Source of the DNA: Bacteroidales bacterium
GTDB taxonomy: Bacteria; Bacteroidota; Bacteroidia; Bacteroidales; UBA10428
DNA length: 64,000 bases
NCBI GenBank assembly: GCA_016931575.1
Contig: JAFGEO010000079.1
Coordinates: 24,853-88,852, forward strand
Direction: 5' to 3'
The notes below the pieces were generated by a model. That model ran no database searches. It was not told the DNA's origin and saw nothing but the letters and a program-made list of their open reading frames with translations. Shown one piece after another: positions 1 to 64,000 of the stretch (positions within the stretch are counted from its first letter, which is position 1; the number at the start of each line of letters is the position of its first letter). Both the position numbers and the translations under genes were made by a program.

Positions 1-475
1 CGTACCCTGAGATGATTCCGGAAAACACCGAGTTGATGAAATCCCTGTCTTCTTTATAAGAGCGGGTTGGCGATGCCATATAGTTTTTATACACTTCACT
101 CTGGGTCAGGTATAAAAAAATCCCACGGATCAGCTCTGGGGAATCACTCCAGTTCAACTTACGCTTTTCGGCATAGTCCAGGAGGCGCTTATTAATTCTG
201 AGCTGTTCAACAATGAGGTTATCGGCAAACTTGGTGTTGGGGTTCAGATCTTCCTGAGTGGGGATTTTCTTGGTTCGTGCGAGGTCGATGCGTGCGCGGG
301 CATAATCATTGACATCTATGATGAGCAGCAACAGGTAATGATACAAGTCATAAGTCTTTGTAATGCTGAGAGAAAGCTCTTTCTCCGAATTTTTCAACGA
401 TGATCCCCCATTGTGCTTATAATAGGCATACAGGGCCTGCATTATCTTTATCCTCAATATTCTTCTGCTAATCAT
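1..475 (-). CDS. nusB: Transcription antitermination factor NusB, C-terminus truncated by window edge
   Basis: Minus-strand reading from CAT at 473-475 gives MISRRILRIKIMQALYAYYKHNGGSSLKNSEKELSLSITKTYDLYHYLLLLI..., typical Bacteroidetes NusB N-terminus; frame open to position 1. Confidence 0.85.
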   Translation of the reverse strand, partial: MISRRILRIKIMQALYAYYKHNGGSSLKNSEKELSLSITKTYDLYHYLLLLIIDVNDYARARIDLARTKKIPTQEDLNPNTKFADNLIVEQLRINKRLLDYAEKRKLNWSDSPELIRGIFLYLTQSEVYKNYMASPTRSYKEDRDFINSVFSGIISGY

Positions 476-673
476 ATCGCAAAGAACCTAAACAAATTGG
501 GATGCAAAGTAAGTTGTTTTTTTTGAAATGTCATTTAGTTATTAAAAATAAAAAGCAGGAATCAATATGAAAGATAAATTTTAGACTTTCAACCCTTTAG
601 AAATGTGGGGTAAAAGTTTCGTATTATAATTTTTTTCATATTTTTGACGTGAGTAGAACCGGAAAAAAACAAT

Positions 674-1075
674 ATGATGGAAGAAGGTAAAGAAAAAAAG
701 GATGGTATAGACAACTCAGACCGTGAAGAAATTTTTTCACAGGCTGTGAGGGCAGGGAAGAGAACCTATTTTTTCGATGTAAAAGCTACCCGAAGAAATG
801 ATTACTACCTGACGATTACTGAGAGCAAAAAGCGTTATCACAAAGACGGAAGATTCTTTTATGAGAAGCACAAGATCTTTCTTTACAAGGAAGATTTCGA
901 AAAATTCGCTGATGGATTACAGGAAGCCATTCAGTACATTGAGGACAACCGCCCGGAAGAATTACTCGATGAAATAATTGAGGAAAGGCAAGTTGGCCGC
1001 TCTTATACCGATGTGGAGTTTGAAGACCTTGAAAAGGTTGAAGCTGCTTCTGCTGCTGCCGAAGACGAAGATTAA
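674..1075 (+). CDS. DUF3276 / PUR-family nucleic-acid-binding protein
   Basis: 133 aa with KRTYFFDVKATRRNDYYLTITESKKR motif and acidic C-terminal tail. Confidence 0.85.
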   Translation: MMEEGKEKKDGIDNSDREEIFSQAVRAGKRTYFFDVKATRRNDYYLTITESKKRYHKDGRFFYEKHKIFLYKEDFEKFADGLQEAIQYIEDNRPEELLDEIIEERQVGRSYTDVEFEDLEKVEAASAAAEDED

Positions 1076-1240
1076 TTATCTGGATATCATACCAGAAAGG
1101 GGCATGTTTTGCCCATATCGTATTTTTTCATGTTATCTTCGCTACCTACAGCTTTATCCCTGCGTGCTTCGATTTTGAGATATGCTCTCAGAAGCTGGCA
1201 GGATCTGAAGTGAAACATTCACCAGTGAGTTTATTAATTC

Positions 1241-1969
1241 TCAGATTATATTGTTAAGGGCAAGTAGCTCCTGGATCTCATCCATGTCCAGGACTTTGAT
1301 ATTGGTAATAATGTAATCATCGAACAGAAAACCGCCAAATTCGTTGCATTCCTTCACGATTTTGTTAAATAGATCCTGAACAGGAACGTGCAGAGGGATC
1401 ACCGTGGTAAATGAAGCAAAACCTTCCTCAAAGATAATTTCTTCCACTTCAGCACCATTTCGTTTGAATGCATAATTCAACTCACTGAGAATGATTTTCT
1501 TTTGCAGCTTGGTGATGGGGGAGCCATCGTCGGTGAAAAATACTATAAAATACCTGAGTTTATTGCCCTTGCCTCCCAGGCCGGTGGTGATCAGAGCTTT
1601 GTTTTCGTTCAGCAACGTGCTTTCAAGGCGCATCCGGTTTTCGAGTAGCGCCAGGTAGGCCCAGTCGTAAAGTTTATTATTGGGCCTTTTGAGGTATTTT
1701 TCAATCGTTCTGTATGCTTCAACATTCTTCAGACTGGCTAGCTGGACCAGCAGGACTTTTTTCTCATCGGTTGAGATCTGTTCATCAAAAATCAAATCCT
1801 TTTTCCGGATTATTTCATCATCGCTTAACTGGCTCTCAAGGTTTTTTGAATACTCAAAATATTCCAGCTGGATATCATTATCAATCTGCTGATCGACAAG
1901 GCTGATGCTGTCTTCATCAATCTGAAGGTATTCGCTTAGCAGGTCGTATAGGGTATCAGTCGCTCTCAC
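1241..1969 (-). CDS. Conserved hypothetical protein (242 aa), Bacteroidetes type
   Basis: Full-length ORF, stop near 1241, start near 1969; no confident domain. Confidence 0.6.
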   Translation of the reverse strand: MRATDTLYDLLSEYLQIDEDSISLVDQQIDNDIQLEYFEYSKNLESQLSDDEIIRKKDLIFDEQISTDEKKVLLVQLASLKNVEAYRTIEKYLKRPNNKLYDWAYLALLENRMRLESTLLNENKALITTGLGGKGNKLRYFIVFFTDDGSPITKLQKKIILSELNYAFKRNGAEVEEIIFEEGFASFTTVIPLHVPVQDLFNKIVKECNEFGGFLFDDYIITNIKVLDMDEIQELLALNNII

Positions 1970-2138
1970 AATTGTTGATATTCAAGATTTTGTAAATAAC
2001 TAATATAGAAAAAACTGAAACGAATCACAATTTATTTTTGATAATATTCCTCATTTATTTTAATAACTCAAATCCCCATTTCTTGGTATAGGAAACCATA
2101 AAAATAAAGTATAAACTTGCTGCTGAAATTCAACAGTT

Positions 2139-4625
2139 ATGCAACTTTCAGAATTAAGGACGGGAACAGAGGGGGTCATCTGCAAAATCAGGGGTAGGGG
2201 AGCATTCAGGCGCAGGATAATGGAAATGGGGTTTGTTAAAGGTAAGACTGTAAGGGTAATAAAGAACGCTCCGCTGAAAGATCCTATTGAATATGAGCTT
2301 TTGGGATACAGAGTATCATTGCGTAAATCCGAAGCCGAACTTATTGAGGTCAGACAGGATGTCATGACTGAAGAGACGAAAGTGAAAGATATTTTTTTTC
2401 GAAATGAGCGATCCGAACGAATCCTGGCACCCTTATTGGGAAATTCAATCAATGTGGCTTTTGTCGGAAATCCAAATGCAGGAAAAACATCCATATTTAA
2501 TTTTACCTCGCGGTCAAATGAGCATACCGGAAACTACTCCGGGGTGACCATTGATTCCAAGACTGCTGTACTGAAAAAATTCGGGCATACCTATCACATC
2601 ACCGACTTACCGGGGACATACTCTTTATCGGCCTATTCTCCGGAGGAACTTTTTGTCAGGGAGTACATTACTGATAAAATACCGGATGTAGTTGTAAATG
2701 TGGTCGATGCATCAAACCTCGAAAGAAACCTGTACCTGACAACCCAGCTCATTGACATGGATATTCGCGTAGTTCTGGCGTTTAATATGTACGATGAGCT
2801 TGAGAAGCGCGATGATCTCCTCGACCGCGAAATGCTTTCAAAATTATTGGGCATTCCCATTGTGCCCACGGTAGGTTCGAAGGGAAAAGGGATTGACGAT
2901 CTCCTTAAAAAAATCGCAGGAGTATTTAACGATACAGACAGTTACACACGCCATATCCATATCAATTACGGACAGGAAATAGAAGCTTCCATTGCCAGGA
3001 TCCAGGATTTGATAAAGGTTCCTGAAAACTTTAAAATAACTGACAGGGTTTCTTCCCGCTTTATTGCGATTAAATTGCTGGAAAAAGATCGCCATGTGGC
3101 CCAGTACATTGATTCTGCACCCAATCATGATGAGATCCTTGCCCTTGCAGAAAAGGAACGTAAACGCGTGGAAAACCTGATAGGCGAAGATATGGCATCG
3201 CTGCTGACCGAAAAGCGCTACGGTTTTATCAGCGGCGCGCTGCATGAAACATTTGAAAGGAATAAGCAGTACGAGGTCAGGACATCGGAGATCCTCGACA
3301 GCTTGCTGACCCATAAACTTTTTGGCTTTCCTTTCTTTATCTTTTTTATGTGGCTGATGTTTACAGCAACCTTTAAATTGGGGGCATATCCCCAGGGATG
3401 GATAGAAAGCGGGGTGTTGGAGCTAAACAAACTGCTTCATGATATCATGCCAGAGGGTTCCCTGCGTGACCTGCTCACCGAGGGGATTATAGGTGGGGTC
3501 GGGGGCGTAATCGTTTTCCTGCCTAATATTCTGATCCTGTTCCTTTTTATTTCATTTATGGAAGATTCGGGATACATGGCCCGCGCGGTATTTATCATGG
3601 ATAAGCTGATGCATAAAATTGGCCTGCATGGTAAGTCCTTTATTCCCCTCATTATGGGATTTGGATGCAATGTGCCGGCCATTATGGCTACCCGTACCAT
3701 TGAGGACAGGAATAACCGCATTCTGACGATCCTGATTAATCCCTTTATGTCCTGCTCGGCACGTTTACCGGTTTACCTTCTTTTGATCGGGGCCATTTTC
3801 CCGGCATATCAGGGAACCATTCTCTTTGGACTGTACTTTTTGGGCATTCTTATAGCTATTGGGGTAGCGATCCTGTTCAAGAAGCTCGTATTCAAGACCG
3901 AAGGGACCCCTTTTGTGATGGAACTGCCTCCATACCGTTTGCCTACACTGCGATCCTCTACCAAGCATATGTGGGGCAAGGGCTCGCAGTACCTGAAAAA
4001 AATGGGAGGGGTAATCCTCCTTGCTTCCATTCTCCTGTGGGCTTTGGGGTACTTCCCCAGACCAAAGGATGAGCCTGCCGGGGAAGAGACTACTGAAATT
4101 ATGCTGACTGTCAGCACGAACCCTGATGCGTCCAATCGCAGTCAAAACGTACAACTTGACCAGGAGGCTGATCCGGGGATTGAACAGTTGGAAAATTCGT
4201 ATATAGCACGTATCGGAAAATTTATCGAACCGGCAATCCGCCCCCTGGGCTTTGACTGGAAGATGGGGGTGAGCCTGTTGGCCGGTATTGCTGCCAAAGA
4301 GGTTGTTGTCAGCACACTGGGTGTGATGTACCACGAAGATGTTGAAGAAGACGGGGAGGAACTTTATTTGGCACAAAAGCTGAGATCCGAGAAGTATGTT
4401 AAAGGGCCTTACCAGGGGGAGCTCGTGTTCAATCCCCTGGCTACCTTGTCCTTTCTGGTCTTCGTGCTGATCTATTTCCCATGCATCGCTGTTTTTGCAG
4501 CCGTGAGGAAAGAAACCGGGAATATTGGCTGGGCTTTTCTGATGATCGGATACACAACAGTGCTTGCCTACCTGGTATCGCTGATGATCTTTCAGACAGG
4601 AAAATTGTTTACTATACTATTATGA
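2139..4625 (+). CDS. feoB: Ferrous iron transporter B with N-terminal fused FeoA domain
   Basis: FeoA-like first 75 aa, then G1 motif GNPNAGKTS, DLPGTYSL, and FeoB Gate/C regions. Confidence 0.95.
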   Translation: MQLSELRTGTEGVICKIRGRGAFRRRIMEMGFVKGKTVRVIKNAPLKDPIEYELLGYRVSLRKSEAELIEVRQDVMTEETKVKDIFFRNERSERILAPLLGNSINVAFVGNPNAGKTSIFNFTSRSNEHTGNYSGVTIDSKTAVLKKFGHTYHITDLPGTYSLSAYSPEELFVREYITDKIPDVVVNVVDASNLERNLYLTTQLIDMDIRVVLAFNMYDELEKRDDLLDREMLSKLLGIPIVPTVGSKGKGIDDLLKKIAGVFNDTDSYTRHIHINYGQEIEASIARIQDLIKVPENFKITDRVSSRFIAIKLLEKDRHVAQYIDSAPNHDEILALAEKERKRVENLIGEDMASLLTEKRYGFISGALHETFERNKQYEVRTSEILDSLLTHKLFGFPFFIFFMWLMFTATFKLGAYPQGWIESGVLELNKLLHDIMPEGSLRDLLTEGIIGGVGGVIVFLPNILILFLFISFMEDSGYMARAVFIMDKLMHKIGLHGKSFIPLIMGFGCNVPAIMATRTIEDRNNRILTILINPFMSCSARLPVYLLLIGAIFPAYQGTILFGLYFLGILIAIGVAILFKKLVFKTEGTPFVMELPPYRLPTLRSSTKHMWGKGSQYLKKMGGVILLASILLWALGYFPRPKDEPAGEETTEIMLTVSTNPDASNRSQNVQLDQEADPGIEQLENSYIARIGKFIEPAIRPLGFDWKMGVSLLAGIAAKEVVVSTLGVMYHEDVEEDGEELYLAQKLRSEKYVKGPYQGELVFNPLATLSFLVFVLIYFPCIAVFAAVRKETGNIGWAFLMIGYTTVLAYLVSLMIFQTGKLFTILL

Positions 4626-4632
4626 AAAAGCT

Positions 4633-4821
4633 ATGATACAGGATATAGTGGTATACATAATTATTGTACTGGCGCTGGTTCGGGTTGTTTACCAGGTAAT
4701 TAGCTCTTTTTCCCGCAAGGACAGCGCCTCAGCAGCATGTTCCGGCTGCGCAGGGTACAATACAAAAGCAGGTAAGCTGAAGCACAGGCATCTACAGGTG
4801 AATGAACTGCACAGGTATTAA
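4633..4821 (+). CDS. FeoB-associated Cys-rich membrane protein
   Basis: 62 aa, one TM, then ACSGCAGY motif, directly 3' of feoB. Confidence 0.75.
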   Translation: MIQDIVVYIIIVLALVRVVYQVISSFSRKDSASAACSGCAGYNTKAGKLKHRHLQVNELHRY

Positions 4822-4936
4822 GCTTTACTTTAAGTATTCGTAATATCTCACAAAAAATCAAAGATTAATCAAGTTCGTTTTTTTTTCTATATTTGAAATG
4901 GGTTTTCAAAGATGTTTCGTTTGACAGACCGGATAA

Positions 4937-5566
4937 GTGCGACTGTCATTTTTATGCATTTTCATTACGAAACATATACACATAGTGAAAAAACTAACTT
5001 TAGGGCAAATCGTCGAAGGTATCCGAAAGCGGGATAATGCTGTCCTGTCGGTTATCTATAAGGAAATCTTTCCCGTTGTCCGATACTATGTGATGGCCAA
5101 TGGCGGAACCCAGGAAGACGCTAAGGACGTGTTCCAGGAATCCATGATCATCGTTTTCAGGAAAATATCAAGGGACTCGGTTGAAATTACTACCGGCTTC
5201 GAAGCTTATCTCTATGGAATTGCCAGAATGGTGTGGCTTAAAATCCTAAGAAACAGGGATATTCATGACCGTAACATCGTTAAGCTCGAAGAACCCGAGG
5301 TGGGCTATTATGAGAATGATGAGCTGATGGAGGAGGACCTGGAAATGCGCTTGTTCAGAAAGTATTTCCTTAAACTGGGTAAGGAATGCCAGGATCTCCT
5401 TACAATGATCTCTGAGGAAGTTCCCTATGAGACGATCGCTAAGCAAATGGGATATAAGAATGAGAAAGTTGTCCGGAACAAGAAATATAAATGCAAGGAA
5501 GTCCTGATGAAGATGATAAAGTCGGATCGGGAGTATCAGAAGATTGCCGCCAGGCTTAAAAAGTAA
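4937..5566 (+). CDS. ECF-like sigma-70 family RNA polymerase sigma factor (start may be GTG at 4985)
   Basis: Region 2-like EDAKDVFQESMIIVFRKI and region 4-like ECQDLLTMISEEVPYETIAKQMGYKNEKVVRNKKYKCKEVL. Confidence 0.8.
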   Translation: MRLSFLCIFITKHIHIVKKLTLGQIVEGIRKRDNAVLSVIYKEIFPVVRYYVMANGGTQEDAKDVFQESMIIVFRKISRDSVEITTGFEAYLYGIARMVWLKILRNRDIHDRNIVKLEEPEVGYYENDELMEEDLEMRLFRKYFLKLGKECQDLLTMISEEVPYETIAKQMGYKNEKVVRNKKYKCKEVLMKMIKSDREYQKIAARLKK

Positions 5567-8390
5567 GCTTTCTTCTTTTTCGGATGTACCAGGCAATTCC
5601 TGCAAGGGCTGCGAGGAAAAGAGCCGATATTCCCAGTATCCACCAATTTGAGTCCTCAGGTTCTTCAGTATAAAGCGGGTCAGGATTGCCCACTACTGAA
5701 AATGCAGACCAGAAGAAGGGATGCGAAGCTTCAGGCAGGCATTCCTTCAGGTACTTGAGCTTAGCCAGACGCAAGGCTTCAGACTTGGACTTACCCTTTC
5801 TTAATTGTGCATAAAACTCGACCATCAGGAGGGATCCCGACAAATCTTCAACTTCCCACATGGTCATTACCATGCTGGGGGTACCTGCGTATGCGAATCC
5901 CCTTGCCAGACTAAGGACACCTTCCCCTTTACTGTATTCACCCTCGCCGGTACTGCAAGCGCTGAGAACTACCATCCGGGCATTCAGGTCAAGCCCGAAT
6001 ACCTCATAAGTGTTTAGCAATCCGTCATGCAGACTGTCTGGTTCCGGGGCAAAAATCAACTTGGAATAAAGCGGGTTCTTATTATCCAGGATCGCGTGCA
6101 TCGCCAGGTGGATGATATCGTATTGTGCAACTTTTTCGCGGAAGGTCTTCTCGGTGGCACTGAACCTGGAGAAAACATCAGCCTTCATGGTTTTCTTAAG
6201 CATCTTGGCTTCGTTCAGTGCCCCGGGGATGGGATTGAGCTTAAGGTTTAATTCGAGGGCGGAACGTTGTGTATATTTCTCCCGCTGAACCTCTTCGGGT
6301 AATAATCCATACGAGGGAGCAAAGGCCAGCAGCTTGTTGACATTTTTCCTTGGCCGCTGTTCAATGCCCTTAATATACAGAGTTGAAGAAAAGGCATAGG
6401 AGATATTGTAATCAAGCAGCAGGTAATCGAGGTTTTTATAGCTTGTGTATCCGTTAGCAGAGGGCATGCTGCGGATGAGTGTCTCAAAGGGCAGGTAGGA
6501 GAGTACATCATCCGGAACTACGATCAGGTGGGTGGCTTTAAGCTTGCTGGCAAAGGGTTCAATCAATAATTGATACAGGTAATGGCTCTGTTCGCAGAAC
6601 AAGCTGAAATCTTTTCCCGACTGCCGGCTGAAATCAAAATGATGAAAATTATCCAGGTATGCCCGGACGATAGTATCAAATTCCCCTGGGACCATCTGTG
6701 CACAGTAGTCTATGGAATTTCCCGTGATACAAAAGGTGTGGAGCGCTGTATCGGTCAGGTTATACTGAAGCACAGCATACTCATTTCCCAGGTGTTTTTG
6801 TAAGTCTGCAATCCCGGAAACGCTGGGGTCATACTTCAGTTGATGGTACTTTGGGAATTCCTTTTCAAACAGATCGACAAGCCTGGTATACTGTTTGAAG
6901 GCTTCAAAATAGCGGGATTCCCATTCGGCAAGCCTGAGGCTGTCCGGAACTCCCTTTTGCTTTTCCTCATAGATACTGGCCTTATATAATCCCAAACGGG
7001 TATCCAGGTCCTTTTCCTTCCTCAGCAGGGAATCCGGTATTCCTCCAAGGTCTTTGGCATTTAGTTCACGCAGGGTGGAGAGCAGGATGGCTGATTTTGA
7101 GCGTTCCGACACGTTGAAAGCCTTGCGGATCAGGTCAACTCTGTCCAGCTGGTCATAACTCAATGCAATCAGATCCAGGCTGTTATTAAATATCTCGTAC
7201 TGGTAGCTGGCAATTCTGATCTTACTTTCATAGTGAAGTTTGCTGTTACGCAGGCTTTCTATGATTTCCAGTGCGAGCAGATCGCACTCCAGGGCTTCTG
7301 AAAGATAGTTGGCATCCCCGCTGCCTGAGAAAAGTTCAAGGAAGCATTTGCTTTTCGATTTGAGAATGGTAATGGAAATTAATTGATCGTCAATAATTTC
7401 CAGTTTCGGGTTGTCAAATACATCCTGGGGGGAAAATTTCGGGGATGCGACCGTAAGTGCTTCCTGATAATAGCTTAGGGCTTCCTGGTATTTCGCTTGT
7501 TTGAGTAATAAAGAGCCGTAGCTGTCCAGTACGTATGCTTTTGAGAATAAGCCCTCTGTGTCTGTCTTTTTATAGATTGACAGGGCATACTCGAGATATT
7601 GCTTTGCTTTCTCCAGTTCTCCGGTTTTGATATAATCCATCCCCAGATTGTTATAGGTAAGCGCTATACTTTTGGTGCTCGCGTCGGGGTCTTTTTTCAG
7701 CTCAGTTAAAGCACTCTCCTGGAGCATAATGCTTTTCTGCAGATCTCCCCTTTTGGCATAAATATCCGCCATGCCCGACAGAATTGAGTAGCGTAAGAAA
7801 TGATTCCCTGTCAGGTCGGCATACTTTAAATTCTGGGTATAATAGGAGAGGGCGAGGTCATAATTCTCCTGATACCATTCATTTTCTGCTATTCTGTATA
7901 TTAGGGCGGCTACCCGTGCAACCGGAGGATCGCTGGTTGCCGAATAGATTTGCCGGGCCTTTTTCAGCGCAATGCCCGCCTGGAGGTGATCCCCCAGGTT
8001 GATATAGGTCCTTCCCATGTAGGTGTATAAATGGGCTAAAATTAACGGATCGCAGTCCGGACAGTTTTTGTGATTCCTTTCAGCCTCTTGTAAATAATAA
8101 AGGGATGAGTCGTACTCCCAGGTTTGGATATGCCCTATTGCGAGGTTGACGTAGCTACTGACCATCTCGGAAGAATTTTCCGGATACAGCCTTTTCCGGA
8201 TCCCATGGATCTTTCGGATGAGGCGAAGCGATTCCTCCTGATCTCCCCTTGCCATCGAATTTTTTGCCGACTCCAGCAGGGTCTGTATGGAATCCTGAGG
8301 TGAGGTTTGCGAATGCAAGGGAATGGTTCTTCCAGCCCCGAAAAGCAGGATTAAAAAAAGGGCGCGCATGAAAGTTCCGGTTCGGGTCAT
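5556..8390 (-). CDS. TPR-repeat CHAT-domain putative protease with signal peptide and C-terminal TM anchor
   Basis: N-terminal hydrophobic signal, multiple TPRs, CHAT core with HLAMHA (His) and VVLSACSTGEG (Cys), C-terminal WWILGISALFLAALAGIAWYIRKRRK. Confidence 0.9.
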   Translation of the reverse strand: MTRTGTFMRALFLILLFGAGRTIPLHSQTSPQDSIQTLLESAKNSMARGDQEESLRLIRKIHGIRKRLYPENSSEMVSSYVNLAIGHIQTWEYDSSLYYLQEAERNHKNCPDCDPLILAHLYTYMGRTYINLGDHLQAGIALKKARQIYSATSDPPVARVAALIYRIAENEWYQENYDLALSYYTQNLKYADLTGNHFLRYSILSGMADIYAKRGDLQKSIMLQESALTELKKDPDASTKSIALTYNNLGMDYIKTGELEKAKQYLEYALSIYKKTDTEGLFSKAYVLDSYGSLLLKQAKYQEALSYYQEALTVASPKFSPQDVFDNPKLEIIDDQLISITILKSKSKCFLELFSGSGDANYLSEALECDLLALEIIESLRNSKLHYESKIRIASYQYEIFNNSLDLIALSYDQLDRVDLIRKAFNVSERSKSAILLSTLRELNAKDLGGIPDSLLRKEKDLDTRLGLYKASIYEEKQKGVPDSLRLAEWESRYFEAFKQYTRLVDLFEKEFPKYHQLKYDPSVSGIADLQKHLGNEYAVLQYNLTDTALHTFCITGNSIDYCAQMVPGEFDTIVRAYLDNFHHFDFSRQSGKDFSLFCEQSHYLYQLLIEPFASKLKATHLIVVPDDVLSYLPFETLIRSMPSANGYTSYKNLDYLLLDYNISYAFSSTLYIKGIEQRPRKNVNKLLAFAPSYGLLPEEVQREKYTQRSALELNLKLNPIPGALNEAKMLKKTMKADVFSRFSATEKTFREKVAQYDIIHLAMHAILDNKNPLYSKLIFAPEPDSLHDGLLNTYEVFGLDLNARMVVLSACSTGEGEYSKGEGVLSLARGFAYAGTPSMVMTMWEVEDLSGSLLMVEFYAQLRKGKSKSEALRLAKLKYLKECLPEASHPFFWSAFSVVGNPDPLYTEEPEDSNWWILGISALFLAALAGIAWYIRKRRKLTF

Positions 8391-8419
8391 GAGTATCGGG
8401 GCTCGGAGCCTCTAAAATA

Positions 8420-8440
8420 GAAAATTTCATCAAAATTTTC
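8420..8440. promoter_or_regulatory. Perfect 8-bp inverted repeat upstream of CHAT gene (candidate operator)
   Basis: GAAAATTT-CATCA-AAATTTTC, 30-50 bp upstream of the CHAT start. Confidence 0.35.
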
Positions 8441-8561
8441 ACATCTGTAAGTAGTTGAAAAACAATATGATGTAATTTTTTTTAAAAAAAGTTGCAAAAA
8501 AGCGGGGACATTTTGGGGGGAAGTGGAACATATATATACAACATCTTTAAACCCCGAGAAA

Positions 8562-8708
8562 ATGAAAAACGCTAAAAGAACAGTTTTAAAAATGAATAAT
8601 GAATTATTCGCTAACCAGGAATTAAGTTATAACGACATGCTGGCTGTCAGAGGTGGTGAAAAAGGAAAAGACGATCAGGGAGGTGAAGCCAGTGACGGCC
8701 TGACTTAA
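8562..8708 (+). CDS. Small GG-leader peptide, candidate natural-product/bacteriocin-type precursor (ORF track start 8523 is GTG; ATG at 8562 preferred)
   Basis: MKNAKRTVLKMNNELFANQELSYNDMLAVRGG|EKGKDDQGGEASDGLT; leader ends in LxxxxMLAVRGG; C39 exporter in same locus. Confidence 0.8.
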   Translation: MKNAKRTVLKMNNELFANQELSYNDMLAVRGGEKGKDDQGGEASDGLT

Positions 8709-8765
8709 AAATTGTAGAAGACACAAGAGATAAATTAAAATATAAAAAGCAAAAAAAGGATCCCC

Positions 8766-8848
8766 AGGCGAGATAAATAATGGTTTATACGGCACACAAT
8801 CTCTATTCCTATCCTTTTCAGGATTTTGTCTCGCCTCCTTTTTTTTTA
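8766..8848 (+). terminator. Candidate terminator after the GG-peptide gene, long loop
   Basis: AGGCGAGATAAA (8766-8777) pairs with TTTGTCTCGCCT (8825-8836), followed by a T tract. Confidence 0.5.
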
Positions 8849-9113
8849 AAACATTACGGGTCATGATGGCCTGTTGAATCAGAGTTGATCTGCCGTAGTC
8901 CGGCAGGTTTATGGTAACGGACTGTAAACGGACATTTACCGGCGTGTAGCCGGGTTATATTGAAGAAGCGTTAAAATATATAAGCTTGTACACCTGGATT
9001 TAAAAAACTTCGACAGGAAGAGCGGGAGAGGTATATCCTGTTTATCCGGAGAAGAATATCGAAAAGGTAGTTGATACTACCCATATAAAGAATATTAAAT
9101 AATTTTTTATACT

Positions 9114-9890
9114 ATGAAACAGGAAATGGACTATTCAGGGTATGTGGATAGGTACCTGGATGGCATTATGAGCCCTGAAGAAGAAAAATGGTTTAAAAAG
9201 GAGCTTGAGGGGAATTCCTTCCTTGAGCAGGAACTGGAGTTTCAATCTAAACTAAACCAGAGTATTAGCCAAAGGGAACTTATTGAGCTGGAAGACCAGC
9301 TGAATACCATCTACAAAAACACCTACAATCCCGTATCCCGGTTTGCAAAGATCAAAAGGAAGACAGTTGCAATTAGTGCGGCAGCTGTTGTTGCATCCCT
9401 TATGATCTATTTTGCGGCCAGTTATTGGATTAACCGGCCAGAGGATCTTGCGCTGCAATTTTCTTCCCCACTGGATTTATATGCCTCCTACTATCAACCG
9501 GCTGAAATGAGCATGAGTTTCAGGGCGGCCGGTGATGTGGTTGACAGTGAGCTCAGGGAGGCTATGAAACTCTATGATCGGAAGGAATATTCAGAGGCGA
9601 TTTTACTCTTTGAAAAAATTCTCAGCGATGATGCCTCCCGGATAGGCTTAAACCTTTACTCGGGAATTTCTCACATGGAATTAGAAGAGTATACTGAAGC
9701 GAATACAAGTTTCAGGAAAATTATCGATGACAGGTCCAATGCATTCATTGAATCGGCAGAGTGGTACCTTGGGCTGTGTTATCTGAAAACTGAAGATGTT
9801 GAATTATCAAAACAGGTATTCGAGAATATTGCCAGCGGAAGCAGCTATTATAAGGCTGATGCGGAGCGTATTTTGAATTTACTTGAATAA
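9114..9890 (+). CDS. Anti-sigma-like single-TM protein with C-terminal TPR
   Basis: N-terminal YVDRYLDGIMSPEEEKWFKKELEGN resembles Bacteroidetes anti-sigma N-termini; one TM (VAISAAAVVASLMIYFAASYW); TPR-like C-terminus. Confidence 0.65.
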   Translation: MKQEMDYSGYVDRYLDGIMSPEEEKWFKKELEGNSFLEQELEFQSKLNQSISQRELIELEDQLNTIYKNTYNPVSRFAKIKRKTVAISAAAVVASLMIYFAASYWINRPEDLALQFSSPLDLYASYYQPAEMSMSFRAAGDVVDSELREAMKLYDRKEYSEAILLFEKILSDDASRIGLNLYSGISHMELEEYTEANTSFRKIIDDRSNAFIESAEWYLGLCYLKTEDVELSKQVFENIASGSSYYKADAERILNLLE

Positions 9891-10010
9891 AGCTTTCATT
9901 ATCACAACGGGGTTATCAGGGAACAGGCAATTTTTGCCTTTCCCTGATTTACAAGATTTTGAAACGAAGGAGTGAGATCAGGAATTTTTTAAAACCAAAA
10001 AAAAAGGACT

Positions 10011-10940
10011 ATGGGTTTTACAGGTTCTATTTCGGGGGCTTTTCAGAAATTGCGTCATGCTTTTATTAAAAAGCCGGATACGGGGAAAGATGTTGAACTC
10101 GAGTATCTTCATAAGCGGGTGATCTTTCTGGAACAGCTCCTGGAAGAAAAGAACGACTGTATTGAAAAAGCCAAATCAAGTTTCCTGAAAAACCTTTACC
10201 ATGAAATTCGAACTCCTTTGAATGCTATTATCGGGTTCTCAGACCTCATTGAGTTAAACAATATCAGGGGTCATGAAAAGGATGAGTATGTGAAGCACAT
10301 TCGTGAAAGCAGTCGTGAATTTTTGCGAAAGATGGATAACATCATTGAAGCCTCCATTATTGAAGCAGGGCTTCTGAAGATACAGAAGGAGCAGTGCCGG
10401 CTCCATGAGCTCATGAGCGAGATTCACTCCTATTTTTCACTTCACAAACACATTACTGAAAAACATATTGCCTTCCTTTTGAGTATTCCGGGGGAACTAA
10501 AGAAAACTGAGGTGATCTGTGATATTTTCAGGCTTACCCAGGTGTTGACGCACCTGATCAACAACGCCTTCAAATACACCTTTAAGGGGGTTGTGGAGAT
10601 AGGTTGTGCTGTGGAAGACAAGAATCTGCTCTTTTTTGTTAAGGACAGCGGAATTGGCGGGTTGGAGGGTCTGGAGGCGACGATCTTCAAAAATTTCTCC
10701 AAGAAGGGTGATGTCAGTGAGGAACAGGAAGGGCTTGGTCTGGGCCTGGGACTGTCAAAAAGTATTGTGGAACAGATGGGTGGCACAATTTGGTATGAAT
10801 CCCTGAAAGAGAAGGGAACAACCTTCTATTTCACAATTCCTTACCAACCTGTCTACGTTAAGAGACGAAAGAGACAGACAGTGATCACCAGGGATTTGAT
10901 CCTTAGCGAGAGGTTGTATAAAAGGTCAGTGATCGTTTAG
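10011..10940 (+). CDS. Soluble histidine kinase (HisKA-HATPase) without recognisable sensor domain
   Basis: H-box FLKNLYHEIRTPLNAIIGFSDLI, G box GLGLGLGLSKSIVEQMGGTIW, no TM or PAS. Confidence 0.85.
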   Translation: MGFTGSISGAFQKLRHAFIKKPDTGKDVELEYLHKRVIFLEQLLEEKNDCIEKAKSSFLKNLYHEIRTPLNAIIGFSDLIELNNIRGHEKDEYVKHIRESSREFLRKMDNIIEASIIEAGLLKIQKEQCRLHELMSEIHSYFSLHKHITEKHIAFLLSIPGELKKTEVICDIFRLTQVLTHLINNAFKYTFKGVVEIGCAVEDKNLLFFVKDSGIGGLEGLEATIFKNFSKKGDVSEEQEGLGLGLGLSKSIVEQMGGTIWYESLKEKGTTFYFTIPYQPVYVKRRKRQTVITRDLILSERLYKRSVIV

Positions 10941-11013
10941 TTTTCAGGATAAAACTTGCATTTATATAGAATTTCGTTTAAGTTTCACTCAGAAATGCTC
11001 TCAATGTAAGTCG

Positions 11014-13203
11014 ATGCCTAAATTCCCTGTTTTCCTGCAACGTGATGCCAATGATTGCGGACCCTCCTGCCTGAGGATGATCGCTGCACATTATGGCAGA
11101 ACTTACAGCCTTGAATCATTAAGGGATAAATCGTTCATCAACCGACAGGGGGTTTCCCTGTTGGGGATCAGTGATGCTGCTGAGTCTATCGGTTTTCGTA
11201 CCCGGGGACTAAAGCTGAGTTTTGAACAGCTCAGGAAGGATATACAGTTACCCTGCATCGTTCATTGGAATCAGTCGCATTTCGTTGTGGTTGTTCGTGC
11301 AGGGAAGGAAAAGGTGGTGGTAGCCGATCCGGCATTTGGTATCATCACCCACAGCAGGGCAGAGTTCCTGAAATGCTGGGCATCCACCATAGAGGATGGC
11401 GAACCGCTGGGGATTTGCCTGCAATTGCAGCCCGGTCCTGAGTTTTACCAGTTACTGGGGGAACAGGTGAATCGGAAAAGCCTCGGGTTCCTTGTCCGCT
11501 ATCTGAAACCATACAAAAAACTTATCTGGCAGATCCTGCTGGGTGTTATCCTGGGAGCATTGCTGCAGGTCATTTTCCCCTTTCTTTTTCAGACCATTGT
11601 CGATAAGGGGGTGATCGTACCCAACCTCACGCTGATCATCACCATACTCATAGCCCAACTCATCCTGGTGACAAGCAGGTTTTCGCTTGAACTGATCCGG
11701 AACTGGATCATACTGCATCTGGGAGCCCGGGTGAATATCTTTCTGGTATCTGATTTTCTGATCAAGCTCATGCAGTTGCCCGTATCCTTCTTTGACAGCA
11801 GGAACAGGGGCGATTTGCTTCAGCGGGTCGCTGATCACAGGCGGATTGAAAAATTTCTCACCCAGACCACCATAGAGTTGTTCCATTCGGTGTTTTCCAT
11901 AAGCATTATGGGCATTGTTCTGGCACTATTCGATATACGGATTTTCCTGATCTTTCTGTCAGGAAGTGTGCTATACCTGCTATGGGCCCTGCGATTCATG
12001 AAACTCCGGCGGGAACTTGACAACCGCAAGTTTGCACAGCTTTCTGATAATCAAAGCTCCTTGATCCAGCTACTGACCGGAATGCATGAGATCAAGCTCA
12101 ATCACTGTGAGAAACGTAAGCGCTGGGAGTGGGAAGATATCCAGGCCAGGCTCTTCAGGATAAATTTGAAAAGCCTTTCTTTACAGCAGAAGCAGCGTGC
12201 CGGGGCATTAATATTCAATCAGTACAAAGATGTACTCATTGTTGTGTACGCTGCAGTGATGGTATTCAATGGACAGATGACATTGGGAAGCCTGGTAGCC
12301 ATTTCATATGTTATCGGTCAGTTGTCAGGTCCTATCGACCAGTTGATCGATTTCCTTCATGAAACACAGGATGCCAGGATCAGTCTTGACCGACTGGCTG
12401 AGATCCATGAAAAGGAAATTGAAGAAAATGTGGACAGCAGTCCCCTATTCAGCCTGACATCAGCTCATGCTATCACAGTTCAGGGACTTTCATTTCAGTA
12501 TGAAGGACCCCATTCCCCTTTTGTTCTTAAGGGGCTTGACCTGGTTATTCCTCAGGATAAGGTTACGGCAATCGTGGGAATTAGTGGAAGTGGTAAAACC
12601 ACCCTTGTGAAAATGCTGCTTCAGTTTTACAAAGCCGTAGAAGGGGATATTTTTGTAGGCGACACCAATCTGCAGGAAATCAGTCCGGCATTTTGGCGCA
12701 GGCAATGCGGAGTTGTCATGCAGGATGGTTACCTGTTTTCGGATACCATTGCCCGGAACATTGCACTTTCTGACGAACAGATTGATAAAGAAAAACTGGT
12801 TTATGCCTCGCGGATGGCCAATATTCAGGAGATGGTCGGCAGCCTGCCCCTGGGTTACAATACTAAAATTGGTCCCGACGGACTAGGTCTCAGCCAGGGA
12901 CAAAAGCAACGTTTACTTATTGCCCGGGCATTGTATAAAGATCCTTCTTTCCTTTTCTTCGATGAAGCGACAAATTCTCTGGATGCCAATAATGAGCGGG
13001 TAATTATGGAAAACCTGTTTGAGTTTTTTAAGGGAAGGACGGTAGTAGTTGTGGCGCACCGTCTGAGTACGGTTAAAAATGCCGATCAGATTGTTGTGCT
13101 TGAAAAGGGGGAGATCATAGAACGGGGAAATCATAAGGAGCTGACAGGGAAAAAGGGAGCATACTATAACCTGGTAAGGAATCAACTTGAACTGGGTACA
13201 TAA
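11014..13203 (+). CDS. Peptidase-containing ABC transporter (C39 peptidase, TM domain, ATPase)
   Basis: C39 motif QRDANDCGPSCLRMIAAHYG, SHFVVV and DPAFG; Walker A GISGSGKTT, signature LSQGQKQR, FFDEATNSLD. Confidence 0.95.
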   Translation: MPKFPVFLQRDANDCGPSCLRMIAAHYGRTYSLESLRDKSFINRQGVSLLGISDAAESIGFRTRGLKLSFEQLRKDIQLPCIVHWNQSHFVVVVRAGKEKVVVADPAFGIITHSRAEFLKCWASTIEDGEPLGICLQLQPGPEFYQLLGEQVNRKSLGFLVRYLKPYKKLIWQILLGVILGALLQVIFPFLFQTIVDKGVIVPNLTLIITILIAQLILVTSRFSLELIRNWIILHLGARVNIFLVSDFLIKLMQLPVSFFDSRNRGDLLQRVADHRRIEKFLTQTTIELFHSVFSISIMGIVLALFDIRIFLIFLSGSVLYLLWALRFMKLRRELDNRKFAQLSDNQSSLIQLLTGMHEIKLNHCEKRKRWEWEDIQARLFRINLKSLSLQQKQRAGALIFNQYKDVLIVVYAAVMVFNGQMTLGSLVAISYVIGQLSGPIDQLIDFLHETQDARISLDRLAEIHEKEIEENVDSSPLFSLTSAHAITVQGLSFQYEGPHSPFVLKGLDLVIPQDKVTAIVGISGSGKTTLVKMLLQFYKAVEGDIFVGDTNLQEISPAFWRRQCGVVMQDGYLFSDTIARNIALSDEQIDKEKLVYASRMANIQEMVGSLPLGYNTKIGPDGLGLSQGQKQRLLIARALYKDPSFLFFDEATNSLDANNERVIMENLFEFFKGRTVVVVAHRLSTVKNADQIVVLEKGEIIERGNHKELTGKKGAYYNLVRNQLELGT

Positions 13204-14540
13204 TGAAAGGGATGATCATAAGCGATAAGGACCGGGAAAAAGCGCAGGGTGTTGAACTGCGCAGCGAGCAGCTCAGGGATATCCTTGGGCAGGTGCCGCG
13301 TTGGATCGTGCGCTATGGGACGGTATTGATCTTCCTGATCATTCTGGTTCTTTTTATTGGTTCGGCCCTGCTGCGATATCCCGATGTAATTGCCGCCCGG
13401 CTGGTTCTCACAACCGAGACTCCACCTGTCCAGCTTATTGCCAAAAAGACATCCAAAATATGCAGCCTGCTGGTTGATGATAAGTCACCGGTAGCAGAGG
13501 GACAGCTGCTGGCTGTTTTGACATCTTCTGCTGATTACCGCGATGCCTTAAACCTCAGGAAATTGCTTGGGGAGCGTTTTATCTATGACTCCTTGATTGT
13601 CACAAATTTTCCTGATAAACTCAAGCTGGGGATGATGCAGGAAAGTTATGCGGGCTTTCAGAAACGCCGACAGGAGAATCTGAGTTTTATTGAACAGGAT
13701 AATTACAGGCGGATGATCCGCTTCTATGAAGGTAATTTAGGCAAATATAGCCGACTGGTCGGGGATAAAAAGGCTGAGGCTGAAGCAGCCGGACAGGTTT
13801 ACGGTCTGGCCAGAAAGAAATACATGAGGGATTCCACCCTGATGGTGCAGTCTCCACGAAGCATTGCTCCGGCTGAAGTTGAAAGATCGGAGCAGGAAAT
13901 GCTTGAGACCCTGAGGGCCTGGAGATCTGCCAGGGCGCAATTATCCACTGCAGATATAGAACTATCAAATCTGCAGCAACAAATGCTCTCTAAACAACTG
14001 GAATATGAAGAGGCTGTCAGCAGGCAGCAGCAAGCTCTCCAGGAAGCCTATGAGGCGCTTATCGGACAGCTGGCCGATTGGGAAGACCTGTATATTCTCA
14101 GGGCTCCATTTAGCGGAAAGGCATCCTTTATCCGGATTTGGAGCGAGTCCCAGAATGTTCAGCAGGGAGATGTAGTGCTGACCATATTGCCCCTTGAAGA
14201 GGGGAATATCCTTGGGAAAGCCATGCTCGATATGGAAGGCATCGGGAAGATCAAAGCAGATCAGAAAGCCATTATCCGCTTTGCAAATTATCCCTACATG
14301 GAATTTGGCACGCTCAGCGGCACAGTGACATCCATCTCCCTGGTCCCTGTAGAGGGCTCTTATATGGCAGAAATCCGGCTGGATAGCAACAGGCTGATAA
14401 CCAACTATGGAAAGGAACTTGAATTTCAGCAAAATATGCAGGGAATTGCAGAAATTATCACGGGCGATCGTTCCCTGCTGCAACGCATTACCGACCCATT
14501 CCGCTCGGCATTCAGAAGACAGCGGATGCTTGATGAGTAA
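13203..14540 (+). CDS. HlyD-family membrane fusion/adaptor protein
   Basis: Single N-terminal TM, coiled-coil hairpin, lipoyl-like segments; overlaps stop of ABC exporter. Confidence 0.85.
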   Translation: MKGMIISDKDREKAQGVELRSEQLRDILGQVPRWIVRYGTVLIFLIILVLFIGSALLRYPDVIAARLVLTTETPPVQLIAKKTSKICSLLVDDKSPVAEGQLLAVLTSSADYRDALNLRKLLGERFIYDSLIVTNFPDKLKLGMMQESYAGFQKRRQENLSFIEQDNYRRMIRFYEGNLGKYSRLVGDKKAEAEAAGQVYGLARKKYMRDSTLMVQSPRSIAPAEVERSEQEMLETLRAWRSARAQLSTADIELSNLQQQMLSKQLEYEEAVSRQQQALQEAYEALIGQLADWEDLYILRAPFSGKASFIRIWSESQNVQQGDVVLTILPLEEGNILGKAMLDMEGIGKIKADQKAIIRFANYPYMEFGTLSGTVTSISLVPVEGSYMAEIRLDSNRLITNYGKELEFQQNMQGIAEIITGDRSLLQRITDPFRSAFRRQRMLDE

Positions 14541-14590
14541 GAGGTAGGTTAAGCGGCTAAAAGGCTTCGGTCAGATACTCAGTACCCTCC

Positions 14591-17500
14591 TTATTCGGCC
14601 ACCGGAAGTGTGAATATAAAGGTAGTCCCTACGTTCACTTCACTTTGAATGGTGATGGTGCCCTTGTTTTTTTCAACGAACTCTTTACAGATGATAAGAC
14701 CAAGACCGGTTCCGCTTTCGCCCGCTGTTCCCGAGGTAGAAAAATATTCATCAATATGGAAAAGCTTTTGAATATTTTCCTCAGCGATGCCGACGCCTGT
14801 ATCGGCAATTGAGATGGATATCATATCGCTATTCTGTTCATCCATCTCACAATGAATCGTGACGATGCCCCCTTCACTGGTGAATTTAATCGCATTACTC
14901 AGCAGGTTCCGGATAACCAGGTTGATCATATTCCGGTCGGCATATGCCTGTTTTGTACAACGGACATCGGATACCAGTTCCAGGTGTTTATTTTCGGCAC
15001 TTGCCTGGCTCAGCTCGATATTCTGTTGGATAATTTCACCAATATTGATAGTATCCGGATTGTATTTTATTCTTTCGGTTTGAGTTCTGGCCCACTGAAG
15101 CAAATTCTCCAGGAGGTTGTAAGCACTTTCCGAAGAAGATTTTATCATGCCCAGCAGCTCCATTTTCTGAGGATTTTCGAATTCATCGTAATTCCGCATC
15201 AACAACTCCGAAAATCCAAAGATGGCCTGGAAAGGATTCTTCAGGTCATGGGCAATAATTGAGAAGAACTTATTTTTTGTAGCATTAAGTTCTTCAAGCT
15301 GCGTATTTGTTTTCTTAAGGATTTGGGCCTGCTTGTTAATTTCTTCCGATTGGTTTTGGATTTTCTCCTGCCGCTCTTCCAGGATGATATTCACTTCCTG
15401 GAGGTTTTGGGCCTGTTCACGCAGCTGTTCCTCTGCACGTTTCTGTTTGGTTATATCCCTTCCGATCCCTACAATCCCGCATATTTTTCCGTCGGCATCC
15501 CGAAAAGGAACTTTGGTTGTGGAGATTACCCTCTCGCGCAGGTTTTCATCGTAGCCGATCTCCTCCTTATTGATGATGGGCTTTCCGCTTTCAATGATTT
15601 TTTTATCATCTTCAAGATAGACTTTCGCGGCTTCTTTTGAAGGTGCGGTTTCGAAATCCGTTTTTCCGACAATCATGTCCAGATTATTAAATTTCATCAC
15701 ATTGAGAAGCCGTTTGTTAACTGTCAGGAAACGACTTTCAATATCTTTAATATAAATGTAATCGGGCATGTTGTCGATGAGGGTCCTCAGGAGGGTACGC
15801 TCGCTTTCAAGAATTTTGTTCTGTTCGCCAAGGGACTCAGATTGCTTTTGAATTTCTTCCTGGCGTTCTTCAAGGAGCATGTTGTTATTCTTCAGATCGG
15901 CAGCCTGTTTCTTGAGAGTTTCCTCATAGGCTTTAATATCTGTGATATCCCGGCCCACGCCGACGATACCGGCAACTTTGCCTTCCGCATCGTAAAACGG
16001 GACCTTGGAAGTCAGGATGATCCTTTCATTTCCATCAATATCCATTCCCAACTCCTCTTTGGAGATGAGCGGTTTTTCCGTTTTTATGATATTCTGCTCA
16101 TCCTTATAAAACTCCTCAGCCATTTTTTTCGGGAAATAGTCGAAATCGGTTTTCCCTTCAAGTTGTTCAAATTCAGGCACTTTCATTACTGTATGTACCT
16201 GCTTGTTTGCGACAATAAACCGACTTTCCTTATCTTTGATATAAATAAAGTCAGGCAGAGTGTCAATGAGGGTTCGGAGCAGGTTGCGTTCATTTTCCAA
16301 CAGGTTATTATGAGATGCAAGTTCACTGGCCTGCTGTTGGATTTCTTCCTGTCGTTCCTCAAGCAGCACATTAGCTTCCTTCAGGTGTTCGGCCTGCTCC
16401 TGAAGCTTGATTTCAGTCTCCTTCTCAGCGGTGATATCCCTGCTGATGCCTATCATGCCGACAATTTCTCCTTCCGGATTGAAGAACGGTACCCTGGAGG
16501 TGAGCAGTTTGATGAAGTTTCCATTTTCATCAAAGCCGATTTCTTCAAATTCATACTGTGCAATTCCGGTGCGCAGAACCGAGATATCTGCTTCGTGGTG
16601 CCTGGCTGCATAATCCGCCGGTAGAAAATCTTCAACGGTCCTGCCGATGATAAGATCAAGGTCGTTAGTTTTCAGGACTCCCATCTCCTTCTTATTGACG
16701 GTTATGTAACGTCCGTCGGTGTCTTTCAGATAGGCATAATCCGGGATACTGTCAATGAAGGTCCGGAGAAGGTTCCGTTCCTCTTCAAGCATTTTATTTT
16801 GAGTGCTTAGCTCATCGGACTGCTGGTTTATTTCTTCCTGTCGTTCTTCCAGGAGTACATTAATCTCCTGAAGGCTCTGAGCCTGTTCTTTTAGTTTTTC
16901 TTCTGCTTCCTTTTGCCGGGTAATATCCCTTCCTATGCCTACCAGGCCAATGATATTGCCCTCACTGTCGCGGAATGGGACCTTCGTGGTAGATTTAACC
17001 AGGATGTTCCCATCGGCATCAAATCCGATTTCTTCTTTATTTATTACTGGTTTACCTGACTCGAGTACATGCTTGTCATCCTTATAAAATATCTCAGCGA
17101 TATCCCGGGGATAGAAATCAAAATCCGTTTTTCCCAGCAGGTTTTGATGTGTTCCGGCCTTGGTAATTGTTACCTGGCAGATATTTCCGTCCAGGAATCG
17201 GCATTCAGTGTCTTTTATGTAGATAGTATCCGGCATATTATCCATCAGGGCGCGGAACAGTGAACGTTCTTTTTCAAGGGTGGAATTCTTTTCCTCAAGC
17301 AGGGTGGATGCTATCTCCTGTTCCGTGATATCGGAGCAGGTCGCCATTATTCCAAGGATCCTGCCCTTTTTATTTTTCACAGGGACTTTCTTTACCAGGA
17401 TCGTTCCGGTTGAGCCATCCAGATCATAGCTAACCTTCTTTTTAATGAAGGATTTGATCCCGTTCAGAATCTGAATGTCCTCATCGATTTGATCCTGATT

Positions 17501-17833
17501 GTCAGCATTCTGAAAAAGTTCTTCATCGGTTTTTCCATAGATTTCTTCCGGAGAGGGCATTTTAATGTAATCTGCATAACGATTATTGCTCAAAACATAG
17601 CGCATCGAATTATCCTTGATATATATTCCGTCGGGGCTGTTGTTAATCAGAATGTTTAACTGATCGCTCTCGTCGAAAATGCTCTCGGCGGTAATATAAA
17701 TCCCTCTTAGCTTTCTTCTGTGGATATAGCGGTAGATCAGAAGGCCTCCAAACGTGGCGGATACCCCAATGAGAAATGCTAAAACTGCTGGGAATAAAAT
17801 TCCAACAGGGATAATTTGAAGAATAACATTCAT
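14591..17833 (-). CDS. Multi-PAS sensor histidine kinase with five PAS modules
   Basis: Repeated LLRTLIDxxPDxxYIKDxxxRF...GIGRDIT modules joined by similar LEERQEEIQ linkers; HDLKNPFQAIFGFSELL H-box. Confidence 0.9.
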   Translation of the reverse strand: MNVILQIIPVGILFPAVLAFLIGVSATFGGLLIYRYIHRRKLRGIYITAESIFDESDQLNILINNSPDGIYIKDNSMRYVLSNNRYADYIKMPSPEEIYGKTDEELFQNADNQDQIDEDIQILNGIKSFIKKKVSYDLDGSTGTILVKKVPVKNKKGRILGIMATCSDITEQEIASTLLEEKNSTLEKERSLFRALMDNMPDTIYIKDTECRFLDGNICQVTITKAGTHQNLLGKTDFDFYPRDIAEIFYKDDKHVLESGKPVINKEEIGFDADGNILVKSTTKVPFRDSEGNIIGLVGIGRDITRQKEAEEKLKEQAQSLQEINVLLEERQEEINQQSDELSTQNKMLEEERNLLRTFIDSIPDYAYLKDTDGRYITVNKKEMGVLKTNDLDLIIGRTVEDFLPADYAARHHEADISVLRTGIAQYEFEEIGFDENGNFIKLLTSRVPFFNPEGEIVGMIGISRDITAEKETEIKLQEQAEHLKEANVLLEERQEEIQQQASELASHNNLLENERNLLRTLIDTLPDFIYIKDKESRFIVANKQVHTVMKVPEFEQLEGKTDFDYFPKKMAEEFYKDEQNIIKTEKPLISKEELGMDIDGNERIILTSKVPFYDAEGKVAGIVGVGRDITDIKAYEETLKKQAADLKNNNMLLEERQEEIQKQSESLGEQNKILESERTLLRTLIDNMPDYIYIKDIESRFLTVNKRLLNVMKFNNLDMIVGKTDFETAPSKEAAKVYLEDDKKIIESGKPIINKEEIGYDENLRERVISTTKVPFRDADGKICGIVGIGRDITKQKRAEEQLREQAQNLQEVNIILEERQEKIQNQSEEINKQAQILKKTNTQLEELNATKNKFFSIIAHDLKNPFQAIFGFSELLMRNYDEFENPQKMELLGMIKSSSESAYNLLENLLQWARTQTERIKYNPDTINIGEIIQQNIELSQASAENKHLELVSDVRCTKQAYADRNMINLVIRNLLSNAIKFTSEGGIVTIHCEMDEQNSDMISISIADTGVGIAEENIQKLFHIDEYFSTSGTAGESGTGLGLIICKEFVEKNKGTITIQSEVNVGTTFIFTLPVAE

Positions 17834-18217
17834 TTAGTTTTGAGTCATGGTAACTTAATCTGATGTAAAATGGCACTTTCGTCAGATCGAATATCGTAAT
17901 TCTACGAAAATTACGAAATATGGTTCAGTTTTTTGACAGAAGAAAAACAGTTGTTGATAACTTCTCCTGAATCTTAATAAACCGGAACCATGTTAAAGCC
18001 AGGTGCGCCGATCCGTGTTGGGCCCCAGGCATTAGCTTGGGGTTAAAAAGGATCCCTGATCGGGGTTCGGCAGATTTCTCCGGAAATCTAAAAATTCAGG
18101 AATACCTGCAATGGGTTTTTGGAGTGTGTATCATAAGTTTTCCGGATGGTGCTTGCCAATTTCAATGTAATATAGCTCGCAAGAGATCAAAGCACCAGAA
18201 AATATGCTTGATCTTAA

Positions 18218-18246
18218 AAAACCCCTGCCGGGTTAGACAGGGGTTT
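18218..18246 (-). terminator. Hairpin with T tract on the minus strand; no obvious minus-strand gene upstream
   Basis: AAACCCCTG/CAGGGGTTT 9-bp stem; poly-A on + side at 18216-18221. Confidence 0.5.
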
Positions 18247-18449
18247 ACGTTGGGTTTATTCTATCCAAAGGGTAATTGTCATCCATTTTGGACAGTCTGT
18301 GAAAAAGGAAAATATTAACTAACCTATTTTTTTCAACTTTATACACTCAGATGCATTTTGTACAGGAAAGGTTGCGTCCGGAAGAAAAAAAACTGATTTT
18401 TACGCTTGAAATAACCAAATGACAGCGATTATAAAGCAAATAGCAGGAT

Positions 18450-19580
18450 ATGACACTTAAAGTAATTGCAGATGATAAAATCCCCTTTCTGCAGGGAGAG
18501 CTGGAACCCTTTCTGGATATCGAATATATTCCCGGAAGCGACATCAGCCGCGAAATGCTGAAAGATACTGACGCCCTTATCATCAGGACACGGACCAGGT
18601 GTGACGAAGAACTGCTGTCGGGGACAGCGGTTAAATTCATAGCAACTGCTACGATCGGTTTTGATCATATTGATGTTGAATATTGCAGGAAAGCAGGGAT
18701 TACCTGGAAAAATGCGCCGGGCTGCAACTCCGGATCAGTCATGCAATTTTTCAGTTCCGCGTTGCTTACCTATGCCAGGGAAAATGGGATAGACCTGAAA
18801 AGCCGGGTATTGGGAATCGTTGGAGTCGGGAATGTTGGCAGCAAAATTCTGAAAGTCGGTGAGTCCCTGGGAATGCAGATTATTCTGAATGATCCGCCCC
18901 GTGCAAGGGCTGAGGGGCCGTGCGGATACCTTTCCCTTGATGGGATTCTGAGGGAAGCTGACATCATTACTTTCCATGTTCCCTTGAGCATGCAAGGGGA
19001 GGATAGAACTTTTCATCTTGCTGATAGCAGCTTTTTTGAAAAGATGAACCGCAAGACACTTTTCATAAATTCCTCAAGGGGAGAGGTGGTTGATACAAAA
19101 GCCCTTTACAGTGCCTTGAAAAACGGTAAAGCCAGTTCGGCCATTCTGGATGTCTGGGAGAATGAACCCAGGCCTGATCCCGGTCTGCTGGAGGCATGCT
19201 ATTTTGCCACACCGCATATTGCCGGGTATAGTGTGGATGGGAAAGCCAATGGCACAAAAATGTCAGTGCAGGCTCTCAGTCGTTTTTTTGATCTCGGAAT
19301 CGATGAATGGGAGCCTGAAGATCTTCCTGAACCTGAAAATCCCCTGTTGCATGTGGATCCCATAGGTAAGTCTTTTCAGGAAGTGCTGACAGAATTGGTT
19401 TTGCAGACCTATCGTATTGCCGGAGAAAGTCAATGGCTTAAAGAGGACCCGGAAAAATTCGAAGCATACCGGGGTAGTTATCCAATACGGCGTGAATTTC
19501 ATGCATACTCTGTCGAAGCAAAGAATATGGATGAGACAGATAAGAGGAAGCTACGGAAACTGGGCTTTAAAATTTTGTAA
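18450..19580 (+). CDS. pdxB: 4-phosphoerythronate dehydrogenase
   Basis: D-2-hydroxyacid dehydrogenase fold with PdxB-like TATIGFDHIDVEYCRKAGITWKNAPGCNSGSV and ATPHIAGYSVDGKANGT. Confidence 0.9.
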   Translation: MTLKVIADDKIPFLQGELEPFLDIEYIPGSDISREMLKDTDALIIRTRTRCDEELLSGTAVKFIATATIGFDHIDVEYCRKAGITWKNAPGCNSGSVMQFFSSALLTYARENGIDLKSRVLGIVGVGNVGSKILKVGESLGMQIILNDPPRARAEGPCGYLSLDGILREADIITFHVPLSMQGEDRTFHLADSSFFEKMNRKTLFINSSRGEVVDTKALYSALKNGKASSAILDVWENEPRPDPGLLEACYFATPHIAGYSVDGKANGTKMSVQALSRFFDLGIDEWEPEDLPEPENPLLHVDPIGKSFQEVLTELVLQTYRIAGESQWLKEDPEKFEAYRGSYPIRREFHAYSVEAKNMDETDKRKLRKLGFKIL

Positions 19581-19581
19581 A

Positions 19582-19914
19582 CTAATTACTCTGCTGAAGC
19601 TTCTTTTGCTTTTTAAGCGCTCGTTGCTCTTTGGGACTGAGTGTACTTTCTTCCTCGAGTTTCATTTTGGCTCTGAGATAGTGTGATTTGTATTTGAGAT
19701 AATGCGTTCCATTTTCAAATTCCCAATAAACATTCCTGGCCTTATAGATTTTTCCAATGCAGGCTTCAAAAATCAGGGAATAGGAGATCCCGGTAATCTC
19801 CTCGGCTTCGAGGATGGAATTAAAGCGGATACTTTTGTTCGCAAAATGACCGATGACAGGGATATGGTAACGCTTTAGTTTCCTTTTTTCGAAATGAACT
19901 TTTTCCTTATGCAT
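19582..19914 (-). CDS. Small basic protein with NUMOD1-like HTH segment
   Basis: FNSILEAEEITGISYSLIFEACIGKIYKARNVYWEF resembles NUMOD1-type DNA-binding motif. Confidence 0.5.
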   Translation of the reverse strand: MHKEKVHFEKRKLKRYHIPVIGHFANKSIRFNSILEAEEITGISYSLIFEACIGKIYKARNVYWEFENGTHYLKYKSHYLRAKMKLEEESTLSPKEQRALKKQKKLQQSN

Positions 19915-20423
19915 AAATTGTTTTTTTCAAAAACGGATTTTTTAATACGATGTTACATATAAAATTAAAAAAAAACATTTAATAATGAGATGTCCGGGGC
20001 GAATCTTCATCCGAAGAGAATTACAGTTCCATCCCTTGCCCTGATATCGGTCGCTCAGACTTCCGAAAAGGCTCGCCGTCATCATTGAATCAGCTTCCTG
20101 CTCAATGAAGAGTGTCCGGAATGTTTCTCATTTGTCAGATGTTTAGTTATTTCGAATATGCTCTGATCGAAGGCAACATCATTTCAATTAGCTTTCTTTA
20201 AGTGAAAGGCCGTAAAAATAACCATATCGACCTGGCTGTTGAATCGCAATCCTCGCTCAGAGAGCTGGATAAGTAGTTTATCTACGAGCCTCTTTTGAGT
20301 GCACTTCCTGACAGAAAGCCGGATGCAGTATCTTTTCCTGGTAAATCCTTTAATGTGAATCCCTTTCAGGAATGGATTCAGCCGGAAGGTGATTTGATTA
20401 AAGTTCCCACGATCCAAACGATA

Positions 20424-20578
20424 GTACGTTTTCTTGATTCTTCCGGCAGTATACGGACAGGCTTTCCAGTTTCTTAAGTATGCGCAGGCAGGTTACGAAG
20501 AACTTGAAGGGTATACCCGTTTTCAGATCATGGCTTACCGTATGGCCCGGAACTTTCTTAGGATCCCTGAGGAGTAGT
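20424..20578 (+). pseudogene. Possible gene remnant (C-terminal fragment of unknown gene)
   Basis: In-frame YVFLILPAVYGQAFQFLKYAQAGYEELEGYTRFQIMAYRMARNFLRIPEE* with no start and an upstream stop. Confidence 0.25.
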
Positions 20579-20878
20579 ATTGCAGGATAATCAGGTATTT
20601 AACAATGTATCAAAAAGTTTGCAAACCCTTTGCTAAGCAAAAAACCGAACTTTCCTGAAGCCGGATCACCAACTGCTGATTATCATGAATTAGTTTTTAA
20701 AAATTTGAGGTATATAGTTTTTTTATTAACTTTAGTATAAACCTTCCAAAGCTGGATTGAAAATTATTAGTTGATTCAAGCGATGTTATCGTTATCCCGA
20801 AACTGATGAGAACATTTTTGAGAGTCAGTAATAATATCCATTAATCACTTAGGTAAAACTAAGATATACTAAAGAATT

Positions 20879-22531
20879 ATGAGAAATACAAGTATTCGAT
20901 TCAGACTAAGAGCATTATTAGTGTTCTTTTTATTGGGATTGTTGGTGATATTTATTAGTTCACTGGTTAACATCCGCAAGATAACCAATAACTCGGACGC
21001 AATTTACAACATCCGGTTGCTGGGGATACAGAACCTGGTTGAGGCAGACAGGGATGCCTACCAAGCCAACCTGGCCATGAACCAGATCATCATCGAGGAT
21101 TCGCTGGATATCCAGGAGCAGGAAGTATTGGCAGGGGAAGTCGCTGAGAATTTAGTTCAGGTGAAGGAGCGCTATAACATTTTTCTGAATGCCTACGCCA
21201 AATCGGAGAGCGTAAAGAAGGAGGATCTTGAGACAAGATTTGAAGAGGAATATGCCAAGTTGCTGCAAGTCTCGGAAAAGGTGATCAACCTGGCTGAAAT
21301 TCACGACAGTCAACATGCTTACTCTGTTTATAAAGCTGAGTACAAACCTGTATTTGAAGTCCTTCGTAATGTTTTGGATGAGTTTACAAATATCAGTTCC
21401 ACAGATGCCGAGACTGAATTTGAACAGATACAGAATACCCAGATGAGGACCCGCGTTCTTTTAATAGGTATTTTCCTCCTCTGCGCAATTCTCAGTCTTG
21501 TTTTTGCCGTGTTTATTATTCAATCCATCATAAAACCTCTGGCCGAGGGTGTGCTGCTCGCCCAGAAAGTGTCTGAGGGTGATCTGGATGTTAAGATCCG
21601 TGATGCCGGCAGGAATGAGATTGGAAACCTCAGCCGCGCTTTGGATAAGATGACGATCAATCTAAAAGATATCGTGACCCATATTATTTCAGGTTCCAAC
21701 AATATTGCTTCCGCAAGTCACCAGATCAGTGGTTCTGCCCAGCAGCTTAGTCAGGGAGCAAATGAACAGGCTTCTTCGGTCGAAGAAGTATCCTCGACCA
21801 TGGAGGAAATTGCTTCTAATATTCAGCAGAATACGGATAATGCCCAGGAGACAGAGAAGATTGCTTCCAGCGCGAGCATGGGTATCCAGGATGTCAGTAA
21901 ACGTTCTGCGGAGACCATCCAGGCCAACAGACAAATTGCCGAAAAAATTAATATTATCACCGATATCGCCTTCCAGACCAATATCCTTGCTTTGAATGCT
22001 GCGGTGGAAGCCGCCAGGGCAGGAGAGCAGGGGAGAGGATTTGCAGTGGTCGCCGCTGAGGTCAGGAAACTTGCCGAACGGAGTAAAACAGCCGCCGAAG
22101 AGATTGTTCAATTGGCCTCAGACAGTCTTAATCATGCAGAAAACACCGGGAAAAAGATGGAAGAGATCCTCCCCGATGTTATCAAGACAATGCAACTGGT
22201 CCAGGAAATTTCTGCGGCAAGTATTGAGCAGAATAATGGTGCAAATCAGGTAAATAGTGCTATTCAGCAGTTGAACAGTGTTACCCAGCAAAATGCTGCT
22301 GCCAGTGAGCAACTAGCTACCAGTGCCGAGGAAATGAACAGCCAGTCAGAGCAATTAAAGGACCTGGTGGGCTTCTTTAAAATCGAAAATCTAGGGAAAG
22401 CTTCAGGAAGCATGCGGGGAGTGCAACAGGTTTCTGCAAAGAAATCTGTACCAGATGGTTATAATCCGGGAGTTGCCAAACCTGTCCGGGTTTCCAAAGA
22501 GAATAAAGATGATGAGTTTGAAAAATTCTGA
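20879..22531 (+). CDS. Methyl-accepting chemotaxis protein
   Basis: Two TMs flanking a helical periplasmic domain, HAMP, signalling tip [41 protein letters not shown]. Confidence 0.95.
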
Positions 22532-22553
22532 TTCTGAAAGTTACAGCTGATAC

Positions 22554-22592
22554 AGGTCCGGGGAAGCATACTCTAAACCCCGGGCCTTTTTT
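22554..22592 (+). terminator. Terminator after MCP gene
   Basis: AGGTCCGGGG...CCCCGGGCCT stem followed by T6. Confidence 0.75.
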
Positions 22593-22970
22593 ATGATCAG
22601 GTTCCACATTTCATGGATAATTATTGATCACACCGTAAACCCAACCTATATATTAGTCGAACCTGCTGTCTGAGAAGATGAGTTTTTGGCCTCTTAGGAA
22701 TCACTCTGGCCTTGTCTTGAATGCACTTTCTCAATTAACTATAGTCTTCAAAGCAAACTATGAAGCTTTGAAAGGGTAGTACTTAGCGATGAAGGTGTAA
22801 ACTCTTGGGAGATCCTGAACCAAGTTCAGATAAAAACTTCCCTGAATGAAGCATTGTTAAAGCCAGCAACCAAATTAACCCCCATACAATCCAATCGGAA
22901 GTTCTTAAAAACCTGTATAATTGACATGGCTTTCAGATGGTCAGGGAAGAGCCTGGGGGAACAGCAATAG

Positions 22971-24860
22971 CTATTTCAGATATTGCAGAATCAGTTTATT
23001 CAGGGTATCCGGTAAAATAGGTTTTGTAATATAGTCGTCACAACCGGCTTCTTTCACGATTTCCTTGTCATTGATTAAGGCATAGGCAGTTTGAGCTATA
23101 ATGGGAATCCCGGGGTGTTTCGCTTTGATTTTACGGGTAGCTTCCAGCCCATTCATTTTTGGCATTTTTATATCCATAAGGATGAGTCCGATATTGTCCT
23201 GACTGTCCGTCATTGCTACGGCTTCTTCACCGTTGAAAGCATGAAGGATAGTAAGGTTTTGATCCTTAAGTAATTCCTGAAGGAAAAGGAAGCTTATTTC
23301 ATCATCCTCAGCAATTAAAATTTTTTTGCTGCTATCAATCGCTTGCTTTGTAATCGCTTCCTTTACCTGCATGGGCTGTTCGCTTTTTCTATATTCATAA
23401 GGCAGTACAAAATAAAAGGTTGATCCCCTTCCGGGTGCCGATTCGACTTTCAGTTCGGCACCATGCAATTTCACAAGAGCTTCAGATATTGACAATCCCA
23501 GTCCCGAACCTTCATAGCCTCTTGACAGGGATGTGTCTACCTGACGAAAACGTTCAAAAATCACTTTCTGCATCTCTGGGGGTATTCCGATTCCGGTATC
23601 TTTCACAAAGAATTTCAAGCCTTCATCAGTCGTCATATAGCCGAGTTGTATTCCTCCCTGGTGGGTGAATTTAATGGCATTGCCGGTGAGGTTGTTGAGT
23701 ATCCTCATTAGCTTATGGAAGTCAGCTTTAAAGGTGAATCCCTCTGCTGTGGAGTCTTTGATTGTTGATATTTTCAGTCCCTTCTGTGATGCCTTGGATT
23801 CATACATATCGGCTATTTTAGCAATAATCTGAGCCGGATTGATGGTCTCTTTATTCAGGAATACCTGTCCTTTCTCAATTTTCGAGATATCCAGAAGGTC
23901 ATCGATGATATTCATCAGGCGCTTTCCGCTATCCTCGATTATTGCCATGTACTCTATTTTTTTGTTCTCCTCCAGGGATGGAGTTCTCAGAAGTTCAAGA
24001 AAACCTAGTATGCCGTTCAGTGGCGTCCGGATCTCATGGCTCATGTTGCCAAGGAAAGCAGTTTTAAGCCGATCGTTTTCCTCTGCTTTTTCTTTGGCTA
24101 CTTCAAGTTCGGCATTGATATCGCGAATATGCGCCAGACTTTCAGTAAGCTCCTTATTTGCTGCGAGGTATTTTTCGTTGGAGTTTCGTAGTTGCTGCTC
24201 CATATTCTTGGTGACGGTGATGTCCAGGTGGATACCGACAGCCCTGAGAGGCCTGTCATCCCTATCCGTTTCAACCATCATTCCCCGGGATGAGATCCAT
24301 TTCCAGCTTCCATCCTTGTGTTTCATCCTGAATTCGGCATCATAATACGGAGTGGTTTTATTGAAGTGGTCTTCCAGGCTCGACTCAACAATTGGAAAGT
24401 CATCGGGATGAATAAGACTTTTCCAGGTCCTGTAGTCGGGACTGATCTCCTCCGGTTGATATCCGATGATTTCTGCCCAGCGCCGGTTAATCAGGATATA
24501 ACCTGTCTGAATATTCCAGTCCCAGGTACCCAGCTTGGCCCCTTCGATCGCAAGTGTCAGATTTTCTTCACTTTCCTTCAGCTTTATAGTATGTTGTTTG
24601 TTCAGGATGATATAAAAAATATTTATCCAGATGATCGGTATGATCGCTCCGATCAGGTCCTCGATGGGATCAAAATGATGAGAATAGCCTGACCATTCAA
24701 TGAAAAGAAAGGTTCCGAAGATCGTGAAAAGTATGACCAGGGTCAGGAGCATAATTTGTAAAGGAAGATCCCTGCCTTTCTTCCATCGTAAAAGGATTAT
24801 TACGATACTTAAAAATGCTGCGAGCGTGGCTATGTCATCCAGTAAAACAATTTTATCCAT
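22971..24860 (-). CDS. PAS-containing hybrid histidine kinase/response regulator
   Basis: N-terminal TMs, PAS-PAC, H-box [20 protein letters not shown], HATPase, C-terminal REC with ILMDIKMPKMNGLEATRKI. Confidence 0.92.
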   Translation of the reverse strand: MDKIVLLDDIATLAAFLSIVIILLRWKKGRDLPLQIMLLTLVILFTIFGTFLFIEWSGYSHHFDPIEDLIGAIIPIIWINIFYIILNKQHTIKLKESEENLTLAIEGAKLGTWDWNIQTGYILINRRWAEIIGYQPEEISPDYRTWKSLIHPDDFPIVESSLEDHFNKTTPYYDAEFRMKHKDGSWKWISSRGMMVETDRDDRPLRAVGIHLDITVTKNMEQQLRNSNEKYLAANKELTESLAHIRDINAELEVAKEKAEENDRLKTAFLGNMSHEIRTPLNGILGFLELLRTPSLEENKKIEYMAIIEDSGKRLMNIIDDLLDISKIEKGQVFLNKETINPAQIIAKIADMYESKASQKGLKISTIKDSTAEGFTFKADFHKLMRILNNLTGNAIKFTHQGGIQLGYMTTDEGLKFFVKDTGIGIPPEMQKVIFERFRQVDTSLSRGYEGSGLGLSISEALVKLHGAELKVESAPGRGSTFYFVLPYEYRKSEQPMQVKEAITKQAIDSSKKILIAEDDEISFLFLQELLKDQNLTILHAFNGEEAVAMTDSQDNIGLILMDIKMPKMNGLEATRKIKAKHPGIPIIAQTAYALINDKEIVKEAGCDDYITKPILPDTLNKLILQYLK

Positions 24861-24861
24861 A

Positions 24862-25203
24862 TCAGGTCAGGCTTTTTTTTGACAAGGTGACACGATAAAG
24901 CCAGAGAAGAAGGGTGATCATACATAAGGCATAGAACAGATGCTCCAGGAAGTTAAAAATATTTTCCAGGAAAAGTCCTTCAATATTTGTGAAGATGCAA
25001 GCGCCGAGGAAAAACAGGAAAGCGGAAAATAAGTAATAAAAACCCTTAACCTTTTTGAAATCACGAAGATAGATCAGGATAAAAATGAAACCTACCAGCG
25101 TGAAAACCAACATTACAACTTCATTGCCATATTTCATTTCCTGCAATCTTGTTAGATCCTTTGAATATCTATTAAATTTATACAAAATTGAGTTGGATTT
25201 CAA
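24862..25203 (-). CDS. Small multi-TM membrane protein, apparently coupled to downstream kinase
   Basis: 113 aa with about three TM segments; its stop is 1 nt from the kinase ATG. Confidence 0.6.
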   Translation of the reverse strand: MKSNSILYKFNRYSKDLTRLQEMKYGNEVVMLVFTLVGFIFILIYLRDFKKVKGFYYLFSAFLFFLGACIFTNIEGLFLENIFNFLEHLFYALCMITLLLWLYRVTLSKKSLT

Positions 25204-25336
25204 ACTATCCTCACGTTATTCCGAAGGGAATTTTATGCAGTTCAGTACTTTTTTTTGAAAGATCCGCTACCAAAAAAGGGCAATCCTTCAGACAGGGAGC
25301 AATTGTAAAAATCCTTTCCTTCAATAAAAAGAAAAA

Positions 25337-26086
25337 ATGTATCTTGCGAAGATTTTTTTTTTGATGAAGAAACGATTTTACAGCTTTTTATCCTTCCCGG
25401 TGTTTGCGGTGCTATACGTTCATACTGCGGTCATGGTGATTTGTACGCTTCCTTTTGCCTACCTGCGCCTTAAAATCATTGTCAGGCTGATGGTACGTTT
25501 CTGGGCCAAATCTATTTTTTGGATTCTGATCAGGCGGCTTCGGATCCGGGGAAAAGAAAACTTTGACCCGGGTAAACGGTACATCATCATCGCCAACCAT
25601 GCCAGCCTATTTGATATCATGGCTATTATGGCAGTCTACCCGGGTGTAGCCTGGTTTGGCAGGGAGTATCTACTGAGGGTGCCGATATTTAGGCAGATAC
25701 TCAAAATGCTCAATTACATTCCTATGAAGGAGGGTACCATAGCACAGACCCGCTTAATGCTGGACAGCGTGATTGAAAAGTCGAAGCGCCACACCATTGC
25801 CATCTTCCCGGAAGGTACCCGGACCTTAAATGGTAATCTTAGCGATTTTTACAGGGGATTCGCCTACATCCTTAAGGCTACCCAGGCAGATGTACTCCCT
25901 ATTACCCTGAACGGATTTTATACTTTGAAACCTAAAAACAGGTTTCACATTAACTTTAATGCCAAATTAAATGTTACTATAAGTAAACCTATTGATGCCG
26001 GATTGCTGGCGCAAAAATCTGCTGACGAAATTTCCGAGGAAATGAAACAAGTCATTGAATCGGCCTATGTTCAACCCGCTTTATAA
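25337..26086 (+). CDS. 1-acyl-sn-glycerol-3-phosphate acyltransferase family (PlsC)
   Basis: ANHASLFD and FPEGTRT motifs. Confidence 0.9.
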   Translation: MYLAKIFFLMKKRFYSFLSFPVFAVLYVHTAVMVICTLPFAYLRLKIIVRLMVRFWAKSIFWILIRRLRIRGKENFDPGKRYIIIANHASLFDIMAIMAVYPGVAWFGREYLLRVPIFRQILKMLNYIPMKEGTIAQTRLMLDSVIEKSKRHTIAIFPEGTRTLNGNLSDFYRGFAYILKATQADVLPITLNGFYTLKPKNRFHINFNAKLNVTISKPIDAGLLAQKSADEISEEMKQVIESAYVQPAL

Positions 26087-26095
26087 GAGAATAAG

Positions 26096-27028
26096 ATGAA
26101 GAAATCGCAGGAAGAGAGCTGGATTTTTATTGTTAATCCGATTGCCGGGAATGGTTATGCTGGCAGTCTGGTACCCAAGCTTGAAGAAATGATTGACAGG
26201 CATGGGCTGAATGCTCAGGTAATTTTCTCGGAAAGGTCAGGCCATGCTACCGAGCTGGCTGCCCACTATGCTGATCAGGGCGTAAAGTTTATTATCGGTG
26301 TCGGAGGCGATGGTACCCTGAATGAGATAGCTTCAGCAAATCTTCAAAGAAAGGACCTTGTTTTAGGCTTAATTCCTGCCGGTACCGGAAATGACTTCAT
26401 TCAGATCCTTGGTTTTCCGGATCGGTTTGAAGATAAACACTGGGAGATCTTTTTTGAAAAACACCTGGCTGCTATGGATGCCGGGATCTGCAATGGACTA
26501 CCCTTTTTTAACGGGATGGGCCTTGGTTTCGACGCACAGGTGGCAGCCGAAAATTATGTTGAACCCGGTGAAGTGAAACGAGGAGGTAAAAACAAATACC
26601 TCTACCACATCATCAAAACCATCCTGCTCTATAAGGAAAGAATGATGTCTGTGGTATCGGAAGGCAAAATGCAGAGCACGAACTGTTTCATCAATACGGT
26701 CTCCATTGGCCGCCGCTTTGCCGGAGGTTTTTTCCTGACACCTAAAGCGATCGCGAATGATGGGCTTTTGGATGTCTGTATGATAAAGAAACTAAGCGTT
26801 CCGGAACGTTTTGGAATATTGCTCAAAGTGCCGAAGGGGACCCATATTCAGAATAAGAAGGTGCATTATTACCAAACACCCGGGCTAAAAATAGAATTTG
26901 AGCATGAAGTGCCTTTTCACCTGGATGGGGAACTGCATTTCGCCCGAAATTTTGACATCAGTATTTTGCCAGGTGCAGTGAATATTATTTTTAACCCGGA
27001 AGGGAATCATTTTTTTAATCTTTCCTGA
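26096..27028 (+). CDS. Diacylglycerol kinase-family lipid kinase (YegS-like)
   Basis: NPIAGNG, GGDGTLNEIA, LIPAGTGNDF motifs. Confidence 0.9.
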   Translation: MKKSQEESWIFIVNPIAGNGYAGSLVPKLEEMIDRHGLNAQVIFSERSGHATELAAHYADQGVKFIIGVGGDGTLNEIASANLQRKDLVLGLIPAGTGNDFIQILGFPDRFEDKHWEIFFEKHLAAMDAGICNGLPFFNGMGLGFDAQVAAENYVEPGEVKRGGKNKYLYHIIKTILLYKERMMSVVSEGKMQSTNCFINTVSIGRRFAGGFFLTPKAIANDGLLDVCMIKKLSVPERFGILLKVPKGTHIQNKKVHYYQTPGLKIEFEHEVPFHLDGELHFARNFDISILPGAVNIIFNPEGNHFFNLS

Positions 27029-27038
27029 TTATTGAAGT

Positions 27039-27689
27039 ATGTCATATGTAGTTTTTATTGATGTAGATCATACCCTGTTGAAGATTAATAGCGGAGAAGG
27101 GGTTTTACGAAAGGCACGAAGGGAAGGTCAGCTTCCGGTTTTACGTATGGTGCACGCCATTGGTCTGGCAATACTTTACAAGATAAAACTTGCAAATCCC
27201 TATAGGATCATGACCAAGTTCGCCGAATGGGTCGGAGGTTGGCATGTTGATGAATTTGGGGAATTTTGCAGGATCCTGACTGATGAGATTCATATTCCCG
27301 CACTGCGTCCTGAAATGATAAAAGAGATTAAGGAACATAAAGACCGGGGTGCCCACCTGGTGATCCTTTCATCGTCGATTCGTCCGGTATGTGACCCGCT
27401 GGCTGTACATTTCGGTATGGATGCAGTCATCAGTTCTGAGCTTGACATAAAAGAAGGGATCTACACGGGCAAGCCGGACGGAGAGTTCTGCTTTCGGGAA
27501 AACAAGCTCAGGCGGATGGAAGAATACCTGGAAAATATCCACTACTCAAAAGAGGATGCCTATTACTATGGAGATTCTACAGACGATTTACCGGTATTAT
27601 ATGCAATAGGCCATCCAGTTTGTGTGTATCCTAAATGGCGATTGAAAAAAATTGCTTTGCGGGAAGGCTGGAGGGTTATTCCGGCATAA
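27039..27689 (+). CDS. HAD-IB family phosphatase
   Basis: FIDVDHTLL motif I, LSSSIRPV motif II, YYYGDSTDDLPVL motif III. Confidence 0.85.
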   Translation: MSYVVFIDVDHTLLKINSGEGVLRKARREGQLPVLRMVHAIGLAILYKIKLANPYRIMTKFAEWVGGWHVDEFGEFCRILTDEIHIPALRPEMIKEIKEHKDRGAHLVILSSSIRPVCDPLAVHFGMDAVISSELDIKEGIYTGKPDGEFCFRENKLRRMEEYLENIHYSKEDAYYYGDSTDDLPVLYAIGHPVCVYPKWRLKKIALREGWRVIPA

Positions 27690-27836
27690 ACCCTTCTTTT
27701 CAGGCAAGTGCATTCAGACTAAGGTACTACCTTATAATTTACAGAAATCCCGCCTCTCAGCTTAGTCTTTTTTTTCTTCCCAATTACATCAAATTACCGC
27801 GTTTAGTTGCACGCACTCCTTCTGGAAGTGTTTGCC

Positions 27837-29345
27837 CTATTCATCCCATTCCGAAACCAGTCCGGAGAATTCTGCCCTGTACCCGTATGGATCAAAATTC
27901 CTGGCTGAATTGACCAGATCAAGCACCATTTCTTTCGAGCTGCTGCCCTTATATTCTGAATCTCGCATAAGTAATCCGAAGCCTGCAACGCCGGCGGCAA
28001 ACCGCATATTCTCTGAGGCTGATTCCAGGCTTACCGGTATTCCTGCAATTTTATGGTGGAGCAGCCGGCTTTCGCTTTCTTCAGGTTTTTTATACCGGAA
28101 ATCAAAGAGTGCGTGTTCTTCACCTTCCACGGGATCAAGCAGGATAAGTTCATACAGGGCTGTAATGGTTTGTCCTGATCCGATTTCACCGGCATCGGTA
28201 GTGTCATTTTCGAAATCCTCTTCCTCCAGCATCCGGTTCTCATAACCAATCAGACGATAGGAATCCACCATTGCCGGATTGAAGGTGATCTGGATCTTGG
28301 AGTCTTTGGCTACCGTATAAAATTTAGAAAGCTCATACGTGAACACCTTTTCGATTTCCGCGGCATTATCGATATATTCGTAATTGCCGTTACCCTTATC
28401 GGCGATTTGTTCCATCATATTATCGTTCAGGTTTCCGGTACCAACACCCAATACAGTCAGGTAGATGCCTGATTCCCTTTTCTCTTCGATAAGTTCCACC
28501 AGTTCGTCTGTTGAAGAAAGACCTACATTGAAATCACCGTCGGTACCCAGAATCACGCGGTTATTGCCACCGGTAATGAAATTCTCTTCAGCGATCTCAT
28601 AAGCCAGGTTAATTCCTGCGCCTCCTGCTGTTGAGCCGCCTGCTTCCAGGTCGTCAATTGCCCGTTTAATGGCTCTGCGTTCATCACCGAAGGTTGAGTT
28701 TAGCAGTACTTCAGTAGAACCTGAATACGTGACGATGGCAATTTTATCCTGATCGCGAAGGTTTTCTGCCAACCGGGTAAAGCCTTCCTTTAGAATATCC
28801 AGTTTGTCAGGGGAATCCATAGAGCCTGAAACGTCGATCAGAAAGACATAGTTAGCATAAGGCAGTTTATCTTCCGCGATGCTTATCCCTTTCATGCCGA
28901 TCCGCATCAGGTGGTGTTCATCGTTCCAGGGGCAGGTTGAAATTTCCGATTCCAGGGAAACGTTTTCCCCGGTTATAGGCTCCTTGTAGTCGAAGGTAAA
29001 GTAGTTCAGGTATTCCTCGATCCTCACCGAGGCGGCAGGAGGCTTGCTTCCCTGGCTCATGAAACGGCGCATATTGGCATAGGATGCCCCGTCTGCATCA
29101 ACCGAAAAGGTTGAGACGGGCTGGTCCTTTACATCAACGAAGGGATTTTCCTCGTACTCTTCATAGTTCTCATAGCTATTACTGGGCATATCAATGTAAC
29201 TCTCATAGGCCCCATATTCATAATCTTTATACCCATCATAATAATCGCAAGAGACCATGGCCAACGCTAAAAGAACCAGAACCGGGAAGAGTTTTAGTAT
29301 GACCGCGAAGATTTTCTGAGTATTGACAGACAGGATTGTTTTCAT
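27837..29345 (-). CDS. von Willebrand factor A domain lipoprotein (YfbK-like)
   Basis: Signal with VSC lipobox-like site, FLIDVSGSMDSPDKL MIDAS, C-terminal YfbK-like region. Confidence 0.85.
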   Translation of the reverse strand: MKTILSVNTQKIFAVILKLFPVLVLLALAMVSCDYYDGYKDYEYGAYESYIDMPSNSYENYEEYEENPFVDVKDQPVSTFSVDADGASYANMRRFMSQGSKPPAASVRIEEYLNYFTFDYKEPITGENVSLESEISTCPWNDEHHLMRIGMKGISIAEDKLPYANYVFLIDVSGSMDSPDKLDILKEGFTRLAENLRDQDKIAIVTYSGSTEVLLNSTFGDERRAIKRAIDDLEAGGSTAGGAGINLAYEIAEENFITGGNNRVILGTDGDFNVGLSSTDELVELIEEKRESGIYLTVLGVGTGNLNDNMMEQIADKGNGNYEYIDNAAEIEKVFTYELSKFYTVAKDSKIQITFNPAMVDSYRLIGYENRMLEEEDFENDTTDAGEIGSGQTITALYELILLDPVEGEEHALFDFRYKKPEESESRLLHHKIAGIPVSLESASENMRFAAGVAGFGLLMRDSEYKGSSSKEMVLDLVNSARNFDPYGYRAEFSGLVSEWDE

Positions 29346-29540
29346 GCTGGTTTGTTTCGTTAAGGTCCCCGAAAGCTGTCCATTTCAAATAAAAACAGCA
29401 GTTTACGGGATACTGTTCATAATTTGAATAAAGACTTAAAAAGTGGCAAAAGGTTGCGTGAAAAAAGGAAAAATTCCTGCTAATTATCTGCTTATCCAGG
29501 GAATGGTCTCTGGGGTGAATGCAGGAGTTTCAAGTTCTTG

Positions 29541-30866
29541 TCAGTTACAAAACTTTTTCGGCTGCCCGGTAGTCTCAATGACATTGTTCCAGAGGACTCC
29601 CTCCAGGGAGATTCGTTTGCGGTCTTTAACAGTCATGGGGATAGGGAGCAACGTAAACCTCGAGTTCCAGTAGCCTACCACGAAGCCGGTTCGGCCCGCC
29701 ATGGCTGCATGCACGGCATTTTGTGCCAGAATGTTGCAGAACAGGCTGTCGTTAGCGTTTGCCGGGGCACTGCGGATAATATAGCTCGGATCGATGTATT
29801 TCATGCTGTAGGGAAAACTTTGGTGGTCGAATTCTTCCCTGATCTTATCCCTGAGGTACATGCCGATATCTTTATACTTAACATTTCCGGAGGCATCTTT
29901 ATCGTGGGTGTCTTCTGTGAACAAATGCTGACCAGCCCCCTCTGCCACAGCGATAAGTACATGGTGTTTTGCTTCAAGCCTTTTCCTGAGCCATTTCAGC
30001 AAACCCTGTGGCCCGTAAAGCTCAAAATTCATTTCGGGTACCAGTACCAGGTTTACCTCCTGTACAGCAAGTGCTGCATTGGCAGCGATAAAACCTGAAT
30101 CGCGTCCCATTAGTTTCACCAGGGCAATGCCATTATAGGCGCCCTTGGCTTCGTTGTGGGCCCCCCGCAGGATATCGGCAGCAATCGTGAAGGCCGTTTC
30201 AAAGCCAAACGACTTTTCAATCAGGTTTATATCGTTATCGATGGTCTTTGGGACGGCGGCTACGGCAATCTTCAGATTGCGACGTGTAATTTCTTCGGTG
30301 ATTTTCTGTGCCCCGCGCAGGGTGCCGTCCCCGCCGATGGTGAACAGGATATTAATATTCATACGTTCCAGGGCATCCACAATTTCGCCGCTATCCTGTG
30401 GTCCCCGTGAGGAGCCCAGGATAGAGCCGCCATGCATATGGATCTCTTCAATTTCATCCGGGACCAGGTCAATGATCTCATGTCCGTATTTTGGGATGAA
30501 CCCTTCATATCCGTAGCGGATCCCGATGATCCTTTGGACCCCGTAACGGTTGTAAAGCTGCATAACCAATCCGCGGATCACGTTGTTCAGCCCCGGGCAT
30601 AAACCTCCACAGGTAACGATGGCCACCTTTGTTTTTGTCGGATCAAAATAGATCTTTTCTTTTGGCCCCCCTTTTTCAAAGGAAATTGGAGTAGTATGAT
30701 TTTCAATTAGTTCATTATAATGACGCAGACTGGCATCCATCAGTACCCGTTCATCATCCCGGACGTAATTAAAGACGCCGTCGCCAAGTTCCTTTGACAG
30801 ATTAAGGGGCGATTGAACGGTGCATTTACCTAAAGAGGGAACCAGGTATTCTTCATTTGTTTGCAT
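29541..30866 (-). CDS. pfkA: 6-phosphofructokinase, ATP-type by GGDGT
   Basis: CGGLCPGLNNVIRG, IGGDGTLRGA, PKTIDNDINL motifs. Confidence 0.85.
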   Translation of the reverse strand: MQTNEEYLVPSLGKCTVQSPLNLSKELGDGVFNYVRDDERVLMDASLRHYNELIENHTTPISFEKGGPKEKIYFDPTKTKVAIVTCGGLCPGLNNVIRGLVMQLYNRYGVQRIIGIRYGYEGFIPKYGHEIIDLVPDEIEEIHMHGGSILGSSRGPQDSGEIVDALERMNINILFTIGGDGTLRGAQKITEEITRRNLKIAVAAVPKTIDNDINLIEKSFGFETAFTIAADILRGAHNEAKGAYNGIALVKLMGRDSGFIAANAALAVQEVNLVLVPEMNFELYGPQGLLKWLRKRLEAKHHVLIAVAEGAGQHLFTEDTHDKDASGNVKYKDIGMYLRDKIREEFDHQSFPYSMKYIDPSYIIRSAPANANDSLFCNILAQNAVHAAMAGRTGFVVGYWNSRFTLLPIPMTVKDRKRISLEGVLWNNVIETTGQPKKFCN

Positions 30867-30940
30867 GAGCTGTTAGCTTTTAAAATCTAAAAATAATAAA
30901 ATGTGCTGTGTAAAATTAGCTGAGTCTCGATTTCCTTCTG

Positions 30941-32017
30941 TTAAACCTGGATTAATCTATTGAATTCTTCACCAACATTTTTCCAGGTAAGTTCCGGATT
31001 CCCCGCAATTTCCCTATGGTTTCCCTTTGGATTGTACGGGTTGTTGAAAATCTTTCTGATATGCTGTTTCAGCGATTCTTTGTCATTGAAGTAATAGGCC
31101 GAATCATGGGTTGTAACCCGGTTAAATGGATTATCTGCAGCGATGATCTTCAGCTTGGAGTACAAGGCTTCAACGAGCGAGGGGTTCGTCCCCCCTGCCA
31201 TATGTCCGTGAAGGTATAGTTTGCAGTGGGAGCGATAGGCCTGAAGGAGGCCCTTGTCATAAATGGCCTCTTTGAGCATGATATTCTTTTTGCCGCCGTA
31301 TTTTTTAAGGAGAAATCTGCCATACCGGGTTTGGGAGGCATTACTGATAACAATAAGGGGAATATCGGGCAGTTCGCAAAAGGCATCCAGGATAAGTCCA
31401 AGCTGGTTTTCAGGCTCGGCACGGGCAATCACCAGGGCGTACTCATCCTTAATGCCGGGAGGGGGCAGGACATTCTCAGGGATGTGGTCGCCACCGTAAC
31501 CAAGCAGGGCGGTTTTTTTGGTGAACCGACCGGGGATGCTATCCCAGAGGGCGGAATTATCTATGATCAGCATGTCAGCTTTCCAGAGAGACAACCAGCG
31601 GCTGATATACAGAAACAGCCTGGCAAAAGCATTCCATTTTGAGCGTTGCCATTCCATGCCGTCCAGGTGGACGATAATCTTTCCACGAAAAAAGGGAGCC
31701 AGCACCGGAAAGAAAATCCCTAATCCAATGCCCAGGATCAGCAGCGTATCTTCTGGTTTACTCCTCCGGATGGAAAACAGGATGGAACGTAGGTCGTACC
31801 AAAGACTTGAAATGCCGTTTGGGTAGCTGTCAATGAAAAAACGGTGAGCCTCTCCGAACATCGGGGAACGCTCTTCTTTAGCATATAGCCGGGTGCTGCA
31901 GGCAACATACACTTCCATTTTTTTGCTCATTATGCCGGCAAGATTTTCGGCGAAGGTCTCAAAGCCTCCATAGCGTGCAGGAATTCCTGCTGAACCAATG
32001 ATATATAATTTTGACAT
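30941..32017 (-). CDS. DUF1972-containing glycosyltransferase
   Basis: N-terminal IGSAGIPARYGGFETFAENLA, GT4-like C-terminus. Confidence 0.85.
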   Translation of the reverse strand: MSKLYIIGSAGIPARYGGFETFAENLAGIMSKKMEVYVACSTRLYAKEERSPMFGEAHRFFIDSYPNGISSLWYDLRSILFSIRRSKPEDTLLILGIGLGIFFPVLAPFFRGKIIVHLDGMEWQRSKWNAFARLFLYISRWLSLWKADMLIIDNSALWDSIPGRFTKKTALLGYGGDHIPENVLPPPGIKDEYALVIARAEPENQLGLILDAFCELPDIPLIVISNASQTRYGRFLLKKYGGKKNIMLKEAIYDKGLLQAYRSHCKLYLHGHMAGGTNPSLVEALYSKLKIIAADNPFNRVTTHDSAYYFNDKESLKQHIRKIFNNPYNPKGNHREIAGNPELTWKNVGEEFNRLIQV

Positions 32018-32401
32018 CAGAAGAGAACAGACTGAACCGGGTTTAAGTTATTAACAAATGCCAAATTTGTGTTACGAATTGAACAAAAAAAACTCAAAAT
32101 CAGTGTCGGATTGAACTGTAAGATCATACACCCGAATTTAAGCTTAAGTTAATTCTATCCAAATGTTTAATTAACAGACGAATACGTTTGAAATAAAGTT
32201 AAAAGACTGAATATCAATAAGTTGAATTATTTTAATAATTTTTAATCTTTTAATAATCTGATATTAAAATGGATAGATTTTATTTGAGAAAGTCAATACC
32301 AAATTCATTTTTTTTTTAGGATTTTTTTCACAAAATTGCTTACTCTAAAATTAACAGTGCCCTATAAACCTAATTACCTAAAACTAAACATAATACTTAA
32401 C

Positions 32402-33823
32402 ATGCACAGGGAAGTTTGGAACAATTGTCTCAAAGTAATTAAGGATAATGTACCATCAATAAGCTTTAGGACATGGTTCGAACCTATTGTACCCGTTAGA
32501 TTGGAAAACAATATACTGACCATTCAGGTGCCCAGTCCTTTTTTTTATGAATACCTGGAGGAAAAGTACATTGAGATCATCAGTAAAACCCTGCGTAAAG
32601 AGCTGGGTTATGATGCGAAGCTTGAATACAGTGTCGTAATGGAGTATAACACCGCTGAGAAGCGCAGTCCGCTCACCGTAAAACTGCCTGCTCAGAACCA
32701 AAGGGATCTCAAGAACCATCCTGTATCTGTACCCTTAAATGCTGACGAAAAAACTATTAAGAATCCGTTCATCATTCCGGGATTGAAAAAGCTGGACATT
32801 GATCCGAGGTTAAACCCGGAGAACAGCTTTACCAATTTTGTTGAAGGAGAATGTAACCGATTGGCTCGCTCTGCAGGTATTGCAGTAGCTAATAATCCTG
32901 GCGGTACTGCCTTTAATCCTTTATTGATTTATGGTGATTCCGGATTAGGAAAGACACACCTGGCCCAGGCCATTGGAATTGAGGTTAAAGAGAAGTTTCC
33001 GGATAAGACTGTTCTGTATGTCAATGCCAACAAATTTCAGACTCAGTTCGTTGAATCCATCCGGAACAACAACAAAAACGATTTTCTTCATTTCTACCAA
33101 ATGATTGATGTGCTGATAATTGATGATGTGCATGAATTTGCCGGGAAAGAAAAAACCCAGGACACTTTTTTCCACATCTTTAACCACCTGCATCAATCGG
33201 GAAAACAACTGATCCTGACATCTGACAAGCCACCCGTTGAATTACAGGGAATGGAGCAACGGCTTTTATCCCGTTTCAAGTGGGGACTTTCGGCTGATTT
33301 GCAGATCCCGGATTTTGAAACGCGTATTGCCATCCTGAAGCAGAAAATTTATAAGGATGGAATTGAGATGTCGGATGAAGTGATCGAGTACATCTCGACA
33401 CATATTACAGATAATATCCGGGAGCTGGAAGGTGCCCTGATATCACTCCTGGCACAATCGACACTCAACAAAAAGGAAATTACGCTGGATCTTGCCAGGG
33501 AAATGATCGACAAATTGATCAAGAATACCAAAAGAGAAGTCTCGATCGATTATATCCAGAAGGTTGTCTGTAACTATTATGACATCGGCATTGAGATGTT
33601 ACAGTCTAAAACCCGGAAGCGCGAGATTGTCCAGGCGCGGCAGGTGGCCATGTATTTTAGTAAAAACCTGACCAAATCGTCGCTGGCAACCATTGGCGCT
33701 CAGATAGGAGGGAAGGACCATGCCACGGTGCTCCATGCCTGTAAGACCGTCAATAACCTGATGGACACTGATAAACATTTTAAAAGCCAGATCGAAGACA
33801 TTGAAAAGAAACTGAAATTTTAA
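32402..33823 (+). CDS. dnaA: Chromosomal replication initiator DnaA (ATG at 32402 preferred over ORF-track start 32336)
   Basis: GDSGLGKTHLAQAIG Walker A, IDDVHEFAGKEKTQ, C-terminal GGKDHATVLHACKTV. Confidence 0.97.
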   Translation: MHREVWNNCLKVIKDNVPSISFRTWFEPIVPVRLENNILTIQVPSPFFYEYLEEKYIEIISKTLRKELGYDAKLEYSVVMEYNTAEKRSPLTVKLPAQNQRDLKNHPVSVPLNADEKTIKNPFIIPGLKKLDIDPRLNPENSFTNFVEGECNRLARSAGIAVANNPGGTAFNPLLIYGDSGLGKTHLAQAIGIEVKEKFPDKTVLYVNANKFQTQFVESIRNNNKNDFLHFYQMIDVLIIDDVHEFAGKEKTQDTFFHIFNHLHQSGKQLILTSDKPPVELQGMEQRLLSRFKWGLSADLQIPDFETRIAILKQKIYKDGIEMSDEVIEYISTHITDNIRELEGALISLLAQSTLNKKEITLDLAREMIDKLIKNTKREVSIDYIQKVVCNYYDIGIEMLQSKTRKREIVQARQVAMYFSKNLTKSSLATIGAQIGGKDHATVLHACKTVNNLMDTDKHFKSQIEDIEKKLKF

Positions 33824-33848
33824 CCCCGATTTATCGGGGTTTTTTTTT
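33822..33848 (+). terminator. dnaA terminator
   Basis: ACCCCGAT-TTA-TCGGGGT stem followed by a T tract; overlaps dnaA stop. Confidence 0.85.
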
Positions 33849-33876
33849 GAATTTTTTAGCTCATAGCTGAACCTGA

Positions 33877-34488
33877 ATGGAGCGATACACATTCAAAATA
33901 TTAAAAGCGGAAGCAGAAGGAATTTTCAAAGACCGGGGAAGTAAATTTATCGCCTATGCCTATCCTGTTGAATCGGAGGAGTCAGTTAAGGAAATTATCG
34001 GAAAGCTCAGGAAGGAACATCACAGCGCAAGGCACCATTGTTACGCATACCGGATTGGATTTGCGGACGCAAAATACAGGATGAATGATGACGGAGAACC
34101 CTCCGGAACAGCAGGGAAACCCATATACGGACAGCTTCTCTCATTTGATGTAACCAATACCCTTATCGTGGTTGTAAGATACTTCGGAGGTACCCTGCTG
34201 GGTACCCCGGGACTGATCAATGCCTATCGTTCAGCGGCTGAAGATTGCCTCAGGCAGGCCGTTATCACCGAATATATTCTTACCAAAGGGGTAAGGATCG
34301 GGTTTGACTATTCTCAGCTGAACCTGGTCATGCGTGTGCTCTCGGAAGAAGGGGTCGGCGATGGGGAGAAGACCTTTATGGAGCGCTGTACCATGATGCT
34401 GGATATCCCCCTTCCCTTGTATGAAAAAGTGATGGGCAGGCTAGGTAAAATACCTGAAATACAGATTGATGATCAAGTTTTAAAATAG
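33877..34488 (+). CDS. yigZ: YigZ/IMPACT family protein
   Basis: DRGSKFIAYAYPV and HCYAYRIG...DDGEPSGTAGKPI motifs. Confidence 0.9.
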   Translation: MERYTFKILKAEAEGIFKDRGSKFIAYAYPVESEESVKEIIGKLRKEHHSARHHCYAYRIGFADAKYRMNDDGEPSGTAGKPIYGQLLSFDVTNTLIVVVRYFGGTLLGTPGLINAYRSAAEDCLRQAVITEYILTKGVRIGFDYSQLNLVMRVLSEEGVGDGEKTFMERCTMMLDIPLPLYEKVMGRLGKIPEIQIDDQVLK

Positions 34489-34551
34489 ATGTTAACAATA
34501 GTTTACTTTAGATTGATTGTTGATTAAATTTACTACATAAACCATTGAAAT

Positions 34552-35460
34552 ATGCTGAATAGAAGTCTTGTATCCATTACAGATTTTAATCGGGAGGAGT
34601 ATCTGAAGGTACTGTCAGTAGCGGCAGATTTTGAGCTGAACTCCTATCAGAACCTCCTTCAGGGAAAAGTTATCGCGACACTTTTTTTTGAACCCTCGAC
34701 CCGAACGCGGCTGAGCTTTGAAAGCGCAATCAATCGTTTAGGCGGAAAAGTGATCGGGTTTTCCGATTCGCAGACCACCTCAGTTACTAAAGGGGAGACT
34801 CTGAATGACACCATCCGGGTGATCAGCAATTATGCTGAACTTATTGTCATGCGTCATACACTTGAAGGAAGTGCCAGGTACGCAAGTGAGATATCCAGGG
34901 TACCCATTGTCAATGCAGGCGATGGTGCCAATCAGCATCCCACGCAAACCTTACTCGACTTATATTCCATTCAAAAAACCCAGGGCACCCTTGAAAACCT
35001 GAAAATTTTCATGGTTGGCGACCTGAAATACGGGAGGACGGTCCACTCATTGCTCATGGCACTGTCGGAATTCAATACGACCTTCTACTTTATCGCACCT
35101 GATGAGCTGAAAATGCCGGTTGAATATAAATTACACCTGGAAAAAAAAGGTCTTAAATATTACGAGTCGAAGGAACTCGAAGGAAGTCTCGGGGAAGCTG
35201 ATATCATTTACATGACAAGGGTACAGAAGGAACGTTTTTCAGATCCGATTGAATACGAAAGAACAAAGAACGCATACGTATTAAAAGATTCCATGCTTTG
35301 TGGTACAAAAGATACCCTGCGGGTGCTTCATCCTCTGCCCAGAGTCAATGAGATCCATCCCGATGTAGATGCCAATCCAAAGGCCTACTACTTTCAGCAA
35401 ACTGAAAACGGGGTATATATACGTCAGGCAATTATTTCGTTAATTCTTGGTTTGAAATAG
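34552..35460 (+). CDS. pyrB: Aspartate carbamoyltransferase catalytic subunit
   Basis: [37 protein letters not shown]. Confidence 0.97.
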
Positions 35461-35467
35461 AAAGCTT

Positions 35468-35923
35468 ATGAAAGATAAAAAACTGGAAGTCAGTGCCCTG
35501 AAAGACGGAACCGTCATTGACCATATTCCTGCCGACAGCCTTTTCAAAGTATTATCCATCCTGAGTCTGCAGAAAATTGAAGGGATGATCACCTTTGGGA
35601 CAAACCTGCCCAGCAAAAGACTGGGAAAAAAAGCGATTATCAAGCTTTCCGATGTCTTTTTCAAAGACAAGGATATCAACAGGATCGCCCTGATCGCGCC
35701 GGATGCCAAGCTGAATATTATAAAAGATTACCAGGTGATCGAGAAAAGGATCGTGCAGGTCCCTGATGAGATTACCGGCATTGTTAAATGTGTCAATCCA
35801 ATGTGTGTCACCAACCACGAAAAGGTACCGACGCGATTTCATGTGCTGGATAAAAAGCAAATGAAACTCAGGTGCCATTTTTGTGAGAAAATGACCGATA
35901 AGGAGCACATGCAGATATTGTAA
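35468..35923 (+). CDS. pyrI: Aspartate carbamoyltransferase regulatory subunit
   Basis: Zn ligands CVNPMCVTN...CHFCEK; 7 bp downstream of pyrB. Confidence 0.95.
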   Translation: MKDKKLEVSALKDGTVIDHIPADSLFKVLSILSLQKIEGMITFGTNLPSKRLGKKAIIKLSDVFFKDKDINRIALIAPDAKLNIIKDYQVIEKRIVQVPDEITGIVKCVNPMCVTNHEKVPTRFHVLDKKQMKLRCHFCEKMTDKEHMQIL

Positions 35924-35929
35924 TTGTAC

Positions 35930-36589
35930 TTAGCGGAGCCTTTCGTACGACTTAATAAGAATGTCGTCCCGGCGTATAAAACGGAAAGCCTGGAACAATA
36001 ATACCACATTCACCAGGGGAATGATAAGCGTCCACCTGAGATGGGGATCAAAAACTTTCATGCCCTTCTCAAGGCCGATCCCGGCTTTAAAAAGCAGGTA
36101 ATACCCAACGATAGCCAGTAAAATACCCAGCGTCAGAAGGATATTAAAGACACAGAGCCTCATTTGTAACTTGCGGTTATTGAAAAGGAAGATGGTTATC
36201 AGGCTTAGTAAACCTGTGATGATTACCAGTGCGGTAAGCGCAAAGGTATTGTTGTAGACTGTATCCGTATCATAGAGATTTTGCAGTCCCCTGAAGTTGA
36301 GCATCAGGTGTACAACCTTCAGCCTTGTAACCTGCCGTGTAAGGGGTTGGTTGTCCAGGCCTGAGATTTCAGAATCTGCAAGTACTACTGAATCTGCCAG
36401 GGCCTCTGATCCGGTTTCGGCCATCAGGGAGTCGGTATTCTGAATGGCGGAATCTTTGATTTCAGGATTGACAACTTCAGTTACGGTAACAAGTTTTTTG
36501 CCGCCGAATCCGGAGTATGGGAGTTTAATAAACAATCCTGTCAGGATCAATGTCAGGGCAAGGAATACGGTTTGAACTCTTATAAGCAT
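35930..36589 (-). CDS. DUF4293 family membrane protein
   Basis: Four TM pattern with LIRVQTVFLALTLIL start typical of this Bacteroidetes family. Confidence 0.75.
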   Translation of the reverse strand: MLIRVQTVFLALTLILTGLFIKLPYSGFGGKKLVTVTEVVNPEIKDSAIQNTDSLMAETGSEALADSVVLADSEISGLDNQPLTRQVTRLKVVHLMLNFRGLQNLYDTDTVYNNTFALTALVIITGLLSLITIFLFNNRKLQMRLCVFNILLTLGILLAIVGYYLLFKAGIGLEKGMKVFDPHLRWTLIIPLVNVVLLFQAFRFIRRDDILIKSYERLR

Positions 36590-36799
36590 ACTACAAATTT
36601 TTGAGCCACAAATATAAGCATCTTCAGTTACATACCGAAGATATACTTTCAGTCTTACACCTATTCAGAGAAACTTTTCCTGTGTTTATAAGTGAAATGC
36701 CGTTCAGGAATGCGTATGTTAATTTTATTGACTATTTTTGCATTTCTTCAAGTCTAGATGACTAAATAAGTCAGTTAATTAATTATTAAACAATACATT

Positions 36800-38833
36800 A
36801 TGAAGGGAGTTTTAGAGCGTTCAGCTGATAATATCAGGATTCTTTCGGCAGCAATGGTGGAAAAAGCTAAGTCGGGGCACCCTGGCGGAGCAATGGGTGG
36901 TGCAGATTTTGTTAATATCTTATTTTCAGAGTTTCTGAATTACGATCCAACCGATGGCAACTGGATTGCCCGCGACAGGTTTTTCCTTGATCCGGGTCAC
37001 ATGTCCCCCATGCTTTATTCAATCCTGGCCATGGCCGGTTATTATTCATTACATGATCTCGAGAATTTCCGTCAGTGGGGTAGTGTAACCCCGGGACACC
37101 CGGAAGTCGATTTCAGCAGAGGTGTGGAAAATACATCGGGTCCCCTTGGAATGGGACATACAAACGCTGTTGGGGCAGCTATTGCCGAGCGTTTTCTCGT
37201 AGCACGCTTCGGTGAAATTGTTGCTCATAAGACCTATGCGTTTATTTCTGACGGTGGGGTACAGGAAGAGATCAGTCAGGGTGCCGGAAGAATTGCCGGA
37301 CACCTGGGCCTGAATAATCTGATCATGTTCTATGATTCTAACGACATCCAGCTTTCAACGGAGACCAATGCCGTAACTACTGAAGATACGGCAAAAAAAT
37401 ATGAAGCCTGGGGATGGAAAGTGGTGACCATCAATGGTAACGACTCAAAGGAAATCCGCAGTGCCATTCAGGCTGCCCAGTCGGAGAAGGAAAGGCCGAC
37501 CCTGATCATCGGAAAGACCATTATGGGAAAAGGTGCCCTGGATGATAAAGGAGCCAGCTATGAAAGAAAATCGGCCACCCACGGCATGCCACTTTCTGAA
37601 GCAGGAGCTTCTTTTGAGAAGTCAATTATTAACCTTGGCGGTGATGCAGCAGCACCATTTGCCATCTTCCCCGATGTGAAAGAATACTGGCATAAGGTCA
37701 ATAGGAACAAAATTGAAAATGCCAAAGCAAAAAAGGAAGAGTTCAGTCAGTGGGAAAATGACAAGCCTGAGCTGGCGAAGAAACTCAAAAAATTCTTTAA
37801 GGGTGAAATACCAAAAATCGATTTTGGTGGACTGGAACAGAAACCAAATGTTGCTACCCGGGCTGCTTCAAGTGCAGTGCTTGGTCTCCTGGCAGAGAAG
37901 GTTGAAAATATGATCGTCGCCTCCGCAGACCTGTCGAACAGCGACAAAACTGACGGTTTCCTAAAGAAGACCAAACAGTTTACCAAAGGCGATTTTAGCG
38001 GTGCTTTCCTTCAGGCTGGAGTGGCTGAGCTGACCATGGGAGGTATTGCCAATGGAATGGCCCTCCACGGTGGTGTGATCCCGGTTTGTGCTACCTTCTT
38101 TGTATTTTCTGATTACATGAAGCCTGCAGCCCGACTGGCAGCATTAATGGAGCTTCCTGTGAAATATGTATGGACGCACGATGCTTTTCGTGTCGGGGAA
38201 GACGGTCCCACTCACCAGCCGGTAGAGCACGAAGCTCAGATCAGACTCCTGGAACACCTGAAAAACCATTCGGGCAAACCCAGTATGCTTGTTCTAAGAC
38301 CAGCTGATGCCAATGAAACTACTGTGGCATGGAAAATGGCACTGGAAAATACGAAAACTCCAACTGCCCTTCTGCTGTCACGTCAGAACATCCCGGATGT
38401 TCCTGCTGTTATGGACCGCTATGTTGAAGCTTTACAGGCTGAAAGAGGAGGATATATCGTCCAGAAAGACGAGGGAGACATTGATGTTGTGCTGGTTGCA
38501 AACGGATCTGAAGTTTCAACGCTGGTCAGTGGAGCAAAACTGCTGAGAGAAAAGAAGGGGTATAAAATTCAGATTGTGTCTGTAATTTCTGAAGGACTTT
38601 TCCGTCTTCAGGACAAAGCTTATCAGGAGGAAGTTATCCCGTCTGATAAGCCGGTATTCGGATTGACAGCCGGATTGCCTGTAACCCTTCAGGGCCTTGC
38701 AGGTCTCCGGGGTAAAGTGGTTGGGATGGAAAGCTTTGGTTTTTCAGCTCCTGCCAAGGTGCTTGATGAGAAACTGGGGTATACCGCAGAAAATGTCTTT
38801 AACCAGGTGGAAGCCTATTTAAAAGAATCTTAA
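36800..38833 (+). CDS. tkt: Transketolase
   Basis: KSGHPGGAMGGAD, LDPGHMSPMLYS, thiamine-binding and C-terminal domains, 677 aa. Confidence 0.95.
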   Translation: MKGVLERSADNIRILSAAMVEKAKSGHPGGAMGGADFVNILFSEFLNYDPTDGNWIARDRFFLDPGHMSPMLYSILAMAGYYSLHDLENFRQWGSVTPGHPEVDFSRGVENTSGPLGMGHTNAVGAAIAERFLVARFGEIVAHKTYAFISDGGVQEEISQGAGRIAGHLGLNNLIMFYDSNDIQLSTETNAVTTEDTAKKYEAWGWKVVTINGNDSKEIRSAIQAAQSEKERPTLIIGKTIMGKGALDDKGASYERKSATHGMPLSEAGASFEKSIINLGGDAAAPFAIFPDVKEYWHKVNRNKIENAKAKKEEFSQWENDKPELAKKLKKFFKGEIPKIDFGGLEQKPNVATRAASSAVLGLLAEKVENMIVASADLSNSDKTDGFLKKTKQFTKGDFSGAFLQAGVAELTMGGIANGMALHGGVIPVCATFFVFSDYMKPAARLAALMELPVKYVWTHDAFRVGEDGPTHQPVEHEAQIRLLEHLKNHSGKPSMLVLRPADANETTVAWKMALENTKTPTALLLSRQNIPDVPAVMDRYVEALQAERGGYIVQKDEGDIDVVLVANGSEVSTLVSGAKLLREKKGYKIQIVSVISEGLFRLQDKAYQEEVIPSDKPVFGLTAGLPVTLQGLAGLRGKVVGMESFGFSAPAKVLDEKLGYTAENVFNQVEAYLKES

Positions 38834-38865
38834 GCCTGAATCCATAAGTGATACGAGAAAGATTG

Positions 38866-38895
38866 CTGCCTCAGGATTTCCTGGGGCAGTTTTTT
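38866..38895 (+). terminator. tkt terminator
   Basis: CTGCCTCAGG-ATTT-CCTGGGGCAG then T6. Confidence 0.85.
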
Positions 38896-39033
38896 ATGGT
38901 GCAGCTTGGGATAAGAAGTCCTTATTCCTTACGTTCTGATCGCCTGCAAAAAGCATGACTCAGGAGATTCTTTACCTGAAACAGCAGATTCTTTCAGACC
39001 TCAAACACGCTAATTCCCAATTATTCTCTACTG

Positions 39034-39070
39034 AAAAAAAAAAGACCACCTGCATCAACAGACGGTCTTT
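39034..39070 (-). terminator. Terminator for xylB-xylA-epimerase operon
   Basis: AAAGACC/GGTCTTT stem with long T tract on minus strand. Confidence 0.65.
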
Positions 39071-39094
39071 TAAAGTTGAAGAATAACTTAGATC

Positions 39095-40072
39095 TTACGA
39101 AAGGTGAGAAATTCCCCAGGAGGCATCGATACTTTCAAAGGGTGCCAGGACAATAAGCCCTTTCTCATTATTGAAGGCATTCGGTGCGGAAGTCATGGGC
39201 TCAATAGCGATGGATTTTCTATCAGGAGGTGTATAGATCTGGAGGTAGTTATACTTGTATTTTCCTGTTTCCTGCCATATTCTGTAGCCAAAACCGCTCT
39301 GCTCATCTTTAAGGATGGTTGATGCAATATTGTTTCCCGGCATCAGCCTGAAGCAGTTGTCGAGCTGCGTTTCGCCGATCTGTTTCAGGGTATTGAACTC
39401 GCTGTATTTTTCCTCTTTTCCGGTTGGGATATTTCGGTCGTCAACGTCAAGCATGACATCGGCAGGAAATTCAAGCGATATTCCATTTACCTGCTTAATG
39501 CCTGCCATAAAATACGGGTGCCATCCATGAGCAACAGGGATCGACTGGTCCATATTGTTTGAGATCTTAACCATGCAATCGAATCCACTGCCTTCATTCA
39601 GCCTGTAGATCACCTTAAAGAGGTAGGTGAAAGGATATCCGGGCATAGGTTTTGAGTTAAACTCGAGGATCAGGATACAGGCGATTTCACCATCTTCCGC
39701 ATCGACAACCTTAAACGCCTTGTCGAACACCAGGCCGTGAATAGCATTGTTTTCGTGCGGAAAATTCATGTTGAGCTCGTGCACTTCGTTTTGAAAGGTG
39801 TATTTTGCATCCTGGATCCTGTTAGGGAATGGGAAGAGGTTGCTGCCCCTGAACGATGAATTAAGGATCTCCTTTAGCTCATTCTCTGAGCTATAGCCGC
39901 TCATTATCTCAACGAGTTCTCCATTATGTTGAAGGGCCATCCCATTGATGGCCCCTCCATATTCCGGCAGAACAGAGACATACTCTCCGGTATGATTGTC
40001 AAGCAATTTATACCGGAGGATGCCTTCTGACCTTTCTTCTACAATTTTAAAACGTAGCTCAGTATACGCCAT
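39095..40072 (-). CDS. Aldose 1-epimerase family protein
   Basis: GWHPYF, FPFPNRIQ and ENNAIHGLV motifs. Confidence 0.85.
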   Translation of the reverse strand: MAYTELRFKIVEERSEGILRYKLLDNHTGEYVSVLPEYGGAINGMALQHNGELVEIMSGYSSENELKEILNSSFRGSNLFPFPNRIQDAKYTFQNEVHELNMNFPHENNAIHGLVFDKAFKVVDAEDGEIACILILEFNSKPMPGYPFTYLFKVIYRLNEGSGFDCMVKISNNMDQSIPVAHGWHPYFMAGIKQVNGISLEFPADVMLDVDDRNIPTGKEEKYSEFNTLKQIGETQLDNCFRLMPGNNIASTILKDEQSGFGYRIWQETGKYKYNYLQIYTPPDRKSIAIEPMTSAPNAFNNEKGLIVLAPFESIDASWGISHLS

Positions 40073-40075
40073 TTA

Positions 40076-41404
40076 CTATAAGTATTGATTGATGATACTT
40101 TCGTAAAGTTCCTGCTTACCGCTTATTACTTTGGGTTCACCGTTCTTGATTGCGAAATCACGAAGTTCTGCGAGACCCATTTTGCCTTCTTCGAAAGCTT
40201 TACCCTGACCGGCGTCAAAGGAAGCATAACGTTCCTTGCGCATTTTCAGGTAGTCACTCTTCTCGAGGATGTCATTGGTAACCAGCAGTGCACGTGCGAA
40301 AGCGTCCATGCCGGCAATGTGAGCGATAAAGAGATCGTCCTGATCAGTAGAATTCCTTCTGCGCTTGGCATCGAAGTTTACACCACCAGTGGTGAATCCA
40401 CCTGCAGGAAGGATAACAAGCATAGCCTCAATCAATTCATAAATGTTGATCGGGAACTGGTCGGTATCCCATCCATTTTGGTAGTCACCGCGGTTTGCGT
40501 CAATGGATCCGAGCATGCCGGTATCAGCCGCTACCTGTAATTCGTGCTGGAAGGTGTGCTGGGCCAGGGTGGCATGGTTCACTTCAATATTAAGTTTGAA
40601 GTCCTTATCAAGGCCATAGTGGCGCAGGAATCCAATAACAGTTTCCGAGTCGAAGTCGTACTGATGTTTTGTAGGCTCCATGGGTTTTGGTTCGATCAGG
40701 AAAGTTCCTTTGAAACCATTGGCACGGGCATAATCACGGGCTTTTGAAAGCATCATTCCCAGGTGATCTTTTTCGCGTTTCATGTCGGTGTTGAGCAATG
40801 ACATATAGCCTTCGCGACCACCCCAGAAAACATAGTTTTGTCCACCAAGTTCGATGGTAGCATCCAGTGCGCGTTTCACCTGAGTAGCAGCCTGGGCCAG
40901 AACGGCAAAATCAGGATTGGTTGCTGCACCATTCATATAGCGGGGATTACTAAAGACGTTAGCAGTTCCCCAGAGGAGTTTTACGCCTGATTCAGCTTGT
41001 TTTTCTTTGGCGTAGTCCACGATAGCCTGAACATTTTTGTCTGATTCAGCGATGGAGCTGCCTTCGCCAACCAGGTCAAAATCATGGAAGCAGTAAAATG
41101 GGGCGCCGATTTTAGTAAAGAACTCAAATGCAGCATCCATTTTATTTTTTCCTTTGCTGATAGCGTCAGCGCCATCTTTCCAGGAATAGTTCATGGTGGC
41201 ATTTCCAAAAGGATCTGAGCCATCGCCGCAGAATGTATGCCAGTAAGCAATTGCAAACCTGAAATGGTCTTTCAGGGATTTGCCTGCTACGATTTTGTTT
41301 TCATCGTAGTATTTGAAAGCCAGGGGATTCTTAGACTCTTTGCCTTCAAACTTAATTTTTCCAATTCCGGGGAAGTGTTCCTTATTCCCGATCACTACAT
41401 TCAT
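40076..41404 (-). CDS. xylA: Xylose isomerase
   Basis: [12 protein letters not shown]-type, [32 protein letters not shown]. Confidence 0.97.
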
Positions 41405-41416
41405 CTTATGGTTATT

Positions 41417-42907
41417 TTAGTTCAACATTTTTGTTAGCGTTTCATACCAGTTCCGGTATGCATTTTTATATTCGTCTGACCTTGAAGCAGCAGGTTCAAC
41501 GGTGGAAAGCTTTTTAAGGTTCGAGAAGGCTTCCCCGAATGAGTTGTAGATACCAGATCCGACTCCTGCTCCGCGTGCAGCCCCTTCAGAGCCGTCAGTA
41601 TCATAAAGATCGATGGGTACATTGCTGATGGTAGCCAGCGTTTCACGGAAAACAGGGCTCAGGAACATGTTGGCATGTCCTGCACGGATCAGGTTCACGG
41701 GTAAGCCGGTATTATCAGACATGATGTCGATGCCGTATTTAAAAGAGAAAGCGATACCTTCCTGGGCTGCTCTGATAAGGTGTGAGGAGTTGTGAAGGTT
41801 GAAGCTGAGATTGCTGATCTGGCATCCTGTATTTCTGTTTTCGATCACCCGCTCGGCTCCGTTTCCGAACGGTATAACTACCAATCCGTCGGATCCGATG
41901 GGAATTTGCGATGCTTCCTCGTTCATTTCGGCATAGCTGAGTTTTGAAGTTCCTGCATTTTTTTGTACCCAGCTGTTCAGGATGCCCGTACCGTTGACGC
42001 ATAAAAGAACCCCCAGTCGGGCATTATCCTTCTGATGGTTGACATGGGCAAAAATATTCACCCGGGATTTCGGATCATACGAGTATTGATCGGTTACACC
42101 GTATACCACTCCGGAAGTGCCGGCAGTAGCTGCAATCTCACCCGGATTCAGAACATTCAGCGAGAAAGCATTATTTGGTTGGTCGCCGGCCCGGTAGGTA
42201 ATGGGAATGCCAGCCTTCAGACCGATTTCGGAAGCTATTTCCGGAAGTAAGCTGCCCTGATCGCCGAAAGCCGGTACGATTTCAGGAATGAATTCAGGAG
42301 AAATGCCGTAATAATCAAGCAGGAAGCCGGCCAGATCGTGATTAGGGAAGTCCCAGAAGATGCCTTCTGACAGTCCGGTCACGGTTGTATTGATCTCTCC
42401 GGTAAGGCGCATGGCAATGTAATCGCCGGGGAGCATGATCTTATAGATCTTTGCATACAAGCCAGGCTCATTTTCTTTCACCCATTTTAACTTTGAAGCC
42501 GTAAAATTACCGGGTGAGTTAAGCAGCGCCGACAGGCATTTCTTGTCACCAAGGTCGCGGAAGGCCTGGTTTCCGATCTCAACAGCACGGCTGTCGCACC
42601 AAATGATGGATGGGCGTATCAGGTTTTTGTCCTTATCAATACAAACCAGGCCATGCATTTGATAGGTAATGCCTATGGCAGATACCTGAGAAAGGTCAAC
42701 ATCCTTATTTTGTTTTAATTCCTGAAGGCCATAGCGTATATTATGCCACCAGTCTTCCGGGTTTTGTTCCGCCCATCCTGCCTGGTGGGAAATGATCTTC
42801 ATTTCTTGTTTGGGATACTGGGCAGAGGCAATATTCTTGCCTGAGCCGGCATCCAGAAGTGAAAGTTTAACACTTGAACTTCCAACGTCTATACCTAAAA
42901 GAATCAT
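41417..42907 (-). CDS. xylB: Xylulokinase
   Basis: FGGY kinase: GIDVGSSSVKLSL, YQMHGLV, TAGTSGVVYG. Confidence 0.92.
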   Translation of the reverse strand: MILLGIDVGSSSVKLSLLDAGSGKNIASAQYPKQEMKIISHQAGWAEQNPEDWWHNIRYGLQELKQNKDVDLSQVSAIGITYQMHGLVCIDKDKNLIRPSIIWCDSRAVEIGNQAFRDLGDKKCLSALLNSPGNFTASKLKWVKENEPGLYAKIYKIMLPGDYIAMRLTGEINTTVTGLSEGIFWDFPNHDLAGFLLDYYGISPEFIPEIVPAFGDQGSLLPEIASEIGLKAGIPITYRAGDQPNNAFSLNVLNPGEIAATAGTSGVVYGVTDQYSYDPKSRVNIFAHVNHQKDNARLGVLLCVNGTGILNSWVQKNAGTSKLSYAEMNEEASQIPIGSDGLVVIPFGNGAERVIENRNTGCQISNLSFNLHNSSHLIRAAQEGIAFSFKYGIDIMSDNTGLPVNLIRAGHANMFLSPVFRETLATISNVPIDLYDTDGSEGAARGAGVGSGIYNSFGEAFSNLKKLSTVEPAASRSDEYKNAYRNWYETLTKMLN

Positions 42908-43254
42908 GCTGTTAAAAGTATTAATTTTTTATGTCATTCTAAAGATCCGAAGATCTGGTTTCCGGTTACATAACATGATGAATCCGAACCTGTCTGTCTT
43001 TTCTGGCTGTTATGAACCCAAACTGAATCATCCCGGGGAAAACATGCTAAGGATTTGTGCGATAGTCATTATTGTCCATATAGTCATATAGACTACAAGT
43101 CTAATGATTTTTTTTGATACTCACAAATTTTCCGGCCTGAACTTAATAAAATAATTGGGAAGTTCTTTCAGAAAATCACAAACTCCTGCGGTTGATAAAC
43201 ACCTCTGAATGCTAAAAAAAAAAATTGTAATTTTAATTTATCAATTCCCAATTC

Positions 43255-44118
43255 ATGGAAAAAGAGCAAATAGATGCCTTAATATCGCTTCTTGACGATA
43301 CTGATCATGAGGTGTTGGTGGCTGTTACTGACAATCTCCTGAGGCAGGGGATATCCATTGTGCCTCAACTCGAAAAGGCCTGGGAGCAAACTCCGGATGG
43401 ACGGCTTCAGGAGCGCCTGGAGCAGGTAATCCATGACATCCAGTTTGAGACTACCCGCAGCAATCTGACAGAATGGAGCCGGAATGGTGCGGTCAGTGTA
43501 TTGGAGGGTGCTTGTTACCTGGCCCAGTTTCAGTTCCCGGAACTCAGTTTTTCGGTTATTGACGACAAGATCGAAACAATAAAGGAAGATATCTGGCTTG
43601 AGATCAATACCAGGCTTTCGGCCATTGAGAAGGTAAAAATGCTGAACTATGTGATTTTTGATCTTCATAAGTTTACACGCAATACCCATAATTTTTATTC
43701 TCCACAGAATTCATTCATTAATCAGGTTATAGAAACAAAAAAAGGAAATCCTATATCTCTTGCAATTATATACATGGCAGTTGCCTACAAATTGAACCTG
43801 CCGGTATATGGGGTCAACCTCCCCAAGAATTTCATCCTTGCCTATAAGGATGACCTTCGTCATCGTGATGCCGCGGATGAAACGGAGGATATTTTGTTCT
43901 ATATAAATCCTTATAACCGTGGAGCGATATTAGGGAAAAAAGAAATTGACTATTTTATTGAGCAGCAGAAGCTTAAGTCCGATCCTTCCTTCTATAGGTC
44001 GTGCCCTAACCAGGCTGTTGTAGTCAGGTTGATCAACAACCTCATCCTTGCTTATGAGAAGCTTGGATTTACCGATAAGATTGCCCGCCTGCAGGAATTA
44101 ATGAGGATTTTTTCCTGA
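43255..44118 (+). CDS. SirB1/transglutaminase-like protein
   Basis: NSFINQVIETKKGNPISLAIIYMAVAYKLNLPVYGVNLPKNFIL. Confidence 0.8.
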   Translation: MEKEQIDALISLLDDTDHEVLVAVTDNLLRQGISIVPQLEKAWEQTPDGRLQERLEQVIHDIQFETTRSNLTEWSRNGAVSVLEGACYLAQFQFPELSFSVIDDKIETIKEDIWLEINTRLSAIEKVKMLNYVIFDLHKFTRNTHNFYSPQNSFINQVIETKKGNPISLAIIYMAVAYKLNLPVYGVNLPKNFILAYKDDLRHRDAADETEDILFYINPYNRGAILGKKEIDYFIEQQKLKSDPSFYRSCPNQAVVVRLINNLILAYEKLGFTDKIARLQELMRIFS

Positions 44119-44241
44119 AGCTTACTGAACCTTGCCTTTTCTTAGTGGTTCTTTGTGTCCCGGTTAAATGAGTCAAAGTAATGAATTCTGCAATGACCTA
44201 TCGGGCAACTGAGAACCTGATGAATTTCTTCTGGTTATAAG

Positions 44242-44272
44242 AAAAAGGGCCGTCTCCATTGAGACAGCCCCT
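44242..44272 (-). terminator. rny terminator
   Basis: GGGCTGTCTC-AATG-GAGACGGCCC followed by T tract on minus strand. Confidence 0.8.
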
Positions 44273-44300
44273 GCATATAGAATTCTGTATATTTCTTTGT

Positions 44301-45869
44301 TTATTTCGCGTAGTTCACGGCACGGGTTTCACGGATCACGGTGATCTTAACCTGGCCGGGATAGGTCATTTCATCCTGGATGCGTTTGGCGATCTCGTAG
44401 GAGAGAGAGTCTGCTTCCTTATCAGAAACTTTATCACTGCCGACAATTACCCTGAGTTCGCGACCAGCCTGGATCGCATAGGTTTTTAATACACCTGGAT
44501 AAGAGAGTGCAAGATTTTCCAGCTCCTTCAATCGTTTGATGTATGATTCCACAACCTCACGGCGGGCACCCGGACGAGCCCCTGAGATGGCATCACAAAC
44601 CTGAATAATGGGGGATATCAGGCTGTTCATTTCCACTTCGTCGTGGTGGGCACCGATAGCGTTGCAGATTTCAGGTTTTTCCTTGAATTTCTCAGCAAGC
44701 TTCATCCCATAGATGGCATGTGGGATTTCAGGTTCCTCATCCGGTACCTTTCCGATATCATGCAGGAGGCCAGCTCTTTTGGCCAGTTTAGTATTCAGAC
44801 CGAGTTCTGAAGCCATGATGGCCGAGAGATTAGCTACTTCGCGTGAGTGTTGCAGCAGGTTCTGGCCATAGGATGAGCGGTATTTCATCTTTCCGATCAG
44901 GCGGATCAGTTCGGGGTGCAGGCCATGGATCCCCAGGTCAATAGCAGTACGCTTACCCACTTCAATAATTTCCTCTTCCACCTGTTTGCGGGTTTTTGAA
45001 ACCACTTCTTCGATCCGCGCAGGATGGATACGTCCGTCCGTAACCAGCTGGTGCAATGCCAGGCGGGCTATCTCGCGGCGTACGGGATCGAAAGCTGAAA
45101 GGATAATTGCTTCCGGGGTGTCGTCAACGATGATTTCAACTCCGGTGGCTGATTCAAGTGCCCGGATATTTCTTCCTTCGCGGCCTATGATTCGTCCCTT
45201 GATCTCATCACTTTCAATGGTGAATACGGTGACGGCATTTTCAATGGCAGTTTCGGTTGACACCCGCTGGATGGTTTCGATAACTACTTTCTTCGCATCA
45301 CGGGTAGCGGTCATCCGGGCTTCATCCATGATCTCATTTACATAAGACATGGCTTCTGTTTTGGCTTCTTCCTTCAGCGACTCGATTAACTGTTGCTTGG
45401 CTTCTTCACCGGAGATCCCGGAGATTGCCTCCAGCTGTTCTACCTGCTGCCGGTGTGCCCTGGTAAGTTCTTCCTCCCGCTTTTCGATCAGGTCCATCTG
45501 TGCATTGAGATTTTCACGGATGAGATCAAGTTCCTTTTTAGCGCGCGTATTTTCTTCCATACGCTGGGATAGAACGGTTTCTTTTTGTTTAAAGCGATTT
45601 TCAGCCTGGGCAAGTTTATTATTTCGGTCGTTAATAAACTTTTCATGTTCCGATTTAAGCTCCAGGAATTTCTCTTTTGCCTGAATGATCTTGTCCTTTT
45701 TTATGACTTCAGCTTCATTTTTTGCATCATTAATGATTGTGCGACTTTTATTTTTAAGGGTAAGGTTCCAGATAAAATAAGCAATAACACCACCACCAAT
45801 GAAGCCAACGCCGCCAAAGAGGGCCAGTTTAACGATACTGGTTGTTGCTTCTACTATAAATGTTAACAT
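44301..45869 (-). CDS. rny: Ribonuclease Y
   Basis: N-terminal TM, long coiled coil, KH motif [17 protein letters not shown] motif [12 protein letters not shown]. Confidence 0.96.
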
Positions 45870-45887
45870 ATGTCTGATCTTTAAAAA

Positions 45888-46094
45888 TTAAAAAACCCGC
45901 ATAATCCTTCAAAATTCATTGAAACCCCATCTCGACATGGGTGGAGCTGCTGCAGCATTTCAGGTTTCCAACGATTCGGTTTCCCGAATTCCCGGTACAA
46001 GACCGGGATAAGGCCTGCCTTTGACGCCTCAAGCAAAACTCCAATGTAGTAAGTGTTGAGTTTCACAAATGTTTAAAGTAACTATGCGGGCTAT
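45888..46094 (-). ncRNA. ssrS: 6S RNA candidate
   Basis: Closing stem CCCGCATA (45896-45903) with TATGCGGG (46083-46090), T-rich 3' end, about 200 nt, located between zapA and rny. Confidence 0.75.
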
Positions 46095-46120
46095 ACTTTA
46101 TACTATGTAAAGAACGTTTC

Positions 46121-46414
46121 TTACTCTTCCTCTTTTAGGTAAACTTCAAGCTCTTCATTCAATTCCCTGACATTCTCAAGGAATTTATCCGGATCCTGGA
46201 CATCTTCCAGTTCTATAAGTCTGGTTACGTATTGCAGAGTGGCCATTGCCAGAAAGTCCTGCACGTCCTTATCCGAATATTTCTGTTTGTATTGAAGAAC
46301 CTTGTCATTTATTATCTTTCCTGCTTTCCTTATCTTCTCCTCATCACTCCGGTCAATTTTCAGGGGATAATACCTATCAATGATATTCACCCGAATGGAA
46401 AGCTTTTCATCCAT
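46121..46414 (-). CDS. zapA: Cell division protein ZapA
   Basis: 97 aa ZapA-like IRVNIIDRYYPLKIDRSDEEKIRKAGKIIND. Confidence 0.85.
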   Translation of the reverse strand: MDEKLSIRVNIIDRYYPLKIDRSDEEKIRKAGKIINDKVLQYKQKYSDKDVQDFLAMATLQYVTRLIELEDVQDPDKFLENVRELNEELEVYLKEEE

Positions 46415-46421
46415 AGTTGGA

Positions 46422-46715
46422 CTATTTATTTAAAAGAGCAATACATTTATCAATCTCCCGCACAATCCTGTTCACTTTAATTTTTGCATCGTGATTTGAT
46501 CCTGATGCTGAGATTAAAGCCTGAGCTAAATTTGTATTGTTACTTTTCTCAATTAATTCTGTTTTCTTCAATTCCAATTCGTGAACCTTCTTAACCAGTT
46601 CATCGTTTTTCTGCTGCAAAAGGGAGATTTCCTCTTTTTTTACTTCATAAAGCTGAATAATTCTTTTTAGATTATTTCTCAGTGAAGCAATAATATCGTC
46701 ACTCTTATTTTGCAT
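46422..46715 (-). CDS. Coiled-coil protein upstream of zapA
   Basis: 97 aa with heptad-like EEISLLQQKNDELVKKVHELELKKTELIEK. Confidence 0.65.
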   Translation of the reverse strand: MQNKSDDIIASLRNNLKRIIQLYEVKKEEISLLQQKNDELVKKVHELELKKTELIEKSNNTNLAQALISASGSNHDAKIKVNRIVREIDKCIALLNK

Positions 46716-46860
46716 TAAAAAATAATTTCTTCAAAGTTAGTTCGAACGCACAAATATAAAAATTTATCCATTCATTTTCTCGACTTCTAAAATAAGTCTT
46801 AGTTTTACCAAAATTCAAGCTATTTAAGCGATTTCAGTACTCTATAAAATTAAAAAACTT

Positions 46861-48567
46861 ATGTTAAAGTTCCTAACAAATCTATCATTATTCCTGTTCA
46901 TTATTGTGTCGGTTGAGGGACAAGTTTCTGAGCAAAAGGACTTTCAATCCCCTTTAAAAATCCCCTTATTTCTGTCGGGTAATTTTGGTGAGCTTCGGGC
47001 AGGCCATTTTCATGCCGGAATTGATCTCAAGACGCTGGGGAAAATCGGTCAACCCGTTTCTGCCAGTGCCGGTGGATACATCTCGAGGATTAAAATCCAG
47101 TCGGGAGCCTACGGCCAGGCTCTCTACCTGACGCATCCAAATGGTTATACTACCGTCTATGCCCACCTGGATCATTTTATCCCTGAAATTGAAAAATATG
47201 TCAGGGAACAGCAATACACCAAGCAGAGCTATGAAGTTGATCTGATGTTGCCGCAGAACAAGTTTGTTTTCAAACAGGGCGACTTACTGGCATATTCCGG
47301 AAATACCGGACGGTCAGGGGGACCTCACCTTCATTTTGAAATCAGGAACACCAGCGACCAGGAACCGTTGAACGCATTGATGTTTCAGTTCCCCATCACA
47401 GATAATATTTCTCCCGAATTCCGGGCCCTGGTGTGTTATGCATACAGAAATGCAGAGGCCAACGCAATCCAATGTGAAAGGACCATGATCAATCCGCTTC
47501 AAAAACTAAATGATACGTGTTATACACTTAAAAACCAGGTGATTGTTAATGGAACTTATCTTGGTGTGGGAGCAGAGATTTATGATTTTCTGGATGGCTC
47601 TGCTAACAAATGCGGCGTGTATTCCATGAAGTTGTATATCGATGATGAGTTTTATTATGGATTTTCGATCGATGGGGTTTCTTTTTCAGTTTCAAGGTAT
47701 GTTAATGCCCATATGGATTATGATCTGAAAACAAATCAGGGGAAAAGTGTCCACCGCTTGTTTGGGCTTCCTCATAATGAACTTTCAATTTATCAGTCGA
47801 GCGACAGAAAAGGGATTTATCCCCTGAAGGATTTTGGACCGCATAAAGCAAAAATCGTGGCTGCAGATGTCTATGGCAATCAGAGTACCCTGAGCTTCAC
47901 TTTCAGGAGGAAGCCTGCAGAAGCCGATGAGATTTCGGTGCCCGAAATCAAATACCTGGTTGATTGGGACAAGGGGAGATCCTTTGAGGAGGATGGTCTC
48001 CGGATCGATATACCTCCCCGGGCGCTTTACCAGGATATTAATTTTAATTATTCTGTGAAAAAAGGGGGGGAGGGAGTGTTTGACGACAGTCTGGAGATCC
48101 ATGAGGACAGCGAGGGCCTGCAAAACAGCATTACGATCCGTTATGCTTTTGAACCTCCTGTCGACAGTTTGAGTGATAAATTGCTCTTTGGACGTATCAA
48201 CGGAGATAAGCAGCTGGTTGCCGGTGGAGGCGAGTATGCTGACGGGGTGCTAACGCTGACGACCAGAAATTTCGGGAAGTATGTGGTATACATGGATACT
48301 GTTCCCCCGAAAATAACCTGGAACGGATACGATGCCGCAGCAAAAACCATAAATCTGAAAATCACAGACGAATTTTCAGGGATACGTGATTATGAGGGTT
48401 ACATTGATGGCAAATGGGCGCTCTTCAGCTTCGACAGCAAATCGGGAGGACTCGCTTACACTGTGGATGAAGAACGGCTGGAGAAGGGGAAGCAGCACAA
48501 GATGAAAGTGATAGTGAATGATTCAAAAGGCAATCAGGCAACGTACATCGGTAGTTTCACCTATTAA
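46861..48567 (+). CDS. M23 family metallopeptidase
   Basis: HAGIDLKT, YAHLDHF, GPHLHFEIR motifs; signal peptide. Confidence 0.92.
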   Translation: MLKFLTNLSLFLFIIVSVEGQVSEQKDFQSPLKIPLFLSGNFGELRAGHFHAGIDLKTLGKIGQPVSASAGGYISRIKIQSGAYGQALYLTHPNGYTTVYAHLDHFIPEIEKYVREQQYTKQSYEVDLMLPQNKFVFKQGDLLAYSGNTGRSGGPHLHFEIRNTSDQEPLNALMFQFPITDNISPEFRALVCYAYRNAEANAIQCERTMINPLQKLNDTCYTLKNQVIVNGTYLGVGAEIYDFLDGSANKCGVYSMKLYIDDEFYYGFSIDGVSFSVSRYVNAHMDYDLKTNQGKSVHRLFGLPHNELSIYQSSDRKGIYPLKDFGPHKAKIVAADVYGNQSTLSFTFRRKPAEADEISVPEIKYLVDWDKGRSFEEDGLRIDIPPRALYQDINFNYSVKKGGEGVFDDSLEIHEDSEGLQNSITIRYAFEPPVDSLSDKLLFGRINGDKQLVAGGGEYADGVLTLTTRNFGKYVVYMDTVPPKITWNGYDAAAKTINLKITDEFSGIRDYEGYIDGKWALFSFDSKSGGLAYTVDEERLEKGKQHKMKVIVNDSKGNQATYIGSFTY

Positions 48568-48570
48568 ACC

Positions 48571-49683
48571 ATGATTAAAAGAGTTGGCGTAATCGGGCTG
48601 ATGTCAGGAACTAGTCTTGACGGAGTTGACCTGGCCCTTTGCAGCTTTGAGGAGCGCGCGGAGGGTTGGCAATACCTATTGCTTGATGCCCATACGGTTC
48701 CATACCCTGATGAATGGAAGAGGAAGCTGGGATCTGCTCATTTACTGGAAGCGGATGCGCTGGATACACTCGATCAGGAGTATGGCCATTACCTGGCCAC
48801 ACTGGTAAAGGAATTCATTGACAAAACAGGTGCATCACCTGAATTGATAGCCTCACATGGACATACCGTTTTTCATGAACCGGAAAAAGGAATAACCAGG
48901 CAGATAGGGTCGGGTGAGCGGTTGTTTGCACTGACCGGCCTGCCGGTTGTTTATGATTTCCGTACGCTCGACGTCCTGAAAGGTGGGCAGGGGGCGCCCC
49001 TGGTTCCGGTTGGCGATAAGCTGCTTTTCAGGGAGTATGATGCTTGTCTGAACCTGGGTGGTTTTTCCAATATTTCTTTTGATTACCGGGGGAGCCGCAT
49101 TGCTTTTGATATCTGTCCGGTAAACCTGGCGTTAAATTACCTCGCGGAAAAAACAGGGCATGCGTTTGACAGGGACGGGGAACTGGGACGCCAGGGGAAG
49201 GTGGATTCTGAATTACTGGAAACAATGAACAATCTGCCTTACTATTCCAGGCAACATCCTAAATCGCTTGGGCGCGAGTGGGTGGATGAAAATATAATAC
49301 CCCTGCTGGAAACCTGGGGTATCGAAACAAAAGACCTGGCAGCCACTGTTTACCAACATATTACAGAGCAGATCCTTCAGGTATTAAACAAATACGGAAT
49401 ATCGTCTGTTCTGATTACCGGAGGAGGGGCCCTGAATACTTACCTTGTGAATAAATTGCATACTGAAACGAAAACCAAGATACAGGTCCCGGATCGTCAA
49501 CTGATCGATTATAAAGAAGCGGTCATTTTTGCCTTCCTGGGATTACTGAGGATGGAAGAGCGGGTGAATTGCTATGCTTCTGTAACCGGGGCCTTTGAGG
49601 ATTCCATTGTTGGAGTCCTGATAAAAAATGAGCCCCGGAACGACCCGGGGCTCAACCCTAACAAAAAACAATCTAATTACTAA
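48571..49683 (+). CDS. anmK: Anhydro-N-acetylmuramic acid kinase
   Basis: GLMSGTSLDGVDLALC, SHGHTVFHEP, NLGGFSNIS, DICPVNLALN. Confidence 0.95.
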   Translation: MIKRVGVIGLMSGTSLDGVDLALCSFEERAEGWQYLLLDAHTVPYPDEWKRKLGSAHLLEADALDTLDQEYGHYLATLVKEFIDKTGASPELIASHGHTVFHEPEKGITRQIGSGERLFALTGLPVVYDFRTLDVLKGGQGAPLVPVGDKLLFREYDACLNLGGFSNISFDYRGSRIAFDICPVNLALNYLAEKTGHAFDRDGELGRQGKVDSELLETMNNLPYYSRQHPKSLGREWVDENIIPLLETWGIETKDLAATVYQHITEQILQVLNKYGISSVLITGGGALNTYLVNKLHTETKTKIQVPDRQLIDYKEAVIFAFLGLLRMEERVNCYASVTGAFEDSIVGVLIKNEPRNDPGLNPNKKQSNY

Positions 49684-49908
49684 CTAAACCCTAAATTAAC
49701 CCAAAGACATTAACTAACCCTAATTGTTGCCTTAATGTGCAGGTACAAAAATACGAACATTTCAGCTTACGGCCTAATTTAAATGTTAAATATTTATTAA
49801 TAAATTGATAACACTTACGGATTGAAATTTAATAACCAAAAAATAATAGAAGATATTATATTTAAAATCATATTTTGACTTTTTACTTTTAATCCTTAAA
49901 AAATTGCC

Positions 49909-51537
49909 ATGAAAAAATTTCAGATTATCTTGATACTTAGCTTATTCGCATTTGAAATTTCACATGCATGCACTAATTTTCTGATCACAAAGGGGGCTAC
50001 AGTGGATGGATCGACCATGATAAGCTATGCTGCGGATGCACATGTTCTTTTCGGGGAATTGTATTACTATCCGGCGATGGTTTATAAGCCGGGGGATTCC
50101 CTGACAGTGTATGAATGGGATACAGGAAATAAACTTGGGCGCATTGCCCAGGCTCAGAAAACATACCAGGTAGTAGGGAATATGAACGAATATCAGGTGG
50201 CCATCGGGGAGACGACCTTCACAGGGAGGAGTGAACTTCAGGATACTACGGGGATCATCGATTATGGCTCCATGATGTACCTGGCGCTCAAGCGTGCCAA
50301 AACGGCTCGCGAGGCCATCGAGGTGATGACTTCTTTAGTTACGGAATATGGCTATTACAGTACGGGGGAGTCCATTTCGATCTCGGATCCGGATGAAGTC
50401 TGGATAATGGAAATTATTGGAAAAGGACCGGGCAATACCGGTGCTGTCTGGGTGGCACGAAGGATTCCTGATGGTTACATCAGCGGGCATGCCAATCAAG
50501 CCAGGATCACTACCTTTCCGCTGGATGATCCTGAGAACTGCCTTTATGCTGCGGATGTGATCGATGTGGCCCGTGCCAGGGGTTATTTTAAGGGGGAGGA
50601 TAAAGATTTCAGTTTCGCGGATGCCTACAGTCCGATAGATTTTGGCAATGCAAGGTTTTGCGAAGCACGCGTATGGTCGGGTTTCAGAAAGGTGAATAAT
50701 TCCATGGATCAGTATGAGGATTATGCCATGGGATACAACCTTCATAACAGGATGCCGCTTTGGATCAAGCCTGATGAAAAACTCTCGTTGCAGGATGTTA
50801 TGGGGATGATGCGTGATTATTTCGAAGGAACAAGTATGGATATGACACAGGATATTGGTGCAGGCCCCAATGGATGTATTGTCAGGTGGCGTCCGCTTAC
50901 CTGGGAAGTTGAGGGTAAAACCTACTTCAATGAACGGGCAATTTCCACCCAGCAAACGGGATTCTCATTTGTTGCCCAGAGCCGGTCCTGGTTACCTGAT
51001 CCGGTGGGTGGTGTGCTCTGGTTTGGGGTCGATGACACATACAGTACGGTTTATACACCAATGTACTGTGGGATTCGGGAGGCCCCGAAGGAATTTGCCG
51101 TGGGAAATGGTGCGATCATGCAGTTCGAAGAGGATGCAGCTTTTTGGGTATTCAACCAGGTTTCAAATCTCGCCTATACCCGGTACAACCTGATGATTCC
51201 TTTTATCCGGGAGAAACAAGCCGAACTGGAACAACAATTTATCAACGAGCTTACCAAGAAAGACAAAGAACTGACAGACCTCTACCATTCCAGCAAACGA
51301 AAATTCTATAAGCAGTTAACGGCATTTTCAAAGGATAAGTCGCAGCAGACACTGACAGAATGGAAAAATCTTTATAAGTTCCTTTTCACACGTTTCATGG
51401 ACGGCAATGTGAAAACGTATGTTCAGGGGGAACTGAATCCCAAGCTTGAACAACCTGGCTACAGCGAGGATTGGTATCAGAAAGTTATCGAACAAACCGG
51501 TGATAAGTTTTTGTACCCGGGAGGGGAAGGACACTAA
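49909..51537 (+). CDS. C69 family dipeptidase
   Basis: Signal peptide then CTNFLITKGATVDGSTMISYAADAH. Confidence 0.9.
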   Translation: MKKFQIILILSLFAFEISHACTNFLITKGATVDGSTMISYAADAHVLFGELYYYPAMVYKPGDSLTVYEWDTGNKLGRIAQAQKTYQVVGNMNEYQVAIGETTFTGRSELQDTTGIIDYGSMMYLALKRAKTAREAIEVMTSLVTEYGYYSTGESISISDPDEVWIMEIIGKGPGNTGAVWVARRIPDGYISGHANQARITTFPLDDPENCLYAADVIDVARARGYFKGEDKDFSFADAYSPIDFGNARFCEARVWSGFRKVNNSMDQYEDYAMGYNLHNRMPLWIKPDEKLSLQDVMGMMRDYFEGTSMDMTQDIGAGPNGCIVRWRPLTWEVEGKTYFNERAISTQQTGFSFVAQSRSWLPDPVGGVLWFGVDDTYSTVYTPMYCGIREAPKEFAVGNGAIMQFEEDAAFWVFNQVSNLAYTRYNLMIPFIREKQAELEQQFINELTKKDKELTDLYHSSKRKFYKQLTAFSKDKSQQTLTEWKNLYKFLFTRFMDGNVKTYVQGELNPKLEQPGYSEDWYQKVIEQTGDKFLYPGGEGH

Positions 51538-51793
51538 TTTACTATCTGGTCAGCAGGGCTGCATACCCCGATTTTATAGCGAAAGGCTCGCTGCAGCAGA
51601 TAAGCCCGGAAAGCCTTTTCGGTATCCACCGGGAGTATAAATCAGCCTTAATCGGTTTCTTTTGCAATTTATCGGCTGATAATTTGGCAAATGCGGAAAT
51701 TATTAAGGTTTCCTGTTGGGTGTATTGAAAAAATATTCGTAATATTGCGACCTGAAAAATCAGGATTTTAAGAACATTTAATATACAATCAGG

Positions 51794-52141
51794 ATGGATT
51801 TATTGAAAGTTGCTGAAGCACAGTTTGATGGAAGAAAAGAATTTCCGGCCTTTGGTGCAGGGGACACGATAACTGTTCATTATAAGATTAAGGAAGGAAA
51901 CAAGGAAAGAATACAGAATTTCCGTGGCGTTGTGCTGCAGCGGAAAGGAACAGGGGTCAAAGAAACCTTCACCGTAAGGAAAATGTCCGGAAACATCGGT
52001 GTAGAAAGAATTTTCCCTATCGCTTCCCCTTCTATTGATCAAATTGATGTCAACAAAAGAGGTCGTGTTCGTCGCGCAAGGATTTTCTACCTGCGTAAAC
52101 TTACCGGTAAGAAAGCCAGAATTCAGGAAAAAAGATTCTAA
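51794..52141 (+). CDS. rplS: 50S ribosomal protein L19
   Basis: [30 protein letters not shown] and [19 protein letters not shown]. Confidence 0.97.
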
Positions 52142-52160
52142 AGTGATCATACAAAAAAAA

Positions 52161-52182
52161 GCCTTCATACCGAAGGCTTTTT
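52161..52182 (+). terminator. rplS terminator
   Basis: GCCTTC-ATAC-CGAAGGC with poly-A/poly-T flanks. Confidence 0.85.
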
Positions 52183-52425
52183 TTTTGCCCATAGGGCAGG
52201 TGTAACGCAGTTTTTGGGATCAGTCCTAAAAGTCGGGGAGGCATAGTTGAGTTAACAGTTACAAGCCACAAGTCACCAGATGGCCCTTGAATCCTGCCTT
52301 TAGTCCCAATCATAACTTTCGCCTCCTCAGTTAATCAATTCCTCAGTTCGTCAAGCCTATAAACCCATCAACTCAGAGGCCGGTTCTTCTGCTGATCCCA
52401 TGGCACTTTAGCTCAGGCAGTACTT

Positions 52426-52481
52426 CTAAACACCTAAACAACTAAACAACTAAACACCTAAACACCTAAACACCTAAACAA
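52426..52481. repeat. Short tandem repeat, seven copies of 8-nt CTAAACA(A/C)
   Basis: Direct count of consecutive CTAAACAC/CTAAACAA units. Confidence 0.9.
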
Positions 52482-52626
52482 AACACCAACATCTAACAAA
52501 CCTCTCAACCTCAATACCCCACCACCCATCCAAAAAGCACCCATCAACCCATTTTCTCAGACTTTCCGCGGATCCAAAATAACGAATACGGAAAACTTCA
52601 AATTCCCGGAAGTTATGCGTGCTTTG

Positions 52627-55437
52627 TTATTTAAGTTTTTCATCTGCCAGTTTCTGTGCTTCAGCCTGAACTTTATTTGCCTGTGCATCAGCTTCAGATT
52701 CCAGCTTCTTAGCTTTTTCATCAGCTTCTGCAAGTAGTTTTTTAGCAGCTGCTTCCTTAATCTTTTTCTCGGCAGGATTTTTGGCAGCAGCCACCATTTT
52801 GTCGGCATTTTTCTTTGCCTCAGCCCGTACCTGGTCTGCGGCTTTTTTACCATTCTTTCTGATTTCAGCAGCTTTCTGATCAGCTTCTTTCAGGATCTTA
52901 TCTGCTTCTTCACGGGCTTTGGCTTTGGTATCTTCCTTAATCTCCTCAGTTTTTTCCTTAACCAGTTCAACGCCCTTCTCTTTTGCTTCATCAACGACTC
53001 CCCCCAGAGTTTTACCGGCCATTTGTTTCAGGTCGAGCCTGATTTTCGGATCCAGCAGGTCTCCGCTTACCTTAATCAGAATATCTACCGTTTCAGGCTT
53101 TGTCAGTTCCATGCCCTGGGCTGCAGCTTTGCGGTAGAGACTGTTTACTGTTGGGTTTTCAACACCCAGAAGCGAGGAGGGGGCGCTGAGGTCAATGTCA
53201 TAATCGATGGTGTTACTGAAGGTGTGACTACCCCCAATTTTCAGGTTAGCCTTGCCCATTTTGGTATTGAAGGGTTTGACATGCAGGGTGCCGTCAACTA
53301 TACTGAAATCCAGGTTTATATCATTCAGTGTCATGTCGTCCAGGGCATCTGTATTCAACTCATCGCCAATTTTTTTGTAGATATCAGATCCCGTAATCCC
53401 AATTTTGCTTGAGGCAAGCTTTCCGCTTGCAGCGATGGATTCCAGAACCGGCCGCATATCCTGCCGGAGCATGCTCCGGAGGTTAATGCCAAGGGTGACC
53501 TTGCCATTTGCCTTATTGGCTATCGGGGTAATTTTCCCAAGTACTTCAAAAGTTTTTACGGCCTGCATGATATCGATCTGTGTGGCATCCACTTTCAGGT
53601 TCATCCAGGGGGTAGTGATATCGCGGGTATCATATTCTCCTGAAACTGCCAGTTTTCCATCCAGGCCATTCATGCTCAGATTCTTCAATTCAAGCACGCC
53701 TTCTTTCAGGAAGATATCTCCCTCGACATCTTTCAGGTCCATTTTATCATACATAAGGTTCCCGATGCTTGATGTAAAATGGAAGTTGATATTCGTTGGA
53801 AGTTCAATTACTTCAACCGGTGCGGATTCGGTTTCAGTGCTACCTGTTTCCTCAGTCTCTTCATCAGTCAGGAGTTCATTCAGGTCCAGCTTGTTGGATT
53901 TGAGGTTTAACTCACCTTTTATAGTCTCATCTTTAAGGATGTAGGGGATATAGTTGGTGACGCTGCCATTCAGCCTGATGTCACTTGAACCGAGTGTTGC
54001 ATCGAAATCAGCTACGCTGAGCTGTTTTGGAGAGAAATACAATTCAGCACTGCTAACATAAAGGTCTTTCGGCACATCAGGGCTTTCATACACCAGGTTC
54101 TTGATGATGATCGAGCCATCTGCCTGGAAGGATTCATACTGTTCCTTTTCGATAAAAGAATATTTACCCGTCCAGTCTACATCGGCCTTGATCTTTCCGG
54201 AAAGCTTTGTGTCTTCAAGCGGGATCACATCCTGCAGGGTCTTCAGGTTGACATCAGCCCTGAGCTGTCCGCTGAAGAAAGGATCGGTGTCGGGATTTCG
54301 CAAGCTGAGCCCTAAATCGATCGTATTACCCCCCAGGTCGAGGTGCAGCCTGTTCACATCGATGGTCGTACTGTCATAGTAGCTGCCATCATAATGGAAA
54401 TCAATATCGACATTTATGTCCCGGGCAGATTTCGGCAGGTCAGGATAACTGAAGGAACCATCCAGGATCTTAAGTTTTGCATCGAAATCGGAATTTGTTG
54501 AATCTGTGATCACTCCTTTCATTGTTGCAGCAAGCTTTATATCTCCATCTGCTTTCAGACTGCTGAAGCTGTGTTTATAAATAACAGGTATCAGCGAAAG
54601 AAATTTTTTGAAGGTTGCGTTGATCGTCCCAAAACTAAGGTCGAGTGTAATATCGTCTTCCGGCATGATGATGCTCCCTTTTAATTCCAGGTCGACATCA
54701 TTCAGTTTCATTTTGTTCTCTTTCAGGGTAAATACCCAGTCTTTGAGGTTAACATCAAGTTTTCCATCATAGATCAGTGCTGCATTCACCAGGTATGGGA
54801 ACTGGTCCATGCTGAAGCTGAAGCTTTTTGCGTCGGAGGTGAATTCAAGCATGGTATTTTCTTCGGAAAGGTCTCCCTTCATGCTGATATTGAAATGTCT
54901 GAGCGAACCGAACATGTCCGATCCATAGTCAGAATAACGGATGTATGCGTCAGTCATGCTAAAACGTTTCAGCACAATATTTAAGCTGGTCTCCTCTTCA
55001 GGTTCAGCTTCCTCTTCATCGTCACCAACCATAATATCCCAGTTTGCCTGTCCGTCTTCTGAATAGATGATGTGAAGAGTCGGCTTATTAATATCAATCC
55101 GTTTTACATCAATGTCATCCATTTTTATTGCACTGAAAAGATTCACGGCAACATCAATGGTTTCGGCATACAGGAGAGTATCGCCATCAAAAGCTTCCAC
55201 CCCGATGATTGTCAGTCCTTCAATTCTGACGCCCAGGTTGGGGAAGTTCCTGAAGAGTGATAGGCTGGCATCGGTAAATGATGCCCTTGCATTCAGGTTT
55301 TGCGCCAGTTGCTCATTGGCTATTTTAATAATCTTTCCTTTGAACAGGAACGGGGTTATGAATAGTAGTAGAAGCAGCCCTGCAAATACGATCAGCGTAA
55401 TTTTTATGGCCTTCCGGAATTTCGACGCCTTTTTCAT
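52627..55437 (-). CDS. AsmA family protein with Ala/Lys/Glu-rich helical C-terminal tail
   Basis: N-terminal TM, AsmA-like N and C regions, then about 130 aa charged helical tail. Confidence 0.85.
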   Translation of the reverse strand: MKKASKFRKAIKITLIVFAGLLLLLFITPFLFKGKIIKIANEQLAQNLNARASFTDASLSLFRNFPNLGVRIEGLTIIGVEAFDGDTLLYAETIDVAVNLFSAIKMDDIDVKRIDINKPTLHIIYSEDGQANWDIMVGDDEEEAEPEEETSLNIVLKRFSMTDAYIRYSDYGSDMFGSLRHFNISMKGDLSEENTMLEFTSDAKSFSFSMDQFPYLVNAALIYDGKLDVNLKDWVFTLKENKMKLNDVDLELKGSIIMPEDDITLDLSFGTINATFKKFLSLIPVIYKHSFSSLKADGDIKLAATMKGVITDSTNSDFDAKLKILDGSFSYPDLPKSARDINVDIDFHYDGSYYDSTTIDVNRLHLDLGGNTIDLGLSLRNPDTDPFFSGQLRADVNLKTLQDVIPLEDTKLSGKIKADVDWTGKYSFIEKEQYESFQADGSIIIKNLVYESPDVPKDLYVSSAELYFSPKQLSVADFDATLGSSDIRLNGSVTNYIPYILKDETIKGELNLKSNKLDLNELLTDEETEETGSTETESAPVEVIELPTNINFHFTSSIGNLMYDKMDLKDVEGDIFLKEGVLELKNLSMNGLDGKLAVSGEYDTRDITTPWMNLKVDATQIDIMQAVKTFEVLGKITPIANKANGKVTLGINLRSMLRQDMRPVLESIAASGKLASSKIGITGSDIYKKIGDELNTDALDDMTLNDINLDFSIVDGTLHVKPFNTKMGKANLKIGGSHTFSNTIDYDIDLSAPSSLLGVENPTVNSLYRKAAAQGMELTKPETVDILIKVSGDLLDPKIRLDLKQMAGKTLGGVVDEAKEKGVELVKEKTEEIKEDTKAKAREEADKILKEADQKAAEIRKNGKKAADQVRAEAKKNADKMVAAAKNPAEKKIKEAAAKKLLAEADEKAKKLESEADAQANKVQAEAQKLADEKLK

Positions 55438-55848
55438 TGGACAGTGATTTAGTTGTTTTCCTAAAATTAAAAAGAAACCATGAAAAGTTCAGGGAAGAGG
55501 ATCAATTCTTTCTACACAACAGGGTATTTTATAGTTATTCTGCAAGTTGCGGTGTTTGGAGATTCTTCCTCCCCTCAATCTACGGAAATGTTACGTATAG
55601 TACATCTGATGAGCAAATCAGATACTAAGCCCAAACCCTCACGCAAGAATAGTCGTTTTGCCTTTAGCGGTATAGCCAGTCTATCCTTTTAGCTGAAAAC
55701 CTGGCAATTAAGCCCAGACAGTTCCTCAATTCCTCAGTTCCTAAACTCAACCTTCTCAACCCATCACTCCAATAAATCCCCGGTATTATCCTGAGAAACC
55801 GGTTGATGGTAAATTCTTTACCGGGCAATTGTTGTCAGATCGTCTAAA

Positions 55849-58800
55849 ATGAAGTATCTTAATTTGTCATTTATGTTTTCTATGAAAAAGACGGGGAAGG
55901 TTTGGGTAACGACCGGTCGTTATTTGGTAGAGGTCCTTTTGATTTTTTTCTCTGTACTATCGGGGGCATGGATAGGCTATGAATCGCTGCGTTTCCTGGA
56001 GTTTTCAATGCCGGTGTGGCCTGTATACGGGATTGCAGCCGGCTTGCTGCTGGTATATGGGCGAAAGCATCTGTTCACGGTATTTGCCAGTCTTTTTCTA
56101 TCCTTTCTGATCTTCGATTATGCAGCAATTTTTCCGGGAGGCTTTTCTTCCGGTCTTATTCTTGCCTTGGGAATGAGTTTCACAGGGATCATCCTGGTGG
56201 CTGTCCGTTATTTTCTTGTGCAGTGGTTTATTCGGCAGGGAACTATCCTGACATCTCCAACCTCTTTTTTCAAGCTGGTATTTATCCTTGTAAGCAGTTC
56301 CGTTTTGTTGCTTGCGCTCCCACTGAAGCCTGGCATGGTTGGGTCGGGACTGGGAGATGAATTGCTCCTGTCATGGGCAGGGGCTGAGCTGGTTGGGGCT
56401 GTCATCTTCATTCCTTTTATTCTTAGTTTGAGCAAACCTTATGCATCCGGGAACCATGTAGTGACCTTCATCGAGTATCTGCTGATTGTTGTGCTTATCG
56501 TTTCTATGGTCACCCTGTTTTTTGTGTTGGAGGGCAGGCATGCAGAAAAGATCAGCTATATCCTTCTTCCATTATTATTCTGGATAGCATTTCGTTTCAG
56601 TGTAAGGGATACGCTGGGCAGTCTGATCGTTCTTGCCGGATTAACAACTTTGCTGACCATACGGAATATCAGGGGGCAGGAGGGACTCCTCTATTTTTAT
56701 GACCTGTTTTTTGCGCAGCTATACTTAGTTTTTACAACCAGCATATTGCTTCTGGTTAATAATTTTGCCTCCAGGTTGCGAAAGGGGTCGTATCAACACG
56801 ACAGACTTGAAGAGCCGGAGCCTGATGAGGAGGTTCATCCGGGTAAGGCAGGTATTTTGACCGGATTACCTGAGATCGCCAAACTAGCCGTCGAGAACAG
56901 TCCCGGAACTGTTGTGGTTACTGAACCTGACGGGACTATTGTATACGCCAACAAGGCTTTTACGCGAATTACCGGCTATGCTGCCGAAGAAGTGTTAGGC
57001 AAGAACCCGAGAATCTTCAAATCCGATTATCACGATGATGCATACTATAAAAAGCTGTGGCTGACAATTTCAGCCGGCAGGGAATGGCAGGGTACTTTTT
57101 ACAACCGGAAAAAGGATAATACCTTCTACTGGGAGGAAGCCACCATCGTCCCGGTGTTCCATCAGGGGAAAATCTCTCATTTTGTATGCACAAAAGAAGA
57201 CATTACTACCCGGAAACTTGCAGTTGAAGCCCTGACAGCCAGTGAAGAACAATTCCGGATCCTTGCCCAACACAGTCCGGTGGTGATCCTTAAGATCAAT
57301 GATTCGGGCACAATTATCTACATGAACAAGGAAATTAAGGGACTTTTTCCTGATAAGATGATCGGTAAGCCTGTTTATAGTTTTATCGATGACAGGTACC
57401 ATTCCATCGCCTGTGAAAATGTAGCTCTATGTTTTAAAGGCCAGATCATCACCAGCTTTGAGATCACCTTGAATCATCCGGCCCAGGGGATCCTGTATTT
57501 CGATGTAGTCATTGCGCCGATCATTCGGAACCGGAATGTTGACGAAGCTATTGTGATTCTTCAGGATATCACCGAGGTAGTATTTTCCCGTGAGGTTATT
57601 CGTGAAAGTGAAAAAAAATACCGTCTGCTTGCTGAAAATGTGGCCGACATCATTTGGGTCGTTGACAGGAATCTCCGCTTTACATTTATCAGTCCCAGTG
57701 TCAGGGAAATTGCCGGATACGAGCCGGAGGAGATCATGAAAATGAACATTCGGAAGTACCTGCCCGATTTGCCCTTTGCCTACCTTCGGGCGCTCAACCG
57801 TCTTAGAAAGGACCTCGACACGGAATTTATCAAGGTAGCTGATCAGAAGTGGGAATCACAGCTGATCCGGAAAGACGGCGAGATAATCTGGCTTGAATCA
57901 CAGATTAAACCCGTTAGTACGCTCGAAAATAAGTTTAACGGGCTGATTGGTGTTTCCCGGGACGTTACCACCCGTAAAATATCAGAAGTAGCTCTGAAGG
58001 AGAGCGAGGAGAAGTTCCGGTCCTTTTTTGAGGATACCAATGCAATCATTCTGTTGATCGATCCTGAAAACTGGAAGATTGAAGATGCCAATAACGCAGC
58101 GCTTACCTTTTACGGATGCACAAAGGAGGAGATCAGGAAGATGAATTTTTACAAGATGGCTGTAGGTGATGAGGCAGAAAAGTCGCTATGGTTTGAGGAA
58201 ATCCGGAAAGGCAAAAAGGCATTGATCAATATGCAGCAAAAGCTGAAACGGGGACAGGTCAAAGATATTTCCGTGTATCCGACGCTGATTGACATCGGGG
58301 ATCAGGTGCTGCTCTTTACCATCATCCAGGATATTACCCGCAGGATGCGTGCAATACGGGCGCTTAAGGACAGCGAATCGAAGAAGCTTGCCCTGCTGAA
58401 GATCATTCCCGACCTCATCTTTGTGGTAGACCGTAAAGGGATTATAACAGATATTTATACCGATAAACCGTCCCGTCTGATCCTTCCACCTTCAGAGATG
58501 CTGGGGAAAAAACTGATCACAGTAATTCCTGAAAATGTAATTAAGGATTTTAAGTTGCAGCTGGAAAAAGCTTTTACTACTCGTGAGATTATCACATTTG
58601 ATTATTCTTACAAAAAAGACAGGGAGATACTTTTTGAAGAGGTCAGGATCATCATGAGTGGGCATGATGAATTGCTCATCATTATTCGCGATATTACTGA
58701 GTTGAAATCCAATGAGATGGAGCTTAAAAGAGCCTGGGAGGAAGCCGAGAAGGCCAACTCGGCAAAAAGTGCTTTCCTTGCCAATATGAGTCATGAGATC

Positions 58801-60246
58801 CGTACCCCCATCAATGCCGTCATTGGATTTACCGAGTTGCTGGGGAAAGAGCTGCAGTCATCGCACCTTATGGAATACCTGAATTCGATAAAATCGAGTA
58901 GCAAGACCTTGCTAAGTCTGATCGATGATGTGTTGGACCTTTCCAAGATTGAGGCGGGAGAGCTTTCCCTGAAACCTGAATTGGTCAATCCTTCCACCTT
59001 GTTTTCTGAGATCAGGGATGTATTCTGGCTGAAGATGCGACAGAAAAAGCTGAAGCTGGAGATGGATATTATGGATGATGTACCGCAAGCACTGTTTATT
59101 GATGAGCTCAGGTTCCGTCAAATCCTGATCAACCTGGTCGGGAATGCCTATAAGTTTACGGAGAAGGGGGCTATCGTCGTAAAGCTGGAGATCGATGAAA
59201 AGATCCTGGTTGACGGGAATGCTTATGTTGATCTGATCCTCAGGGTGTCTGATACGGGTATTGGTATAGCAAGTGAATCGCAGAAGATGATCTTCGAAGC
59301 TTTTAAACAGCAGGATGAACAGGATAGCCGCAAGTATGGTGGCACGGGACTGGGTCTGGCAATTACCCGGCGGATCGTGGAACTGATGGAGGGTGAGATA
59401 CAGCTGGAGAGTGAGCTTGGGAAAGGCAGTACCTTCACCATCTGGTTACCAAAAATCCGGGCAGGGGAACGGAAAGCGTCTGAACCCTTAAGGCCCGATG
59501 ATGACAGAAGGGTCCTGTTTGAAAACGCAAAGATTCTGATCGCTGATGATTTGCTCATCAACCGGGAGTTGCTGAAGGGAATAGTTAAAGGCACATCAAT
59601 ACGCTTTATTGAGGCAGCTGATGGTGTTGAAACCCTGGAATGTATGAGGCGCGAGCATCCTGACATACTTTTGCTCGACCTGAATATGCCTAAGATGAAT
59701 GGTTTTGAGGTCGCTGAAAAAGCCCGGCAGGACAATACCATAAAGGACATCCCGATTATTGCCATCTCGGCAACGCGAATTGCCGAGAAGGAGAGGGAGC
59801 GGGCGAAACTGTTCAATGTGTTTATACCCAAACCTTTCGACGTATACGACCTGATCAATGAGCTTAAGAAATACCTCAGGTACAGGGAAATTGTCTCCGT
59901 AAAGGAGGTCACTGCTGAGAATGGCGCCGGAGTGCAGTTTCTGGATGGATTGAGCATGCCGCAACTCAAAATTATGAAGAAGAAAATTGAGGAACTCCAG
60001 TATACCGAAAAGCAGATCATGGATTCTTCCTCCTTCAATGAGATCGGGGACTATGCCAATGATGTGCTGACTTTTGCAAACAACTACGATATTTCTATCT
60101 TGCGCGATACTGCAAGGCAGATCCTGACAGCTTCAAAGAACTTTGATATTGAAGAGATTAATCATTCGATTACCGAATTCCCGGCGATTTTTAAATGGAT
60201 AAGAGATGAAATCGAAAAACGATCACGAGCAGACAAAAAGGCATAA
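55849..60246 (+). CDS. MASE1-like multi-PAS hybrid histidine kinase (1465 aa)
   Basis: Eight or so N-terminal TMs, about five PAS domains, H-box [20 protein letters not shown], HATPase, [20 protein letters not shown], extra helical C-terminus. Confidence 0.92.
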
Positions 60247-61336
60247 TTACGCCATATTAATTGTGGATGATGTCCCGAAAAACATCCAGCTGGTTGCCAA
60301 ATTCCTGACCGGCGAGGGGTATGAACTTTTTTTTGCGCAAAATGGTGAGGCGGCTCTGAAACAGGTAAATAACCGCAAGTTTGATCTCATTCTGCTGGAT
60401 GTGATGATGCCTGAAATGGATGGTTTTGAGGTTTGTGAAAGAATCAAAGCTTCGGAGTCAACAAAGGACATTCCTGTAATATTCCTCACAGCCAAGACGG
60501 ATGAGAATGCTATCGGCCGTGGCTTTTCACTCGGGGGAGTTGATTATATCACCAAACCCTTTAACCCTGTTGAGCTGACAGCCAGGGTACGGACCCACCT
60601 TAAGCTTCGGCAGCGGGAGCGGGAGCTCAGTGACCTGAATGCCACCAAAGACACCTTGCTATCAGTGATCAGTCACGACCTTAAAACACCCTTCTTCAAC
60701 ATTATGGGTCTGGGTGAAATATTACTCAGTCAGTATGAGTCCCTTAGCGATGAAGATGTTAAGGAGTTTATCACTAACATCGTCGATTCATCCAGAGTGT
60801 CACACAGTCTCCTGGATAATTTACTGAACTGGACGAGGATACAGACCGGGAAAATAAAACACAGCCCCGAAATAATAGACTTGAAGGAGCTTGTTGAAGA
60901 TATCCTGCGTTTTGTCCGTCAGCAGGCCATCAACAAGGAAGTGGAATGCACGGAGGAATTGCATGATGAGACGCAGGTATATGCGGACAGTAATATGGTG
61001 CAGACCATTTTGAGGAACCTGGTCACCAATGCGATAAAATATACCCCCAGGGGAGGGAAAATTGTCCTGAAGGTAGCTGGGGACAGGGAGAAGGTAAACA
61101 TTGAAGTAAGTGACACAGGGGTTGGGTTGTCTGAGGAGCGCAGGAAGTCCCTTTTTACATCGGGCACCATATCATCAACACCCGGCACCGACAATGAACC
61201 CGGAACGGGTTTTGGGCTGATCCTGACTCATGAATTTGTGAACCTGAACAAGGGGACCATTGAGGTTGAAAGTGAGCTGGGGAAGGGCACTACTTTCAGG
61301 GTAAGTTTGCCGGGTGTAGAAAAGGCGAAAACTTGA
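60206..61336 (+). CDS. Response regulator-histidine kinase (REC-HisKA-HATPase)
   Basis: N-terminal [20 protein letters not shown], then [17 protein letters not shown]; overlaps upstream kinase by 41 nt. Confidence 0.92.
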
Positions 61337-61438
61337 ATCCAAAAATTGGATTTGAATAAATAATATTAATATATTTGCACTCGCTTTGCCCGCCATAGCC
61401 TAGGCGAAAGGGGGCTTAAAAGAAGCAAACTGAAATAC

Positions 61439-61512
61439 GGACTTGTAGCATAATTGGATAGTGCACCTGACTACGGATCAGGAGGTTGGGGGTTCGAGTC
61501 CCTCCAAGTTCA
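61439..61512 (+). tRNA. tRNA-Arg (ACG)
   Basis: Acceptor GGACTTG/CAAGTTC, anticodon arm CTGA-CTACGGA-TCAG, T-arm GGGGG-TTCGAGT-CCCTC, discriminator A; CCA not encoded. Confidence 0.95.
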
Positions 61513-61515
61513 CTG

Positions 61516-61552
61516 AAAAGCCCTGTAAATAGTTGATTTACAGGGCTTTTTC
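61516..61552 (+). terminator. Terminator after tRNA-Arg
   Basis: Perfect 15-bp stem AAAAGCCCTGTAAAT-AGTTG-ATTTACAGGGCTTTT. Confidence 0.9.
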
Positions 61553-61623
61553 TTTATAAGGTGCGGGAATCAGTGCGGTACTGCAAAACGCTCATGTTCC
61601 TGTGTATTGTGTGCAGATTTTTA

Positions 61624-61980
61624 TTAATCATTTATCTTTTGTAAAAAATCTCCATCAATTATCAATAACTTTACTCCATTAACAGTAGTTGAACGATGAG
61701 AACTCAGATCATCAGTAACCACATAGGTCATTCCTTTTGTTAATGTAGATTTTTTACCATCGTTGAGTTCACTCACAAAATCGCCCTCCAGACAATGTAC
61801 TATATGTCCTTTTGTACACCAGTGGTCAGCAACATAGCCTTTTGAATATTCAACTAATCTTATTCTTAGTCCTTCAAATTGAATGGTCTGCCAATAAGCA
61901 ATACCTGTTTCACCTGTATGTTCAGTTTTTGGTATGTTTGTCCAATCAATCGTTTGAAATGGAATATTTCTGTTATTCAT
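61624..61980 (-). CDS. DHCW-motif cupin fold protein
   Basis: 118 aa cupin with DHWCTKGHIVHCLEGDF. Confidence 0.85.
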   Translation of the reverse strand: MNNRNIPFQTIDWTNIPKTEHTGETGIAYWQTIQFEGLRIRLVEYSKGYVADHWCTKGHIVHCLEGDFVSELNDGKKSTLTKGMTYVVTDDLSSHRSTTVNGVKLLIIDGDFLQKIND

Positions 61981-62008
61981 CTTATTTACTGTTATAAATT
62001 ATTTACGC

Positions 62009-62452
62009 TCAATTATAAGATTCCATAATCTTTTTGTCCTCAGACATTAATGGGCTACATATTTCGTCCATTTTCATTGTTTTCCAGATAGAAAGATTGT
62101 TATGTGTATCATAATATTTCAATGGTATTGGGTGTGTCCCTACTACAACTGGAATTTTATATCGTAACTCAACGAATTCTTTAAATTGATTTATGTATGG
62201 ACATGGAGGATATCCGACAACCATTCCTGTCGCAAAATGAATTACTTCTGCTCCATTTTTAATCATCTCTTCAGGTACGTATTCAATATTTCCACCTGGG
62301 CAGCCGCCACAATTTGAGAATCCAACCAGCTCCAAATTTTCTTCCATTGGATATTTTGCAAATCCTCCAACATGATCTTTCAATGCTCTAAGACATTTGC
62401 CTCCAGCACAGTTTATGTAACGTCCACAAATAATTATTCCAATTTTAGTCAT
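62009..62452 (-). CDS. CGGC domain-containing protein
   Basis: GIIICGRYINCAGGKCLRAL, FSNCGGCPGGN, PPCPYI Cys motifs. Confidence 0.85.
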   Translation of the reverse strand: MTKIGIIICGRYINCAGGKCLRALKDHVGGFAKYPMEENLELVGFSNCGGCPGGNIEYVPEEMIKNGAEVIHFATGMVVGYPPCPYINQFKEFVELRYKIPVVVGTHPIPLKYYDTHNNLSIWKTMKMDEICSPLMSEDKKIMESYN

Positions 62453-63057
62453 TTATTTCTCCTTTCTTATTCGAGTATTGTTCTTTTTATAATTTATATC
62501 AATTTATTGGCACTGCTGCTATGACCTTATGCTTGCCAACGTGAGTCTCCTTCCTGGAGGGCGGGACAAGTTGTGCAAAAACCCGTTTCAGCAAAATAAA
62601 TATAGGCATTAAGTTGGTTAAGCGTTTGTTCAGACTGCTTAATTTTTTCCATTTCTCAGACACTGATTTTCAGCGCATACACTTTTTATTCTTTAACCAG
62701 GCTTAAAATCAGCCATTTTAGCAGGTGTAAATGATGTAAACAGCACTCTTTCATGGCTTTAATAAGGTATTCAGCCCTAAGTATTGCGACACACCTTCCC
62801 AGAGCCTGTCCCGCTTTTTTGCGGGATACAGTGGTGTGAAAGGTGCACTGGCGGGGCTATAATCCCGTCAGCCGCCTATTCGATTGCCAGCTGGCCTTTT
62901 TTCATTCTGTCCATATTCTTATGTTTGCTGTACCTCTCAGTCTGTGTGTTTGAGTGGGGCGGGCTTGAAGGCTCTTGCCGCAAATTTGGTCTGTGGGCTG
63001 ACTTGCAGCTTTTGCGGGATGTGCCTGAAAGCGAAGGGAGGGTGTGCGTCTGGAGTT

Positions 63058-64000
63058 TCAATTTAATTCGAAACTATAATTATAATCAATCAACTTTCTT
63101 TCTGCATTGTTATCAATCCAGGCTTTTTCTTTATGACTGATTTCAATTATCTCGTTTGTTGATGTGTTTTTAAATCTTTCTGCAACTGTCTCTAATATTT
63201 GCAATTCACTTTCGTTAAATAATTCCTTATCAAAAGTCTTGTTTGGATTTGGCTTAAATTGTTCTCCTGTGCCACCATTGGTAAAATTGATATAATAAAT
63301 ATCCAATTCGTCTTTATTGTCCAAATATTCAAAAATACTATTGAAATTATTAGGCACTGGCCCCATTGGAATGGCTCGATACTGAACGCCACTCATTGAA
63401 AAACCTGATTGTTTATGCAGGATAAAATCTGCGTAGAACAAAAGCTTATTTAACTTAGTTTTCCAAGGTTCAAGTTTCTCGGTAAAAAACACAACCATCT
63501 CAGAAAATTTTCTAAGATCAGGGGTTTTAAATCCTGTCAGATTGTTCGGAAGGCATGTGCCAAAGAAGTAATTTTCCAATTGTTTTTCAAATTTGTTCTT
63601 CTTTTGTTCTTCCAATATATTATCAATTGTCTTATGTATTTTTTCTATAAATTTATGGTCAAGAGTTGTGCAGTAATTAACCAGTTTTTTAAACTCATGT
63701 GGGTCGTCGGCTAACTGGATTAGTTTTGCGTTTGACTGGTTTGGTACTTCGCCACCTTCGTATATTCGATATCCATTTGTGCCAAACCCTAATATCTCGG
63801 ACATTTTTGCTGCCGAAAGATTATATTTTTCCCGAATTGAACTAATTTGTTCAGGAAAGGGGATGCTGTATTTTACCCTATATTGATTTACTAATTGATT
63901 GTAATTCAATTGAGCAAATGCATCATCCTCAAACTGCTCGCCTGTATCTTCGCATTTGTACGAATGAAATAACACCTTGAATTCGTCTTTGCGAAAACTC
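63058..64000 (-). CDS. Zn-finger/HTH/SocA (DUF4065, Panacea) type antitoxin-like protein, N-terminus beyond window edge
   Basis: Frame is open to the edge (SFRKDEFKVLFHSYKCEDTGEQFEDD...); HTH IREKYNLSAAKMSEILGFGTNGYRIYEGGEVP; SocA-like KLLFYADFILHKQSGFSMSGVQYRAIPMGPVPNNFNSIFEYL. Confidence 0.85.
   Translation of the reverse strand, partial: SFRKDEFKVLFHSYKCEDTGEQFEDDAFAQLNYNQLVNQYRVKYSIPFPEQISSIREKYNLSAAKMSEILGFGTNGYRIYEGGEVPNQSNAKLIQLADDPHEFKKLVNYCTTLDHKFIEKIHKTIDNILEEQKKNKFEKQLENYFFGTCLPNNLTGFKTPDLRKFSEMVVFFTEKLEPWKTKLNKLLFYADFILHKQSGFSMSGVQYRAIPMGPVPNNFNSIFEYLDNKDELDIYYINFTNGGTGEQFKPNPNKTFDKELFNESELQILETVAERFKNTSTNEIIEISHKEKAWIDNNAERKLIDYNYSFELN

Follow-up and report, generated by a model that had tools for sequence, protein, structure and literature searches.

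A sigma factor, a TPR-CHAT caspase-like protease and a membrane TPR protein almost certainly constitute a genuine, conserved cassette of the Bacteroidales, in which the protease gene is commonly preceded by a divergent gene for a short double-glycine (GG) leader peptide. The best explanation for this arrangement is a peptide-autoinducer signalling system, a reading to which we give about an even chance. The cassette was analysed in a window of 64,000 nucleotides from contig JAFGEO010000079.1 of an uncultured Bacteroidales bacterium, the genome of which comprises 4.8 Mb in 168 contigs and carries the CHAT gene as a single copy. The elements of the locus, in window coordinates, are as follows.

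2139-4625: feoB, flanking the locus on one side
4937..5566, + strand: ECF-type sigma factor gene, from Pfam and NCBIfam profiles; adjoins the CHAT gene in relatives; start codon uncertain
5556..8390, - strand: TPR-CHAT caspase-like protease, predicted to be exported and to have a C-terminal transmembrane (TM) anchor, from Pfam, topology, AF2 and Foldseek
8504..8532, + strand: promoter-like motif GGGGACATTTTGGGGGGAAGTGGAACATA, upstream of the GG peptide and in the same place in relatives
8562..8708, + strand: GG-leader peptide precursor of 48 aa, with a leader at 8562-8657 (32 aa) and the predicted core EKGKDDQGGEASDGLT at 8658-8705
8766..8836, + strand: terminator- or attenuator-like, genus-specific hairpin with the conserved loop TGGTTT.TACGGCAC and a T run after it
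9114..9890, + strand: membrane TPR protein, predicted anti-sigma factor, co-located with the sigma factor; predicted cytoplasmic N-terminal helical domain, TM segment and periplasmic TPR part
10011..10940, + strand: soluble HisKA/HATPase histidine kinase (Pfam), with neither a TM segment nor a recognisable sensor domain
11014..13203, + strand: C39-peptidase ABC exporter of double-glycine peptides (Peptidase_C39 3.1e-36, ABC_membrane, ABC_tran)
13203..14540, + strand: HlyD-type periplasmic adaptor (HlyD_3 9.5e-10; type_I_hlyD 3.5e-28)
14591-17833, - strand: multi-PAS histidine kinase, flanking the locus on the other side

All seven genes of the peptide-export system proposed by the first-pass annotation were confirmed, each in its place. 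Their consecutive order also stood, but because the sigma factor and CHAT genes are convergent, with overlapping 3' ends, and the CHAT and peptide genes are divergent, the seven do not form a single transcription unit. The flanking multi-PAS kinase gene is convergent with the HlyD gene, and its synteny is kept within the genus.

The sigma factor matches Pfam Sigma70_r2 (7.5e-7, 29.3 against a threshold of 24) and exceeds, barely, the cut-off of the ECF-wide NCBIfam profile sigma70-ECF (43.1 against 42.9 bits), a combination that identifies it as an ECF sigma factor; its start codon, GTG at 4937, is doubtful. The protease has both the TPR array (TPR_12) and the CHAT domain (Pfam CHAT, 9.7e-60) with the His/Cys dyad of TPR-CHAT proteases. 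Residues H761, H765 and C812 are invariant in an alignment of 12 rows, and the His/Cys motif is intact in 67 of the 68 loci checked. Topology prediction gave a signal-peptide-like N terminus and a C-terminal TM window at 918 followed by basic residues, in agreement with the earlier proposal of a periplasmic, C-terminally anchored protein with an intact active-site motif. When its AF2 model (pLDDT 83) was compared with the PDB by Foldseek, the first match was DdvA, a transmembrane anti-sigma factor (8rot), followed by the craspase TPR-CHAT protein and separase.

In the membrane TPR protein the TPR part follows a single TM-like stretch at about 84-102, and helices are predicted at 7-71. Its earlier description as anti-sigma-like is weakly favoured by this layout and by the zinc-finger anti-sigma profile zf-HC2, which matches 2 of 23 homologues, but Foldseek did not find an anti-sigma fold in the protein, the TPR part dominating its matches. 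Judged by the families involved, it is probably the anti-sigma factor of the system.

Relatives of the CHAT protein occur in 31 of 60 related genomes. The whole gene set is syntenic in four genomes of the same genus (G001, G002, G005 and G008), while a fifth, G007, lacks the adjacent exporter; in other families the sigma factor, CHAT and TPR protein genes are retained, with the kinase gene present or absent. A scan of GTDB representatives yielded 79 named loci, all from Bacteroidota, including Marinifilum, Labilibaculum, Ancylomarina, Prolixibacter, Mangrovibacterium, Sunxiuqinia and Maribellus. At 29 CHAT loci taken from elsewhere in the phylum (other classes or orders), neither the promoter-like motif nor a GG leader was found.

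A divergent GG-leader ORF of 30-70 aa lies upstream of CHAT in 49 of the 67 named loci with an assessable upstream region (a hand count that includes L123 and L137). Within the 57.8 kb of intergenic strand that precedes CHAT genes, a simple GG-leader pattern identified 43 ORFs, compared with 3 in 580 kb of intergenic sequence elsewhere. A leader profile built from two families and then run on the other loci gave 15 matches in 109 kb of CHAT-upstream sequence and 1 in 2.8 Mb of other sequence. This enrichment, together with the recurrence of the cassette in many genera and families, bears out the proposal that the parts form one association. Several genomes carry tandem peptide genes in 2-6 copies. 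Leaders match bacteriocin signal models, and that of one relative exceeds the Pfam ComC cut-off; the leader in the window is a weak match to TIGR04194/PF14406. The leader profile was trained on KGG peptides, and the RGG peptide of the window falls below its threshold, so that its assignment rests on position, motif and the GG-pattern control. This precursor more likely starts at ATG 8562 than at GTG 8523, the start given by the first-pass annotation, because the latter codon sits inside the conserved promoter-like motif.

Most cores are very short and acidic and seem to carry no modification, and that of the window lacks Cys; modifying enzymes are absent beside CHAT. A RiPP pathway with modifying enzymes (ATP-grasp plus rSAM, or LanB/LanC) was considered and rejected, as none were present among the genes scanned at 2-19.6 kb. 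At the gene level, the locus has the GG leader, C39 exporter and short species-specific core of a ComC/CSP-like peptide pheromone.

The 18 peptide-less loci fall in one clade of the CHAT tree (24 rows, SH-aLRT 98). Because this clade has kept CHAT and often the sigma factor and TPR protein, these components can act without the peptide. Many of its loci (L089, L096, L110, L134, L144 and similar ones) have a gene of ~410 aa before CHAT and several also one of ~810 aa after it; in L089, L096 and L110 the motif lies upstream of the ~410 aa gene.

The exporter of the window combines a C39 peptidase with ABC membrane and ATPase domains, and a GG substrate is encoded nearby at 8562-8708, as expected of the PCAT type. 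Of the 49 peptide loci, 12 have C39/HlyD genes no more than 9 kb from CHAT, and none of the 18 peptide-less loci does; in Marinifilum and Labilibaculum these genes are about 10-20 kb away. Genomes with the peptide and no adjacent exporter nevertheless encoded a close C39 homologue (54-62% identity) in 28 of 28 cases, compared with 1 of 17 peptide-less genomes (Fisher p=2.6e-11), and among relatives a C39 gene accompanied the peptide in 12 of 13 genomes and was found in 7 of 41 without it (p=1.6e-6); these p-values take no account of phylogeny, and most of the peptide-less named genomes belong to a single clade. Co-occurrence of the CHAT/sigma pair and the exporter/peptide pair at no more than chance level, which had been named as grounds for abandoning the association, was thus looked for and not seen. 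In G007, which kept the peptide, the only C39 homologue is a distant one (29% identity). In G029 and G036, a C39 gene lies in one operon with a second sigma/TPR pair, which is an independent link of the exporter to regulators of this kind. Sigma-TPR-C39 operons occur at L202 5873-9442 and L203 5321-9061, with neither CHAT nor a recognisable GG peptide nearby. Of the seven-part system proposed earlier, the sigma factor, CHAT, TPR protein and GG peptide stand as the core, whereas the exporter is frequent but often unlinked.

The motif ahead of the peptide gene spans 29 bases and has the form GGTTACCTTTT-N10-GGAATAAA; in the genus of the window it reads GGKGACATTT-N9-GTGGAAC, with the spacing unchanged. 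A strict pattern for it matches before the peptide in 35 of 57 loci that have one, as against 0 of 18 peptide-less loci, and across 20 genomes 84 motif sites were found as against 6 for the reversed pattern. When a matrix was trained on peptide sites only, 14 of 49 peptide loci also proved to have a strong site 32-70 bases before the sigma factor gene, and none of 432 unrelated genes had one. An autoregulated ECF sigma factor would be expected to show such placement, and the occurrence of the motif ahead of both peptide and sigma factor genes supports the sigma feedback that had been proposed from the window, although the window's own sigma factor gene, unlike those 14, has no recognisable motif upstream. 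Position suggests that the sigma factor drives the motif, and we consider this very probable. The kinase recurs in 26 of 49 peptide-bearing loci. It is linked to the system by two peptide-less loci in which the motif precedes its gene, the sigma factor gene and the one that lies upstream of CHAT; its proposed membership holds to this extent, but it lies outside the core.

Other genes preceded by the motif in relatives encode T9SS-secreted, gingipain-like C25 proteases and a C10 protease, as well as a small lipoprotein, the gene for which is followed by one for a secreted trypsin-like protein; the sites ahead of secreted proteases are those of L280, L286, L289, L294 and L295. Further sites lie ahead of C39 clusters that carry additional GG peptides and, in Labilibaculum, ahead of a class I lanthipeptide cluster. 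In Marinifilum and Labilibaculum (L276 4765-6872, L284 9140-17809), genes with the motif upstream encode a small HTH protein and additional KGG peptides, and it also precedes C39/HlyD clusters, among them one with LanC and LanB genes (class I lanthipeptide). The genome of the window has only one other exact site, at a contig end; it lies ~256 bases before the gene for a secreted 701-aa protein that has no Pfam domains (L164 7097-9202, - strand).

Leaders and cores have diverged in different ways. Tandem paralogues in one genome have cores that are 79-100% identical and leaders that fall to 27-40% identity in the most divergent pairs, whereas between congeners the leaders are 78-100% and the cores 69-79% identical; an exception is L132, in which paralogous peptides have unrelated cores. 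In every one of 45 species pairs, the TPR segment of the CHAT protein has diverged further than the CHAT domain, and by this comparison of sequences it is hypervariable. A private ligand and its receptor would be expected to leave such a pattern of cores and leaders, combined with a variable TPR segment. Divergence of the core and of the CHAT TPR segment, corrected for CHAT-domain divergence, was nevertheless uncorrelated (partial rho 0.05, p=0.77), so that the ligand-receptor step is one that we infer. In two Marinifilum genomes (L109 and L101), the CHAT domain is 100% identical and the TPR segment 71%, while the sigma factor and TPR protein remain 97-99% identical, which looks like recombination or strong diversifying selection.

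In the proposed mechanism, a C39/HlyD machine, linked or located elsewhere in the genome, would trim the precursor after GG and export the peptide. At a threshold level the short mature peptide would be bound by the TPR superhelix of the membrane-anchored, periplasmic TPR-CHAT protein, and this recognition would activate CHAT to cut the periplasmic part of the TPR anti-sigma protein, after which intramembrane proteolysis would free the ECF sigma factor. The sigma factor would then drive transcription of the peptide gene or genes and of a small regulon for secreted products; in many genomes it would act on its own gene as well. Cleavage at GG by C39 and proteolytic release of the sigma factor are steps that we infer from the families concerned. 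That CHAT controls the TPR protein by cleavage seems somewhat more probable than not, and the peptide has perhaps an even chance of being the activating ligand of TPR-CHAT.

Each of the components could also be joined in other ways. The peptide might be the output, that is, a secreted antagonistic or scavenging peptide made under ECF/CHAT envelope sensing of another cue such as damage, foreign peptides, phage or neighbours. This is an unlikely reading, though the exoproteases and lanthipeptide cluster of the regulon, the bacteriocin-like leaders and the retention of the same regulatory core by the peptide-less clade would all suit it. However, such short, acidic and apparently unmodified cores are unlike those of class II bacteriocins, they are alike within a genome and differ between congeners, the gene found at CHAT is always the peptide and not another output, and no immunity gene was recognised. 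It is less probable still that CHAT is a second protease that trims, activates or degrades the exported peptide while the sigma/anti-sigma pair answers some other cue: the sigma factor and TPR protein accompany CHAT even where the peptide is missing, and the TPR-CHAT proteins already described serve to control sigma factors (PMC10028731; PDB 8rot), notwithstanding the strict closeness of the peptide and CHAT genes, the intact His/Cys motif and a TPR superhelix well suited to peptide binding.

The co-occurrence with the exporter, the C39 clusters under the same motif in relatives and the sigma-TPR-C39 operons without CHAT (L202, L203) would be accommodated by a self-monitoring circuit with no intercellular role, in which the peptide reports C39 flux or passage through the outer membrane and a blocked path leads to its periplasmic build-up and to activation of CHAT. 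We regard this as quite improbable, since cores differ between congeners as a private signal would, peptide copies occur in tandem and G007 has no close exporter. An accidental neighbourhood, in which ordinary exporter, sigma factor and CHAT genes are adjacent by chance, could draw on the finding that C39 is adjacent in just 12 of 49 loci, but was rejected on the genome-level co-occurrence of C39 and the positional enrichment of the GG ORF; the arrangement also recurs in many families with a shared motif, and the chance of this explanation is minimal.

Several systems that are already described come close to this one. We know of no established signal for periplasmic TPR-CHAT proteins that lie beside sigma factors. 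Peptide quorum sensing is well known in Gram-positives, and the receiver of the ComC/CSP and Blp pheromones is a two-component kinase. These streptococcal systems share with the present one a GG leader, C39 export, a species-specific short core and positive feedback, whereas here an ECF sigma factor, a membrane TPR protein and TPR-CHAT are found in a Gram-negative host.

In the DdvA/DdvS system of Myxococcus, an ECF sigma factor is held by an anti-sigma factor with TPR-CHAT as its periplasmic part; the active site of DdvA is incomplete, and it controls a defence island. DdvA is the protein whose fold is closest to that of the present protease among PDB entries (8rot), but the anti-sigma domain, TM segment and TPR-CHAT are not combined in one polypeptide here: CHAT is separate, with an intact His/Cys motif, a signal-like start and its own C-terminal TM segment, the anti-sigma-like part is on another TPR protein, and a GG peptide and C39 exporter are attached to the locus. 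Craspase (CASP; Csx29 TPR-CHAT, Csx30 and CASP-sigma) offers a TPR-CHAT protease with a strong fold match, an ECF sigma factor, a cut sigma inhibitor and a motif-based regulon; its CHAT protein cuts Csx30, and the data support relief of ECF sigma inhibition (PMC10028731). It differs in being cytoplasmic and RNA-activated by Cas7-11, while the present protease is predicted to be periplasmic. The annotated genes of the locus include no CRISPR component, and neither they nor the PADLOC matches contain the partners of craspase or type III-E CASP (Cas7-11 gRAMP, Csx30/31); a known defence system was rejected because PADLOC gave only generic TPR, ABC and ATPase models. CHAT proteins also lie near sigma factors of ECF54, a group for which a review lists control by CHAT and other proteolytic proteins as a possibility; the example is actinobacterial and described without an anti-sigma factor, and a GG peptide is not mentioned (PMC8999054), the likeness considered here being one of neighbourhood. 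Finally, the GG-leader RiPPs of Bacteroidetes (TIGR04149, class I lanthipeptide leaders, grasp-with-spasm) show weak leader similarity to the present peptide, but the CHAT locus has no modifying enzymes and the core no Cys.

The first-pass annotation knew of no described pathway that combines all these parts. This holds for the full combination, but the pairing of an ECF sigma factor with TPR-CHAT is known (craspase/CASP, PMC10028731; DdvA, 8rot; ECF54, PMC8999054). Searches of open-licence literature turned up no paper on a GG-peptide system connected with CHAT or with an ECF sigma factor in Bacteroidetes; both halves have precedents, in DdvA/DdvS and craspase on one side and ComC/CSP on the other, and the joined form was not found described there. 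Tentatively, and at somewhat below an even chance, the locus may represent a new class of Bacteroidota quorum sensing, in which a GG pheromone is received by a periplasmic caspase-like protease, an ECF sigma factor is released via its anti-sigma factor, and exoproteases and peptide weapons come under control. A conserved cassette with a switch-like promoter suggests an undescribed way in which Bacteroidales perceive one another or their environment. Should the peptide be the activator, a common and unexplained protease family would acquire a ligand and a substrate, as well as a regulon that can be measured, and if the pheromone receptor proves to be the protease, and not a kinase or a cytoplasmic TPR regulator, the signalling class would be new. 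Cultured hosts (Marinifilum, Labilibaculum, Prolixibacter and Mangrovibacterium) make the system testable with short synthetic peptides.

A minor feature of the locus is the hairpin between the GG peptide and TPR protein genes, for which no Rfam match was found. Its loop, TGGTTTTAACGGCAC, is conserved, and its stem varies in sequence, with changes on both sides in 3 of 11 pairs. A dispersed repeat was rejected as its explanation, because in 23 genomes the exact loop motif is restricted to CHAT loci; the hairpin occurs twice in G007.

Follow-up and report, generated by a model that had tools for sequence, protein, structure and literature searches.

Most known examples of peptide quorum sensing come from Gram-positive bacteria, and to our knowledge no comparable peptide system has been described in Bacteroidales. 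The most similar described peptides are the ComC/BlpC and EntF-type pheromones and bacteriocin inducers, in which a short, Cys-free core follows a Gly-Gly (GG) leader and the locus includes a C39-ABC exporter and a kinase. The cassette analyzed here has all of these features, as well as LytTR regulators in one clade. However, it is found in Gram-negative bacteria, its kinase lacks a membrane sensor, and its conserved core comprises an ECF sigma factor, an anti-sigma-like protein and a CHAT protease.

A second resemblance is to the Csx29-Csx30-CASP-sigma system of type III-E CRISPR, in which an ECF sigma factor is inhibited by Csx30, and Csx30 is in turn cut by Csx29 (PMC10028731). The present locus also has a TPR-CHAT protease, with catalytic His and Cys, adjoining an ECF sigma factor and a presumed inhibitor. 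In contrast to that system, it has no CRISPR part, the protease is predicted to be membrane-anchored and periplasmic, and a peptide takes the place of RNA as the putative trigger. DdvA, a transmembrane anti-sigma factor (PDB 8rot), is the top structural match by E-value of the CHAT model, but here different genes encode the anti-sigma part and the CHAT part, and the global TM-score is only 0.25.

The leader resembles those of the Bacteroidetes GG precursors modeled by TIGR04149, PF14406 and TIGR04194, but scores fall below the cut-offs, no maturase is present and the gene context is different. Bacteroidetocins, which are toxins related to class IIa bacteriocins (PMC6671954), are likewise made by Bacteroidetes, whereas the core studied here is acidic and hydrophilic. 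No description of the cassette was found in a literature search that lay mostly outside subscription papers, so an earlier description is possible, and CHAT was not mentioned in the RiPP surveys searched for it. The individual parts have known relatives, but their combination was not found in the literature searched.

A GG-leader peptide gene within a regulatory cassette

The window is a 64,000-nucleotide stretch of a Bacteroidales genome assembly (4.82 Mb in 168 contigs). The features relevant to the peptide are as follows.

2139-4625, FeoB, named from its sequence
4937..5566, + strand, ECF-type RNA polymerase sigma-70 factor
5556..8390, - strand, TPR-CHAT protease, a predicted envelope protein
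8412..8424, strand not assigned, conserved block CTAAAATAGAAAA upstream of the CHAT start
8504..8537, + strand, predicted ECF-type promoter of the peptide gene (GGGGACATTT ... GTGGAACATATATAT)
8562..8708, + strand, GG-leader peptide gene (leader 8562-8657, core 8658-8705, stop 8706-8708)
8767..8848, + strand, terminator-like stem-loop 3' of the peptide gene
9114..9890, + strand, membrane protein, presumed anti-sigma factor
10011..10940, + strand, cytosolic histidine kinase
11014..13203, + strand, C39 peptidase-ABC transporter (PCAT)
13203..14540, + strand, HlyD-family periplasmic adaptor

The peptide gene encodes 48 amino acids, comprising a leader of 32 residues (MKNAKRTVLKMNNELFANQELSYNDMLAVRGG), which ends in NDMLAVRGG, and the core EKGKDDQGGEASDGLT. 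The opposite strand is interrupted by stops. As the initial annotation had proposed, the core is Cys-free and hydrophilic; it contains a single Leu. Profile searches reveal no modifying enzyme between FeoB (2139) and HlyD (14540), in line with that annotation. Conservation of the leader was also borne out, in that G31 and G32 are invariant in 50 aligned relatives. The Gly-Gly end and the hydrophobic positions preceding it (DMLAVRGG) are those of a C39 substrate, and a C39 exporter with conserved catalytic residues is encoded 2.3 kb downstream. Cleavage at the GG site followed by export is therefore a likely fate of the peptide.

Relatives of the peptide have cores of 10-33 amino acids with a mean charge of -2.9 that are rich in Pro, Asp, Ile and Gly, and only 1 of 66 contains Cys. 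The core sequence diverges between clades, whose motifs include DEDIL(L/I)xDP, DDDLWPP and DPIIKxxxPPIII. Within the genus of the window the cores are short, and several carry a terminal hydrophobic pair (HDLL, PELL, GIILK, GIIKK, GLLKN); the window peptide has DGLT, and its core is missing the PP/DLWPP-type motif of distant relatives. For 171 pairs selected at a protein identity of at least 55%, pN/pS averages 0.42, with 0.36 in the leader and 0.53 in the core. This selection biases the ratio downwards; with that bias kept in mind, the value of about 0.42 points to purifying selection. The open reading frame is almost certainly a real, translated gene.

Another proposal of the initial annotation, that the leader fits the GG-Bacteroidales pattern of TIGR04149, was not upheld. 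The window peptide has no match to this model (GG_sam_targ_CFB, curated cut-off 25 bits) even at E values up to 1, and 7 of 50 peptide relatives touch it, with a best E value of 3.2e-4. No protein in the whole genome exceeds the TIGR04149 cut-off, and only sub-threshold matches occur elsewhere (L001-L003). The sole NCBIfam match of the window peptide is to TIGR04194, the grasp-with-spasm A peptide, where it scores 19 bits and the cut-off is 33 bits, and the ATP-grasp/SPASM partner is absent from the locus. Searches of Pfam and NCBIfam with the window peptide gave nothing over a cut-off, and its relatives match only weakly. The peptide is single copy in its genome, so the paralogous precursors with the same leader that had been suggested as a check are not present.

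Some loci encode more than one peptide. In L110, L113, L114, L167 and L197, the cassette holds two or three GG peptides that resemble each other and lie in tandem. The divergent GG peptides of L196 and L206 have cores with internal D-(I/L)-x-x-PD(L/I)T repeats, and possibly yield several peptides per precursor.

The protease, the anti-sigma-like protein and the exporter

The sigma factor matches Pfam Sigma70_r2 over its cut-off and the sigma70-ECF model TIGR02937 at 43.1 bits (cut-off 42.9), and it is syntenic in relatives. The adjacent TPR-CHAT protein scores 202.9 bits with CHAT (PF12770) and has an N-terminal hydrophobic signal and a C-terminal transmembrane (TM) segment. By a simple hydropathy rule, both membrane features are present in 52 of 56 relatives, and the protease is therefore predicted to face the periplasm. 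In an alignment, every relative that spans the catalytic His and Cys has both residues. An apparent absence of the Cys from many CHAT proteins was an artefact of a regular-expression pattern, as the alignment shows LSSC for LSAC. The AF2 model of the protease (pLDDT 84) has the anti-sigma factor DdvA, Csx29 and separase as top fold matches, all at low TM-scores (global values of 0.25-0.33 for DdvA and Csx29, query-normalised). By sequence, the TPR region is closest to engineered TPR proteins and kinesin light chain.

The product of the 9114-9890 gene consists of an anti-sigma-like N-terminal domain of three helices, a TM helix at about residues 86-106 and a C-terminal TPR domain, according to an AF2 model (pLDDT 84) whose nearest folds are TPR structures. 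A TM segment is found in 75 of 79 relatives. Pfam and sequence profiles detect the TPR part alone, so the proposed role of the N-terminal domain rests on its predicted three-helix shape, the topology and synteny. Because its homologue directly follows the sigma gene in sister (type B) cassettes, described below, the protein is a likely anti-sigma factor.

The exporter has Peptidase_C39, ABC_membrane and ABC_tran domains. Across the aligned transporters, the C39 Gln, Cys and His are present in all 39 and the Asp in 38, which supersedes a lower count (17 of 38 intact) from an over-strict pattern. The HlyD-family adaptor matches PF13437 over its cut-off and TIGR01843 at 98.7 bits, below the cut-off of 208.65. 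The locus encodes no TolC-like outer-membrane component, and the core may therefore remain periplasmic. The histidine kinase at 10011-10940 shows only HisKA and HATPase_c over cut-offs, with no membrane or sensor domain seen. It therefore cannot sense the outside directly, and does not look like the membrane receptor kinase of peptide pheromone systems. A large histidine kinase with repeated PAS-like segments (14591-17833, - strand) lies behind the cassette and is syntenic in the genus.

Distribution in Bacteroidales

Relatives of the TPR protein were gathered from the family, the order and 80 named loci, and the named relatives are mostly metagenome-assembled Bacteroidales. Type A cassettes are defined by a reversed CHAT gene, a gap, the TPR protein and the kinase, with PCAT/HlyD downstream or upstream. 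In type B cassettes the TPR protein directly follows the sigma gene and the kinase is absent. All 47 type A cassettes with the kinase present and the gap intact have a GG open reading frame on the expected strand of the gap between the CHAT and anti-sigma genes, compared with 2 of 47 when the opposite strand of these gaps is read as a control. Among type B cassettes the figure is 1 of 11, and that one looks spurious. The difference between types is significant (Fisher p 2e-10), as is that in loci with full flanks for a PCAT gene within the flank (29 of 35 type A loci, a set that includes a few unclassified loci, versus 0 of 5 type B; p 7e-4), but both p-values overstate independence because the loci are related by descent. 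Six of the 35 type A loci are without a nearby PCAT, and the peptide-bearing genomes checked have C39 elsewhere.

Four same-genus genomes (G003, G004, G005 and G006) have the gene order of the window, and two more (G007 and G008) match it in part on short contigs. In G001 the exporter is not adjacent to the cassette. Wherever the gap is present on a same-genus contig, it contains a GG peptide. Screened independently with nothing but the peptide profile, 295 genomes from the order gave matches that mostly lie beside a reversed CHAT gene, and at a stricter threshold 2 of 397 genomes in a phylum-wide sample matched, including that of the window. The recurrence of the cassette in many uncultured Bacteroidales is suggestive of a type of peptide signal that would be new for these bacteria.

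Several cassettes depart from the common arrangement. In L128 (7868-8001), peptide and kinase are both lost, and the promoter directly precedes the anti-sigma gene. The clade with DLWPP cores (L139:9497-10325, L161:9565-9918) has a kinase-like protein without a HATPase_c match, and between its gene and PCAT lie one or two stand-alone LytTR genes.

Promoter, stem-loop and regulon

The bipartite block at 8504..8537 has no match in 100 shuffles of the window, and the same bipartite shape precedes the peptide genes of relatives. The genus version is GG(T/G)GACATTT...GTGGAAC(A/T)TA, and other clades carry their own versions. A GT[ACG]AC or GGGAC core lies upstream of 56 of 66 peptide genes; shuffles gave a rate of 0.17 for GT[ACG]AC-type cores, a slightly different pattern. 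Each locus has only this one such match, invariably on the strand of the peptide. Transcription of the peptide gene from this ECF-type promoter is very probable. The block at 8412..8424 is conserved in six same-genus loci and is a possible promoter element of the CHAT gene.

In one clade, the motif GTGTCACAAA...CGACATGTA has 15 matches in 14 of 19 genomes (13 single, one double), and none when the motif is reversed as a control. This amounts to essentially one copy per 3-5 Mb genome, so the regulon can be read from sequence alone. The second copy of this clade promoter, in G413:C400 (L231), precedes a secreted Fib_succ_major lipoprotein.

In the genus of the window, the promoter stands before other genes as well. 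One of them (G003:C57, L216) encodes a secreted Peptidase_S74 protein that has a T9SS-type tail match below threshold, and another, in the window's own genome (G000:C68, L215), is an apparent remnant of a Peptidase_S74-type gene. Promoter-like versions, recognized by eye, precede Peptidase_S74 homologues in G005 (L233) and G006 (L234). In three of these four loci, 7 to 10 consecutive C residues lie close to the start codon, and such tracts could switch the reading frame, which suggests phase variation.

The stem-loop at 8767..8848 is single copy in the genome, and its loop motif (GGTTTWWACGGCAC / GGTTTTAACGGCAC) is conserved in same-genus loci. A search against Rfam gave nothing meaningful. 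The stem in L118 differs from that of the window, with compensating changes (GGCAGAAT/ATTCTGCC), and sequence conservation of the element exceeds the needs of a plain terminator.

Possible functions of the peptide

We regard the peptide as most likely the secreted product of an ECF-sigma regulatory module. In the model that best explains the data, the sigma factor of the locus would transcribe the peptide gene via the dedicated promoter. The C39 domain of PCAT would then cut after Gly-Gly, and PCAT with HlyD would export the acidic core to the periplasm or outside. The TPR surface of the envelope-anchored protease, the membrane anti-sigma protein, or both, might sense the peptide. Perhaps CHAT then cuts the anti-sigma protein, and the freed sigma factor would drive autoinduction of the peptide and, in this genus, expression of a secreted surface protein. 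The open reading frame, cassette, promoter and catalytic residues are conserved as described, and we infer the pairing of sigma with anti-sigma factor, the cleavage and the export. Taken as a whole, the model has about an even chance of being correct. The peptide would be an output of the ECF-sigma/anti-sigma/CHAT-protease switch, and probably its signal as well; judged separately, the case that it signals to the module is evenly balanced. A more specific version, which would amount to a new class of peptide communication in Gram-negative bacteria, is possible but rather doubtful. In it, the periplasmic reader of a C39-processed peptide pheromone would be a membrane-anchored, caspase-like TPR-CHAT protease that destroys a membrane anti-sigma factor, which would form an autoinducing ECF-sigma switch for the peptide and a phase-variable surface protein in many genera of one order of Bacteroidota.

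Association with the sigma factor and CHAT may also mean that the peptide is only an output and not the input. It could be an exported effector, such as a matrix, surface or inter-species factor, that is switched on by sigma and CHAT with no feedback. This would account for the dedicated promoter, for the presence of the same promoter before secreted proteins in the genus and for the divergence of cores between clades. However, the peptide gene is embedded among the regulators, always with CHAT on one side and the anti-sigma gene on the other. L128 has lost it jointly with the kinase, and the promoter of many genomes precedes the peptide gene only, so no other output is visible there. We therefore consider a pure output unlikely. 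Somewhat less probable is a role other than signaling, in which the TPR-CHAT protease would have the peptide as its substrate, pro-peptide or inhibitor. The reversed CHAT gene is its most constant neighbor, even where downstream genes differ, and CHAT is predicted to face the periplasm, where an exported core would go. Yet the GG leader and C39 exporter already provide a processing route, type B cassettes have CHAT without any peptide, and no conserved cut site is apparent among the cores.

Export of a GG-leader peptide by PCAT and HlyD is also the classic route of bacteriocins, but a class II-type bacteriocin or microcin is improbable given cores that are short, acidic, hydrophilic and nearly always Cys-free, the regulatory neighbors, and the absence of a recurring immunity-type gene among the genes of at least 90 amino acids that were clustered from 42 loci. 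The precursor of a modified natural product, such as a graspetide-like or radical-SAM RiPP, is highly improbable. In its favor is the weak similarity of the leader to TIGR04194 and PF14406, in both cases below the cut-offs, whereas ATP-grasp, SPASM, YcaO and LanM genes are absent from the window cassette, and the recurrent families of the same 42 loci are the cassette genes and clade-specific flanking genes. One of the latter, in the flank of a single clade, looks radical-SAM-like and resembles QueE. The conserved leader, the lack of a modifying enzyme, the C39 exporter and the regulatory neighbors together favor a signal or protease-linked peptide, and signaling is favored over a bacteriocin, as the initial annotation had supposed.

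If the signaling model is true, envelope-anchored CHAT proteases would have a natural trigger, in the form of a tiny peptide linked to a caspase-like protease and an ECF sigma/anti-sigma pair, and peptide signaling would become testable in a major phylum. The genome of the window also carries a second sigma/anti-sigma-type pair, of type B (G000:C162, L055:7056-8358), with no CHAT gene in the stretch examined.
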